Below, piece by piece: positions 1 through 64,000 of a stretch of DNA of 64,000 nucleotides. The first letter of the stretch is position 1. Each line of letters opens with the position of its first letter. The DNA lies in NCBI GenBank assembly GCA_947172415.1, contig OX359200.1, positions 2,544,501-2,608,500 on the forward strand, in the 5' to 3' direction. The position numbers and the translations under genes are program-made. The notes under the pieces were generated by a model that searched no databases, was not told the origin of the DNA, and saw only the letters and a list, made by a program, of their open reading frames with translations. This DNA is from Chondrosia reniformis. Taxonomy: Eukaryota > Porifera > Demospongiae > Chondrillida > Chondrillidae.

Positions 1-418
1 TAAAAACTACTGGTAGGTACTAGTTATATGTACTCCTTGTATGTACTAGTTGTCTGTATTAGTTGTATGTACTAGTTGTATGTACTAGTACCTGGTTGTA
101 TGTACTAGTTGTATGTACTAGTTGTATGTACTAGTTGTATGTACTAGTTGTATGTACTAGTTACTAGTTGTATGTACTAGTTGTATGTACTAGTAATTAT
201 CTGTAAGTGCTAATTGTATGTACCAGTTGTATGTACTAGTTGTATGGACTAGTTGTATGTACTAGTTACATACACTAGTTGTATGTACTAGTTACATGCA
301 CTAGTTGTATGTACTAGTTGTATGTATATAGTAGTTGTAAGTACTAGTTGTATGTATATAGTAGTTGTAAGTACTAGTAACTAGTCGTATGTACTATCTA
401 TATGTACTAGTTGTATGA
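1..418. repeat. 13-bp satellite, block 1
   Basis: Tandem copies of a degenerate 13-bp unit, TTGTATGTACTAG. Copies joined head to tail create the palindromes ACTAGT and GTAC in each period. Many copies carry substitutions or small indels and the register slips often, so the array is old. The block runs off the left edge of the window. The same unit forms all later satellite blocks. Confidence 0.95.
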
Positions 419-560
419 AAAATCTAAGATACCATTTTCCTACATGCTATATGCCTATTCTGTAAAAAGAGCCTATAGGGGAACTAAACCTAAAGAGAGC
501 TTTAGATGAAGATACAGTAGTCTTTTCTTCCTTCTTTTCCCTTCTTTCATCTTCTTCTCC

Positions 561-617
561 ACTGGGTCAGACAGCCGTTTCTGGGAATTCCACCCTTCAT
601 CAGTGATCCTGGGAGTC
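561..617 (-). ncRNA. Hammerhead-ribozyme-like motif 3' of the Penelope-like ORF
   Basis: Read on the minus strand, the hammerhead core CTGATGA (603-597) is followed by a stem II that can pair GGG with CCC, then GAAAC (581-577), a tiny stem III with the GGCT loop, and the cleavage triplet GTC (572-570). Flanking bases can form a partly mismatched stem I (GGATCA against TGACCC). Short stem III hammerheads are known from Penelope-like elements. The core and stem III are read directly; catalytic activity is inferred. Confidence 0.6.
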
Positions 618-864
618 TTTGTCTTTTTCTTTATCTTGATCTTCTGTGAATCCTTGGCTCACTATGCTAAATCTAGGGGCCTTATATACACTATTTTGGC
701 GCCAAAAGTTGAATAAGGTGTTAACTAAGACACATGATGAAATTTAATTTTATGAAAGGAATGTAGGTCCAATTAACTTTTATGAATTAATTATAAATCT
801 ATTAGTAATCTTGCTTGTACAGGTAAAACAGACTCAGCATAACTATAGACACAAGTAGGACATA

Positions 865-3054
865 TTACGTAAGTCTACCCTTAGGTCTTCTAGTAGTAAC
901 ATTTCTTTGGAGGTGGGGTAACACAATATGGGGTAACACAAGACAGTCCTTAAGCATACTAGCTACTTTTTGCTTATATTTGATTCTAACTAGAGGCTGC
1001 CGGGATAGGAAGGTTTTAAAGGTTGATTTTAGCTTAAAGTATTTGTAACCCTGCTTAATAAGCCTACAGCATAACTGCAAACTTTTAGTCTGAAAACTGG
1101 AGAAGTCACTACATATTCTAGAATACCTAATTAGTTGTGAAATAAAGACACCATAGGCTGGGGTATTAGGAATATTACTATCTAAATGGGGGAAATTTAC
1201 TATATCAAAGTTAAAGTCCTCTCGCTTATCATATACTTTAGTGATAAATTGATTGTTAGTAATGGTTATATCTAAGTCTAAAAAGGGGGATTTTTTAGGG
1301 CTGGTATTTGTCTTTTTAAGAATAAGTTCTTTGGGGTAAATATCACTAATTGACAGTTCAAAATCCTTGTTGTTAATACATAAAAGGTCATCAATATACC
1401 TATAAGTATTGGAAAATTTAATAGCTAGGGTGATGTTATCCTTAAGTAGTCCTTTCATAAACTCATACTCATAGGCAAACAGAAAAAGATTAGCAACTAC
1501 AGGGGCACAGTCAGTACCCATAGGGATACCTACACATTGCTTAAATACAGAACCGTCTACACATACATAAATGCTGTCAATAAGGTAATTAAAGAGCTCT
1601 ACTAAATGAACAGCTGTGACTGCTTTATTGGAGACATTGTTAGACCAAAAGGCTTTATCCTGACAGACTTCTATATATTGGGACTTTCTACAGGTATAGG
1701 CACTATGAATTAGGTTAGTAATCTTATCTTTTAGTAGATTATGGGGGATCGCTGTATATAATGTAGAAAAATCAAAACTAGCTAGCTGGGCTTTTCTAGT
1801 GGGTATAGACCTAAGACTATCTAAGACTTCTAGTGAGTTTTCTACTATCCAAAAGGCATTAACACCAGTATTCCTATATATACCTAGGCAGTATTCTCTA
1901 AAATGTTTGAGAATTAGTCTGAGCGCCGAATTTAGAAATCTAGAAAGGGGTTTGGTAGTACATTTGTGAGAGGCGGCTATGAATCTGTAGCTGTAAGGGT
2001 TCTTATGTAGCTTAGGCATCCAGTAAAAAGAGGGAAGGTTACACCAGTCTGGTTTAGGTTCTAAGTTCTCTAGTTTTAAGAAATCTATGTGTTTCCTAAT
2101 TAACTGTTGGGGTTCTACTGTACATTTAGCATAAGTGGAGGTACTGCCTAGTTCTTCATTAATAATTTGTCTATAGTAGGACTTACATATAAATATTATA
2201 TTGTTAGAGGCCTTATCGGCAGGGGCTATAACATACTTATCATGTAGGTCTGCTAAGAATTTCTTAATTTTAGGGCAAGTAAGGGTCTTCTTGGCTACTG
2301 AGGATTTGGTATACGATTTAGACAGCTTAGAGATCCTATCATTAATTTTCTTAAGTACAGTATTTTCCCACTCACTAAATACAGAAGTAGATACATTTTC
2401 TCTACGGGCCCAGGTAATCTTATATTTTCTAAGACCTTCCTTACACATTTTTAAAGCAGTTACCCAATTAAAGTTATTAGGTTCTCTAAATTTTGGTCCT
2501 TTCTTAAGAAGTTTTCTAAGTTTTGGGTTACTAACAATACGTAGATCACTTGTTAAAACATGGCCTAGGGGCTTGTAAATGAAGGGGGAGTTGTGACACT
2601 CACATGGTTCTGGTTTTCTAAAGACATCTGACTTAGAGGTTTGTGAAAAGTTAAAGATTTGAGGTCCTATTGGTTGGGTATACTTATATACTACACATGG
2701 GGGCTCTTTGTTTTGTATAAAGGGTGGGACAGTTTCTAACACTAACTTTTGGTTTAAGATACCTGAGAGGCCTATTTTTTCTACACCTTTATTATGAAAC
2801 ACGATTTTAAGAAACCCTTCTGGACTTGTCGTTTTCGTTGGGTGTTTGGGAAGGCTGGCTGAAGCGCGTGCTTTAATAACGTCTTTAATCATTAGCATAA
2901 GTCTAAGCGGAAAAGGTGTTTCTGGGGTATCGATGAGACATTGTACCGAGTTTAACAAACGATGAAGGTGTCGAGCTGGTAATGCAAAAGTATCGTGTTT
3001 AAGTTTGGCTAGAAAGCCAACGTTCTTGTAAAGTGGTAGTCGTTCTTTGAGCAT
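865..3054 (-). CDS. Penelope-like reverse transcriptase
   Basis: An uninterrupted 729-residue ORF. It should copy element RNA into DNA. Reverse-transcriptase motifs appear in order: VIAPADKASNN and KLHKNPYSYRFIAAS (motifs 1-2), SFDFSTLYTAIPH (motif A), GIPMGTDCAPVVANLF (motif B), YRYIDDLLCIN (catalytic YIDD, motif C) and FLDLDI. The C-terminal part (FNFDIVNFPHLDSNIPNTPA) matches the thumb region of the widespread animal Penelope-like RTs. The ATG at 3054 follows non-coding sequence and starts in a conserved frame. The protein ends soon after the thumb with no GIY-YIG domain. Intactness within such a decayed region suggests a recent arrival. Family assignment is confident from motifs; activity is not shown. 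Confidence 0.9.
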   Translation of the reverse strand: MLKERLPLYKNVGFLAKLKHDTFALPARHLHRLLNSVQCLIDTPETPFPLRLMLMIKDVIKARASASLPKHPTKTTSPEGFLKIVFHNKGVEKIGLSGILNQKLVLETVPPFIQNKEPPCVVYKYTQPIGPQIFNFSQTSKSDVFRKPEPCECHNSPFIYKPLGHVLTSDLRIVSNPKLRKLLKKGPKFREPNNFNWVTALKMCKEGLRKYKITWARRENVSTSVFSEWENTVLKKINDRISKLSKSYTKSSVAKKTLTCPKIKKFLADLHDKYVIAPADKASNNIIFICKSYYRQIINEELGSTSTYAKCTVEPQQLIRKHIDFLKLENLEPKPDWCNLPSFYWMPKLHKNPYSYRFIAASHKCTTKPLSRFLNSALRLILKHFREYCLGIYRNTGVNAFWIVENSLEVLDSLRSIPTRKAQLASFDFSTLYTAIPHNLLKDKITNLIHSAYTCRKSQYIEVCQDKAFWSNNVSNKAVTAVHLVELFNYLIDSIYVCVDGSVFKQCVGIPMGTDCAPVVANLFLFAYEYEFMKGLLKDNITLAIKFSNTYRYIDDLLCINNKDFELSISDIYPKELILKKTNTSPKKSPFLDLDITITNNQFITKVYDKREDFNFDIVNFPHLDSNIPNTPAYGVFISQLIRYSRICSDFSSFQTKSLQLCCRLIKQGYKYFKLKSTFKTFLSRQPLVRIKYKQKVASMLKDCLVLPHIVLPHLQRNVTTRRPKGRLT

Positions 3055-3205
3055 TCAGAGTCGTAGGCAGCGTTATTACTACTGCCTGTCGATTTTAGAT
3101 TGGAGCGCCGATGCCGTCTTTTATGAGATAAGCGATTAAAAAGGTTCCATACGATGATTTTTTTTTTAAGTTTTGAAATATTGCCAACGCCTTTAATGTT
3201 ATCGT

Positions 3206-5566
3206 TAAGTCCATATGTACATATGTACTAGTAACTATCTCTAAGTACTAATTGTATGTACTAGCTATATCTTCTAGTTGTATGTAAATATATGTACTAC
3301 TTGTAAGTACTAGTTATGTGTAATGGTTTTATATACTAGTTATATTTAGTAGTTGTGGTTACTAGTTTTATGAACTAATTGTATGTACTAGTAACAATCT
3401 GAATTTACTAGTTGTATGTACTATTTGTATGTGCAGGTTAGATGTACTGGTTATATATACTAGTTCTATGTACTAGTTATAGTTTTAGTTGTATTTACTA
3501 GTTGTATGTACAAGTAACTAATTGTATGTACTAGTTATATGTACAAGTTGTATGTACTAGTTGTATGTACGAGTACTAGTTATATGTACAAGTTGTATGT
3601 ACTAGTAACAATCTGTATTTACTAATTGTATTTACTAGTTGTATTTACTAGTTTTATGTAGTTGTATGTACTAGTTGCATATACTAGTTGTATGTACTAG
3701 TTCTATGTACTAATTGTAGGTACTAATTGTATGTGCTAGTAAAAATCTGTATGTACTAATAGAGTGCACTAGTTGTATGTAGATATATCTACTATTTGTA
3801 TGTACTAGTTGTGTGAAATGGTTGTATATATGTAGTAGTTGTATGTACTAATTGTATGTACTAGTTGTATGTACTTGTAGTATGTACTAGTTGAATGTAC
3901 TGGTTATACGTAGTTATATGTACTAGTTGTATATAGTAGTTATATTTACTAGTGGTAGTTACTAGTTGTATGTACTAGTTGTATGTACTAGTTGTTTGTA
4001 CTAGTAACTAGATGTATATATGTACTAGTTGTATGTAGATATGTGTACTACTTTTATGTACTAGTTGTGTGTAATGGTTGTATGTACTAGTAATATTTAC
4101 TAGTTGTAGTTACTAGTTGTATATAGTAATTGCATGTACAAGTAACTAGGTGTATGTGCAAGCTGTATGTACTAGGTGTAAGTACTAGTTGTATGTACTA
4201 GTTTTATGTAATAAATACTAGTTGTTTGTACTAGTAGTTTGTACTTGTAACTATCTGTATGTACTAATTGTATGTACTAGTTGTATGTACTAGTTGTATA
4301 GTTGTATTTACTGGTTGTGTGTAATTGCTGTATGTACTAGTTATATTTACTAGTAGAAGTTACTAGTGTTATGTACTAGTTGTATGTACTAGTTGTATGT
4401 AATTATATGTACTATTTGTATGAACTAGTTGTGTGTAATTGTCGTATGTACTAGTAATATTAACTAGTAGTAGTCACTATTTTTATGTACTTGTTGTATG
4501 TACTAGTTGAATGTACTGGTTATATGTAGTTATATGTACTAGTTGTATGTAGATATATGTACTACTTTTATGTACTAGTTGTGTGTAATGGTTGTATGTA
4601 CTAGTAATATTTACTAGATGTAGTTACTAGTTGTATATACTAATTGCATCTACAAGTAACTAGGTGTATGTACTAGGTGCAAGTACTAGTTGTATGTACT
4701 AGTTTTATGTAATAAATACTAGTTGCTTGTACATACAGATAGTTACAAGTACAAACTACTAATACGTTAGTAGTTTGTACTTGTAACTATCTGTATGTAC
4801 TAATTGTATGTACTAGTTGTATGTACTAGTTGTATGTAGTTATATGTACTAGTTGGGTGTACTAGTTGTGTCTAATTGCTGTATGTATTAGTTATATTTA
4901 CTAGTAGAAGTTGCTAGTTGTATGTACTAGTTGTATGTACTAGTAGTATGTACTAGTTGTATATACTAGTTGTATGTAGTTATATGTACTACTTGTGTGT
5001 ACTAGTTGTGTGTAATTGTTGTATGCACTAGTTGTATGTAATTATATGTACTACTTGTATTAATTAATTGTGTTTATAATTGTTGTATGCACTAGTTATA
5101 TTTACTAGTTGTATGTACTAGTTGTATGTAGTAGTTGTATGTACTAGTAACAATCTGTATTTACTAGTTGTATCTACTAGTTGTATTTACTAGTTTTATG
5201 TAGTTATATGTACTAGTTGTATATACTAGTTATATATACTAGCTGTAGTTACTAGTTGTATGTACTAGTTTTATGTACTAGTTTTATGTGCTAGTTCTAT
5301 ATACTAGTTCTATGTACTAGTTATATGACTAGTTGTATGTACTAGTCAGATGCACTAGTTGTATGTACTAGTTGTATGTACTAGTAACTATCTTTATGTA
5401 CTAAATGTATGTAGTAGTAACTATCTTTATGTACTAATTGTATTTATTAGTTGTATGTACTAGTTCTATGTAGATATATGTACTACTTGTATGTACTAGT
5501 TGTGTGTAATGGTTGTATGTACTAGTTATATTTAGTAGTTGTTGTCACTAGTTGTATGTAGTTACT
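3206..5566. repeat. 13-bp satellite, block 2
   Basis: About 2.4 kb of the TTGTATGTACTAG unit with many variants such as TTATATTTACTAG and TTGTGTGTAATGG. Variants recur in the same order (for example GTAGATATATGTACTACTTGT is seen several times), which indicates a higher-order organisation of roughly 100 to 200 bp. A short inverted stretch lies near 4725-4790, where AGTTACAAGTACAAACTACTA faces its complement. No gene is seen. Confidence 0.9.
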
Positions 5567-5567
5567 T

Positions 5568-6235
5568 TTGCATGTAAAAGCAACTAGATGTATACCCTCA
5601 CAATGTACTTGCGGGCAGGGCTTTAGTGTCTCACACATCGTTGACTATCCAACGGGAGGATTCCCAAGCAAGCGTCACAACCTCATTCGTGACTTAACGG
5701 CCAACCTTATGACAGAAGCGTGTGAAGGAGTTGCTATCCAACCGCCATTGCAACCCCTGAACAGCGAGAGATTCTCCTACACAATTGCAATCACTGAGGA
5801 CAATGCGAGATCAGACATCTATGCCCAGGGCTTCTGGGGCAACGACAGTCAAAGGGCATTTTTTGATGTAAGGATCTGCAATCCAACTGCCCAAAGCTAT
5901 CGCAACTCCTCCCTGGAAGCAGTATACTGATTGCAACTGCTGGGAAAGCGTAGACAGTATGAAGAACGCATCAGAGGTAGAGATGAGCTCCTTCACTCCC
6001 CTTTTCTTCTCGATCTTTGGAGGGATGAGTAAGTCTACAGCAGTGGCATACAAGCATCTGGCTGACCTAGCTGATCTCAGCGAAGCGAGGCGAGCCATAT
6101 GGTCAGGTGATCTCATGGATTTGCATCAAGATCAACTTTGCCCTCCTCAAATCCTTGATCAACGCAATCAGAGGATACAGACCTCGTCAAGGGAGACCTG
6201 TCAAATTGGACTCATTTACACTTGACTGCTGGTCA
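5568..6235 (+). pseudogene. C-terminal fragment of an animal retroelement ORF (broken)
   Basis: The first reading frame begins with CTCGQGFSVSHIVDYPTGGF, then RHNLIRDLTANLMTEACEGV, LQPLNSE and RAFFDVRICNPTA. I recognise this order as the conserved C-terminal region of reverse-transcriptase polyproteins common in cnidarian and sponge genomes. It has a Cys-rich start and an FFDVR core that could be a PD-(D/E)XK-like nuclease. The following SSFTPLFFSIFGGMSKSTAV and a terminal FALLKS...AIRGYRPRQGR fit the same family. The fragment is broken and lacks any RT. A polyadenylation-like AATAAA lies near 6296. The retroelement clade is uncertain. Confidence 0.65.
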
Positions 6236-6387
6236 TGAGTCCTGCCTTTAATCTAACTATTGTAACTATGCTTGCATGGCTTTTATTGACTATACAATAA
6301 AAATTTAATTTTTCTATTATAATGACGTAATAACTTTCTCTATACATGTGTGTACTGTGCAGGATAATTTATTTTGACCAAAAAAAG

Positions 6388-6773
6388 AAGTATTTCGAGT
6401 TTAAAACTTTTGTGGGGCACCAGGCGCCCCTAAGTAAACTCAAACTACTTGGCTGGTTCTCATAGATATCCGGTTAACTGATTTCCGATCGACTCTTGTT
6501 GGCCGTCAATTTTTCAAGGCCATATCTCGTAGAAAACATTTTTGGGCAAGTTTTACGTTACATAGTATTAGTAAGGGTGGTTTTTAAGTCCATTTCGTTC
6601 GTTCAATGTTCTACACTAAGGAAGAGAAAGCTAATTTTAAGCTAGAAAACGAAAGCTAGCCGAACGTCCACCATTTTTGACAGATATATATATATATATA
6701 CAAGACTACGAACAGGAAGCCATACATTAACAAAATTTCTGAAAACAATATAGGGGTGCCTGTGGCACCCCAA
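6388..6773 (+). repeat. Hairpin-bounded repeat (family Z), copy 1, enclosing a repeat X piece
   Basis: Starts AAGTATTTCGAGTTT with a facing AAACTCAAACTACTTGG, and ends in a perfect hairpin GGGGTGCC-TGT-GGCACCCC (6753-6771) preceded by GAAAACAATATAG. A second copy with the same order is at 47166-47583, and an isolated end lies at 59123-59190. The middle (about 6490-6690) is a minus-strand copy of dispersed repeat X (see 17306). No coding sequence is seen. Confidence 0.6.
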
Positions 6774-7035
6774 CTAGATGTATGTGCTAGTTGTATGTAC
6801 TAGTTGTATGTACTAGTTGTATGTAGTTATATGTACTACTTGTGTGTACCAGTTGTGTGTAATGGTTGTATGTACTGGTTATATGTACTAGTAACTAGTT
6901 GAATGTACTAGTTGTATGTACTAGTTGTATGTACTAGTTGTATGTACTAGTTGTTTGTACTAGTAACTATCTGTATACACTAATAGTGTGTACTAGTTGT
7001 ATGTACTACTTGTATGTAGATATAAGTTACAAGTT
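6774..7035. repeat. 13-bp satellite, block 3
   Basis: A short block of the TTGTATGTACTAG unit between the hairpin-bounded repeat and the LINE. Confidence 0.9.
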
Positions 7036-7159
7036 GTAAAAAAAGTATTAAAAATGGCGGTGAAGTGATCTCGTGTTGGGTCTTCTTGTCTATGATTGAC
7101 AGCCCACCGAACCTTGGAAGAGGACAGTGCCGACCAAGAATGGAGGACAATTATCTAGG

Positions 7160-8300
7160 ATAGGCAACTGGAACATTAGATAGCTTAAAAATAAGGAGAA
7201 TGAGGTAATTCGGGAGATGGAGCGCTACAATCTGGACATCCTTGGCCTCAGCGAGACGAAAGTGAGAGGAAACGGCATGAGGGAGATCAATGGAACGAAA
7301 TATGTATACGCGGGCATGACTGAAGGGAGAGCGGAAGGTGGGTAGGACTAATTGTGTCAGAACATTGGGCAGATCGATTGCGTAGTTGGAGATGCATGAG
7401 TGAAAGATGTATTACGATCAGGTTGAGAATCGAGGGCCAGTGGATATCGATCATACAGGTGTATGCCCCGACAGGCGATAAGGATGGTGAAATCAAGGAT
7501 GATTTCTTTGAAGAACTGCAAGGGGCGGTAGACAAAGTCCCTAGAGGTGACAAGTTGATTGTGATGGGTGATCTCAATGCCCGGGTAGGAAATATAGCCA
7601 AGTTATGGAAGGGTGTGATTGGAAAGCATGGTGAGGAGGTAGAAAATGACAGTGGAAGAAGGCTGCTGAGTTTTAGTGCTGAAAATGAGATGCAAATGAT
7701 GAATACCCAGTACGACCACAAGCGGATTCAGAGGGTTCACGTGGACATGCCCAGGTAGAGGACTAAAGTCCATCATTGACTACTTTTTGGTAAGAGGTGA
7801 CCTAAGAAAGGAGGTACATGACGTGAAAGTGATCCGGGGAGCAGAAATTGGCAGTGACCACCATCTGGTGCTGATGAAAGTGATTATCTGTGGAAGGAGT
7901 AAAATGAAGAGGAAAGAAAGAAGCTGTCAGCTGAGGAGTGAAAGGCTGCGAACAAAGGAAGGGAAGATGAGGTTTCGGGCTAGACTGGGGCACCTAATGT
8001 ACAATGCAAAGCATCTAACTGGGAAAGACATAGAAAGAGGATGTGAAGAGTTTAAGGGGAGTGTCCTGGGGACGGCTGAAGCTGTGTGTGGGAGAATAAA
8101 GATTGGAAGTGACATAAAAAGAACAAAGTGGTGGAAGGGTGATGTTGAAGATGCTGTGAGGAAGAAGAAAGGAGCGTATAAGAGGTGGATCCAAGTGCAG
8201 ACATCAGAATCAAGAGATGAGTAACTTAGGGCAAAGAGGGAAGCAAGAGAGACTGTGAGGTAGGCCAAAAATGAAGAATGGGTCAAGCTTGGTGAATCAC
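7160..8300 (+). pseudogene. LINE endonuclease domain and linker, interrupted
   Basis: APE-type endonuclease that would nick target DNA. Visible motifs are IGNWNIR, LDILGLSETK (catalytic Glu), IIQVYAPTGDKD, DKLIVMGDLNARVG (catalytic Asp/Asn) and, in a shifted frame near 7835, GAEIGSDHHLVLMKV (the SDH motif). A stop replaces Ser after NIR near 7180. A frame change occurs near 7345 and another near 7735, so the domain is spread over three frames. A basic linker (ERSCQLRSERLRTKEGK) follows up to about 8225. Confidence 0.75.
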
Positions 8301-8356
8301 TCCAAAATGATTTCAGTCAGAACTACAGGAGATTTTGGGCAAGGGTAAGAACAAGT

Positions 8357-9918
8357 GTGAAGGGAAGACCAGAAGTGGTAAGAGTATGTGATAATGACAG
8401 TCAAGTGATAGGTGAGGAGGGAGAGGTGAGAATGAGATGGAGGGATTACTTCGCCACGCTACTACAGAGTAATGACCAACCACAGCAAGGGGTACCACGG
8501 GGAGATGCTTATGGAGCGGATACGGGGAAGAAGCCCGATGAGGAGATTACATTGGAGGGAGTCCGGAATAGTATCGCCAAGCTAAAGAGCAAGAAAGCAC
8601 CAGGCCTGTGTGGGGTAGCAGGTGAAATGTTAAAGGCAGGAGGTGAAGTGACTGTCAGGTGGATGCATAGTTTTGTGAATGTGGCTTAGGAGGCAGGATC
8701 TGTACCAGAGGATTGGAGGAAGGCCGTGATCATCCCAGTCCATAAGAAAGGGAGCAAAATGCAGTGGACAAACTGCCGCGGCATCAGTCTTCTGAGCATA
8801 CCATGGAAGGCATATGCAAGAATACTAGACTACAAGGTCAGAGACATCACTGAAGGAAAGGTCCTAGAGGAACAAGGGGCATTTAGGAAGAAAAGAAGTT
8901 GCGTGGACCAAATGTTCACTCTCAGACGGCTAGGGGAGAAGATTTTGAGAAGAATAAAAGAATGGTGATGGTGTGTGTGGACCTCGAAAAAGCATATGAC
9001 AGGGTAGACAGAGAGATGTTGTGGCAGGTGGTGGAGTCTTATGGAGTTGGTGGGAGACTAGCAGAGCAATGAGATCACTGTATGAGAGGTGTCAGGCATG
9101 TGTGAGAGTTTTAGGACAAAATTCAGCTGATGCAGAGTTGAGCAGGGAGTGAGGCAGGGCTGTGTAATGTCCCCATGGCTATTATACCTGTACATGGATA
9201 ATATTGTGATGGAAGCAAGGCAGAAGTTTGTGGGGGAGTTCAGATGGAGGAGACTGTGGTTCAACGCCTGTTATTTGCAGACGACTTGATGCTTGTGGCA
9301 GAAAACAATGAAGATGTGGAGAGAAATCTGAGAGTGCTGGATGAAGTAATGGAAAAATTGAAGATGCGGATTAATTGGAGGAAGACTAAGGTGCTGACAG
9401 TTAAAAGAGGTGGTGGTACATGTGATATGTCAGTGAAAAGGGAGAAAATTGAAGAAGTGAAGACGATGAAATACCTTGGAGCACTGTTCAATGAAGAAGG
9501 GTCATGCAAAGAAGAGATAGAGAATAGAATTGGAGCTGCATCGAAGGTGATTGGAGCAATGATATCAGAAGTCCTGGAGAGAAGAGAGCTGAGCAAGGCT
9601 GAGAGTGTTGCAATGGTGGTTCCTATGCTATTAAATGGGTGTGAAACCTGGACTATACAGAAGCGACATATGAGCAGAATGCAGGCGACGGAGATGAGGT
9701 ATTTGTGGAGAATGGAAGGAGTGACAAAGCTAGATAAAGTTAGGAATGAGGACATCAGACAAAGGTTGAAACAGGAAGCAGTTGTGGAAGTAGCCCGAAA
9801 GAAGCAGAGAGCATGGAAGGAGAAACTAGATGGTATGGAAAGGGAAAGACTTGTGAGGCGTGTGTACAGTGAGGAGGTGACTGGCAGAAGACCAAGAGGA
9901 AGACCAAGAAAGCACTGA
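8357..9918 (+). pseudogene. LINE reverse transcriptase domain, interrupted
   Basis: RT fingers and palm: KLKSKKAPGLCGVAGEMLKA, a stop near 8686, then DWRKAVIIPVHKKGSK, NCRGISLLSI and, in the next frame, MVCVDLEKAYDRVDREMLW (motif A). The region around motif B (9060-9230) is badly frameshifted. From 9244 a clean frame carries RLLFADDLMLVAEN (motif C, FADD), the thumb, and the RTE-type C-terminal region LLNGCETWTIQKRHMSRMQA and VTGRRPRGRPRKH. At least five disruptions are visible. Confidence 0.8.
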
Positions 9919-10045
9919 ATGGACAATTTTAATTTATAATGTATAATGACTGTTAGCACTAGCACTTAAGATTACATTCATGCTATGTTGTAAGGGCTAC
10001 CTCCAGCACTGAAGATCATGCCGTCAGTTATTCATTCATTCATTC

Positions 10046-10557
10046 AGTTACTAGTTGTATATACTGCTTATTTGTACTAGTTGTGTGTACTAGTTATATA
10101 TCCTAGTTGTAGTACTAGTTGTATTTGCTAGTTTTAAGTACTAGTGGTATGTACTAGTAACAATCTGTATATACCAATTGTATGCACTAGTTGTATGTAC
10201 TAGTTGTGTGTAGATATATCTACTCCTTGTATGTACTAGTTGTGTGTAATGGTTGTATGTAGCAGTTGTATTTACTAGTTGTAGTTACAAGTTGTATGTA
10301 CTAGTTGCATGTACTAGTAAGTAGATATATGTACTAGTTGTATGTACTAGTTGTCTGTACTATTGGATGTACTAGTTGAATGTTGTATGTACTCGTTGTA
10401 TGTACTAGTAACAATCTGTATTTACTAGTTGTATGTACTAGTTGAATGTACTAGTTGTATGTACTAGTTTTGTGTACTAGATACCAGTTGTATGTACTAG
10501 TCTAGGTACAAGTTGTATGCACTAGTTGTATGTACTAGTAACTGGTTGTATGTAATA
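10046..10557. repeat. 13-bp satellite, block 4
   Basis: TTGTATGTACTAG units between the LINE and the MITE; no other content seen. Confidence 0.9.
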
Positions 10558-11354
10558 CGGTGAAACCTCAGAATAACGGACACGCTCGGGCCCACCATCT
10601 TGTCCTTTATTCAGAGGTTGTCCCCTTCTCGGACCATAATCACTCTCTAAACAACTAATTGTGTAATAGCAACTAGCTACCAGTTATAGTGATACTATAT
10701 TACGGCTCATGATCAAGATCCAAGAGATGCAATAAATACGCACCAACAAGTTATAGGAAGCTACAAACACTAACTTTTTACTAATATAACGGTTTACTAA
10801 CTTAAAGGTGATGCTGGGCACGATCCTCAGAAACAGGACTTCCTATTATATAGATGGTTTGGTACGAGTGGTTTTAGGACAGTTAAAATGAACAACTACC
10901 AAATGGATAAATCATTCGATTAGACCAATCAGGTTTAAGGCCACTTCCATCGACCTTTGAATAGTTGAAAAAATGGGAGTGCAATGAGCTATAGCCGGGC
11001 GGAATCGAAATTCACTTGAGACTACTGTACGTACGATCCGCTTGACATCTGTAGCTTTTTTATGTAGCTAGATACTTATGACTTATGTTAATTTTGTTCA
11101 CTGTACTATTATCGTTTATTGTATTAGTTTCGTCTCGCGTCTTTAGTTTTACTGTCCACTTTCGGAGGTCAGTATGTATTGTCAGAGATCAGTCTGAGGC
11201 TTGGTCAGGGTCCGTTGTCCGGAGTTCGGAGGTGCCGCTACTCGGAGGTTCGAAATGTACTAGTTCTATGGGAAAGTCAATCGGGGGCGTAAGATTCGTC
11301 CGCTGTACAGAGGTTGTCCGCTTTTCGGAGAGTCCGCTATTAGAGGTTTTACTG
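10558..11354. mobile_element. pogo-type MITE with TA target duplication
   Basis: Flanked by TA on both sides. The left end reads CGGTGAAACCTCAGAATAAC and the right end, reverse-complemented, CAGTAAAACCTCTAATAGCG; these are matching terminal inverted repeats of the pogo/Tigger type (CAGT.AAACCTC). Near both ends, degenerate copies of CGGAGGTTGTCC recur. About 0.8 kb long with no recognisable transposase, so it is non-autonomous. Confidence 0.8.
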
Positions 11355-14270
11355 TAGTTGCATGTACTAGTTGTATGTACTAGTTATATCTACTAGATCT
11401 ATGTAATAGTTGTTAGCACTAGTTGTATGTACTAATAACTAGTTGTATCTACGAGTTATATGTACTAGCTGTATGTACCAGTTGTATGTATACACTAGTT
11501 GTGTGAAATTATATATAATATTTGTATGAACTAGTTGTCTGTAATTGCTGAATGTACTAGTTATATTTACTAGTAGTAATTACTAGTTGTATGTACTAGT
11601 TGTATGTTCTAATTGTATGTACTAGTTGTATGTACTAGTTGTATGTACTAGTTTTATGAACTAATTGTATTTACTAGTTGTTTGTACTAGTTGTATGTAA
11701 TTTTATATACTACTTGTATGAACTAGTTGTTTGTAATTGTTGTATGTAGTAGTAATATTTACTAGTTGTATGTACTAGTTGTATGTACTAGTAACTAGAT
11801 GTATGTACTAGTTATATGTACTAGTTGTATGTACTAGTTGTAGGTACTAGTAACTATCTGTATGTACAATTGTATGTACTAGTTGTAAGTACTCGTTTCT
11901 ATTTGTATGTTCTAGTTGTATGTACTAGGACTAGTTAGATTTACTATTTGGAGGTTCTAGTTGTATGTACTTAATTCTAAGTAGTAGTTTCAGGTTCAAA
12001 TTGTTTGTACAAATTGTAAATACTAGTTATGTGCTAGTTGTATATTCCTGTTGTATGTACTAGTTGAATGTTGTATGTACTCGTTGTGTGTACTAGTAAC
12101 AATCTGTATTTACTAGTTGTATGTACTAGTTGAATGTACTAGTTGTATGTACTAGTTGAATATACTAGTTGTATGTACTATTTTTATGTCCTAGATACCA
12201 GTTGTATGTACTAGTTGTAGGTACAAGTTGTATGCACTAGTTTTATGTACTAGTAACTGGTTGTATGTAATAGTTGCATGTACCAGTTGTATGTACTAGT
12301 TATATCTACTAGATCTATGTAATAGTTGTTAGCACTAGTTGTATGTACTAGTTCTATGTACTAATAACTAGTTGTATCTACGAGTTATATGTACTAGCTG
12401 TATGTACCAGTTGTATGTATACACTAGTTGTGTGAAATTATATACAATATTTGTATGAACTAGTTGTCTGTAATTGCTGTATGTACTAGTTATATTTACT
12501 AGTAGTAATTATTAGTTGTATGTACTAGTTGTACGTTCTAATTGTATGTATTAGTTGTATGTACTAGTTGTATGTACTAGTTTTATGAACTAATTGTATT
12601 TACTAGTTGTTTGTACTAGTTGTATGTAATTTTATATACTACTTGTATGAACTAGTTGTTTGTAATTGTTGTATGTACTAGTTGTATGTACTAGTAACTA
12701 GATGTATGTACTAGTTATATGTACTAGTTGTATGTACTAGTTGTATGTACTAGTTATATGTACTAGCTGCATGTACTAGTACCTAGATGTGTGTACTAGT
12801 TGTATGTACTAGTTGTATGAACTAGTTGTATGTACTTTTTGTATGTACTAGTTTTATGTACTAGATATTAGTTGTATGCACTAGTTGTGTGCACTAGTTG
12901 TAAGTACTCGTTTCTATTTGTATGTTCTAGTTGTATGTACTAGGACTAGTTATATTTACTATTTGGAGGTTCTAGTTGTATGTACTCAATTCTCAGTAGT
13001 AGTTTCAGGTTCAAATTGTTTGTACAAATTGTAAGTACTAGTTATGTGCTAGTTGTATGTTCCTGTTGTATGTACTAATTGTGCGTACTAGTTATGTACT
13101 AGTTGTAGGTACTAGTTATATGTACTACTTGTATCTACTAGTTATATGTACTAGCTGCATGTACTAGAAACTAGCTGTGTCTACTAGTTGTATATACTAG
13201 TTTTATGTACTAGATATTAGTTGTATGTACTGGTTATATATACTAGTGGTAGTTACTAGATGTATGTACTTGTTGTATGTACCAGTTTTATGTACTAGTA
13301 ACTAGTCGTATGTACTAGTTATATGTACTAGTTGTATGTATTATATGTATGTACTAGTTATATGTACCAGTTGTATGTACTAATAACTATCTGTATGTCG
13401 TAGTTGTATGTACTAGTTCTATGTTGTTATATATACTAGTTGCATGTACTAGTTGTGTGTAATATTGTATATACTAGTTATATTTACTAGTTATATGTAC
13501 TATTTGTATGTACTGGTTGTATGTACTAATTGTATGTACTAGTTGAATGTATTAGTTGTATATAGTAGTTGTAAGTACTCGTTACTAGTTGTATGTACTA
13601 GTTGTATGTACTAGTTGTATGTAGTCATATGCACTTGTTGTATGTACTAATTGTGTGTAATTGTTGAATGTACTAGTTATATTTACAAGTTGTACTTACT
13701 AGTTGTATGTACTAGTTATATGTCCTAGTTGTAAGTACTCGTTACTAGTTTTAGGTTCCTGTTGCATGCACTAGGACAAGTAATATTTACTAGTTGGAGG
13801 TTCTAGTTGTATGTACTCCATTCCAAGTAGTAGTTGCATATTCTAATTGTGTGTACTAGTTGTAATTACTAGTTATGTGCTAGTTGTACATTTCAGTTGT
13901 ATGTACTAATTGTATGTACTAGTTATGTACTAGTTGTAGGTACTAGTTGTATGTACTAGTTGTATGTACTAGTTCTATGTTCTAGTTCTAAGTGCTAGTT
14001 ATATGTACTAGTTTTATGTACTAGTTGTATGTACTAATAACTATTTCTATGTATAGGTACTAGTTGTTTATACTAGTTTTTTGTACTAATTGTATGTACT
14101 AGTTGAATGTACTAGTTGTATGTACTAGTTGTAAGTACTCGTTACTAGTTTTATGTTCTAGTTGTATGTATTAGGACAAGTTATATTTACTAGTTGGAGG
14201 TTCTAATTGTATGTACTCAATTCCAAGTAGTAGTTGCATATTCTAATTGTATGTATTAATTGTATGTACA
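11355..14270. repeat. 13-bp satellite, block 5
   Basis: About 2.9 kb of the TTGTATGTACTAG satellite. A long higher-order duplication is visible: the stretch from about 11355 to 12020 recurs with few changes from about 12255 to 13060 (shared landmarks TTGTTAGCACTAG, ATGTATACACTAG, GGAGGTTCTAGTTG). A third partial copy of the GGAGGTTCTAG landmark is near 13795 and a fourth near 14190. No gene is seen. Confidence 0.85.
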
Positions 14271-14844
14271 AACACAGCCTACCATGGATATTAAAGGTGT
14301 CGTTTACCAGATCCCCTGTTCTACTTGCCCTGAAGTGTGCAGTGGAGAAACAGGAAGAACGTTGAAAGTTAGGATAGCGGAGCTGTCAGGATTGGGGATG
14401 TGAACAATGGCTTAGCTGTTCACGCCCTAACAACTGGCCATCCAATTGAGTGGAGCCAAGCCAGAGTGGTGGAAAGGGAAGAGAACTGGTACAGAAGAAG
14501 GATTAAAGAAGCCCTGAAGATCCAACAATGTCAGGTGAGAATGAACTTAGATCAAGGAATATTACTAAGAAACCCTTTTTTATGAATACTCCCTTCATCT
14601 CTCCTTCCTCCGGATATGATGTAACCGATGACATCACTGATGAGGTAATCGAAAATGGCGGAAAAAAATGCAAATAAATGAAGACACCTTGAAGACCAAC
14701 ATCAGTCACTGAGGAAGACCCCCAGGGACGAAACGTTTGGCAGAAAGAGGAGTCAAAAAACTGCGTCTCTAGACGCTCCCAAAGTCAAAAGATGAACCGT
14801 TACAAAGATAAGTTCGACGCAGTTAGAAGAAATCCTTATTCCAT
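14271..14844 (+). pseudogene. GIY-YIG endonuclease fragment of a second Penelope-like element
   Basis: One frame reads VYQIPCSTCPEVCSGETGRT, the degenerate GIY-YIG start of Penelope-like endonucleases. A second frame from 14403 reads NNGLAVHALTTGHPIEW, VVEREENWYRRRIKEAL and MNLDQGILLRNPFL, the typical C-terminal half. The ORF is broken. About 130 bp downstream is CTGAGGA...GAAACGT (14709-14739), a hammerhead-like motif of the kind found in Penelope-like element ends. Only the 3' part of the element is present, inserted in satellite. Confidence 0.7.
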
Positions 14845-15684
14845 AATTGTATGTACTAGTTATGTACTAGTTGTTGGTACTAGTTCTATGTCCTAGTTCT
14901 AAGTGCTAGTTATATGTACTAGTTTTATGTCCTAGTTATATGTACTAGTAACAAGTTGTATGTATGGGTACTAGTTGTATGTACTAGTTTTATTTAGTTG
15001 TTATATGTACTAGTTGTATGTTCTAGTAGCATGTTCTAGTTTTATGTACTACTTATATGTACTAGCTACATGTGTATGTACTGGTTATATGTACTAGTTG
15101 TATGTACTAGTTTTATGTACTAGCTGTATGTACTAGTTATATGTACTGGTTACGTGTACTAGTTCTATGTACTAGTTGTATGTACTAGTTGTATGTACTA
15201 GTTGTATATACTAGTTCTATGTCCTAGTTCTAAGTGCTAGTTATATGTACTAGTTTTATGTCCTAGTTGTATGTACTAGTTTTATGTACTAGTTGTATGT
15301 ACTAGTTATATGTACTAGTTATGTGTACTAGTTCTATGTACTAGTTGTAGTACTAGTTGTGTGTACTAGATGTATGTACTATTTGTATGTACTAGTTGTA
15401 TGTACTAGTTGTATGTACTGGTTATATGTACCAGTTGTATGCACTAGTTGTAAGTACTATTAATTGTAGGTATATGTACTAGTTGTATGTAGGAGTTGTG
15501 TGTAATTGTTGTATGTACTAGTTTTATTTACCAGTTGTAGTTACTAGTTGTATGTTCTAGCTGTATGTACTAGTTGTATGTAGTTATATGTAGTAGTTGT
15601 ATGTACTAATTATATTTACTAGTAGTAGTTATTAGTTGTATGTACTAGTTGTATGTACTAGTTCCATGTACTAGTTGTATGAAC
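14845..15684. repeat. 13-bp satellite, block 6
   Basis: TTGTATGTACTAG units up to the boundary with fold-back copy A. Confidence 0.9.
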
Positions 15685-17297
15685 ATTGGGACAAGGGACA
15701 TTGTTCATGAAATAAATTAAAGGCCCCAGCCTTTATGCCGCTTGCGTGCAAGTTACCAAATTGTCCCGCATCCTGTTGTTTATGCGAATGCATGAAAGCA
15801 AGCAACGGTACTCCTATCTCACACTCAAGGGAAGTCAAATCTGCGGTGATTATGGGCTGAGACCCCTGCTGATAATGGCATGCAGATACAGCATCTTCAG
15901 TCTATACTAAGGTGTGAAAAGGTAATTGGAAGGCCATGCGTTTAACCTTATATGATCTGTAGAGACTACTACTCTGTATGCAGCAGTTGAGAATTTCAGT
16001 GTGGCTAAAGTCTTGTAGTGTTTAATATACCTGATTGTGATTATTTTTGGAGTCATTTGCATCCGTATTATATTATTTACCTCAGTGTGATTATCTTGGG
16101 AGTCACTTGCATCAGTGTATAAATTTGTAACTTGCACTGTGTAGTATTTGATTGTATTTAAACATGCTTAATATAACACTCCTTATTCCTACACATGGAC
16201 AATATATATATATATATATATCCTACACATGGTCAATTATATATATATATAATGGATATGTACCAACATGGATGAATGTGTACATAAATATATAATTGAA
16301 TCTATCGAATATTCACTATACTGAATGTATTATATTCTCTATTGTAATTGCACTGTATATAAAAGTATACTTTTGCTGGGGCTAGCAATATACTGAGAGA
16401 TTGACTATATGTACCGTTTGAGCTTGTACGCACGCATATTTATCCAAATCCACCACTACGTATCCAATTACACTCCTGCATACGTACGTACACACATGGA
16501 TAGGTACAAATATTAACAGAAAACAAAAGAAGAGATGACCCAACTTAAAGTACCAAAGTTTTACTACGGTCGTTTAAACAAATTTATTTTCTTTATTTTA
16601 TATCAATATATAGCAACAATTCTGGCTTAAACTTAACAGGAGCATATAGCAATACGCTTTATCTAACCTTCACTACAACTCGCTTATTCCATAGCTCCTT
16701 CTCATAGGAGAGCATCGACTTGTCATACCTGTATACGAAAGGGATGATCTTCTTTAGCAACGAGGCAGTAACGTTTACCCAACGTCACAAGATTCACTAA
16801 ATGTCTACGGAGCGACATACTAGAGGTGTTGGTGACGCAATAGAGAAACATCATAATACATCATCAGATTGCGCAATCGTAAACTTGCATTCTTCATTAT
16901 ATCTTGATTATTTTACAACTTTAATTAAGCAAAACCTTGCCAGACGTTTCCTATGCACATGTAGCATGATATATGTTGGTTTCACAGTTATCTGATAAAT
17001 TGAAAAAATTTTTAATATAACACTTGGTTTGAATATAAATTTTCCATAGGTTTTCTATAGTCCTATGGCCTTTTATATGCAGACTTTGTACTCCGTTTTC
17101 TAACAAACGGAGGCCTAAATAAGAAATCCCTTAATTTAAAACGAGTTTTATACCCTATACTTGATGATGATATATCCATTTTGTTTCTAGATCCTTTCTT
17201 GGAGCCATATGAATTATTTAATTACATTATTTATTTACTTAGATAAATTAGTTATATTAATTAGATTACCTTAGTATGTTGTAACTTGCACTGTATG
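15685..17297 (-). mobile_element. Fold-back element, copy A (diverged)
   Basis: Reverse-oriented and more diverged relative to copies B (48046-50516) and C (59200-60953). Its 17297 end starts CAGTGCAAGTTACAACATAC. The motif CAGTGCAAGTTACAAAT recurs inside near 16125. The segment 16672-16800 (minus strand) is the coding-like stretch shared with B and C, here carrying a frame break. 15685-15950 is a diverged copy of the palindrome arm of B. The middle (16195-16590) is AT-rich simple sequence not seen in B or C. Confidence 0.7.
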
Positions 17298-17305
17298 TAT
17301 ATCTC

Positions 17306-18341
17306 TCAAAAAATGGCGGACGTTTGGCTAGCTTTCGTTTTCTAGCTTAAAATTAGCTTTCTCTTCCTTAGCGTAGAACATTGAATGTACGAAATGGACT
17401 TAAAAACCACCCTTACTAATACTATATAACATAAAGCTTGCGCAAAAACTTTTTCTACAAGGTAAGGCCTTGAAATTGACGGCATAAAAACGTTTACCAG
17501 AATCGAAACCAGATATAGCAGTGGGACACCACCTTTTGGTTTAGAAGAGGCTTGCCAGCTGGAGTTTGTCTGTTTGACCGTTGTGTTTTGAACTGTGGCC
17601 TTTAATCACGTTCTTAAGGGGCTAATTAAGACGACATAAGAAAAGTGTGCAGGTGAGTGTTTTTAGGAAAATTGGGATTACTTCGGCCGGACAAGGACTT
17701 ATGGCATAGAGAGGTTCTCTATGTGAGTTGAAGAAGCTTTGGATGTGCCTTAAGTTAGCCTGCTTCCTATAATAAACTTTACGCTTTAACTAAATCGTTT
17801 ACAAGGACTTATTGCATAGAGTTTATAAACGATGTTGTCTACTTGAGTTGAAGACGAACCCTGACGTCTAGGTAGCATACTTTTTGTCTTGAAAAAGCAC
17901 TCTCCTTGCTGTAAGAAGGTAAAGGAAACCTTTCTTTCAGGTTAGGCTGTCATTTTAGAGCCCACTTTACCTTACTTTTGCCACATGTGTACTTAGATTT
18001 TAAATTAATTAAATTCGGCTGGACAAGGACTTATTGCATAGAGATGTTCTCTACGTGAGTTGAATTGAATGTGCCCTAAGTTAGCCAGCAGTCCTGTAAA
18101 AAACTTTACGCTTTACCTTAATCGTTTACAAAGACTTATTACATTGAGTTTATAAGGGATGTTGTCTACGTGAATTGAAGACGAACCCTGACGCCTAGGT
18201 AACAGACTTTCTTGTCTTGAAAAAGCACTCGCCTTGCTGTAAGAAAGTAAAGGAAACCTTTGTTTCAAGTTAGGCTGTCATTTCAGAGCCCACTTTACCT
18301 TACTTTTGCCACATGTGTACTTAAGATTTTAAATTAATTAT
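17306..18341 (+). repeat. Dispersed repeat X followed by tandem repeat Y
   Basis: X (17306-17640) starts with CAAAAAATGGCGGAC and recurs at about 50535-50860 (plus) and 6490-6690 (minus). It runs without a break into Y, two tandem units of about 330 bp (17683-18012 and 18013-18341), each starting CGGC.GGACAAGGACTTATTG. Within each unit the phrase ACAAGGACTTATTGCATAGAG occurs twice. Further Y copies are at 28149-28460 and 56150-56325. No coding capacity is seen. Confidence 0.75.
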
Positions 18342-19031
18342 AGTAATGTATCAGAATTCGGCCACATCAGAATTCGGACGCCTTGTTCTCAGCAAGTATT
18401 AAAGCTATGAGCCTCAATGGATAATAAATTGTAGCCACTTTTGAGAGAGACCAGCAGGCAGAGTAAGAGGGGGCTGCGCCTTGGCTTCATCGAACACGAG
18501 CTGTTTAAGTGGGGTGGCCGAATATAAGCAAAGTTCAGATGGTTTAATTAGAATTCGGACAAAAGCCTCTAGCGCCTTCGGTTTTGGACTGACATACTTG
18601 AATACTTCACCACTGGTAGCTCTAGCCTTCATTTTAGATGTTGCCAGATTTCATCATGAAATGTTTAACTTTCCGAAAATGTGAGCTCGATAACCAAACC
18701 TAACAACATATAATCAGAATTTGGACTACAGCTTTTTATACGTAGTTTCAACAGAACAACAGAATACTTCACAGCTGGTAGCTCTATGCTTCCTCTACAA
18801 ATTTCTTAACTTTCAAAGCATAACGTTTAAGACCAAGGAAATGCGACGTTAAAAATCAAGTCATATGCGAATAAATCAAGAGTTGTACGACAAGTCACGT
18901 GCGTGCTTTGATTCTGGTGGGATTATAGTTCTGCTTTGGGTCCAGGATCCTCAATTTGCAGAGTAACAGGATGCGATAAGTACAACTGGTAAAAGAGTCT
19001 GGGAGCAATTCAAGGTAATTACTATAGCTTC
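18342..19031. repeat. Left long terminal inverted repeat
   Basis: About 690 bp that matches, reversed, 27903-28148 and then 24927-25260. Shared landmarks are CAGAATTCGGCCACATCAG, GCCTCTAGCGCCTTC, AACCAAACCTAACAACATA, AGGATCCTCAATTTGCAG and GAGCAATTCAAGGTAAT. Short internal direct repeats (AATACTTCAC..CTGGTAGCTCTA at 18603 and 18769) lie in the arm. About 100 bp present here (18590-18690) has no counterpart in the right arm. Confidence 0.8.
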
Positions 19032-19757
19032 AGATCATGCAGTCACGGATTGTGTTAGCTATGCCTTGTTTTCTCCTTCTTGGGAGTGTGAGTGATTTGT
19101 GATCGTAGCTACAACATCAAGGCTTCTATATAAGCAATTTTAGCATTTGCATTACAAGAGGTAGACATATATAAAATAACATACAGTACTCAAATCAATT
19201 GGTTTGCAAGAAAAGAAAAAATAGGTACATGCAGATAATAAGCCAGTGTGATGCTAGGTAAGTACATGCAGATAAAAAGCCAGTGTGATGCTATTCAGAT
19301 TGGGAAAAAATATAAAATTAAAGTAGGCTAAGCACAAAAAAGAGTAGATCCAGATCATATTGTAACCAAGTGGGTAGCAAATGGGAGAGTCGAAATATAT
19401 AGCTGCTGTAAGAGATAGGTGGGAATAACATCCCCACAAAGGAGGCATTGTACATATGGCCTTTGCCTTCTCTCTTTGTGGTCCTAGAAGTCCTTGGCCA
19501 AGTCCATAACTTCTGAGTCCATGAAGAGACATGCAGAGTTTTGTGGATGATTTTTGAAGAAAATGTTCAATTCTGTAAGTTTGAATAGGGCTGGTGGTGG
19601 TCATGATGACGACTGCCAGGTGCATGGTTCGCATGCATGGCAGAAGTTGTAAATAGAATTGCTTGTTCGCAGTGAAGCATATTGAAATATAATGAATACA
19701 CACATAATGGACAGTATGTTCAAACATACCGACTACATGCAGCTTTTCTCGGCTGAC

Positions 19758-20290
19758 CTGTACAGTGAAAACCAACTTCTCCACCTTCCCAATGGCTTTC
19801 TTACAAGCCTCTGTCAGCTGCTCCTGGCACAAGGAGTAGTTGGCTGATGATCTGACCATGTTGGTCACTTTGAACAGACCCTTTGTGGCATCGGCTGTCT
19901 CCTTTGCAGTTGCATAAATTCTGTCCTTAATGGCCTAGTCCTATGACATATATGGAAGCAATCTCCTATATGAATGAGTTATGAGGGCTGAGGGGGAGCT
20001 GGCCACAGCGCCGTTGCTTGTGCAATCTGCTCTGCAGCAGCATGGACTTCCTATCCACACAATGTCAGTAAGACACATATTAAAGCACATCCATCAAGAC
20101 ACACTGAGCTGAGCCCTATAAAATGGCTGCTGCATGCAGAATGTTTCGACTGACCTGTACAGTGAGAACCGACTTCTCCACCTACCCATGCAATGGCTTT
20201 AGTGCAAGCCTCTATCAGCTGCTCCTGGCACAAGGAGTATTCGGCTGATTATCCGACCTTGTTGGCCACTGTGAGATAGAAGCAAACTTC
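19758..20290 (-). pseudogene. Captured helical-bundle exons, talin-like, duplicated
   Basis: On the minus strand, 19925-19758 reads ATAKETADATKGLFKVTNMV, then YSLCQEQLTEACKKAIG and VEKLVFTVQ, ending at a GT (CAG|GTCAGC). About 20045-19975 reads EVHAAAEQIAQATAL. 20280-20150 is a diverged second copy of the first exon (AEYSLCQEQLIEACTKAIA), ending at the same junction, with a stop near its start. The pattern of Ala-rich amphipathic helices resembles talin/vinculin rod bundles. This is likely a host gene fragment carried by the transposon. The identity is by eye only. Confidence 0.4.
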
Positions 20291-20678
20291 TCTGCATGCA
20301 TCACATCTTTGTCCTTATAGCTAAGTGAGCAGTGGACCTAATGCCAAAAGAGCTCACTGTTACCTCACTGTGTGATGTCCTTCACTCAGGCCTGCCTATA
20401 CATGCCTGTACCTTGCTCTTGCTAACATTGCATCCTTCAGTACTGCTTTCATAGTGGGGGCTGCACTATATTAAAGGGTCACTGGAGAAGTAACTGGTGC
20501 CTTAAACAGTACAGTATCTGTTGTTGTCAAAGCATGAAGCAGGTTTGCCCATGCTATATAAAGTATAATTACTTCAGACAGCTAATTTATAGACTTAAAA
20601 TGTGTAGGGGTAATGTAAAGGCTAAAAATAAATTATGTAGTTACATTTCTTGATAGTTAGAAGAATTAACCTTCTGCC

Positions 20679-22436
20679 TCAAGCGTTTTTAGCCATAAAC
20701 TTAGGCAAAAACGCTTGGGGCTTGCTCTGTGGCACTTGAGGGAGACTTCCTCCTATGCAGTCATTGCAAAACCATTGCAGTTGCTGAAGCTGCTTATCTG
20801 TCAGGTCGTTAAGGCCTACACATGATTGATGATACCATCGTGCACACCCATCACATTCAATCATGTCGTCATAGCCTTCAGGCATAGTGCAGTAGCAGTA
20901 AAACTGCAATTCCTTTGAAATGCTTTGAACTGGTCTAAGTCTCTAATTTACTCTGTGTACTTGTGGAAATCTTGCCAGTATTCCCTGCTCAAAACAATCT
21001 ACTAAGTGACTGCTCATCTTGGGTTGATCATAAGTCACTAATGCTGGATCTTTCCCGAAACACACTTCAGTCGCATATGCAACAGCAAACAGGCCACAGT
21101 CGTGTGTACCTTGCTGTTGCTGGACAGCCAGCTTCCTAATTGTTAGGCTATTCTCTTTTGCGCATGCAGGGCCATAAATTTGAGCAATTTGCAATTCTAC
21201 AGACCTCTCTAATGTGTCCTCTGTCCATAGGCTGTCCATTAGTAGTACTGTGGTGTTCTTTATCACTGCTGTGGATACCCAGTGCTTAGAATTTCCTTTA
21301 AAGATATTGGTGGAAACAAGGATAAGAATACTGTACTCACAACCAATGAACAAACAGTTATACTCTTAACCGATTAACCACCGCTTCCGGCAGGGGCACG
21401 TGACCGGTAACTGCTGTAAGCTTTTGCGGGAAATATACACGTGGAAGAAATGTTTAACCCTGTGCCTTTAACCGGTTGTAGTCTCGAAGTGAGACAATTT
21501 TTGTATAGACAAATTTCATTTTTCGAAGAGATAAAAGAAAAAAGAAATCGACAATCATTGCAAACGGTAAGCGCTCATAATTCTTTCATGATAAGAAAAG
21601 TAAGTATTGATGGACTTTAATAATATTCTTCTCCCGAAGTGAAAGGTCAGCATACGCTTTACTGTACCTGACCTTGTCATTTTTGCCACTGCACTAATAA
21701 TAGTAGACATGAATGGGCATATGTTTAAGTCCATCGCTGAGGTAATTTCGAAGAAAGACAGCCTAGAATAATAAATGGTTGCTATATATGAAAAGGTGCC
21801 CTAATGGTGAATTTAAATCATCGGAAAACCTCTCGCTTTAGTAAGCGCACTTTTCCTACATATAACAGCCCACTTGTCTATACATTATAACAAGCCTATT
21901 TATATTTACTTGTAGTTGTAATTATTTCTGTCTATATATCAAAGCGAAACAATGATTAGGAAGCTTACCAAAGCGTCAAAAGCATCTATAATTCAATGAG
22001 ACAGCAGTTAGAAATTTCTCCAAAGACGAAGCAGTCGCTACAAATCTGAATTTAGCAGCTGACTATTTGTTTACTTTCATTTATAACTCGCGCATATCAG
22101 AAATTACATTGGTAATTGATGTCAGCATATCTCTGTATTTTCTGTCGCATACAGGCGACAGAGGCGGTTAATGGGTTAAACTACTCAAGACACTATCCCT
22201 TTAAAATGTGATTATAGTTCAATTATCCTGCTTTAACTTGGAAAAGGCACATTCAAGTTACTTACCAATGTGTAGTATCTGCACAGCAACATCACCCTTC
22301 TTTAGGGGCACAGCACTAAAGGATAGCAATTCACCAAGTGTGGTGTCTTGAAACCCATACCACTGAGGAAACTGTTTCTGCAAAATGATCTGAGCGGCAT
22401 TCATTATTGTCTTCTCACCACCATCTTTGTTTGGCA
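20679..22436 (-). pseudogene. Ulp1-type protease with C-terminal PHD finger
   Basis: Ulp1 (C48) proteases remove SUMO-like modifiers; a PHD finger reads histone tails. A minus-strand exon at about 22436-22266 reads AAQIILQKQFPQWYGFQ...GDVAVQILHIG and ends in a consensus donor (G|GTAAGT). After an intron, 21353-20943 carries KHWVSTAVI (catalytic His), VLLMDSLW (Asp) and QQQGTHDCGLFAVAYA (Gln and catalytic Cys). In the same frame, after one in-frame TAG (20943-20945), comes a PHD finger: FYCYC...MIECDGCARWYHQSCVG...WFCNDC, with all Cys/His ligands. Apart from that stop the fusion is open to 20679. It is probably a second product of the transposon. The N-terminal exons are not resolved. Confidence 0.7.
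21366..22179. mobile_element. piggyBac-type MITE with TTAA duplication
   Basis: Flanked by TTAA at 21366-21369 and 22176-22179. The left end reads CCGATTAACCACCGCTTCCG and the right end, reverse-complemented, CCCATTAACCGCCTCTGTCG. A TTAA target and CC-starting inverted repeats are the piggyBac pattern. It fills the intron between the two Ulp1 exons and contains no transposase. Confidence 0.75.
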
Positions 22437-23087
22437 GTTATTGGTGTACAACAGTCATCATCAACTATGATGACTATGTAGGATATATATACAAAAAGGA
22501 AAAGGAAAGCGTAAATAAATAGCTAGTTTCTGAGATAACTCAATAGAAAATCAGCTCCAGTTATATAGTTCAGAACTTGAGACACTGTACATAAATCTGT
22601 AAGGAAACCCTGACATGCTCATATTAACTTTCTATAAAAGCTTTCTTCCTCGTGCACGCTCTTTGCTACCCAAATCTTTTTTAGCTCTCTGGTCACCTGA
22701 ATGAAATTGAATTTAAGAGGTAACTTGCACAATAATAATTATTAATGACTTGCTTGATCACACATGCATGGGTCTCTTCTCTTTTATCTCTGCTTCTCTC
22801 TGGTTCACACTACCACATGTACTTTCTTCTGACACTTCTGCACAGTGTACAGACACATATTCATCACAGCAGAATGTACAACTCCTAAACTAATTGTTCC
22901 ATGTATATGTTATGCCATTAGCAAGGCAATAGCATAATTTTAATTGACAACTCTCACAAGATAAAGAGGTTACCGCATGATCACTGGCATGGACGCATAA
23001 TGCACTCACTTTTCAATCTTGCCAATTCCTTTTCTCTTGCCTTCTTTGCTCTCAGCTTCTGTTTCTCTTCCTGCTTCTTTCCCTCAT

Positions 23088-24647
23088 CTACTTTGCATCT
23101 TGCTTCAGCTGAAGTAGTTTTAGGCTTTCCCGACTAGTCAAGACCTGGCCTGCAACTTTGCCACCCTTTGCAGGCATGCAAGGGGGTGGTTTCACTACGA
23201 AATCACTGAAAGATGTTTTCTGTCTAAGTGGGACACGTTCTGCCACCTGTACGTCTGGAGAGGACACAGGTGGTGTAGAAGGTCCATCATGCTGTGGTAA
23301 TGCCTCACGATCTGATGGACGCTTACCCCTAGATGGGCTGTAGGGTGGGATATAAGCCAAGCCACTGCTTTTCACAAGCTTCATAGGGTCAAACTTGGTA
23401 GAAGTACACTTAGGCTCATCTGCTACTGCAGATCTCTGCCCGTCAAAAGGATAAATTCCAGTAACTCTATAGCTTGAAATAATGTTAGGCAAGGTCATTG
23501 CTTTATACCATGCCTCAGCAAACAGCCTACAAAAATCAAATTTGGTAATCAATTTCGCAGGGTTTACCATTGTAAATTTACGGCATCTCTCCCGCCATGC
23601 ACTCTTCAGTGGAGAGAAACACCCCCTGTCTAAAGGTTGTGTAACAGGTGTTGTGTTAAGGGGGAGAACAAACATTATCACTTGCTTCTCTGCAGCTAGC
23701 GTAATGGTGGCTGGGGAGTAGTGAGAGGAATGGCCATCCATTAGAAGTATAATTGTCCTTTCACAAGTTGCATATTGCAGAAAGTGACCAGTGAACCACT
23801 GATGGAACAACTCCTGTGTCATCCACCCATTTGCTGAAATGCCATACAGCGTGCCGGGAACTTCCCCTTCAGCAAACCTAATGTTAAAACTCTTCTGATT
23901 GAGTACAACAAAGGGCGGCATAGCTGTACCTGCTGCATTTGAACAGGCCAGCACGGTGTACTGCTCTTTAGCCCCACTTGTCAAATAGCTGGTGTGTTTT
24001 GAATATACTTGACCCACTACTTAATGGCAAGTGGGATTAATTAGGAGCCCAGTTTCATTGCAGTTGTAGATGGCTCCTGGTTTGTCTAGCATACCATTAG
24101 CCTCTAAACAGTCATGTGGAATATCAAAGTAACTGTCTAGGACTTCTTTGGTAGCAGCCTTTGCTCGACAATGAGACAAGGGGATGGCAGAGTTAAGTGT
24201 CACATTTGGGTGGCATTCAGAAAAACGCTGCCACCAGCCAGGTATAACAACACGGTCGATGCCCTTAGAATCCACGATCTCTTGTACAATTGCTATTACT
24301 TGTTTCTTTGTACACGGAAAGCCAATTTGTGCCACTTGGAAAAGGAAACTGACAAGCTCACCCTCTTCTTCTCCTGTTAAGTATGAACATCCTGGTCTAC
24401 TCCCTAGTGCACTCTTCCCCAAGTAATAGTCACTGAGTGTTGCCCTGGGGATGCCATACATGATTGATGCAGCTCTCAGTGATGTACGTCCATGCACATC
24501 TGCAAGGGCATGCTCCATGCTCTCACCTGTCCATGTCTTATACATACCTCGGTCAGCTTTGATAGCAGGTAACAGAGAATGCTGCAGTTGATCATGTTTC
24601 CTTTTTGCTCTTATCACCCTGCTCGCAAGAGCTGGGTGGGGAAACAT
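23088..24647 (-). pseudogene. pogo/jerky-like transposase (DDE_1), inactivated
   Basis: Cuts and pastes the element via a DDD catalytic site. The N-terminal half (24647-24021) has a helix-turn-helix of the psq/CENP-B type (SLRAASIMYGIPRATLSDYY), then PGCSYLTGEEEGELVSFLFQ, PGWWQRFSECHPNVTLNSAI and YNCNETGLLINP. The second half (24017-23088) is in the same frame and carries HTSYLTSGAKEQYTVLACSN, ILLMDGHSSHYS and TQPLDRGCFSPLK. One in-frame TAA (24021-24023) separates them. The first catalytic Asp of the family's DETG motif is Asn here (CNETG); the other two (MDGH, PLDRG) are present. A basic Lys/Glu-rich tail in the next frame after 23088 suggests a late frameshift. The transposase is therefore dead. 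Confidence 0.85.
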
Positions 24648-24926
24648 CTACAATAGGCACAAATATGAAGTGTAGCTGAATAAAATTCTTTTATACAGCC
24701 CATTAACTATTTCTTGCTAACACTCATATTGGTACTGAAGAATGTGAAGTTAGAGTCCATTAAATTTTGTTTCTCACCTATACATATCATAAATCTGGTA
24801 CTGTGCAACCATTACTAGCAATAGCAAGCTTCCTAACTAGCCAATAGCTATAGCTTCATCTAGTCGTTCTTTTGAAGTTAATAGCTAGAATGGATGGTTC
24901 AATACAAACCATGTATTGCTTAATTT

Positions 24927-25260
24927 AAGCTATAGTGCATTACCTTGAATTGCTCTCAGACTCTGCTTACACCGGTTGTACTTATGATCGGATCCTGTTA
25001 CACTGCAAATTGAGGATCCTGGCCCCCACAGTAGCACTACCAATCCCGCCAGAACAAGACCGCGCACGTGACTTGATTATGTCACATTTTGTGTTTCTTA
25101 AACATTATATATTGAAAGTTAAGAAATTTGTAGAAGATAGAGCTACCAGTTGTGAAGTATTCATGTGTGTCAGTCGAAAACTACTTTTGAAAATGGCTTT
25201 CTGTTGAAACTATGTATAGTCCGAATTCTGATTATATGTTGTTAGGTTTGGTTATCAAGC
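24927..25260. repeat. Right long terminal inverted repeat, inner part
   Basis: Reverse complement of 18691-19031. It ends at the Merlin boundary, after GGTTTGGTTATCAAGC. The outer part of the same arm resumes at 27903. Confidence 0.8.
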
Positions 25261-25709
25261 GGATCAGCCGTAATATACAGACACGGCGTCCATTTGCAAT
25301 TATGATGTAACGAATCACTTATGCTTCATATGACGACTCCTTTCCAAGTGTCCGTGGGCGCTTATCTAAATCCAGCGATGAAGTTGATTGATGCTGATCA
25401 ATCAATCGTCTGTGGCCGTTTTACACTTATTTCACTCCTAGTTTCACCCGTAAGTTCCCTTGCCCCTAGCCCATCTGTTATTACGTTAGTACTTGCGTTT
25501 CTTTTTAAAAGCTTTGGCGTGTGTCTAAATACTTTTTAAGGCTCAACGCTTTTAAGGTATTTCATTGTTGTTTGTAAACAAGGATAACCTTAATTTATAG
25601 AAATGTTTATAGTTTAACTGTGCCTGTTGTAAGTTGTTAAGTTAAGCAACACCTAAGTTGTTGATGTAGCAAATGAATGCTCGTTATGAATTAGGGTTTG
25701 GTTTAGATA

Positions 25710-25732
25710 GTTGGGTTAGGGTTAGGGTTAGC
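25710..25732. repeat. Short telomere-like TTAGGG run
   Basis: Three consecutive GTTAGG-type hexamers (GGGTTAGGGTTAGGGTTAG), with looser TTAGGG-like pieces at 25693 and 25905. It lies inside the Merlin-like element, upstream of the transposase start. Probably simple sequence rather than a telomere end. Confidence 0.5.
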
Positions 25733-26314
25733 AATGTATGGTGAGATATAGGGCAAATTTTTAAAAAAAATCATTTTTTATAAAACTCAATGGTTATACT
25801 TTATGGATGTCTGTGAGTGTTAATACCAAGTTAAAGCTTCATATCTCTCCATTTTCTAGAGTTACAGCACCAAAATTATTGTATATTGTACTTTAACTTA
25901 GGGTTAAGGTTAGGATTTTGATTTTAGTTACTAATTACCTTTGTTTCTTTCTACAGATAGAAGAAGAAAGAGAAGAGACAGCAAAATAACCTATTTAGTA
26001 TTCATTTTTGTAAAACTAAGATAGTAATAATAATATTAATTAACATTTAATTGCCAAATTGTGGCTACTTTTAGTTACGAAGCTGTGAATGATGTAATCC
26101 AACTTGCGTAACCACCATGTACCGGTATATACGGGTATCACGCAATTGTGGGTACGAGCTGTAATTAAGTTCATAAGTGTGCATAAACATTACCAGCGAC
26201 CTTTTCCAAGATTTTTTGTGCATTTAATAGAATTCATGTGTCTAATTAAATTCACTCATTGTCTAATTAAATTCATTCGCAATATTTAGGCGTTTTTTAC
26301 AGCGGTTTTAAAAA

Positions 26315-27349
26315 ATGTCATTTTTGGAAATTGGGAAGGTTACTTTTGGACCACAAGATGATCTACTTGATTGGTTTCAATCAAAAGGGCTGCTGGCAAG
26401 CAGCAGGACCTGTTCCTGTGGCACAGCTATGACCATGTTTCCACGCCAAAATATCTCGGACAAATTCAGGTACATTTAAAATTAATGAAACTTATGTACA
26501 ATAAAAATAGGATAAAAATAATTATAATTATGTAATTATCACATAGATGGAGGTGTCCTGCATGTCACAAGTGTGCCACACTCAGGGAGGGGAGCTGCTT
26601 CAGTAAATCTAAGCTCACACTACAGAAGTGGCTCCTCCTCATGCACTGGTGGGCCTTCGAAATAGCTGTGACAACTGCTGCTGCCCAAATAGAGGTCACC
26701 GAGAACACGAATGGAATGTGCTCCACCAAGCTGTGTTCTCTGCAGATTCTCCTTGGAGGTCAAGGGGTGGTGGTGCAAATCGATGAGTTGCTATTTTTCC
26801 ACAAACCTAAGGTATATAAAATTACAAAGAAATGATGATTGAAAAAGAAATTAACATTTAAATTCAATTAACATTCGAAATGTACTTATGTATACACAGA
26901 ATCACAGGGGCAGACCTCTAAGGCAGGAACGATGGGTGTTTGGGTTATGTGACACTTCCTTCGACCCAGCCCTTGGGTACATGGAGCTGGTGCCTGACCG
27001 AAGGGCTGGTACTCTGCTGCCAATCATTCAAACTCACGTGAAGCCAGGCACCATCATCGCCTCTGATTAATGGAGGGTGTACAGTAATGTTGGGCAGCTA
27101 CCCAATGTAGTTGCACACAGAACTGTAAATCACAGCTTTAACTTCGTGGGTCCTACTGGGACCCACACGCAAAACATTGAAAGCTACTGGAATAGAGCAA
27201 AAATTATATTTAAAAATATGAGAGGGGTTTCGGAAGAACAACTGCCATCCTACCTGGACGAGTTCATGTGGCGGGAGAGGTATGGGGTATCAAAAAGGGA
27301 AGCGTTTCAAAACCTAATTGCACACATCAAACAACAATATCCTGTTTAG
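26315..27349 (+). pseudogene. Merlin/ISXO2-like transposase, spliced, one stop
   Basis: A DDE transposase of the IS1595/ISXO2 family. Three exons are read: 26315-26469 (AAATTCAG|GTACAT), 26547-26811 (ATAG|ATGG to AAG|GTATAT) and 26900-27349 (ACAG|AATC), with phases 2 and 0 preserved. A zinc ribbon is split by the first intron (CSCG ... RWRCPACHKC). The catalytic triad is present: VVQIDELLFF (D), GTIIASD (D) and THTQNIESYW (E). The middle has HRGRP and ERWVFGLCDTS, typical of the family. One in-frame TAA (27068-27070) follows the second Asp where a Gln codon is expected. A small deletion is likely near TENTNGMCSTK. Otherwise near-complete. Confidence 0.85.
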
Positions 27350-27902
27350 ATACTTCATCTTTTACATTTACACTATTAATATCCGTTTTTGTAATCATAG
27401 ATAGTAATGATTGGATTGGAAAATACTAAATAAATCAAGGGTTTGTTTACAAACAAACAATGAGTAAACAAACACCAACAGTTGAGAATACATACTTAAT
27501 ATGACAACAAAAACGGGTGATCATATGCCAATCTTTAATTAAACTGGAATTATATTATAGCATTTAGTTGGGATTCCCTAAGAGGGCCAAATTACAGAAC
27601 GCCTGAACCATAGGCGCTCTGTAATTTTTCGGAAATTTTTTTAACGCAAAATCAGGGGAAGAACCATAACAAGGAAGAAAAATCATGGACACAGCCAACG
27701 ATCCCAACTAACAACTTACGGGCGCATCTGATTTTCGAAAGCGTAAGGTAATCCTTCCATCCATCAACCCCTATGAACAAGCAAAGAAGTAAAGGCAGTT
27801 AACTCCCAGCGAAACTTCGAAGCGCCTCTTGAAATGATGCGTGAGTGATTCGTTACGTCAAAATTACAAATGGACGCCGTGTCCATATATTACGGCTGAT
27901 CC

Positions 27903-28148
27903 AAAAACTGAAGGCGCTAGAGGCTTTCGTCCGAATTCTGATTAAACCATCTGAACTTTGCTTATATTCGGCCACCCCACTTAAACAGCTTGTGTTCGAT
28001 GAAGCCGAGGCGCAGCCCCCTCTTACTGTGCCTGCTGGTATCTCTCAAGAGTGGCTACAATTTTATATCCATTTGAGGCTCGTAGCTTTAATACTTGCTG
28101 AGAGCAGGGCATCTGAATTCTGATGTGGCCGAATTCTGATACATTACT
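27903..28148. repeat. Right long terminal inverted repeat, outer part
   Basis: Reverse complement of 18342-18590, from AAAAACTGAAGGCGCTAG to CATTACT. It contains a readable frame (27845-28123) only because the arm is a copy of the left one; no gene is implied. Confidence 0.8.
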
Positions 28149-28460
28149 CTAAATTCAGCGGGACAAGGACTTATTGCATAGAGATGTTCTCTACGTGAGT
28201 TGAATTGGATGTACCTTAAGTTAGCCAGCAGTCCTGTAATAAACTTTACGCTTTACCTAAATTGTTTACAAGGACTTATTGCATAGAGTTTGTAAGCGAT
28301 GTTGTCTACATGAATTGAAGATGAACCCTGATGCCTAGGTAGCATCGCGCTTGCTTTGCTGTAAGAAGGTAAAGGAAACCTTTGTTTCAAGTTAGGCTGT
28401 CATTTTAGAGCTCACTTTACCTTACTTTTGCCACATGTGTACTTAGATTTTAAATTCATT
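28149..28460 (+). repeat. Repeat Y, right remainder of the interrupted array
   Basis: Starts AAATTCAGCGGGACAAGGAC and follows the Y consensus to CCACATGTGTACTTAG. It continues the array cut by the long-TIR transposon. Confidence 0.75.
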
Positions 28461-29469
28461 TTGAATGTGTAATCAATTATAATATGTAGTCACATACCAT
28501 TTCCTTATCGTTAAACAAACATTGTTTATTTTAAACAGCGTCTATAGACGTGCTACACAAACATTCAATAGGTGAATTGAAGTGAAAATATCAATCGCAC
28601 GTAGGAATCAGTTCAGGTGAGTAATAAAGTGTACAATTGTACAGTCATGTAACCTAGTCTGTGTGTTATCCATTGTCAAATCGACTTCTCGATTGTTCCC
28701 CCAAACACTACTCAAGGTCCTGTAATGGATTGGATGGTGAGCCCAGTGAAGAAGAACATTTTGGAAATGTCATCTTTCTCCCAGTTGTTTAGTTATACTT
28801 TAAGTAAACAATCAGTTCAGGTGAAAGTAGTTCCAGGCATAGCATGCTGATGTTTGAACCTTCGTATTTCTGAAACTTCAGATTGTCTTCTGTACCTATC
28901 TATTGTGACTAACACTATCGAAAGTCCAGCTCGGATTTTAGTGTTGATTTCAGTGAATAGGTTTATTGGGCAACTAAAAGCATTGAGAGATTTCTAGGCT
29001 TTGCTATGTAATTTGTAGCTTCTAAAAACTGTATTCTTAGCATAATAACAGGATGAATTGACTATATGTAATGTATTTTCATAGCAGGGTTTTGTGCAGT
29101 GTTGTTCTCATTGAATTGAGTTGATTTTACTTTGAAGACTAAGCAACAAGCAAAGAGGGATACCTAGACTTTTCTATAGTCCTTCATGCACTCTCATTAC
29201 CAGAAATTAGTCAAAAATGTAATGATGGATGCCATGCATTTGAGCATGACAATAAGATGGATTGTGCATGGGCTGGGGTGAATGTTGAAATACAACAACA
29301 AATTTGTTGGGACATCATCAAATTACGTATACATATAAAAGAAGTATTTTTGAACATCTTTTATCTTTTGTAAAGTTGTGGCTTTGAAAAAAAGTCATTT
29401 TTGTTTCTTTAATATATTAATACTTGTATGAAATGTAAGTTAGTCTATTGCAATAGTCTAATAGTAATT
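28461..29469. other. No feature recognised
   Basis: AT-rich sequence without a convincing ORF, splice pair or repeat match in this window. A 12-bp palindrome CGTCTATAGACG lies at about 28539. It may be 3' flank of the minus-strand gene that ends at 29470. Confidence 0.5.
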
Positions 29470-30367
29470 CTAATGGTAGTCATAGTTACGTGCAATAAGA
29501 TGTAGCAACAGCCTGCTTGGTGAAGGTGGTGGTACAGGCTGTGGTTTTAATGTTGTTGATGGAGCAGGGGCTTCTACTTTGGCTGCTTCCACTTTAGCCT
29601 TCTCTTTTTTCCTCATTCGTCTTTCCTTCCGCAATATCTCACTCTAAATATATTGTATCAACATGTATATAATACAGACTTTGTATCATTATATACACTT
29701 ACCACTTTTTCTTCGGTTTTTTGTTTCTCATTTATCTACATGAAAGAATAACGAAAAACATTTGTCTTATGCTGCACCTCCTCCATATGCCGTACCTCTT
29801 CCATATGCCGTACCTAGCTGCAAAGCAGAAAAAATGCATACATTGAAGAATAGCTGGACATTCCACATTTTTACTATTATTAACATTGCTTTTACTTACA
29901 TTTCGATTATTCTGTCAGCACAGCAGTGCCACAACTATCATTAGTTGTGTGATGGCCTATGTACATAGTGGAGGTATTAATAGTAACTTGCACTGAGCCA
30001 TGTGCACTTTTACACATATAGCAAACAGTATATTTCATGCACTTACTATTCTTGCCATCCATCCGCCTGTAAAAAAAGGAGTACCAAAGCCCCTATTATC
30101 ACCGTGTAAAGAGCCTATGTGCAGTGTGGATGTATACCAAATAGATGGTAGATTTGTCGAATTAAATACAGTCTAACTCACAAAGTAACCCGACGCTAGG
30201 AATATGGCTGTTGTGTTCACTGCACTAAGCACCTCTACTCTCAATGCCATTTCTTTCGTTGGAAAATGTCTAAAAACCATGGAAACGATGGTAAGCAGTT
30301 GCACACGTTGTATGCGGTCATTATTGCTATGGAAATCGTTAATCGTTCCGAGCTCAAAGATAGGCAA
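29470..30367 (-). CDS. Small multi-exon coiled-coil gene, unknown function
   Basis: Exon 1 (30367-30182, 62 codons) starts MPIFELGTINDFHSNNDRIQ and ends SGYF at a consensus donor (TTT|GTGAGT). Further phase-0 candidates are 29911-29900 (CAG|AATAATCGAAAT|GTAAGT), about 29813-29760 (VRHMEEVRHMEEVQHKTN, weak donor), 29735-29703 (INEKQKTEEKV|GTAAGT) and the last exon 29643-29470 (SEILRKERRMRKKEKAKVEA ... NYDYH, stop TAG). Joined in this order they stay in frame and give a Glu/Lys-rich coiled coil ending in a Pro-rich tail. A 20-nt candidate exon (30066-30047) with strong splice sites would shift the frame into an early stop. I do not recognise the protein. The model is by eye. Confidence 0.5.
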
Positions 30368-30509
30368 CTAGTGTTCTCTTTACGAAATTGACGCTGTTCA
30401 TGAATTCTCCTAGTCGGAAGCTTCCCTCGAGCTTTCAGGAATTCATCCTATTTGCACTGTGTGCGATACTTAGCTGCCATACAGCGTGCTTTTCAGCACT
30501 AAATCGGTG
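30368..30509. promoter_or_regulatory. Candidate bidirectional promoter
   Basis: Only about 140 bp separates the ATG of the minus-strand coiled-coil gene (30367) from a plus-strand candidate first coding exon (30510). The interval is less AT-rich than its surroundings and has no TATA box in either direction. A shared promoter is inferred from geometry only. Confidence 0.4.
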
Positions 30510-30527
30510 ATGGGAGACTTCGCTGAG
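30510..30527 (+). CDS. Candidate first coding exon of a divergent gene
   Basis: ATG GGA GAC TTC GCT GAG followed directly by a perfect donor GTAAGT: an 18-nt coding start (MGDFAE) ending in phase 0. The rest of the gene is not resolved. A downstream frame at 30944-31123 could be its last exon, though its acceptor (CCACCCAG) gives phase 2, so at least one exon would lie between. Confidence 0.35.
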
Positions 30528-30943
30528 GTAAGTAATTTATTTTCTCTAATTGGTGTTAGTGTGTATGAGCTGTGTAAACAGTTGTTGGGCTGATATTCAT
30601 ATATAGCTAACCGAATAAGTTGTCATATTTGTTCAACACTGTTCTTTGGCAATTAGCTATAAAATATGAAATACTGTATATCGGTAAATGAATCCATGTG
30701 TCAAAAGAATATGAATTAAATGTATTCGCAATCGTTTGACACGTATTGATTTAACCACAACGGTTTACTGCTATATAGTTGACATCGTGAAATGATTCAT
30801 TTTGATTGCCAAGAGAATCATTCGAGTAGTGACCTGGTAATAATTACGAATAGCGACGATTTTTCTAATGATATGAATGTAAATCTAAGATGCGGAAAAG
30901 TTTGATAGAAGTATAATTTGGGCATAATGCTATTTGATTGACG

Positions 30944-31123
30944 ATGCCACCCAGTGTAGCAGGTGAACAAATGTATAATCTGCATATATGCCACTATACG
31001 CACAACAGAGAGTTGAGTATGCCTAAGTTACAAGCTCCACGATCTAAGGTTATATGTAGGTCCAAAAGTCCGTCCAACTTAAAGGTTGTCTGCGAAGAAA
31101 TGCTGGCACAAAAATTGTCCTAA
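30944..31123 (+). CDS. Possible terminal exon, basic peptide
   Basis: An open frame in plus orientation: EQMYNLHICHYTH, then MPKLQAPRSKVICRSKSPS and a terminal CEEMLAQKLS before TAA. A pyrimidine-poor acceptor lies near 30952. Rich in Lys/Arg/Ser. No family recognised. It may belong with the 30510 exon or be chance. Confidence 0.25.
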   Translation: MPPSVAGEQMYNLHICHYTHNRELSMPKLQAPRSKVICRSKSPSNLKVVCEEMLAQKLS

Positions 31124-31365
31124 TGGGCCTACGATTGCCAGAAGCTTCCATGTTTTGAGTTTACATTCAAAACATTTGAAGGTGCACTAGAGGATCTTGT
31201 AACATAATGCAGACACTTTTACGTATACATACTATATGCATGTGTGCAGGTCTCATCAATTATATCTATTGAAATATATTCAACATTTCAAGCTACTGTC
31301 AACTACATATTAATGAAGTAAATACAACCTGCAACACGTATGCAGTTATAAAAAATTTTAGTCTC

Positions 31366-31514
31366 TCAACCTCGCAGTGTAGGGTGAAGCAAGGTAAATA
31401 CGTATATTGCGATATTCCTTGAGCCATGCACTTCAGCTATTTTCTGTTTCCTGTTCCACATTTTAGCTTCCTTTTCCAGTTCATTGATTTTGGCTCTCTC
31501 CTTCACATAATGAC
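31366..31514 (-). CDS. Terminal exon of a coiled-coil gene
   Basis: A strong acceptor on the minus strand (TTTTTTTGTCTTAG|GTCATT) opens a frame HYVKERAKINELEKEAKMWN, RKQKIAEVHG, then a hydrophobic tail ending LHPTLRG and TGA at 31368-31366. The first half has heptad spacing as in axonemal coiled-coil proteins. Upstream exons would lie beyond the minisatellite at higher coordinates and were not found. It may be an orphaned exon. Confidence 0.35.
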
Positions 31515-31647
31515 CTAAGACAAAAAAACATCATCACATGACAATCACGTCATCCTATCTCTGGTACTCTATAATCTTCAATGTTTTGTCTGAAATGCTT
31601 TTCAACTTTGTCATTCTCCAATATACACATAGTAGACACTGTGTTAT

Positions 31648-32345
31648 CCTATAGCTAAGGCTGAGTAAGGGGTGTGGTCCTTTAGCTAAGGCTGAGTAAG
31701 GGGTGTGGTCCTACAGCTAAGGCTGAGTAAGGTGTGTGGTCCTACAGCTAAGGCTGAGTAAGGGGTGTGGTCCTATAGCTAAGGCTGAGTAAGGGGTGTG
31801 GTCCTATAGCTAAGGCTGAGTAAGGGGTATGGTCCTATAACTAAGGCTGAGTAAGGGGTGTGGTCCGATAGTTAAGGCTGAGTAAGGGATGTGGTCCTAT
31901 AGCTCAGGCTGAGTAAGGGGTGTGGTCCTATAGCTAAGGCTGAGTAAGGGGTGTGGTCCTATAGCTAAGGCTAAGTAAGGAGTATGGTTCTATATAGCTA
32001 AGGCTAAATAAGGGGTGTGATCCTATAGCTAAGGCTGAGTAAGGAGTATGGTTCTAAAGCTAACGCTAGGTAAGGGGTGTGGTCCTAAAACTAAGGCTGA
32101 GTAAAGAGTATGGTTCTATATAGCTAAGGCTGAGTCAGGGGTGTGGTCCCATAACTAAGGCTGAGTAAAGAGTATGGTTCTATATAGCTAAGGCTGAGTA
32201 AAGGGTGTGGTCCTCTAGCTAAGGCTGAGTAAAGGGTGTGGTCCTATAGCTAAGGCTGAGTAAAGGGTGTGGTCCTATAGCTAAGGGATGCAGTTGTAGA
32301 GCTAAGGTAGAGTGAGGGGTGGGGTGTCCTATAGGCAGGGTGGAG
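31648..32345. repeat. 31-bp minisatellite
   Basis: About 22 copies of a 31-bp unit, CTATAGCTAAGGCTGAGTAA followed by GGGGTGTGGTC. Variant units AGAGTATGGTTCTATATAG appear in the second half and give a mixed higher-order pattern. Copies degrade after 32280. Confidence 0.95.
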
Positions 32346-32699
32346 TGAGAGAGTTAAGGGGTATGGTCATCACATTGTGAGTACCTTGTATCCATGGTAA
32401 TATTAATTCGCATCAATATGCGTAAATGTGTATTAATCCTTTTCACGCTGCATATGAATTCGACTCCTCGATGCCTCTTAGTGTAAAACAAATAGTATGG
32501 AAAGTAAAGCCTGATGATACTGTCATACGGTATCATAATGAAAAACAGCGAATGGTACATACATCCATTCGTTGGCACATTTATATGCATGTTGTCTCAA
32601 CGGTTTGGAGTGATGGCAGTGAGTCGGTCTTTGGGGGCAAGCATATGTATACAAGCCCAACTAGAAAGCATTCAAAGGAATGCTGCTATATACAAACCA
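32346..32699. other. No feature recognised
   Basis: Sequence between the minisatellite and the LINE ORF1. A plus-strand frame (32426-32716) exists but shows no family signature. It may be 5' UTR of the LINE. Confidence 0.4.
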
Positions 32700-32708
32700 A
32701 AATGATGA

Positions 32709-33521
32709 ATGAATAAGATGGCACTCACCATTGGGTTGTTGGCTTACCTCAAGGCTTTTCGCCAGCGTGATGACTGTGAGTCAATTCGGAACGAGATCTC
32801 GAGCAAATATGTTGCTAAGTCGATCCGTGCTGCTAAGGACATTCTGTGGAGCGATTGCAGCACTGATCTGTCGAGATTAAAGCTGGAGAAGAAAGTGAGA
32901 CGAAACTCGATGGTACGCTCTCAAGAACTGTCCGACCTTGATGATATTATCGAGGCTTTTGATATGCTGGATAGCGATGCTTGTCTACCAGAGGTCGTCT
33001 GCTCGGTGGAGGATCTCCTTTAGATGCCTCAACTTCTCCCTTTGTGTGGCGTTGAGCGAGTGTCTGAGGATGTTTGCACTTTGTGAGTAGATCTCTGCTC
33101 CCGTCTCGAGGGTATTGAAAAAAGTCTTCAACACTCTCTCTCTACTCCCTCTGTGTCTGAGAATGGGTCCAATGCAAATTTGCATAGTAGTTCGTCTCAA
33201 AGGCAAGCTCCTGACACGCTCAAACGAGGAAGTAATATTGTTCTTTTTGGTATCCCGGAAGATAAGGATCTTTCAATTGTTTGTGATGTTCTGCAGGCTG
33301 CATCTGAACCCACCCGCCCTAGACCTATTCTCATTAAGCTCAACTGTCCTTAGGACAGGCGAATTTTCCTTGCTGGATAGAAGCGGTTGTCAAGCATCAA
33401 TGAAATGGAAAAGTACTTCTTACAGCCAGATCTGCCTGTAGAAGAACGCAAGAAATGGAGAGCTGCATATCTGGCACGGATAACACCAGCTAGGAATTTC
33501 CACTCCACTGATCCACAATGA
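32709..33521 (+). pseudogene. LINE ORF1 (nucleic-acid-binding protein), broken
   Basis: The first frame reads MNKMALTIGLLAYLKAFRQR, then RAAKDILWSDCSTDLSRLKL and EAFDMLDSDACLPEVVC, which I know as the N-terminal region of ORF1 in CR1/L2-like LINEs of corals and sponges. After a shift near 33020 come SRLEGIEKSLQHSLSTPSVS (coiled coil), RGSNIVLFGIPEDKDLSIV and RPILIKLNC, then DRRIFLAG and FLQPDLPVEERKKWRAAYLA. These are the RRM-like and C-terminal parts of an ORF1p. At least three disruptions are present. Confidence 0.6.
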
Positions 33522-36410
33522 CTGATGATTATGCAACGTTGGTACAAGAGAAACTCTCAATAGCATCATTTAACTGTCATGTATACTATAATGGTCTTTC
33601 CTATATACCTGTTCTTCTTGATTGCTCTCATATTGTCCTGTTACAAGAACACTGGCTTTCGGATTCAGAGCTAGGTAAACTCTGTTTTGATGGTTTTGTC
33701 AATCACACTATATCTGGCTTTGATAGCTCCACATTGTTATATTGGCGTCCTTTTGGAGGTTGTGCTCTATTCAGCAAGTTAAAGCATCATCTCATCGATT
33801 TTGTGCTGGCAAGATTGTCCTCCATAACTGTACTTGTCTTTTAGTGAATGTCTATTTACCAAGTGATTATCGATCTGATAATGGCAATCAACATCTTAGT
33901 GACACACTTGGGGAGCTTTGCGGTCTTATCTCTACAGTGACCCATGACGTCTTGGTGATTGCTGGAGATTGGAACATAGATATGCAGCGACCGTGCAGTT
34001 TTACTGACATTGTGCAATCTTTCCTTAGTGAGTTGAACCTCTCTTTTGCAGATTTGAAGTATGCAGATGATATTAGGTTTACTTATATGAGTCATAATGG
34101 GTCTAAGTCTTGGCTTGATCATGTAGCTGTCTCTAACTGTATTCTCCCATTAGCAATGTAAATACAATCAGTGATGGTAGGAATTTATCTGAACATAATC
34201 CCTTAGTTTTCTGTATGGACTCACCCTGCACTGCAGGTGATTATAGAATTTCTACAGCTACTGAAACAGTTACCACAAGGGCTTGGTGTAAAGCCAATAA
34301 TCATCACATTAGTATATAGTTGGGCATGCACTAGAGTCTCTGAACATTGAGCTGAACGATGACATCATCTCCTGTTGCAATCCAACCTGCACAGCTCATC
34401 AGCAACAGTTTGAGCAAGTGCGTGATCAGCTTGTTAAGTGCCTTAAGGATGCTGCAGACTGTTCAATCCCATGCAAAGGACCTGGCAAACAACCCTGCAT
34501 CGCTGGGTGGTCACAGTTTGTCAAACCGGAATTACAGGCTAGCCAGCGGTAGCATAAGCTCTGGCTTGATGCTGGTTCTCCTTCTGCTGGTGTTCTATTT
34601 CAGCTCAAAAGCATTGCCACCGTAGATACAAGTATGCTGTCCGACATGTAAGGAGAAGACAGGAGCATATCAGTCGTGAAAAGTTGACTGAGGCATTACT
34701 TCAAGACCCTAACCACGGTTTCTGGTCTGAAGTGCATCGAGCTGTCGGTAGAAAAAAGGTCCTTCATCTCCAGTTGTTGATAATGTTACTGGGTCTGTCA
34801 ACATTGCCAATCTGTAGTCCAATAGTTTCAAGCACCTGTACAACTCCATTGACAGTTCTGTCACTACAGAACTGCTAGATAATCTTGAATCAGTTCTAAC
34901 TTCAGTGGATATTGCTGCCATATTTGTGTCATTCCAGGAGGCCATTGGGAAGCTCAAGCGTGGAAAGGTTGGTTGTGACTCACTGGCTGCAGACCATATT
35001 CTGAATGCACCTGCTTCATTACATCATTTTCTTACATGTCTGTTTACATCACTGCTGAGACACGGTTCATGCCATCTGTACTCCGTGATGCCACTATTCA
35101 GCCAATACCTAAGGGTTCAAAAAATCCATCTCTCTCTGCAAATTACCGTGGAATTGCCTTCCATCTTCTCTCAGTAAAGTTCTTGAGTGGTCTATTCGTA
35201 CTACCTGGAGTCAATACCTCATCACCAGTGGTCTACAATTTGGCTTCAAACCGGGCTTCTCTACCACCTTGTGTACTGGTGCCTTGAAAGCTGTCATTAA
35301 CCGTTACTTGAATAAGAGTTGTAAAGTATATGCTTGTCTGATTGATGCATCAAAAGCCTTTGACACTGTTGACCACAGCATTTTGTTTCAGAAACTGCTG
35401 GATAGAAGGATGCCCAAGCATGTTGTCCGCCTCTTACTCCACTGGTACAAGACTCAGAAATTGCGGGTCCAATGGTCTGGTAGAGCCTCTGATTATTTTA
35501 AGGTCTCCAACGGGGTTCATCAAGGCGGTGTATTTAGCCCAATATTGTTTACAATCTACCTTGATGGCTTGCTAGAATTGCTTTGTGCCAGTGGTCTTGG
35601 CTGTTAATGGGAGGATTACTTCTCTGGGGCTTTATGTTATGTAGATGACCTAACCATTCTTGCTCCATCCCCAGAAAGATGCTTGCCCTTTGTGAAGAAT
35701 ATGCTCAGTCCCACCGCATTCAATTTAATCCCAGCAAGACTCAACTTAAATGTTTTAGGCGTACTGCAGTTTCTGATCGCACCCGCTTCTCTCTCTGTGG
35801 TCCGCACCTCCCTTTGGTTGACTCAGTTGTCCACCTTGGGAACACTCTCCAGCATGATCTGTCTGATAAATTGGATATTCAATTAAAATCGATAACATTC
35901 ATCCACCAGGCTAACTCTGTTCTATTTCAATTTAAAGGGTGTGATCCAGTGACAAAGATGAAACTTTTTAATGCTTACTGTCTTTCACTGTATGGCTGCT
36001 CATTGTGGAGGCTTGATGCCCCTGACCTCAAATCTCTAAATGTTTCATTTAGCAAGGTTATCAGGTGAATCTGGAAGTTACCTTATAACTGCCATACATC
36101 TCTTGCCCACTCTGTTGGATTAACTGCCAGTATCTATAACATTATTTATTCTAGATTTAAGAAACTACTATAAAGTGCATCTTCTCACCCATCTAGACTT
36201 ATCTGTTCTGTATTTTGGGACAGCTCTCAAGTTTGCAATTCAAGCTTTGTAGGGTATAACAATATGTATGGAAACTCTCATTGTAAATCCTATTCCACTC
36301 ATGATGTTGCTGTGGGCTATCTAATTAGAGAAATCCAAGACACTCACACTGTCATTCCTCACTTTAGTCAACATGAATTAGACATTATTGTGTCTTCAGC
36401 ATCAACTATG
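33518..36410 (+). pseudogene. LINE ORF2 (endonuclease and reverse transcriptase), broken
   Basis: APE endonuclease pieces: LSIASFNCHVYYNGLSYIPV, IVLLQEHWLSD (catalytic Glu), then, in another frame, LVNVYLPSDYRSDNGNQ, VLVIAGDWNID and SWLDHVAVS. RT pieces: AIGKLKRGKVGCDSLAADHI, ANYRGIAFHLLS, CTGALKAVINRYLN, LIDASKAFDTVDHSILFQKL (motif A), VSNGVHQGGVFSPILFTIYL (motif B) and CYVDDLTILAPSP (motif C, VDD). The later thumb is in several frames. At least six stops or frameshifts; not functional. Confidence 0.75.
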
Positions 36411-36675
36411 TAACCATTTTAATCATTTTGCATTTGTCTCTGTTTTTTTGCACCTTCACTGGTGTGTTTCAATAATAATAATAATAATAATAATAAAACT
36501 CGCTTAAGATGCACAATGTCTACAGAATATATAGCCTTAATGCACAACAAATCTACAATTATCTTGCTCATTTCATTATGCCAAGAATACACATGGAATG
36601 TCTTAACATACAATCGTTATTATCTATATAATGCTTGCATAACAAAACACTCTATATACATGATTATCTTACAAG

Positions 36676-37141
36676 TTATTGTTGGCAAAATGTTTGTTGG
36701 TAAGTTGACATAAGCTAACATTACTGTACAAAATTATAATATGTCTACTTGGTCTTCTCATATTGATTTCTTTCATGTCTGTGTATAGAGTATCATGAAA
36801 TTGATTGGAAAGTTGCTTCCAACTGAAGGTAAACTGACAATGTGTAGTCATCGCTCTAAAAGATGTAAACATTGTATGAAACATAACCCTGGTAAGTCAT
36901 GCACAGTGTACACTGTGGTACACTGTTTAGTCCTACAAAGGCCTGCAATTAAAAGCAATTGGTCTATTGGCTGTTGCTACCTTTATATTCTTTGAAATTT
37001 ACACACTTCAAGTTCGACTAGTAGCTAACTGTAAAGACTATCCTAGTGCTTTTGTTCAAACATGCTATGGTACTGCTTTGCATGATCCAACACAATACTC
37101 TATCCATGCAAATGAAGAAAACTTAAACCGTTTGGTTTGCC
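36676..37141 (+). CDS. Partial spliced gene with Cys/His-rich exon
   Basis: Three plus-strand exons share compatible phases: 36676-36699 (ACAAG|TTATTG to TTG|GTAAGT, 24 nt, phase 0), 36789-36891 (TATAG|AGTATC to CCTG|GTAAGT, ending phase 1) and 37013-37141 (CAAG|TTCGAC to TGCC|GTGAGT). The reading is LLLAKCLLSIMKLIGKLLPT, MCSHRSKRCKHCMKHNP, VRLVANCKDYPSAFVQTCYG, then HANEENLNRLVC. The RSKRCKHCMKHN run resembles the Cys-rich RSKRC.TC.HN segment of dynactin subunit p62 (DCTN4), but the following residues agree poorly, so I do not assign it. No downstream exon is found, and the upstream start is uncertain (ATG at 36795 possible). Confidence 0.4.
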
Positions 37142-38828
37142 GTGAGTATGCATACATTAAAACGATTTGAACAGAGACGGTAGATTAGAGGAAGCTTTTT
37201 GTCTACATTTTTTAATTAAGAGTAGCTAAAAAGAGAGGGAATACAAGATAAATAAAAACTAAAAATATATGGCACTTCTGTATGGTTATCCTTGTCACAT
37301 GCTACTACAGAGTTTTCAAAAGACATCCCTTACCTGGCCTTTGTCGGTCTGTATGTTCTCTGGTAAGGATGTCACCATGTTTAAATGTTTTCTTAATGAG
37401 TTATTGACGCTACACACTTTTTATTGTGGATAAAGTCGATGTCTAGATGAACAAGTATTTCGCCTCCTGTACTCGAATTATTTGGGCGCTTTGTTGGCCT
37501 TTAATATATAAAATCATACTCCTAAGGATTGAGGACGCTTAAGAGCTTAAATAACGATAGAAAGGCTTCGTTAACTTAAGCTTGCTGAACGCCGCCATTT
37601 GCAAAACCCATTATATACGAACATCGGAAGTATATAGCAAAATATAAGAAAGATTGGGCGCCCACTGTTAACACTATCATTGTGTTAATAGATATCCTCT
37701 GTTTTATTACTCCTTTGAGTAAAAGAAGTCTATTGTTACAGTATATTGTTCCACGTTTGTCCTTGGTGATTTTGCTTTGAATCAAGTGAGTTTATTGATT
37801 ACACAAGAAATATAGTTACTAGCTAAATAAATATTGGTAAGAAAGAAGTTAACTGTCTAATCAAATAAGTTCACTGAGGAATATAGTTTACACTATCACT
37901 AACACTTTTATTATTTAGACAGGAGTGCCCCTTCAGCCAGTGGCTGGTCTACCAGGGGGTCCTGCAAAAACGTACAATAACAGTACATACAACACAGACA
38001 CACATACAATAACTCAGTCAATGAAATCAGTTTGTTATCTGCAGGGGGCAGTGTCTGTAGTTAGGAGGTGCTATTATTGAAAATCTGGTCTGGGCTTGAA
38101 CTTGGCACATCCCATAATCACTCAATCTTGAATCTTTTGCCTTTTTAAGCTCTAGATCATCAGCATCCGTAGATACTAGCTAAAGAACTACATACAATGA
38201 CAGACTTCTTCTAGGGAATCTGTGACTTGACATACTTGTTCAACTGTTCTCTAGTTCATATACTACTATCTTCTTGAGAGAAGAAACACAAGAACTGAAA
38301 TTGTTATTTAAGACGTCAAAATAAGTTTGACACATAATCTAGCTACCTATCTTGAATGATATTTTAAACACTAAAACACATACATGTGTATTGCTAGTCA
38401 TGTGAACGTTGCTTTGTTTCTGTAAATGGTTTGCAAGTATCAACATCCAATTCCTAGGACAGGTTGTATACATGCAGCCTGTTTCGCCCAATACCAGGGC
38501 TTATCAGCTTGGATGGGATTTCTGGTGTGAATAATCACATCTTACGTGTAATTCACATTTGGTATGATCATCACACCAGTTTTTTTACAGTGCATCATAG
38601 GTACAGCATAGCATTGTCAGTAGATATATACACAAAAGGACAGACAGTCAATAGTAAATGTTTGCTATATCTTGATACTTTTTGGACCAGTGAAGGCCCA
38701 TGAGTTTTGACATGTCTGTCTCACAGCTTATGTTTCTCTTATGTTTCTGCAGAATAATATTCACAATACATTAGTTTCAGCAGTCAGAAAATTGGTGAGA
38801 AGTACGTACATAGGTAAATGTCTAAAAT
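37142..38828. other. Intergenic, with a truncated repeat Z copy
   Basis: 37448-37605 matches the middle of repeat Z at 47160-47370 (shared CAAGTATTTCG, GATTGAGGACGCTTAAG, AAGGCTTCGTTAACT and GAACGCCGCCATTTGCAAAA). The rest (37606-38828) shows no gene I can support. Isolated frames at 37576-37785 (minus) and 38464-38703 (plus) have no family signature. The Helitron 5' end probably lies within the last few hundred bases but its TC terminus was not located. Confidence 0.5.
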
Positions 38829-41800
38829 ATGCCAAACTTCTTTAGATCTTGCTACAGTTGTAATAAAAGTGTGCATGTTAGGCAAAAACAGTGCAATCAC
38901 TGTGGTGTCTCTTTGAAATCTAAATCAGTAAAAAACACTGGAATATGTAAAGGAATTGCAAAGGGTAGACCTCTGGGTACAACTGCTTCAGCTGGGTACA
39001 GTGTTTCTAATGGTAGACCTGCAGGTACCAGTGTCAAAACTGGCTACAATGTTTCCAATGGCAGTCCCACAGGTACCACTGCTGAAGCTGGCTATGATGT
39101 CGGTAAGTCCGGTGGCAGACCCACAGGTACCACTGCTGAAGCTGGCTATGATGTCGGTAAGTCCGGTGGCAGACCCACAGGTACCACTGCCGAAGCTGGC
39201 TATGATGTAAGTGGTGGCTGACCCACAGGTACCACTGCCGAAGCTGTCTATGATGTAAGTGGTGGCAGACCCACAGGTACCACGGCCGAAGCTGGCTATG
39301 ATGTAAGTGGTGGCAGACCCACAGGTACCACTGCTGAAGCTGGCTATGGCATTGGTGTAGCAGGTGGGAGACCTTTAGGTGCTGTAGATGAGCAATCAAG
39401 AAGAACCAACACCGCAGCACAATGTCAGCAGACATGCACAAGACTAAGTGAAGAAATGTGCACAAATCAAAAGGAAGTTGAGAAACAATGGTGCACTGAT
39501 AGCAACATGCTCAATGTTTCAAAAGGCAAACTTAAAAGAATTAAAAATCTCATAGTTAAACAAAAGAAGTTGGACACTTTACCCCTTGGCAAAGCTATTT
39601 GTTGGAAATGTGGGAAAATACTCTATTCCACTGTAGACAACAGTCGGACATGCCTTATTCCCCCTCCCAGGGACGTTACCATAGAAAAGGCACCTGGAGC
39701 TGTATATCTGAACGCTTTGCCTTATGAGCACAAGCTAACATTTATCCATACCAATGGTAAATGGTACAGCTGCCGAGTGTGCAAAAAAGGAAAGGCCATT
39801 CCCACAGACCAACATGTTGGGGATGTCCACTTGCCTGCACATTCCAATAGGCCCAAAGTAAGTGAAAATTGGAATATGGAGTTGCCAGGAGCCATTGCTA
39901 ATCTAGCTAATGACTACGAGAAGAGGCAAGTCAGTCTGTCTGGGCTGTACTCAACTACATTACGTGAAGCTACACCCAGACAGTCTAGACATGTCCTAGG
40001 CCAAGTGTACACAGGTCACAGGCAGGAGAGACACTATTATGGGCTTTTTGGCTTTTTAGCTACGAAAGAAGTCGACATAAAAGAACACAGTAAAAAAACA
40101 GAAAGTGATGTCAGAATACAAAAGGCACTCAAATGGATGAAAAGGCACAACCACCTGTACAGCGAATTTTATTCCAACTTTGAAACACTGTACAGGTACC
40201 AGTCAAGGCCCTCAATTCTGAATCCCAAAATTCTTGAGCAGCCTTTCGCCTATGATGATCTTCTTCAACAAGAGGCACTTTGGATGATTTTCCCTTCCAG
40301 GTCACACTATTTTGACCAGTTCCCATCAATTCATGGGGCGCAGCAAGTAGCTGGCCTACAGCACCCTAAAAACTGTCAAAGTGACAAATTAGAAGAGGCT
40401 ATTCACAAGATCAAGGACATGACAAAGCTTCACTATGGTGAAATATACCTTGAGCCAAATCTATTTCCACATCTCCATCCATATGGCTTGGGTGGATGGT
40501 ACTATGGCTGTCCAGTGGAATTCGCTGATCATGCAAAGATGAGGCTGTATGACATAAGGAGTTGGTTTGCCAGGGATCGCCAATATCCCTTTTACAAGTT
40601 TGATTTAATGACAAAGTTAAGATTAAAAGCTTTTACTGCAAAAAATGTCAATATTTCTCAACAAACAGAAAAATACTGGAAAGTCTTTGGCCTAGATCTC
40701 ATTGCCATGACACAGACCAGGGGGCTTCCTGATTTCTTTGTAACTCTTACAGTGAATGATGCTTGGCCGCACATCCAGGCCACTGTCAAATCAGGGTGGG
40801 GTGCAGCTAAGTAGACAGAGGACATACATCTGGAAGCTGCAACCAACTCTGAGGCAATAGGAACCTACCCTGACATCTCTGTAATGGCTGCAGAAGAGAG
40901 GTTCCAATTGTTCATGAAAAACTACCTGAAAAATCCCAAAGAGTCCCCATTCGGCAAGGTGGTGGACTATGTATGGAAAAAGGAATATCAGAAGCAAGGA
41001 GCAGTTCATTGGCATATGCTTCTCTGGATAGAGCCTGGAACTATTCCAGATGATGCAGCTACAGCCAAGATGCCTCGTTCCAATGATACCAATGACCCCA
41101 CAGCATGATATATCAGAAAATTAGTGAAAAAGCTGCAAATGCATGGCACTTGTACCCCAAAGAGCTTTCAAAAGGCATTTGGTCATACTACAAGCAAATG
41201 CAAGTTTGGCTTCCCATACCATGTACCTCAAGCAAGTGATGAGTTAAATGAAGACAATACTCGCTACTTCTATTAGCGACGTCATGATGAGGACAAATTG
41301 GTTGTTCCCTACAACCTCGAAACACTTGTTGCTTGGGGTGCAGGAATCAATGTTCAACGAGTGAGTATGCATGGCTTTGAAATGTATTTAGCAAAATACA
41401 TTTCCAAGGCTGAGCCTACCACAAATATTGAGCTACCTGAAAATGCATCCGCCCCAGAAAGGTACTTAAAGACAAGAGTGATTGGAGCTATTGAAGCTCT
41501 TGAGATATTAATGAGCTATCAGCAGCACTCCATGTCACGTTTAGCTATCTACCTGCCCACTGAAGTGCAACCAGTCACAAGAGTCCTCAAACAGAAGAGG
41601 CTCCTTGAAGATCTTCCTGCAGAATCAGAAGATATTTTTATGCAGGAAAATCTAAAATCTATTTACAAAGAGCAAATCACCTGAAGAACCTAACTTATCC
41701 AGACAACTTTAAATGGTGGCGTCAGGTTCTTCCAGGTGAGCAAAGTACAGCTGTCAAAAAATGAATAAACAAAAAAGCATTTTACAGCTAATGATGACAA

Positions 41801-42716
41801 TTTAATTCAAACTGACAATGGCGACTTTGATGAATATTACAAATACAAATCAGTCCGGGAGAGGAAAGTGTCTTTAATAAGTAGGAAAATTAAAGATAAC
41901 ATGCACCTTATCCCCACTGATAGTAAAATGACAGCAACTTTGCTACAGCTTGAAAAAGCCAAAAATCCACAAAATTTAATAGATATATTTGTTGAAACAT
42001 TTTTCAATGAATCACTAAATCGTGTGGAAAAAGTTGATGAAACAGATGTCAAGGATGCTGAAAGGTTCCTTCAAAAGATTGATATTAAACATTCTACTGA
42101 AATCTTCAGCAAACCACACTGGCTACATGATGACTTGTCCACTAAACCACTTTTAATAAAATCACTCTCTCAGTATCCAGCTGGCACTATCTTAGTGGAC
42201 AAGTGAGGGAAATACTAGAGAAGGAGAGCTAAAGTAGCAGTTACTAGATTTCATTTTTTGGCTCCTGCTGGTGAGACACAGGAGCAATTCTATGAGCAGA
42301 AATATCTCTTGAATATTCCCTTAACCAAAGAGGATACTATAACTAGTCAACCTCCACATTCATGGATGCAGCTATGTGTGGAAAATGGTCTTTGTGACAA
42401 GGAAGGCGATGCACTAAATTGCCTCCACACAGCTGTATCCAAAGGATTCAAATATGAAGATTTGAAAACACTAGTTAAACTTTTTGTAGATAACAAGTTC
42501 ATTTCTGCTAATGAAGGTGATGTTTTTATGGCCAATATCCCACTTGGTGCTGAAACAAATGAAGAGGAAGCTGAAGTCACAGACACCTTGTTGGGAGATG
42601 TCAGCACTGATTATGGTACTTTGCTACCGCATACCAATGCAAACCTGCAAAGCTACAAAGACAAATACACACCCTCACAAAAGCGTGGGTCACTGAAAAA
42701 ATTGAAAGTGTTATAA
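38829..42716 (+). pseudogene. Helitron N-terminal and Rep (HUH) domains, interrupted
   Basis: Starts with a zinc ribbon (SCYSCNKS...QKQCNHCGVS), then about eight repeats of GGRPTGTTAEAGYDV (39010-39370), which look like AT-hook-type GRP modules. A second Cys pair (AICWKCGKILYST ... WYSCRVCKKG) follows. Rep motifs: GLPDFFVTLTVNDAWPHIQ, GAVHWHMLLWIEPG (the HUH motif, 41003-41040) and EMYLAKYISK (the two catalytic Tyr, about 41383). Frame 0 continues through single stops at 39220 (AGA to TGA within a repeat), 40814 and 41108 and one near 41276. A frameshift lies near 41690-41860 (TYPDNFKWWRQVLPGEQ is in another frame). More stops are near 42206 and 42216. Confidence 0.85.
39010..39370 (+). repeat. 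In-frame 45- to 54-bp coding repeat of the Helitron N-terminus
   Basis: Tandem units coding for GGRPTGTTAEAGYDV with spacers GKS or S. The DNA units are almost identical in the middle (39081-39190), which indicates recent unit duplication. The GRP core is the AT-hook signature. Similar GRP.GTT.EAG repeats occur in other animal Helitron proteins, from memory. Confidence 0.8.
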
Positions 42717-42719
42717 AAA

Positions 42720-44782
42720 TTTCTGCCGCAATAGTTGATCCTGCAGGAACAGGTAAGCCATTTGTCCTGAATGCCATTGTAGCCCATTGCAGGAACAAGG
42801 GCTTAGTTGTGAGTAAACGTGCTCCTAGTGGTGTTGCTGCACACCTAATAGGAGGAGTTACACTGCATCAGTTCTTTAAACTCGATATCGACCTAAAATG
42901 TGGTCTGGAGCATGGTACAGCTCAGACAACCTCTTTGAGAAAGACTGATGTAATTATAATAGATGAATTTTCCATGATTGATGCAACATTATTTTTAACA
43001 ATTGAAGGACTCTGCAGACGTTACGCAAACAAAGGTAGTTCTAAGCATCCTTGGGGAAGTAGACACGTCATTCTACTTGGTGATCCTGCTCAGTTGCCAG
43101 CTGTGTCCAACAAGGACATATTTGGTACTTACTTATGGATGACTTTTAACATGCTACTGTTAAGAGAAGTAGTTAGAGCCAAAGACCCTGACCTGCAATG
43201 TCTCCTTGATAAAGTCAGGCTTGGCATACATGATGCAGAAGTTCATAAGATTTTGCATTTCAGAAGGGAGCAGGAAGATTTATGGAAAGTAGATATAAAA
43301 GCTACAATCATTATATGTTCAAAAAGACAAGAATGTAATCATTACAATGAATTGTGCTTGGAAATGTTAGACGGTGAAGGCAGGTTTTATGATGCTATTG
43401 ACACAGACCACAATGGCATGCCTCTAAGAGTACAAGATAAAAAAAGAATAGAAAAACTGTCTGATAAATTGCCAAATCAACTACACTTAAAAGTGGGTGC
43501 AAGGGTTGTGGTAAGACGGAACATAAATTTAGACCATGGTTGGGTTAATGGCACAATAGCTCAAATTATTTCATTAAATACTAACTGTATTGTTCTGTGC
43601 CAAATTGATAACCCAAAGGAACGCTTAGCCTTACCATGTTTCAAACAAATTATTCAAGTCGGAGGAAGTTCCTGCTACATTGTGTGAAGGCAATTTCCAG
43701 TTATACCTGGATATGCTGTTACAGTACATCGTGTCCAGGGAATGACTGTTAAAAAAGCAATAGTCTTATTAAATGACAATTTCTTTGCAAGTGGCCAGGC
43801 TTATGTTGCCCTTAGTAGAGTACGAAATACAAAAGACCTAACTATATGGAAATACAGACCTTCAGCAATACATATAAATCAGTTTTACAAACAATTACTG
43901 CAGTGGTGTGATATGTCTGATGCCATTAGGCCATCACACCTACCACTTGCAAAAGAAATCAAATACCCAATCAAAACAGATAAATCTGAAAATACATCAC
44001 CAATTGAAATGAATGAGGATATGTTTCCAGAAACAATATGCATTGCCAATGACATGCCTCAGTCTTCCTCATCAAATCTATCTCAGGATAAAAGCGAGCC
44101 TGAAAACAGATCCACCAAAAAACGAACTGCTAGAACTAAAAAAGGTTCGGGAAAGAAAGATTTCTCACCTAGAAGAGTATTTGAACAGCAAGACATTGTT
44201 ATAATAACAACAACAAGGACTTTCCATGATATTCTAAAACCACCACCCTCTGTGGAATGGAAAAGGAAAGCTGTTGGTTGCCTACAAAATTACACACCTA
44301 TTCAAATTATAGATAAACTATCAAATCCCGATTATATAAACTCAATACCATGCTCTGAAATCTCTCCTCACATCCGAGATGGAGTTGTAGGGGATGGAAA
44401 TTGTGGTTTTAGAGCCATTGCCAAACAACTAACAGGTACAGAATCCAATCATTCAGCTATTAGAGCTGCCATAGTGCAGTACATGTATGATTCTAACGTT
44501 AAGAGAACAACACATCCTATACTTACTTCTGCAACCTGTCCTAACATTGACAGTTATATTCATACAACCAAAATGAATAGATTACATACGTGGATGTCAG
44601 ATATGGAGCTAAGGTATTTGGCTACCCTTTTACAAATAGACATAATGCTGTTCACTACCTTTGGATTACAAAGACAGTGGATACTACATCCACCTATTAT
44701 GCAACTGCAAGGATCAATGTCACAATGCGAAAATTACTATATACCTATATCTATTCATGAATTCTGCAATGAATCATTTTGA
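42720..44782 (+). pseudogene. Helitron Pif1-type helicase and OTU domain, one stop
   Basis: 5' to 3' DNA helicase needed for rolling-circle transfer. Walker A is DPAGTGKPF (the usual Ser/Thr after Lys is Pro), Walker B is VIIIDEFSM, followed by HVILLGDPAQLPAV, GARVVVRRNINLDHGWVNGT, TVHRVQGMTV and GQAYVALSRVR. The reading frame starts near 42720, one frame away from the Rep part. A TGA at 43685-43687 interrupts it before RQFPVIPGYA. C-terminal OTU protease: GVVGDGNCGFRAIAKQL (Asp and catalytic Cys) and ELRYLATLLQIDIMLF. The expected catalytic His near the end appears as Tyr (ENYYIPI), so the OTU may be inactive. Ends at TGA 44782. Confidence 0.85.
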
Positions 44783-44810
44783 TAATGTTGTCTTTATTCA
44801 AATCCCCTAG

Positions 44811-44826
44811 GTATGTATATACATAC
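44811..44826. repeat. Perfect 16-bp palindrome
   Basis: GTATGTATATACATAC, directly after CTAG and about 30 bp beyond the OTU stop codon, and directly before the 40-bp array. Confidence 0.7.
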
Positions 44827-44828
44827 AA

Positions 44829-45228
44829 TGGTATACTGAGACTGCCTACTGTGGGGCAGATACTATAATGGTATACTGAGACTGCCTACTGTGGGGCAGA
44901 TACTATAATGGTATACTGAGACTGCCTACTGTGGGGCAGATACTATAATGGTATACTGAGACTGCCTACTGTGGGGCAGATACTATAATGGTATACTGAG
45001 ACTGCCTACTGTGGGGCAGATACTATAATGGTATACTGAGACTGCCTACTGTGGGGCAGATACTATAATGGTATACTGAGACTGCCTACTGTGGGGCAGA
45101 TACTATAATGGTATACTGAGACTGCCTACTGTGGGGCAGATACTATAATGGTATACTGAGACTGCCTACTGTGGGGCAGATACTATAATGGTATACTGAG
45201 ACTGCCTACTGTGAGGCAGATATTATAG
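44829..45228. repeat. 40-bp perfect tandem array
   Basis: Ten copies of a 40-bp unit (GGTATACTGAGACTGCCTAC, then TGTGGGGCAGATACTATAAT). The first nine or so are identical; the last has two or three changes (TGAGGCAGATATTATAGTGG). Such identity implies very recent amplification or an assembly-sensitive region. Confidence 0.95.
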
Positions 45229-46320
45229 TGGTTATCAACTGATAAAAAGGTTGAGAGCCACCACTGTGATTTACAACCAAAAGATTAACTTCTAATAGTC
45301 ATTGGTGTGAATCACAGTCTTTTTGGGGTAAGCTGCATCTCCCGGTACACGTCCGTTACCCTGGGATTACTGGCAAACTTCAATTAATGCAGAGAGAGAT
45401 GCCACATAGCTCATAACCTTTACAATTAATATTTTCATATATTAGAGAAACCATACAAAGATATCCATTTCAAGTAAGAGAGATAGGAAAAGGATAGCCT
45501 TGGCTATTCCCTACTCATTCTAAAAAAGATGCTACACATGCATCTGATATACATAATATTATCAATTTTGGTGCTAGAAACAGGAAGAATATTGGTTTAC
45601 CCGTAGATTCAGAAAGTTGATTGCTGCAATCACATCTCTGGACTACAGTAGAGTTGAGGCAGTCAAGTTCCACTTGTATCCCCAGGAGGAATCGATCTCC
45701 TCAGGGCAGTTGGCACTTTGAATAGGATTAGGCACGGGAACTACAGTTTGTAAGAGTAGATTTGAATATATGAGTGACGTATACGTACATACGCACAGCA
45801 TTATATGTACGTATATAAACATTTTAATGAACTAGACCTACAAAGCAAAACTATCGTAAAAATCACTGTCAAATTAAATTTAAATGTTTTTTCTTAATCA
45901 AAATTTGATGATTTCTTTAATTGAATTAGGTTCACAGGGTTTAATTAAATCCATTTTTTAGCCAAAGATTAAATTGTTTTGTGTTATATTAATATCACCT
46001 TGGCATGCATCTGATGGATAATACAACATTTGACAATTATCCTAAAGGATGAAGAATAATATCCAAAGTTCTGTAGAGTTGCTTTAAATCATGGGTCTAG
46101 AAAAAAAGTGTTTTAATCTACTCTATGTGTATGTTCCCTTAGCCTCATGATACCCGTCAAACATATTTATAAGAAAATGTTATTCCTGTGTAGCTTTAGA
46201 GTACTTGTATACTAAAACAAATAAAATATACAAATATTTTTAACAACTTCTTTAAAAGATTGTGTAATACCTAGTAGTAGAGTATGATTGAATTCTGGAT
46301 TATCAAATCATTAATGTGCA
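45229..46320. other. No gene recognised
   Basis: AT-rich sequence without supported coding regions. It has a short inverted segment near 45235-45270 (GGTTGAGAGCCACCACTG) and CCCAGGAGGAATCGATCTCC at about 45680. No match to the other repeats in this window was seen. Confidence 0.5.
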
Positions 46321-46324
46321 TGAA

Positions 46325-46530
46325 ACTGAGGTCTGGCTGGTGAGAACCATGGAACTAATAGGACTGAGGTCTGGCTGGTGAGAACCATAGAACCAATAGG
46401 ACTGAGGTCTGGCTGGTGAGAACCAGGGAACTAATAGGACTGAGGTCTGGCTGGTGAGAACCAGGGAACTAATAGGACTGAGGTCTGGCTGGGGAGAACC
46501 AGGGACTGAGGTCTGGCTGGTGAGAACCAG
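46325..46530. repeat. 38-bp tandem repeat
   Basis: About five and a half copies of a 38-bp unit containing GGACTGAGGTCTGGCTGGTG then AGAACCAGGGAACTAATA. The last unit is shortened. Confidence 0.95.
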
Positions 46531-46676
46531 GGGATTTTCATGTGCAGTGAGGGAGATAGCTGCACAATTTATAGGGCTTCTTCTTGCTCACGAAGAACTG
46601 AGGAGGACGGTGGACGAACGGACAACAACCGGATTGGTGACATTTGCACCTCTCCTGATAAAAGCAAATTTTTTAC

Positions 46677-46809
46677 CTGTTCCTTTTTGGCGTTTCAGTG
46701 GCTTGCTTTCTGAATTCGGAAGCTGTCTTTTCCTTGCATTGGGTTGTGAATTGGCTATTATAAATCTGGCTCCTTTATTCACAACAAAAGTAGCAGTGGA
46801 AAAATCCAT
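46677..46809 (-). CDS. Candidate first coding exon, basic protein
   Basis: MDFSTATFVVNKGARFIIAN, then SQPNARKRQLPNSESKPLKR and QKGT, followed by a donor-like CAG|GTAAAA at 46676. Two Lys/Arg clusters (ARKR, KPLKRQK) suggest a nuclear protein. Further exons were not found toward lower coordinates, where the 38-bp repeat begins. No family recognised. Confidence 0.35.
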
Positions 46810-46989
46810 AGTTCGCTACAGCACTCGTTTCTTTTACACTTTATATGAAAGATAACTATATAGATATTTTGATATTTACCGTAATTATATACATGCAGGT
46901 GTATCAATTAGGACTTATGAGTTGATAATTGACAGTAATAGGTGTGCTGGCATACACTTCTAATTGCCGAATTATTTTAAAGTATAACG
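46810..46989. promoter_or_regulatory. Candidate bidirectional promoter
   Basis: 180 bp between two divergent ATG starts (46809 minus and 46990 plus). AT-rich, with TATA-like AACTATATAGATA near 46855. Inferred from the arrangement only. Confidence 0.3.
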
Positions 46990-47184
46990 ATGGAGAAGGA
47001 TGATAGAGTTTGTGAACGTATGAGTGATAGTGTGTATGCAGAAGACATTCCTTCTTATGGCGATCAACAAAGTGACGCTTATATTGTTGTAGAAGCAGAA
47101 AGCGAATGTGAAGAACCTAAACTAAAGAGAATAACGATCCTTACCGAGTATCTGAAGAAGAAAAAACAAGTATTTCGAGTTTAA
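46990..47184 (+). pseudogene. Acidic protein start, cut off by repeat Z
   Basis: MEKDDRVCERMSDSVYAEDI, PSYGDQQSDAYIVVEAESEC and EEPKLKRITILTEYLKKKKQ. The frame then runs into repeat Z (AAGTATTTCGAGTTT from 47168), adding only VFRV before TAA. The sharp change to repeat at the Lys run suggests that insertion truncated the gene or lies in its first intron. No family recognised. Confidence 0.4.
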
Positions 47185-47583
47185 AAACTCGTGGGGCTGC
47201 CGCCCCCCGAATCAACTCGAACTACTTGGCCGTATCGTTGGCATTTAATATATATATTCGTAATACTAACGATTGAGGACGCTTAAGTGTCCTGAACACT
47301 ATAAATAGCGACAGAAAAGCTTCGTTAACTAAAGCTTCCTGAACGCCGCCATTTGCAAAACGATGTATTGATGTATAAATTAAGTATTATAAAGTATTAT
47401 AATAGTTGCGTATATATGAACCTGTATTAATTATATAGCGACGTATAAATAAAGTGTTATAATAGTTGCGTATCAACCCGTATTATATATATAGATATAT
47501 ATATATATATCTTTCCGTAACATGAAGCCATACAACGTAATCGGCAAATGAAAACAATATAAGGGGCTGCCTGTGGCAGCCCC
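47166..47583 (+). repeat. Hairpin-bounded repeat (family Z), copy 2
   Basis: The start has CGAGTTTAAAAACTCG (a perfect palindrome) nested in a larger inverted pair, CAAGTATTTCGAGTT facing AACTCGAACTACTTGG. The end is a perfect 9-bp hairpin GGGGCTGCC-TGT-GGCAGCCCC (47563-47583). The middle shares GATTGAGGACGCTTAAG and GCCGCCATTTGCAAAA with 37448-37605. No coding sequence. Confidence 0.65.
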
Positions 47584-47652
47584 TAATTATGTTGGCAGCA
47601 TTGTTAGAATACGAAGAAAATTGCTCTTAACACTATATGACTTTGTATGAAG

Positions 47653-47735
47653 TTATTATTATTATTATTATTAGTAGTAGTAGTAGTAGTATTATTATTA
47701 TCATTATTATTATTATTATTATTTATTGTCTAAAA
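47653..47735. repeat. (ATT)n/(AGT)n microsatellite
   Basis: Trinucleotide run TTATTATTATTA interrupted by AGTAGTAGTAGTAGT and back to ATT. Confidence 0.95.
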
Positions 47736-48639
47736 GTTGGTTTATAGCATTTAACGATCATCACACGAATTATTTCACGCTTCACTATACCTTGCATGTA
47801 TAATATAGACATGCATAGTATGATAGTATATATATCTATCATTTAAACAACACAGCTTCTATTATATTATATTATCCTCAATATACAAAAAAGTCATGCA
47901 TATAGCATATCATTTTCCATAGATAACGATAATATATACATTCCTTTTTTACTGGTCCCTAGGATGATCTGAACGGTATACATCTGGATCAGGATAGTAT
48001 TCAGCAGTAGGAAACATATAATTCTCTTTATATACTTTATATATAATTATATACCTGATTGTGATTATTTTGGGAGTCATTTGCATCTGGATTATATTAT
48101 CTAACTCAGTGTGATTATTTTGGGAGTCACTTGCATCCGTGTATAAATTTGTAACTTGCACTGTGTAGTACTTGATTGTATTTAAATATGCATAATATAT
48201 AAGCAGTATCATTATATACAGTACAAGTTACAATATACTAAGGTAATCTAATATAATATAATTAATATAATTAATTAATTCATATGGCTCCAAGAAAGGA
48301 CTTAGAAACAAAATGGGCATATCATCATAAAGATTAGGGTATAAAACTCATTTTAAATTAAGGGATTTTTTATTTAGGTCTCCATTTGGTAGAAAACGGA
48401 GGACAAAGTCTGTCTATAAAATGCCATAGGACTATAGAAAACATATAGAAAATTTATATTGAAACCAAGTGTTATATTAGTAAAAATTTTCAATTTGTCA
48501 GATAACTGTGAAATCGACATATATCATGGTACATGTATATGACAAACGTCTGGCGAAGTTTGGCTTAATTAAATGAGCAAAATAATCAAGATATAATGAA
48601 GAATTCAAGGTTACGATTGCGCAATCTGGTGATGTATTG

Positions 48640-48833
48640 TGATGTTCCTCTGGTGCGTCACCAACACCTCTCGTATGTCGCTCCGTACACATTTAGTGAA
48701 TCTTGTGACGTTGCGAAAACGTCACCGACTCGTTGCTAAAGAAGATCATCCCTTTGTGAACGGCTATGACAAGTCGACGCTCTCCTACGAGAAGGAGCTA
48801 GCGAACAGGCGAGTTGTAGCGAAGGTTAGATAA
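48640..48833 (+). other. Coding-like segment conserved in the three fold-back copies
   Basis: Reads LVNLVTLRKRHRLVAKEDHP, FVNGYDKSTLSYEKELANRR, VVAKVR and stop. Copy C (59690-59832) gives LRKRHRLVVTEDHPFENGYN and KLTLSYEKELRNKRVVAKVR. Copy A has the same stretch with one frame break. The stop is at the same place in all three. It could be the C-terminal end of a transposase or a captured exon; no family recognised. Confidence 0.4.
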
Positions 48834-49066
48834 AGCGTTTTTGTATACGTCCCCGTCAAGTTTGAGGCAGAGTTTTTCCTATATTGATGCGAAAGATGGA
48901 ATTCGTTTGGTCGACCGTATTACTTTGGTAATTGAATCTCTGTCTTCTCTTCTTACACCTTTTGTTCATATTCCATGTGTAGGAATTAGGAGTATTTGTT
49001 GTGATCATTATGAGAATAAAGCCTTGTTGAGCTTCAGGAACACGAATTTACTAATTTACTACTTGA

Positions 49067-50516
49067 TATTCCCATTCCTGTATTACTGATGAAGACTTCC
49101 GGGTTGAAACGTCCAGAATTAGTAAATTTATGTTACTGATGTTCAACAAGGCTTTATTCTTATCCATGTGTGTACGTTTTCCATGTGAACAGTAGAATCT
49201 CATAACGAAATTGCTCATAGTGAATGTCTTAAGTATAGTGAGGCTAATTACACTCAAGTACACTACACAGTGAAAGTTACTGGCAATATTAAAATTACAA
49301 TCAAGTACTACACAGTACAAGTTACAAATTTAAGAGGGCCAAGTGACTATACAATATTAAAATTACAATCAATAACTAGCTACACATGCAGTGCAAGTTA
49401 CAAATTTAAAGAGATCCAAGTGACCCCTAGGATAATCAGTATTTTAAACAGTACAAGACTTTAGTCACACTAGTACTGTTGCAGGCTTTGAAATCCTCAA
49501 CTACTGCATAGAGAGTAGTAGTTGATACAGATCATCCAATTGCAAGGTAGAACACATGGCCTACCAATTACCTTTTCACACCTTAGTATAGACTGAAGAT
49601 GATGCATCTGCATGCCATATATCAACAAAGGCTCCAGTATTAAAGGGGTCTCAGCTAATAACCACAGCAGATTTGATTTTCCTTGTGAGGGAGCTAAGAA
49701 CACCGACGGTTGGTCGCATGCATTCGCATAATCAACAGGGTTAGAGACCATTTTGTAACTTGTACACAAGGGACATAAAAGGCCAAGGCCTTTATATACG
49801 TATGTGATGTCCCTTGTGTACAAGTTACAAAATGGTCTCTAACCCTGTTGATTATGTGAATGCATGCGACCAACCGTCGGTGTTCTTAGCTCCCTCACAA
49901 GGAAAATCAAATCTGCTGTGGTTATTAGCTGAGACCCCTTTAATACTGGAGCCTTTGTTGATATATGGCATGCAGATGCATCATCTTCAGTCTATACTAA
50001 GGTGTGAAAAGGTAATTGGTAGGCCATGTGTTCTACCTTGCAATTGGATGATCTGTATCAACTACTACTCTCTATGCAGTAGTTGAGGATTTCAAAGCCT
50101 GCAACAGTACTAGTGTGATTAAAGTCTTGTACTGTTTAAAATACTGATTATCCTCGGGGTCACTTGGATCTCTTTAAATTTGTAACTTGCACTGCATGTG
50201 TAGCTAGTTATTGATTGTAATTTTAATATTGTATAGTCACTTGGCCCTCTTAAATTTGTAACTTGTACTGTGTAGTACTTGATTGTAATTTTAATATTGC
50301 CAGTAACTTTCACTGTGTAGTGTACTTGAGTGTAATTAGCCTCACTATACTTAAGACATTCACTATGAGCAATTTCGTTATGAGATTCTACTGTTCACAT
50401 GGAAAACGTACACACATGGATAAGAATAAAGCCTTGTTGAACATCAGTAACATAAATTTACTAATTCTGGACGTTTCAACCCGGAAGTCTTCATCAGTAA
50501 TACAGGAATGGGAATA
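49067..50516. repeat. 710-bp-armed near-perfect palindrome
   Basis: Left arm 49067-49776 and right arm 49807-50516 are equal in length and nearly identical when one is reversed, around a 30-bp spacer (49777-49806). Only scattered differences are seen, for example GCGAATGC versus GTGAATGC near the centre. Mirror-image reading frames in the two arms are a result of the palindrome. Confidence 0.95.
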
Positions 50517-50529
50517 ATATATATATACA

Positions 50530-50860
50530 TATATCTGTCAAAAAATGGCGGACCTTCGGCTAGATTTCGTTTTCTAGCTTAAAAGTAGCTTTCTCTTCTT
50601 TAGTGTCGAACATTGAACCATCGAAAGGATTTTAAAACCATCTTTACTCATACTATATAACGTAAAGCTTGCGCAAAATCGTTTTCTACGAGATATGGCC
50701 TTGAAATTGATGGCATACAAAAGTCTACCGGAATCGGAACCAGACATTAGCAGTGGGAAACCACCTTTCGGTTTAGAAGAGGTTTGCCAGCTGTAATCTG
50801 TCTGTTTGACCTTCGTGTTTGGAACTGTGGCTTTTAATCGCTTTCTTAAGGTAGCGAATC
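50530..50860 (+). repeat. Dispersed repeat X, copy 3
   Basis: From CAAAAAATGGCGGACC to GGCTTTTAATCGCTTTCTTAAGG, matching 17306-17625. It directly abuts the right palindrome arm through an AT run, and stops before the part that leads into Y. Confidence 0.75.
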
Positions 50861-51059
50861 CAAACGAAAAAGGAAAGTTACTTTTTCAGCAAAGCTAGCT
50901 GTACAGTCGTAAAGACCAATCTTAGAGCAACTGAACGATATATAGGTTTCCTCGTTTACTTGCACTCCGCATCCAGATACGCTCTTGCAAAGTGAGCACT
51001 GTAGTAGCCAATATGGCTGACAATAGAAATGGCGGCACCATCCAACATAATTAGAATTT

Positions 51060-51430
51060 TGGATTTTAATCAGTTACAGAAGTGTAGACAAGGTCTTCAG
51101 AGCGTATTTTCTGACGTATATGCTAAACTACAGTGCACAAAACGGCATCGTATTAAATATGAACATCAGATCATCGTTGTGAAAACCTTGTAGCAGTTCA
51201 AGCTAGCAAATTTCTCTTTCTCCAACAAGGATAAATTCCAGGAACTCGCTGTGGGGAACATTTGCCACTACTACTACCATGCTAGACAATTATATTTATC
51301 CTTCAACCTGTGAGCCTAGGTAGCTAGCTATATGTTGAATTTGGCTGGATGCTGCATCATTTACTCAAGGCAAAATATCCATTAATTTGCTCAGGTTTTG
51401 AAGCAGTTCACATTTCCTGAATGCATCTTG
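51060..51430 (-). pseudogene. Partial duplicate of the last exon of the downstream coiled-coil gene
   Basis: Diverged copy of 51725-51990. Shared landmarks, as plus-strand text, are ATCATCGTTGTGAAAACCTTG versus GTCATTGTTGTGAAAATCTTG, CAGTTCAAGCTAGCAAATTTC versus CAGTTCAAACTCGCAAATTTC, and ACCATGCTAGACAA versus ACCATGCTAAGCAA. No open frame survives. The segment 51431-51737 between the two copies holds a short AT-rich stretch and no gene. Confidence 0.6.
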
Positions 51431-51737
51431 CACTAAACTACTGTACACAAAAGCATTAAGCATCAGCTAGCTAGCTACAGTGTAAGTTGCAATACAGCTA
51501 GCTAGCCAGGCCTGTATGCAGGGGGTTCATTGGGTTCATATACAACCCCCCTCCATGCAGGATCTGTGGTGTATAAAATTCTTAACCTAACCATTTTTAG
51601 TAGTCCAAGGCCTTCTTGAGGGCCAGAAGCATGAAGTTTCATCGCTCCATTAATATTCCAGTATGCATATACTGTATACGTGACCATAATATTATTGTAA
51701 CAATAAATTTATCTGTCTATCTATCTAAATATGAATT

Positions 51738-54700
51738 TCAGGTCATTGTTGTGAAAATCTTGCAGTAGTTCAAACTCGCAAATTTCTTCTTCCCGAAAGT
51801 AGATAACTTGAAAGCCTCACTGTCTGGAACCTTTCCCACTACAAGGCCTTCATACCATGCTAAGCAACCATCTTCATCCTCGAACCTATGAGCAAAGCAG
51901 GTTCCAATTAGCAAGTTTGGATTAGCCAAAATTGCAGACTCTGTTGGGCGAGGTAAAGCATCCATTAATTTGCACAGGTTTTGAAGTAGTTCACGAGAGG
52001 TCAGTTGCTTTCCCTTTATTGAATACTGAAACACGGATTTGTCTGGAAAGGTTTGCTTCAGCGCCACCTTCCTAAATTTGAGTTGTACTTTGAGTGTCTG
52101 CTTTCGACTAGACTCACTTGACCTTTTAGCCAGCTCTGGTGTTGCATGTTCTCTTGAGGTGAAAAACCCATCCTGTGCCATTTGTGAACACAGAATACGT
52201 TTTGTATCTTCCTCTGCATTCCTCTTGGCAACAAGAGCTTGCTCTCTCTCTAGTATCTGTTTCTCTCTGTGTGTCTGTATTGCTTGTTTCCTTTGCCTGC
52301 AGACATTCCTTTGTTCCCTACCAAGTTTGATGCAGGCTTTGAAAAGTTTTTTCTTCTCCTCATCACTTTTGGACTTCAACCCTTGTGCTGTGTTGTTGTT
52401 TCTAAACATGATGATGCTCTCCATTGCAATCATAGAGCAGTTGGGTTTCTCCCTCATCATTCTGCACAAAATGCAAGAGAACAGTACAGCTTTATGTTCA
52501 TGTGTGATTAGCTATAGTAATTCTCTATTAAAATTTAATACCTTAAGGCTACTAATTTTAAGAGGTACTAATTTTAGCGGTTTGAGTAGGCTGGTATTTG
52601 GCAGGTACTACTTTTAGCGATTTTCCATGTCAGACGGAGAAGGAACAAACAGCTCGGATGAGGAGGGCACAGACGCATCGGGTGAAGAAGGCACATATGG
52701 CTCTGGCGGAGAAGACTTATTTAAGGGGGGATTAGTGAGACACAGTAGTATACATGTTACCGTGCTAACTTTAGCGGTCATTTTTATTTATGAGGACAAT
52801 TTTTGAGGGGACAACTTTTAGCGATTTTGGCACTTTTTACAATAATGAGCTAATAATATGATCAGATATACTACATATGATTGATAAGGCATCTTACCTA
52901 TCCATAATAGCGAAGTCACACTCACTGCGGGCATTTGTTTTTGGGACAGATGCAGTTTCCCTGTTCAGGCTCTCTGCAGGATCTTCACTGTGAATGCCTC
53001 CCTGCAAATGATCACCCAAAAGACGCTTGGATACTTGGTGAAAAGCTTGGGACAACATCTGCAGCAGTTCTAGCACTTGTGGATTACCATCTTCCCCATG
53101 CACCAGTTCACGAAATACCTCATCTTCCCTATCTACTTGGTCAAGACCTATTCCTTCTAGCAGACTAGAGGCATCACTAGACCACTGTAGAAACTGTGTA
53201 TACATTCTCTGGTATTCCAACCCAAGCTCACTCATGCTTAGCGGCGATTCCAGAATCCTCCATAGTGGGCTGGTAATGCATTTACGCACTATCCCTAGTG
53301 CACAGCACCCAGTTAGATAAAGTGGATGCTGCAGGTCATGGAGCACAGCCTGCAACAGCTTGTTCCGTGTGTGATGGACCTCCTTGAGGTATCTGATGAG
53401 GTGATGACGAAGGAAGTAGACCCCAGCAGCATTGTAAAATACCATGTTAAACCTGTTCCCTGCAAATTTTGCAATAGGGAAACTTTTAACCCCCTGGGTT
53501 TTGAGATATGTCCTGAACATCATATGGCAGCCAGCTTGCTGACTGCACTGCTTCTGTACTGTTTGCATGCTGTATGAATCAAACGGATTGTTCCAGATTC
53601 TGAAGAACACCCATCTTCATTAGAATGAAGGGATTGCCACTGTTGCAAAGTTGCAGATGCAGTATCAGCCAGTGCTACTAAAAAATGAAGGCCACAGAAG
53701 AAATTGTTCATTTTTGAAAGAAATACTTGTTGATCTGGTGTTAGGTCACTCCATCCTTCAACAACGTCTGGTAGAATGTCAGCTCTGTATGCTTCAAGAA
53801 GGTGGTTGAAATTCATTTCAACCACATGACGGTCAGACATTGTGTTCTTCACAGATGCCAAAATTTGCTTGGCTTTGCTCACATCATAATCACTTTGTTG
53901 CTGAACTGTTACAGCACAACATGCAGCTTCAATATCTGACAAAGCCTGCTCTAGAATCTATTGGAAATCCTTTGCACCTCCTGCCTTCATTTCTGCAAGA
54001 CATAGTGTATATGAGTACTCTAGATCTTGTGCAGTTACTTGAAACCCTCCAAACTTCTCCCCAAATTTGGTTGTTCCATCAGAGTGCAGAGTGTTGCTTG
54101 ATTGCTTTGGAATTTTATCAGCTAGCTGAAGGTGACCCAATGACCTTAATTCCACCATCATGATTGCAATGGTTGACTTTTTTGGTAGTTGGGAAATGTC
54201 TCGCCCAACCAAATCAAGAACAGCTCTAATACAAGCATCAACATTGCGAATACTAACATTGTGGCTCATCAGTTTCATGCAACACTCTCTAATCTTGTGA
54301 CTGTAATGGCCTGTATCAATAGTATGGACTTTCTCTGACCTAAGCTCATCTAAGGCCTAACTGAGCTCATCAACCTTCACCTCAAGCTCCCTTACTCTTT
54401 CTGCAGTATCACCAGGTGCATCACTATCATCAGATTCTGATGCCACATGTACACATCTTACTTGTTTTGCCTTTAGCCGCTGCAAACGAGACTTGTACTT
54501 TGCTGTTCTTTTCTGCATTGCTTTCTTGTGGTGGTAGAACCTGTCCTTGATTAATTTCATTTGCCTTTCATGTTGTCGTTGCTCTTTCTGCTGAGTGGCT
54601 TTAAGTTCCCTGTTTTCTGCATTTACCTTATTAATTAGTTTCTTTTGTGCAGCAAGAGTTGCCTCCCTTCGTCTTTCTCGTTTGTGGACATTCCTTGTAT

Positions 54701-55507
54701 TTGTATGACCAAATTTCTCTTCTAGGGTCCTCACCTTTGCTTTTAGTAGAACAGAGGAATGTTGGGTTGAATGCAGTTCTGCTGCAAGTTCTCTAGTAGT
54801 TTGCTCATAAGCATGCAATTGCTGTTGGTGAAGCAATGAATGCCGCTTGGCCTTTTTGAACATGGATCCCTGTGTTGATATTGGCTGTACAGGAACCTTA
54901 CCAGCGATAGATTCAGGCAGGCAATAGGTAGAACAGTTGAACTCATTGAGCACCTCAGTATTTCTGTGAATAAGCATGGACACAACAGAATAACTTCTAA
55001 TTACAGAATGCCACAAGGTATACTAACTCAATTAATACCTTGTGGCATCCTCTAATTAGTAACGGCTCAGAAGGTAAACTACTATCCAAATGAGCAACGT
55101 CTATGCCCCCACTATAACCATAATATTATTATGTTGAGTTCTGCATTCAGCCTAAAGTATAAAGCCTAAAGTATAAAGCCTCTTAAAGGGTCTTGGTAAT
55201 TTTAATTTCTTAAATTTAATACAAACTATTCTTGAAAATTAATAAAAAAATTAAGGGAATGATCGAAGATTTGAACGTAGAACACAAGAACTATATATTA
55301 GTGTAATTTCATACCTACTGCAAAGTAAATCGTTCTTAAGGTTCCGCTTGCAATTGGGTCCACAACCGTGTGCGTCTTCGGTATATTGTGCCGCGCTTTC
55401 TTTGCATGATTACCGGGAGGTTGACACTGTGACAGCTCACGTGCAATTCGGTTCTGGAGGTTGGGTTTATACGAATACACTCCTCTATCCTTCGCGAATA
55501 TGTTCAT
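51738..55507 (-). pseudogene. Conserved animal coiled-coil family gene, disrupted copy
   Basis: I recognise this as a family of long uncharacterised proteins common in sponges and cnidarians. Exon 1 (55507-55315) reads MNIFAKDRGVYSYKPNLQNR ... ending at TAG|GTATGA. Exon 2 runs from 54963 (CACAG|AAATAC) to 52898 (GATAG|GTAAGA): coiled coil (TRELAAELHSTQHSSVLLKA, LQRLKAKQVRCVH), then IRAVLDLVGRDISQLP, SDGTTKFGEKFGGFQVTAQD, FFCGLHFLVALADTA, AKFAGNRFNMVFYNAAGVYF and LYLTGCCALGIVRKCITSPL. Exon 3 (52461-51738) reads MMREKPNCSMIAMESIIMF ... RKVALKQTFPDKSVFQYSIK ... CFAHRFEDEDGCLAWYEGLV. Damage: in-frame TAG near 54356 and 53959, a frameshift near 53560, and a one-base loss near 51805 (the true end LLQDFHNNDLKF is in another frame). 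The phase between exons 1 and 2 does not fit. Probably a pseudogene. Confidence 0.7.
52627..52806 (+). other. Short acidic ORF within an intron
   Basis: 59 codons on the strand opposite the surrounding gene: MSDGEGTNSSDEEGTDASGE, EGTYGSGGEDLFKGG, then a hydrophobic end. The DNA around it repeats ACTTTTAGCGATTTT (about 52607 and 52816), so this may be a small inserted repeat. A function is not supported. Confidence 0.2.
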
Positions 55508-55575
55508 AGTTATCCACTACCGAAGCTCTGCTCCTAATGAGAGCACGATGCTGGTTTATATACCCTACTGAAAAA

Positions 55576-55622
55576 TACCAATAATCGCCATCTCATATAG
55601 GCTATGATGGCGATTATTGGTA
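55576..55622. repeat. Perfect 17-bp inverted repeat upstream of the gene start
   Basis: TACCAATAATCGCCATC and its exact complement, separated by 13 bp (55593-55605), about 70 bp upstream of the minus-strand ATG at 55507. A TATA-like GGTTTATATACC lies at 55552-55563 in between. It could be a regulatory hairpin or a MITE tip. Confidence 0.7.
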
Positions 55623-55712
55623 CTGATATTGGCTCTCAGATATTATTTTGAGAGCTACAAGCCTTTCCAGCATGCTTCAAGACGCGTTGCACTCTTGTCT
55701 TGTTTCTCCCAA

Positions 55713-55747
55713 CCTTAGACAAAACAGAGTTTCTGTTTTGTCTAAGG
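55713..55747. repeat. Perfect 15-bp-arm hairpin
   Basis: CCTTAGACAAAACAG, 5-base loop AGTTT, CTGTTTTGTCTAAGG. It lies in a gene-less stretch (55623-56150) in which no supported coding region was seen. Confidence 0.8.
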
Positions 55748-56149
55748 AGGAGAGATATCTTGCAGAATCACATTTCAAATGGAAAACCACAAGCAAATGA
55801 CTGCGCAGGCTGTAAATGCTACCCAAATCGACAAAATCTATGCCACAAGGAATCTAAATCATGTGGTAGACCTGCACACAGCTTAGAGGGGCTAGAGAAT
55901 CGTCTTAAACAACAGTTTACTCAATACTAAATCCGTTAAAAATCAAGAATGACACGGTCTTACCAGAAGATCTAAAAACTCAAGAGCTACAATTTGATAG
56001 GCGACGTAAAGGAAACCGTTCAGATTTTGCGTGTGGAAACAGCTATTTCCAATTCCAGTAGTCGGTGCCACAGCTCCTTATATTACTTCCGGTTTATCCG
56101 GGTTACGCAATATTGCACGATTTTGAATAATGTTTGGACTCGTTACTTA

Positions 56150-56325
56150 AGGGACTAATGAAGCAACATAAGAAAAGTTTGCAGGTGAATGTTGTTAGAA
56201 AAATTGGGATTACTTCGGCCGGACAAGGTCTTATTGCATAGAGATGTTCTCTACGTGAGTTGAATTGGATTGCCCTAAGTTAGCCAGCAGTCCTGTAATA
56301 AACTTTACCCTTTACCTAAATCGTT
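56150..56325 (+). repeat. Repeat X/Y junction fragment
   Basis: Starts with the end of X (CTTAAGGGACTAATGAAGC) and continues into Y (TTACTTCGGCCGGACAAGG) to CCTAAATCGTTTGC. It supports X and Y being one element. Cut at the LINE fragment. Confidence 0.7.
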
Positions 56326-57822
56326 TGCTAAACGAAACAAAAAAGAGGGTGGGTAGAACCTCCTCTGAAGGTCCCAATAGCCTTGATGAGACCAAACTGA
56401 AGAAAGCCTTGAAAAAGGCAAAAAGCTGGTCAGCCCCTGGGCCGGATGGCATCCACACTTTTTGGTGGAAAGCACTCCCCTCTGCACAGTCTGCCTTGGC
56501 AGATGTACTACGGAGGGTGATGAGCACAGATCTGACTGGCTTACAAGGGGTCGGACTTAACTCATCCCCAAAAGGGTAACCTGAAAAGTGCAAAGTGCAG
56601 CTAACTACCGACCTATTGCGTGTCTCAACACAATGCACAAGGCTGTCCAGCAGATATTGCATCAGAAATACTCACTTACACCTACACTAATGATCTTTTG
56701 CCTATGGCCCAAAGGGCCATGAGGAAAGGGGGTGGGGCTGTGTGGACTGTCTACTGCTTGGTCAAACAATCGTTCTGATGCCAAAATTATGGGCAAGCCA
56801 CTTAGTGTGGCATGGATCAATTATGAGAAGGCATATGACAGAGTGCCTCACAAGTGGGTGATGAAAGTGCTAAAAACCATCAAATGCCCAGGTTGGATCC
56901 GGAGGTCTATAGAGCTCTTCTCCAAACACTGGGCTACTGTGCTTGAGTTGAGGACTGCTGGGAAGGTGGTTAGGAGCACCCCTGTTAAATATAACAGGGG
57001 ACTCTTCCAAGGGGACTCCTTATCGCCACACCTCTTTTGTCTGGCCATAGCTCCCTAATCCCAAGTTCTTAACAGAACCAAGGGATATACCCTCTGGCAT
57101 GATGGGGAAAGGAACACCATGTCACACGTGTTGTACATGAATGACCTTAAGATATATTCTGGAGAGCCTGATAAACTCAGGGAAGCCATGGAATGTGTGA
57201 AGAAAACCTCAAATGCCATTGGAGGATCGGCTATGTAAGTCCATCTACGTTATTGAAATGTCAGTTCCTACTGACAGCAATATTAATGGAAGATGGCAAG
57301 AGAAGTTCCAAAAGTACCAGAAGCTGGCGGCTGATATGAGGAAGCAATTTAGGGGCTACCGAATTAAGGTAGTCCCGATGATAATTGGTGCTTTGGGGAC
57401 AGTGGAGACGCTCCTGGAAGACCTTAGGGGAATTCCAAAGCTGTCAAAAAGTGCAGTAGAAGTGATGAGATCCATGCAGAGAACTGTTCTCTGTTCGGCT
57501 GTGAGGATATTGAGGCGACATCTCTCTGTTGAGGGATTGAGGCCTGGACGAGAGGTAGTCCTGTCCCAGTCCTTGTCTGTCGACCTCTGGAAATCAGGGG
57601 TGGATTGGTGTATGGAGGTACTCCCTCCTATTATGACGGTCAACTTTGGCCTGACGTGCACCTGTCTGCTGCTGCCGGAAGGAGGCAAAGCCGAGGCTTC
57701 TGGCTAAAAACCCAAAGAAGGGAAAACATAACTGACTGAGGGTTGTCCAAGCCAGATACTCCTTGCCTTAGGAGACTAAGGCAAGAAGTAACAAGGTTCT
57801 CAGTTAAGGCTTTTGTTTCTCA
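56322..57822 (+). pseudogene. R2/R4-like LINE fragment (RT plus restriction-like endonuclease)
   Basis: Pieces in several frames: LKKALKKAKSWSAPGPDGIH, NYRPIACLNTMHKAVQQI, MGKPLSVAWINYEKAYDRVP (motif A), YNRGLFQGDSLSPHLFCLAI (motif B), LYMNDLKIYSGEP (motif C with MND where MDD is usual), then SIYVIEMSVPTDSNINGRWQ, EKFQKYQKLAADMRKQFRGY and VVPMIIGALGTVETLLEDL. The last part matches the C-terminal restriction-like endonuclease region of R2/R4-type LINEs. 5'-truncated; at least four disruptions (for example near 56578 and 57057). Confidence 0.7.
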
Positions 57823-58512
57823 AGTAGGTACTAGTTGTATGTGGTAGTTGTATGTAGTAGTTGTTTGTACTAAATGTATGTAGTAATTGTGTGTACTAGT
57901 TATATGTATATAGTAGTTGTATGTACCAGCTGTGTACTAGTTGTATGTTCTAGTTGTATGTACTAGTTTTATGTTCTAGTTGTAGGTTCTTGTACTCGTT
58001 ATACTAGGTACTAGGAAGTTACTAGGAGTATGTACTAGTTGTATGTACTAGTTTTATGCACTCGCTCTATGTACTAGTTGTATGTACTATTTATAATTAC
58101 TAGGTATATGTGTATGTACTAGTTATATGTAGTAGGTGAATGTAGTAGTTATATGTCCTAGTTGTTTTTACTAGTTGTATGTAGTAGCTATTAACTAGTT
58201 GTATATACAAGTTGTACGTTCTAGTATTTTGTACTCGTTTTATGAGCTAGTTGTATATACTAGTTCTAGTTGTATGTACTAGTTGTATGTACTCGCTCTA
58301 TGTACTAGTTGTATGAACTATTTATAATTTCTAGGTATATGTGTATATACTAGTTATATGTAGTAGGTGTATGTACTAGTTATATGTCCTAGTTGTTTGG
58401 ACTAGTTGTATGTACTAGTTGCATGTACTAGTTATATGTACTAGTTACTAGTTGTATGAACTAGTTGTACCTACTAATTGGAAATACTAGTTGTATGTAC
58501 TAGTTTTTTGTA
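57823..58512. repeat. 13-bp satellite, block 7
   Basis: TTGTATGTACTAG units with an internal duplication of about 280 bp (landmark CTCGCTCTATGTACTAGTTG at 58061 and 58290). Confidence 0.9.
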
Positions 58513-58514
58513 TA

Positions 58515-58757
58515 AGAGAATAATAAAAATTTTCTACTAAAATAGTAGAAGATGTACGGATGGCACAAAAAGGACAGAAACAAGAAAGGGATATTACACA
58601 GTGAAGAATTATTTATGTATGAATCCAACAAGCAAGGGTGTTGTGTGACTCAAGCATAAATAATTCTTCACTCTGTAACATCTCTTTCTTGTTTCTGTGC
58701 TTTTTGTGCCACCCCTACATCTTGTACCATTTTTGTAGAAACTTTTTAATATTCTCT
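58515..58757. mobile_element. Fold-back MITE
   Basis: About 100-bp inverted arms: AGAGAATAATAAAAATTTTC on the left, and the reverse complement of the right end AGAGAATATTAAAAAGTTTC. Both continue through GATGTA, TGGCACAAAAAG, CAGAAACAAGAAAG and GTGAAGAATTATTTATG. The loop is about 30 bp. No coding capacity and no clear target duplication. Confidence 0.8.
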
Positions 58758-59122
58758 AGTTTCTGTACTTTTTATGGAGCATAAGCTAGGAATTATATAA
58801 GAGACCATTTTGGTTTCGCAATGTTAGACTGATATGACGTCATCAAATGGCGAATTTATTGAAGTCTTGACGAAAACCGTCATGCTCAATAATAACGTTA
58901 TCGCTCTTGCTTCTACAAAAGAATAGAGTGCGGAAAATTTGGAGTATTTTCGCTTCAGAAGTGGTCCGAAAATTTATTTCCTTGTTTAGTTACAGCAGGC
59001 GAGGAAGATGAAGAAGATGAAGAAGATGAAGAAGAAAACGATAATGGGATTTTTCAAAGTTCGTTCATTAGCAGCACTGTCGCTTGCCTTTAAGGCCAGT
59101 TTATAGCATGGCTGGTCTATTT
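58758..59122. other. Short intergenic stretch with acidic-codon run
   Basis: A GAAGAT microsatellite (58999-59030) codes for a run of Glu/Asp on the plus strand after a plausible acceptor (TTACAG|CAGG at 58992). It could be a remnant acidic exon. No family recognised. Confidence 0.3.
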
Positions 59123-59190
59123 GGGGCGCCGCAGGAGCCCCAATATTGTTTTCAGAAATTATATTAACGTATGGCTTCCTGTTCGTAGTC
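59123..59190 (-). repeat. Isolated terminal hairpin of repeat Z
   Basis: Reverse-strand GGGGCTCC-TGC-GGCGCCCC (59141-59123), preceded by CAGGAAGCCATACGTTAATA, as at 6710-6771. It lies immediately before fold-back copy C. Confidence 0.6.
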
Positions 59191-59199
59191 TTGTATATG

Positions 59200-60953
59200 C
59201 AGTACAAGTTACAATATACTAAGGTAATCTAATATAAATAATTAATTAAATAAATAAATAATATAATATTAATAATTCATATGGCTCCAGGAAAGGATCT
59301 AGCGACAGAATGGGCATAGTATCATAAAGATTAGGGTATAAAACTCATTTTTAATTAAGGGATTTTTTATTTAGGTCTCCGTTTGGTAGAAAACGGAGGA
59401 CAAAGTCTGCATATAAAATGCCATAGGACTATAGAAAACATATAGGAAATTTATATTGATACCAGGTGTTATATTGATAAAAATTTTCAATTCGTCAGAT
59501 CACTGTGAAACCGACATATATCATGGTACATGTGTATGACAAACGTCTGGCGAAGTTTTGCTTAATTAAAGTTGCAAAATAATCGATATATAATGAAGAA
59601 TGCAAGGTTACGATTGTGCAATCTGGTGATGTATTGTGATGTTCCTCTTGTGCGTCATCAAAACCTTCGTATATCGCTCAGTACACATTTAGTGGATTAT
59701 CATGTGATGTTGCGAAAACGTCACCGGCTCGTTGTTACAGAAGATCATCCTTTCGAGAACGGCTATAACAAGTTGACGCTCTCCTACGAGAAGGAGCTCC
59801 GGAATAAACGAGTTGTAGCGAAGGTTAGATAAAGCGTATTTGTGTACGTTTCCGTTAAGTTTGAGGCAGAATAGTCCCTTTATTGATGCAAAAGAAATTC
59901 GTTTAGTCGACCATATAACTCTGTCTTCTCTTCTTGCATTTTTTACTTGTCCATGTGTAGGAATTAGGAGTGTTTGTTGCGATCATTATGAGAATAAAGT
60001 CTAGTTGAGGGTCAGCAACATGAATTTACAAATTTCCTACTTGATATTCTCATTCCTGTATTGCTGATGAAGACCTCTGAGTTGAAACGTCCAGAATTAG
60101 TAAATTTATGTTACTGATGTTCAACAAGGCTTTATTCTTATCCATGTGTGTACGTTTTCCATGTGTACAGTAGAATCTCATAACGAAATTGCTAATAGTG
60201 AATGTCTTAAGTGTAGTGAAGGCTAATTACACTCAAGTACACTACACAGTGAAAGTTATTGGCAATATTAAAATTACAATCAAGTACTACACAGTACAAG
60301 TTACAAATTTAAGAAGGCCAAGTGACTGTACAATATTAAAATTACAATCAAGTACTAGCTACACATGCAGTGCAAGTTACAAATTTAAAGAGATCCAAGT
60401 GACCCCGAGGATAATCAGTATTTTAAACAATACAAGACTTTAGTCATGCACACTAGTATTGTCGCAGGCTTTGAAATCCTCAACTACTGCATAGAGAGTA
60501 GTAGTTGATACAGATCATCCAATTGCAAGGTAGAACACATGGCCTACCAATTACCTTTTAACACCTTAGTATAGACTGAAGATGATGCATCTGCATGCCA
60601 TATATCAACAAAGGTTCCAGTATTAAAGGGGTCTCACCTAATAACCACAGCAGATTTGATTTGCCTTGTGAGGGAGCTATAAATACTGACGGTTGGTTGC
60701 ATGCATTCGCATAATCAACAGGGTTAGAGACCATTTTGTAACTTGTACACAAGGGACATCACATACGTATATAAAGGCCTTGGCCTTTTTTGTCCTTGTG
60801 TACAAGTTACAAAATACTGATTATCCTCGGGGTCACTTGGATCTCTTTAAATTTTTAACTTGCACTGCATGTGTAGCTAGTACTTGATTGTAATTTTAAT
60901 ATTTTACAGTCACTTGGCCCTCTTAAATTTGTAACTTGTACTATATATAATAC
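59200..60953 (+). mobile_element. Fold-back element, copy C
   Basis: Starts CAGTACAAGTTACAATATAC and ends with the reverse motif AAATTTGTAACTTGTACT at about 60953, so CAGTACAAGTTACAA acts as a terminal inverted repeat. It has the same central stretch as B and one full palindrome arm (about 60050-60755). After the spacer, the second arm is mostly deleted and only its outer part (from TACTGATTATCCTCGGGG, 60815) remains. Confidence 0.75.
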
Positions 60954-60954
60954 A

Positions 60955-61797
60955 AGTTATAGTTACTAGTTGTAGGTATCAGTTGTATGTACTAGTTGTA
61001 TGTAGTACTTGTATATTCGAATTGCATGAACTAGTTTTATGTACTAGTTGTTTGTACTAGTTATACTAGTTGTATGTACTAGTTGTGTGTACTATTTGTA
61101 TGGACTGGTTATATACTAGATGTAAATACTAGTTGTATGTACTAGTTGTATATCCTAATTGTATTTACTACTTGTATGTCCTATTTGAATGTACTACTTG
61201 TATGTACTAGTTGTATGTACTCGTAGTATGTACTAGGGGTATGTACCTGCTATACGTACTAGTTGTAGGTTCTAGTACTAGGAATACTAGATACTTAGAA
61301 GGTATTAGTTGTATGTACAAGTCCTAGTTATATTAATTAATTATATTAGATGAATGTACTAGTTGTGTACAAGTTTTATGAACTAGTACTATTAACTAGT
61401 GGTATGTACTAGGACTGGTAATATTTACTAACTGTAGCCACTAGTTGTATGTACTAGTTGTACGTACTAGCACTTGTTATATTTACTAGTTGTAGGTACT
61501 AGTTGTATTTACTAGTTGAATGTAATAGTTGTATGAACTGGTTGTATGTACTAGTACAAGTTTTATTTACTAGTTGTAGGTATTAGTTGGATGTAGTAGT
61601 TGTGTGTAGTAGTTGTATGTTAATTGTATGAACTAGTTTTATGTATTAGTTGTATGTACTAGTTATATACTAGTTGTATGTATTAGTTGTATATACTAGT
61701 TGTATGTGCTAGTTTTGTGTACTAGTTGTATGTATTAACTGTATGTATTAGTTATATCCTAGTTGGATATACTAGTTCTAATAACTAGTTGTATGTA
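60955..61797. repeat. 13-bp satellite, block 8
   Basis: TTGTATGTACTAG units, strongly degenerate, from fold-back copy C to the pogo derivative. Confidence 0.9.
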
Positions 61798-62300
61798 CAG
61801 TAGAATCTCGTTCACATGAAATCAAAGGGACTGCTTACAAATTTCGAGAGCAGTAGAGTTTACATAGAAATGTAATATACCAAAGCAACAAAACGTCCTC
61901 TATCTCTTCAAATTTTACCACCTGTAGACACTTCCTTTTTGGCTCGAATGTTGACGTTTCAAAAGCGTTAAAGATACGGGTCTTGTCCCAGATAAAGTTG
62001 AATTGGCTATGCCGAATTCCTTTGCAATTCTACCTTTGATTGATAGCCTTCAATATTTGCACCTTTTTACTGCTTAACGATTTCTGCTTAGCCGCCATAA
62101 TTAAATTTCGTGTTAAATGATTTTAACACTTTGTGCGTGCCACATTTCTTTCACTTTAACCGATTTTTCGTGTTATCAAATTTCGTGTTAAAAGGATAAT
62201 AATGGTTGGGGAAGTGTAGCGCAACTATAGGGACCAATTAAAACTTTCATTTTAAGCGATTTTTCACGTTAACCGATTTCGTGTTAACAAGATTCTATTG
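61798..62300 (-). mobile_element. pogo deletion derivative keeping the DNA-binding domain start
   Basis: 503 bp with TA on both sides (61796-61797 and 62301-62302). Inverted ends: CAGTAGAATCTCGTT and CAATAGAATCTTGTT. Minus strand from 62098 reads MAAKQKSLSSKKVQILKAI and, after a one-base shift, RIAKEFGIANSTLSG. This is the CENP-B/psq-type helix-turn-helix of pogo transposases. The catalytic domain is missing, so it is non-autonomous. Subterminal TTTCGTGTTAA repeats near 62110-62290 may be transposase-binding sites. Confidence 0.8.
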
Positions 62301-63940
62301 TACTAGTACTGGTAATATTTACTAGTTGTAGGTACTAGTTTTATGCACTAGTTATATGTACTAGTACAAGTTAAATTTCCTAATTATAGGTATTAGGTGT
62401 ATGTAATAGTTGTATGTTATAATTCTTTGAACTAGCTGTATGTACTAATTGTATGTAATAATTCTATATACTAGTTGGAGTTCCAGTTTAATGTACTATT
62501 TGTATGCACTATATTTAAGTACTAGTTATATGTCTATGTTCTAGTCATGGGTACTAGTTGTAAGTACTGGTTGCATGAACTAGTGGTATGTACTATTACC
62601 GGTAATATTTACTAACTGTAGGCACTAGGCGTATGTACTAGTTGTTTGTACAATTCCAAATTATATTTACAAGTTATATTTACTAGTTGTATGTCCTAGT
62701 TGTTTGTACTAGTTGCATGTACTAGATGTATGTACTAATGTATGTAATAATTCTATGTACTAGTTGGAGTTCTAGTTTCATGTACGTACTATTTATATAT
62801 ACTAGTTATATGTGTATGAACTAGGTATATGTACTAGTTGTATGTACTAGTTGTATGTACTAGTTGCATGTACTAGTTGTGTGTTCTAGTTGTGTCTACT
62901 ACTTGTATGTACAGGTTGTATGTACTAGTTGTATGTACAAGTTGTATGTATTAGTTGTGTGTAGTAGTTCTATCTACTACATGTATGTACTAGTTGTATG
63001 TACTAGTTATATGTGCTAGTTTTATTTACTAATTTTAGGCACTAGTTGTATCTACTAGATGTATGTACGTTTTATGTAGTAGTTATATATAGTAGTTGTT
63101 TGTACTAGTTATACGTACTAGTTGTATAAACTAGTTGTATAAACTAGTTTTATATGCTAGAAACTAGTTGTATGTAGTAGCTGTTTGGAATAGTTCTATG
63201 TAATAGTTTTATGTGCTAGATACTAGTTGTATATAGTAGTTGTATGGACTAAGTCTATGTACTAGTTGTATGTACTAGTTATATGTACCAGTTGAATGTA
63301 CTAGTTGTATTTAATAGTTTTATGTACTAGTTTTATGTACTAGTTGCATGTACTAGTTGTATCTAATAGTTATAGGGCCTAGTTGGATGTACAATTACTA
63401 GTTATATTTACTAGTTGTATGTGCTAGTTGTATGTAATAGTTGTATGTGGTAGTTGTATGTACTAATTGTATGTACTAGTTGTATGTATTAGTTGTATGT
63501 ACTAGTTGTATGTACTATATATACGGACTAGTTTTATGTACTAGATATATGTAGTAGTTGTTTGTACTAGTAATTCGTACTAGTTGTACTTACTATTTAT
63601 ATGTACTAATTATATGTTTATGTACTAGGTGTATGTACTCCTTGTATGTACTAGCTGTATGTGTATACTGGTTGTATTGACTAATTGCACGTACTAGTTG
63701 AATGTACTATTACTAGTTATATTTACTAGTTGTATGTGGTAGTTGTTTGTACTGGATGTATGTATTATTTATCTGTGCTGGTTATATGTAGTAGTTTGGT
63801 GTACTAGTTATATGTACTAGTTGTATGTATTTGTTGTATCTACTATTTGTATTTACCATATGTATGTACTAGTTATGCGTTCTAATTATTAGTTGTATGA
63901 ACAAGTTATATGTACTACATGTATGTACTAGCTATACACA
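62301..63940. repeat. 13-bp satellite, block 9
   Basis: TTGTATGTACTAG satellite, the most degenerate of all blocks. The last 60 bp of the window (63941-64000) leave the satellite and show no recognised feature. Confidence 0.85.
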
Positions 63941-64000
63941 GTCGCCATATGACTGATCTGCGTGTTTTTATGTTTTTTTATAAAAACTTTTAAGAGCATG

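What the first reader, a model, noticed from the sequence alone, without database searches (positions are those of the whole stretch)
18342..28148. pogo-type transposon with its own Ulp1-PHD protein and 0.7-kb inverted repeats
Ordinary pogo/Tigger elements are about 2 to 3 kb, have short inverted repeats and encode one transposase. Here a pogo/jerky-like transposase, a Ulp1 protease joined in frame to a PHD finger and captured host-like exons lie on one strand between matching arms of about 690 bp. Ulp1 partners are known in other transposon groups (for example Zisupton-like and CACTA elements), but I do not know of a described long-TIR pogo group with a Ulp1-PHD fusion. De-SUMOylation plus histone reading would suit targeting or silencing escape. 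Seen: arms, motifs, orientation. Inferred: that they form one mobile unit.
Basis: partly seen in the sequence, partly recalled or inferred. Interest (0 to 1): 0.78.

Follow-up and report, generated by a model that had tools for sequence, protein, structure and literature searches.

The report
Pogo transposons carrying Ulp1-PHD tail
In a sponge genome, a group of "pogo" jumping genes has long mirror-image ends and carries, behind the jumping enzyme, a SUMO-type protease joined to a histone-reading domain, probably as one protein and possibly to resist the host's silencing of jumping genes.

Summary
The window lies on chromosome 12 of the kidney sponge Chondrosia reniformis. At 18341-28149 is an old, decayed DNA transposon: TA at both ends, collinear arms of about 700 bp, a pogo transposase (HTH_psq + DDE_1), a Ulp1 protease and a PHD finger on one strand, and talin-like host exon fragments. 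This copy is broken: two in-frame stops, and N at the first catalytic D. It is the only full copy of its own family found; two related families, at four loci, have the same order inside 388-480-bp arms (91-99% identical). In the transposase tree 12 of 13 loci of one clade carry Ulp1, against 0 of 19 of the sister clade. In one copy seven introns, all phase 1, let transposase, linkers, Ulp1 and PHD read as one polypeptide, except for one stop; a divergent relative has them in one open frame. Ulp1-PHD also sits beside Gypsy-type integrase and macro-domain frames. Long-arm pogo elements and Ulp1-PHD tails (Ginger1) are each known; my searches did not find the combination. De-SUMOylation against silencing is inference.

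The parts
18341..19056 (.). left long terminal inverted repeat (TA at 18339-18340)
27903..28149 (.). right arm, outer part (TA at 28150-28151)
24901..25260 (.). right arm, inner part, separated from the outer part by the Merlin-type insertion
25261..27902 (+). nested Merlin/IS1595-type element with 98-bp inverted ends (81%); transposase remnants 26855-27346; no target duplication seen
23088..24647 (-). pogo transposase exon (HTH_psq, DDE_1); in-frame stop at 24021-24023; first catalytic D is N
23004..23009 (-). GTGAGT, predicted splice donor (phase 1) at the end of the transposase exon; a frame change lies between it and the DDE frame
22264..22425 (-). predicted exon with the N-terminal part of Ulp1, phase 1 at both ends (weak acceptor)
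20946..21296 (-). Ulp1 (Peptidase_C48) catalytic exon; H, D, Q and C present
20679..20942 (-). PHD finger in the same frame as Ulp1, after one stop (20943-20945)
19758..19934 (-). talin-like host exon fragment (captured)
20183..20275 (-). second, partial talin-like fragment

Best explanation
It is a decayed member of a sponge lineage of pogo-superfamily cut-and-paste transposons with long terminal inverted repeats. The transposase gene of this lineage ends in a C-terminal cassette: a linker (in L070 encoded by repeated phase-1 exons), a Ulp1-type protease, and a PHD finger most like H3K4me3 readers. SHOWN by sequence: arms, TA at both ends, shared TA-GAGTAA ends in related families, order and strand, catalytic residues kept in other copies, clade-wide presence of Ulp1, and a reading frame that can run from transposase to PHD through seven introns (one stop in that copy). 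INFERRED: that the whole is translated as one polypeptide; that the protease removes SUMO (or a similar modifier) from chromatin or repair proteins at the element or the target; and that the PHD finger brings the complex to H3K4me3-marked active chromatin. The likeliest benefit is escape from SUMO-dependent silencing, compare the Ulp1-carrying VANDAL/KIU elements of plants; help with repair after excision is the main alternative.
For: Four loci in two families (L070/L071 and L072/L073) with transposase, Ulp1 and PHD inside 388-480-bp arms of 91-99% identity. TA ends and a common terminal motif; the outer 35-42 bp of the window's arms are 81-86% identical to those of L072/L073. 16 of 66 Ulp1 places lie within 6 kb of a matching transposase against a mean of 0.9 (maximum 7) in 2000 rotations; 10 of 66 on the same strand and downstream against 0.22 (maximum 3). 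Transposase tree of 35 loci: clade A 12 of 13 with Ulp1 (support 0.964), sister clade B 0 of 19 (support 0.999). Splice phases all 1 in L070; phase-1 position before the Ulp1 catalytic exon also in window, L071, L073 and L069. Single-frame DDE_1 + C48 + PHD in L057. H, D, Q and C kept in nearly all loci where the stretch is present. Structure model pLDDT 81 matching SENP5, SENP1, Ulp1 and the PHF2 PHD finger. PHD sequence nearest to SHORT LIFE/EBS, CXXC1, PHF2, PHF8, BPTF, ING.
Against: No transcript evidence. L070 has a stop in exon 7 and L071 a shortened transposase exon, so I held no copy with every exon open. The window family has no second full copy: the other loci with its arm that I read are arm-only, and L069 is an L072-family element with a window-type arm at one end. 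Close copies show transposase dN/dS of 0.42-1.07 and Ulp1 0.6-1.4 (two pairs 3.3), as decaying copies do. Transposase and Ulp1 distances between five families correlate only weakly (r 0.43, 10 pairs). No empty site was compared, so TA as target duplication is by analogy with pogo. Modifier cleavage and H3K4me3 binding are by homology only; some fold matches act on ubiquitin or NEDD8. The window copy itself is dead by sequence.
Confidence: 0.64

Rival explanations
1. Ulp1-PHD is a second, separately expressed gene of the element (an accessory protein like VANC/KIU of plant VANDALs), not a tail of the transposase.
For: In the long-arm families the two lie in separate open frames about 0.7 to 1.7 kb apart. 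At four places (C1, C9, C12: L050, L048, L044; and a short hit on C11) a transposase fragment and Ulp1 lie in opposite orientation.
Against: Seven consecutive phase-1 introns in L070, the same phase at the homologous junction in window, L069, L071 and L073, a single open frame in L057. In L044/L048/L050 other transposase pieces lie on the Ulp1 strand, and the three are closely related, so the inversion looks like one later rearrangement.
Confidence: 0.25
2. The window segment is a composite: arm-only elements of one family flanking an unrelated stretch with a transposase gene of another.
For: This copy holds host exon fragments and a nested Merlin-type element; arm-only copies are common; no second full copy of this family was found, and L069 shows that a window-type arm can sit at the end of another family's element.
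Against: Same order within matching arms at four other loci; both window arms run collinearly for about 700 bp, deeper than the terminal stretch, with TA on both sides; the arm tips resemble those of L072/L073, whose transposases are sisters of the window's.
Confidence: 0.06
3. Ulp1-PHD serves DNA repair or regulation of the transposase itself (removing SUMO from repair factors or from the transposase), not escape from silencing.
For: Proposed for Ginger1 in its description (passage seen).
Against: No test here separates it from escape from silencing; a PHD of H3K4me3-reader type fits a chromatin role slightly better.
Confidence: 0.35

Closest known systems
pogo superfamily (Passer, Tigger, pogoR, Lemi, Mover, Fot), Gao et al. 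2020 PMC7386202 (passages seen)
   Same: HTH_psq and DDE_1 domains, TA ends, DD35D spacing as in Passer and Fot; some unclassified insect members have 392-856-bp arms
   Different: Reported length 1.2-5.2 kb against 4.8-6.4 kb for L070-L072 (L073 is 3.6 kb); long arms reported only for insects; 'Ulp' and 'PHD' have 0 hits in the main text
Ginger1 (PMC2836005, passages seen)
   Same: C-terminal Ulp1, in Ginger1-9_HM Ulp1 and PHD, on a DDE enzyme, several with introns
   Different: Gypsy-integrase type catalytic core; arms 44-270 bp in the table; CCGG/CCGT target duplications
VANDAL/KIU and other plant MULEs with Ulp1 (review PMC13317346, passages seen)
   Same: Transposon carrying a Ulp1 domain, linked there to relief of epigenetic silencing
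   Different: MULE transposase, plants, no PHD mentioned in the passages seen
CryptonF/CryptonS with C48 peptidase (PMC3212892, passages seen)
   Same: Mobile element encoding a Ulp1-related peptidase
   Different: Tyrosine recombinase, no DDE enzyme; the C48 cases are from oomycetes in the passage on CryptonF/S
Clade B long-arm pogo elements of the same sponge (such as L019-L021, L033)
   Same: Sister transposases, arms up to 405 bp, a PHD downstream of the transposase in 14 of 19
   Different: No Ulp1; PHD of another sequence type

Membership tests
pogo superfamily | DDE_1 catalytic domain with HTH_psq/CENP-B-type DNA-binding domain | tested here: met
pogo superfamily | TA target site duplication | tested here: met
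   TA at both ends in window, L070, L071, L072, L073 and L004; no empty site was seen, so duplication is inferred
pogo superfamily | catalytic spacing in the reported range (DD29-59D; DD35D for Passer/Fot) | tested here: met
   D2-D3 spacing 35 in L070; N at the first D in the window copy
pogo superfamily | placement in a pogo clade with reference transposases | not tested
   no reference pogo proteins were held; the tree has only loci of this genome
Ginger1 | Gypsy-type integrase core (rve, GPY/F) | tested here: not met
   the window transposase matches DDE_1, not rve
Ulp1/C48 protease | H-D-Q-C catalytic residues and CE-clan fold | tested here: met
   for L057 the anchored alignment misplaces the D, alignment A1 has it
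Ulp1/C48 protease | cleavage of SUMO | not testable with these tools
   needs a protein assay
H3K4me3-type PHD finger | nearest solved relatives are H3K4me3 readers | tested here: met
Merlin (nested element) | IS1595/ISXO2-type transposase and 8-9-bp TSD (TSD length recalled) | tested here: inconclusive
   domain met in one of two pieces at its cut-off, inverted ends found, no TSD

The most novel reading that the evidence does not exclude
Ulp1-PHD is an exchangeable counter-silencing cassette that has been passed among unrelated mobile-element enzymes within sponge genomes: pogo transposases of two distant kinds, Gypsy-type integrases and a macro-domain partner. In the window's lineage it replaced an older PHD tail, and it has been kept there through long diversification.
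Probability: 0.35. Interest if true: 0.7.

Novelty: new variant of a known kind. Interest (0 to 1): 0.55.

Why it matters
Ulp1-type domains turn up in MULE, Ginger, Crypton and some retrotransposon families without an agreed role. A pogo lineage in which one clade has Ulp1 and its sister clade lacks it, in one small genome, gives a natural comparison of what the protease adds. Fusion to a histone-reader-like finger points to chromatin as the place of action, which is directly testable.

Tried and rejected
Composite of arm-only elements around an unrelated gene: disfavoured by the four related loci, not excluded for this one copy. My first reading of L069 as a second copy of the window's family was wrong: one search shows an L072-family element (92-98% identical over most of its length, right arm kept) whose left end is largely taken up by a window-type arm of about 550 bp; I raised the odds of the composite rival from 0.04 to 0.06 and lowered my own from 0.66 to 0.64 for that. 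A search of viral contigs with an intact transposase found no relative (16 pattern matches, none confirmed), so distribution beyond this sponge is untested; the tools hold no other animal genomes. Pfam gave no domain for the talin-like fragments themselves and the PDB only a weak talin match (E 0.24, behind chemotaxis proteins); identity rests on the host loci. dN/dS between close copies is uninformative. Distance correlation between transposase and Ulp1 is weak (r 0.43), so co-divergence is not shown beyond clade level. Rows dropped: the transposase tree used 35 of 37 loci taken up (L060 and L061 too short), out of at least 112 transposase places; the Ulp1 tree used 26 of 30 (L036, L052, L060, L061 left out). 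The labels 'pogo' for L068 and L045 in the Ulp1 tree are my assignment, from similarity or from a transposase 5-10 kb away. A short match of the Ulp1-PHD query downstream of clade B locus L013 (24 aa, E 0.002) lies in the PHD part and shows no Ulp1.
Full report
What and where. The window is G000:C12:2544501-2608500.

The element. Two arm stretches, 18338-18585 / 27904-28152 (93%) and 18685-19056 / 24901-25260 (69%), are inverted repeats. The right arm is split by 25261-27902, which has 98-bp inverted ends of its own (81%) and remnants of an IS1595-type (Merlin-like) transposase. With that stretch left out, both arms align collinearly for about 700 bp, with a gap of roughly 100 bp at the insertion point and no target duplication of the insert. 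TA flanks both outer ends, at 18339-18340 and 28150-28151; the ends read TAGTAATG on the left and GAGTAATG on the right. On the minus strand follow a transposase (HTH_psq 5e-6, DDE_1 1.2e-24), Ulp1 (C48, 5.8e-6) and PHD (6.3e-11), then two talin-like fragments. This copy is dead by sequence: a stop at 24021-24023, N in place of the first catalytic D, and a stop between Ulp1 and PHD.

Other copies of this family. The outer arm has 19 matches in the genome and the inner arm 16, the window's own included; both are lower bounds. Among six distinct arm loci read with 1.5-kb flanks (L002, L003/L004, L005 to L008), L004 has two full arms with almost nothing between (about 1.06 kb, TA on both sides), L006 one full arm and the outer 279 bp of a second, L005 and L008 one full arm and 58 to 140 bp of the inner part of a second, L002 a single arm, and L007 the outer 270 bp of one. 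These look like non-autonomous foldback derivatives and fragments. No second copy with the window's own genes was found: the next best transposase match is 55%, in L069, which is an L072-family element with a window-type arm at its left end.

Related families with the same plan. L070 and L071 (99% identical to each other) and L072 and L073 (93-96%) carry transposase, Ulp1 and PHD in the same order and strand between arms of 463 bp (98.7%), 480 bp (97.5%), 388 bp (98.5%) and 388 bp (91.2%). Their ends share TA-GAGTAA and AATTCGG-type subterminal repeats; the outer 35-42 bp of the window's arms are 81-86% identical to the ends of L072/L073. L069 has transposase, Ulp1 and PHD too, and an intact right arm of the L072 type.

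Is the association more than chance? Of 66 merged Ulp1 places, 16 lie within 6 kb of one of 112 merged transposase places; 2000 rotations per chromosome give a mean of 0.9 and a maximum of 7. For same strand with Ulp1 downstream it is 10 against a mean of 0.22 and a maximum of 3. Related copies are not independent, so the number says 'not random', not 'sixteen events'.

Clade pattern. A tree of 35 transposases of this genome, chosen mainly from the best-scoring places, has clade A, 13 loci, support 0.964, of which 12 carry Ulp1 by my labels: L035 reads N right after part of its DDE domain; L032 counts by its N-terminal Ulp1 exon and by Ulp1 hits 1.6 and 5.1 kb away; L036 has a truncated Ulp1 without PHD. 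Its sister clade B, 19 loci, support 0.999, shows no Ulp1 in any element, by the genome-wide Ulp1 search and by the DNA held, which for several reaches only 1.5 kb beyond the match; one (L014) has a Ulp1 hit 5.8 kb away on the other strand. In clade B 14 of 19 have a PHD downstream of the transposase in the DNA held, of a different sequence type, and long arms where both were in reach (L019-L021 389-390 bp at 97.9-99.7%, L033 405 bp at 90%; L016 and L023 run to the edge of the locus). Three more tips lie outside both clades: L037, L038 (PHD, no Ulp1) and L057. So long arms and a PHD are broader, and Ulp1 marks clade A and, separately, L057.

One protein or two? In L070 the transposase exon ends at a GT donor in phase 1. 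Five linker exons of 105-123 bp, one exon with the N-terminal part of Ulp1, and the Ulp1-PHD exon all enter in phase 1, and all but the last leave in phase 1. Seven matching phases by chance would be about 1 in 2000, somewhat more often because I chose the sites. The frame has one stop in exon 7, which L071 lacks; L071 in turn has a shortened transposase exon. The phase-1 position before the Ulp1 catalytic exon recurs in window, L069, L071 and L073; L072 has a changed acceptor, and its N-terminal Ulp1 exon was not found. L057, a divergent relative, has DDE_1, C48 and PHD in one uninterrupted 671-aa frame (PHD 22.2 bits, just under its 24-bit cut-off).

Domains. H, D, Q and C of Ulp1 are conserved in nearly all loci where the stretch is present. 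A model of the L057 Ulp1-PHD region (mean pLDDT 81.2, pTM 0.82) finds SENP5 and SENP1 first, with XopD, Ulp1, OtDUB and other CE-clan proteases (18 matches at E 0.001 or better, TM about 0.38-0.49), and the PHF2 and PHF8 PHD fingers for its C-terminus (E 0.024-0.026). CE-clan members that act on ubiquitin or NEDD8 are among the hits, so the modifier is not settled. The PHD by sequence is nearest to SHORT LIFE/EBS, CXXC1 and PHF2, then DIDO1, PHF8, TAF3, BPTF and ING fingers.

Selection. Between families synonymous sites are near saturation; pN/pS is 0.34-0.58 for the transposase, 0.39-0.68 for Ulp1 and 0.30-0.58 for the PHD part. All are below 1, which fits past constraint, on average stronger on the transposase. 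Between close copies dN/dS is 0.42-1.07 for the transposase and 0.6-1.4 for Ulp1, with two pairs at 3.3 where only one synonymous change exists and one pair undefined, as expected of decaying copies.

A travelling cassette? Of 23 Ulp1 loci examined, 20 have PHD behind Ulp1 (not L052, L060, L061); of seven more six do (not L054; in L064 the PHD lies about 0.6 kb further on). Five of those seven are L070-L073 and the window again. Partners besides pogo: a Gypsy-type integrase frame (L062, rve 1.5e-5, under its cut-off, in one frame with C48; L049, Tf2-type SH3 1.3e-5, under its cut-off; L055 and L056 by the likeness of their Ulp1 to that of L062; L047 by its likeness to L049) and a macro-domain frame (L046, 2e-31; L053 by likeness). 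In the Ulp1 tree of 26 loci the 12 modules that I labelled pogo fall in one group of 15 with L051, L065 and L066 at 0.883, apart from the labelled integrase ones; inside the group support is low (0.05-0.76 at the deep nodes) and pogo is not a clade of its own. By eye the frame upstream of L051 resembles that of L055. Exchange between element types is therefore possible but not proven.

Prior work. Gao et al. 2020 (PMC7386202, passages) give pogo lengths of 1.2-5.2 kb, TA target duplications, DD35D for Passer and Fot, and very long arms in some insect elements; 'Ulp' and 'PHD' do not occur in its main text. PMC7325037 (Tc1/mariner phylogeny 2020, passages) has no 'Ulp', 'PHD', 'sponge' or 'Porifera'. 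PMC2836005 (passages) lists Ginger1-9_HM with Ulp1 and PHD and suggests a role in repair. CryptonF/S carry C48 (PMC3212892, passages); Utopia-1_TSP and nematode NeSL have an N-terminal Ulp1-like protease (PMC4640811, passages). A 2026 review (PMC13317346, passages) describes Ulp1-carrying KIU genes of VANDAL elements linked to hypomethylation of related elements. SUMO promotes Argonaute-directed silencing in worms (PMC8131101, abstract and outline). Searches for pogo, Tigger or mariner with Ulp1 or PHD (5.39 million open-licence papers; I saw the listings and, in the papers named here, passages) showed no paper that describes a pogo transposon with Ulp1. Repbase and subscription papers were not searched.

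Verdict. A recurrent, clade-wide architecture in this genome: a new variant of pogo transposons. The mechanism (escape from SUMO-linked silencing at active chromatin) is a reasoned guess.

Noticed in passing
window 25261-27902: Merlin/IS1595-type element nested in the right arm, with about 100 bp of the arm missing at the insertion point and no target duplication; its transposase is in pieces.
   Followed up: partly
L057:1312-3324 (C6:2990656-2993979): One uninterrupted frame of at least 671 aa with DDE_1, Ulp1 and PHD, in a distant relative of the window transposase.
   Followed up: yes
L069:1240-1845 (C8): A window-type arm (about 550 bp) sits at the left end of an L072-family element, whose first 26 bp remain outside it: insertion or exchange of ends between families.
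   Followed up: partly
L046 and L053 (C2): Macro-domain frame upstream of a Ulp1-PHD frame; no transposase identified, the host element is unknown.
   Followed up: partly
L047, L049, L055, L056, L062: Ulp1-PHD beside or fused to Gypsy-type integrase remnants; Ginger1 DNA transposon or LTR element not resolved.
   Followed up: partly
L019, L020, L021 (C1, C8, C1): Three closely similar 3.4-kb long-arm pogo elements with PHD but no Ulp1, transposase frame open (587, 587 and 585 aa): probably recent movers.
   Followed up: partly
L070 exons 2-6: Five similar phase-1 linker exons (105-123 bp) between transposase and Ulp1, apparently exon duplications of unknown use.
   Followed up: no
window 25713-25731: Short run of GGGTTA repeats (telomere-like) inside the Merlin-type insert.
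   Followed up: no
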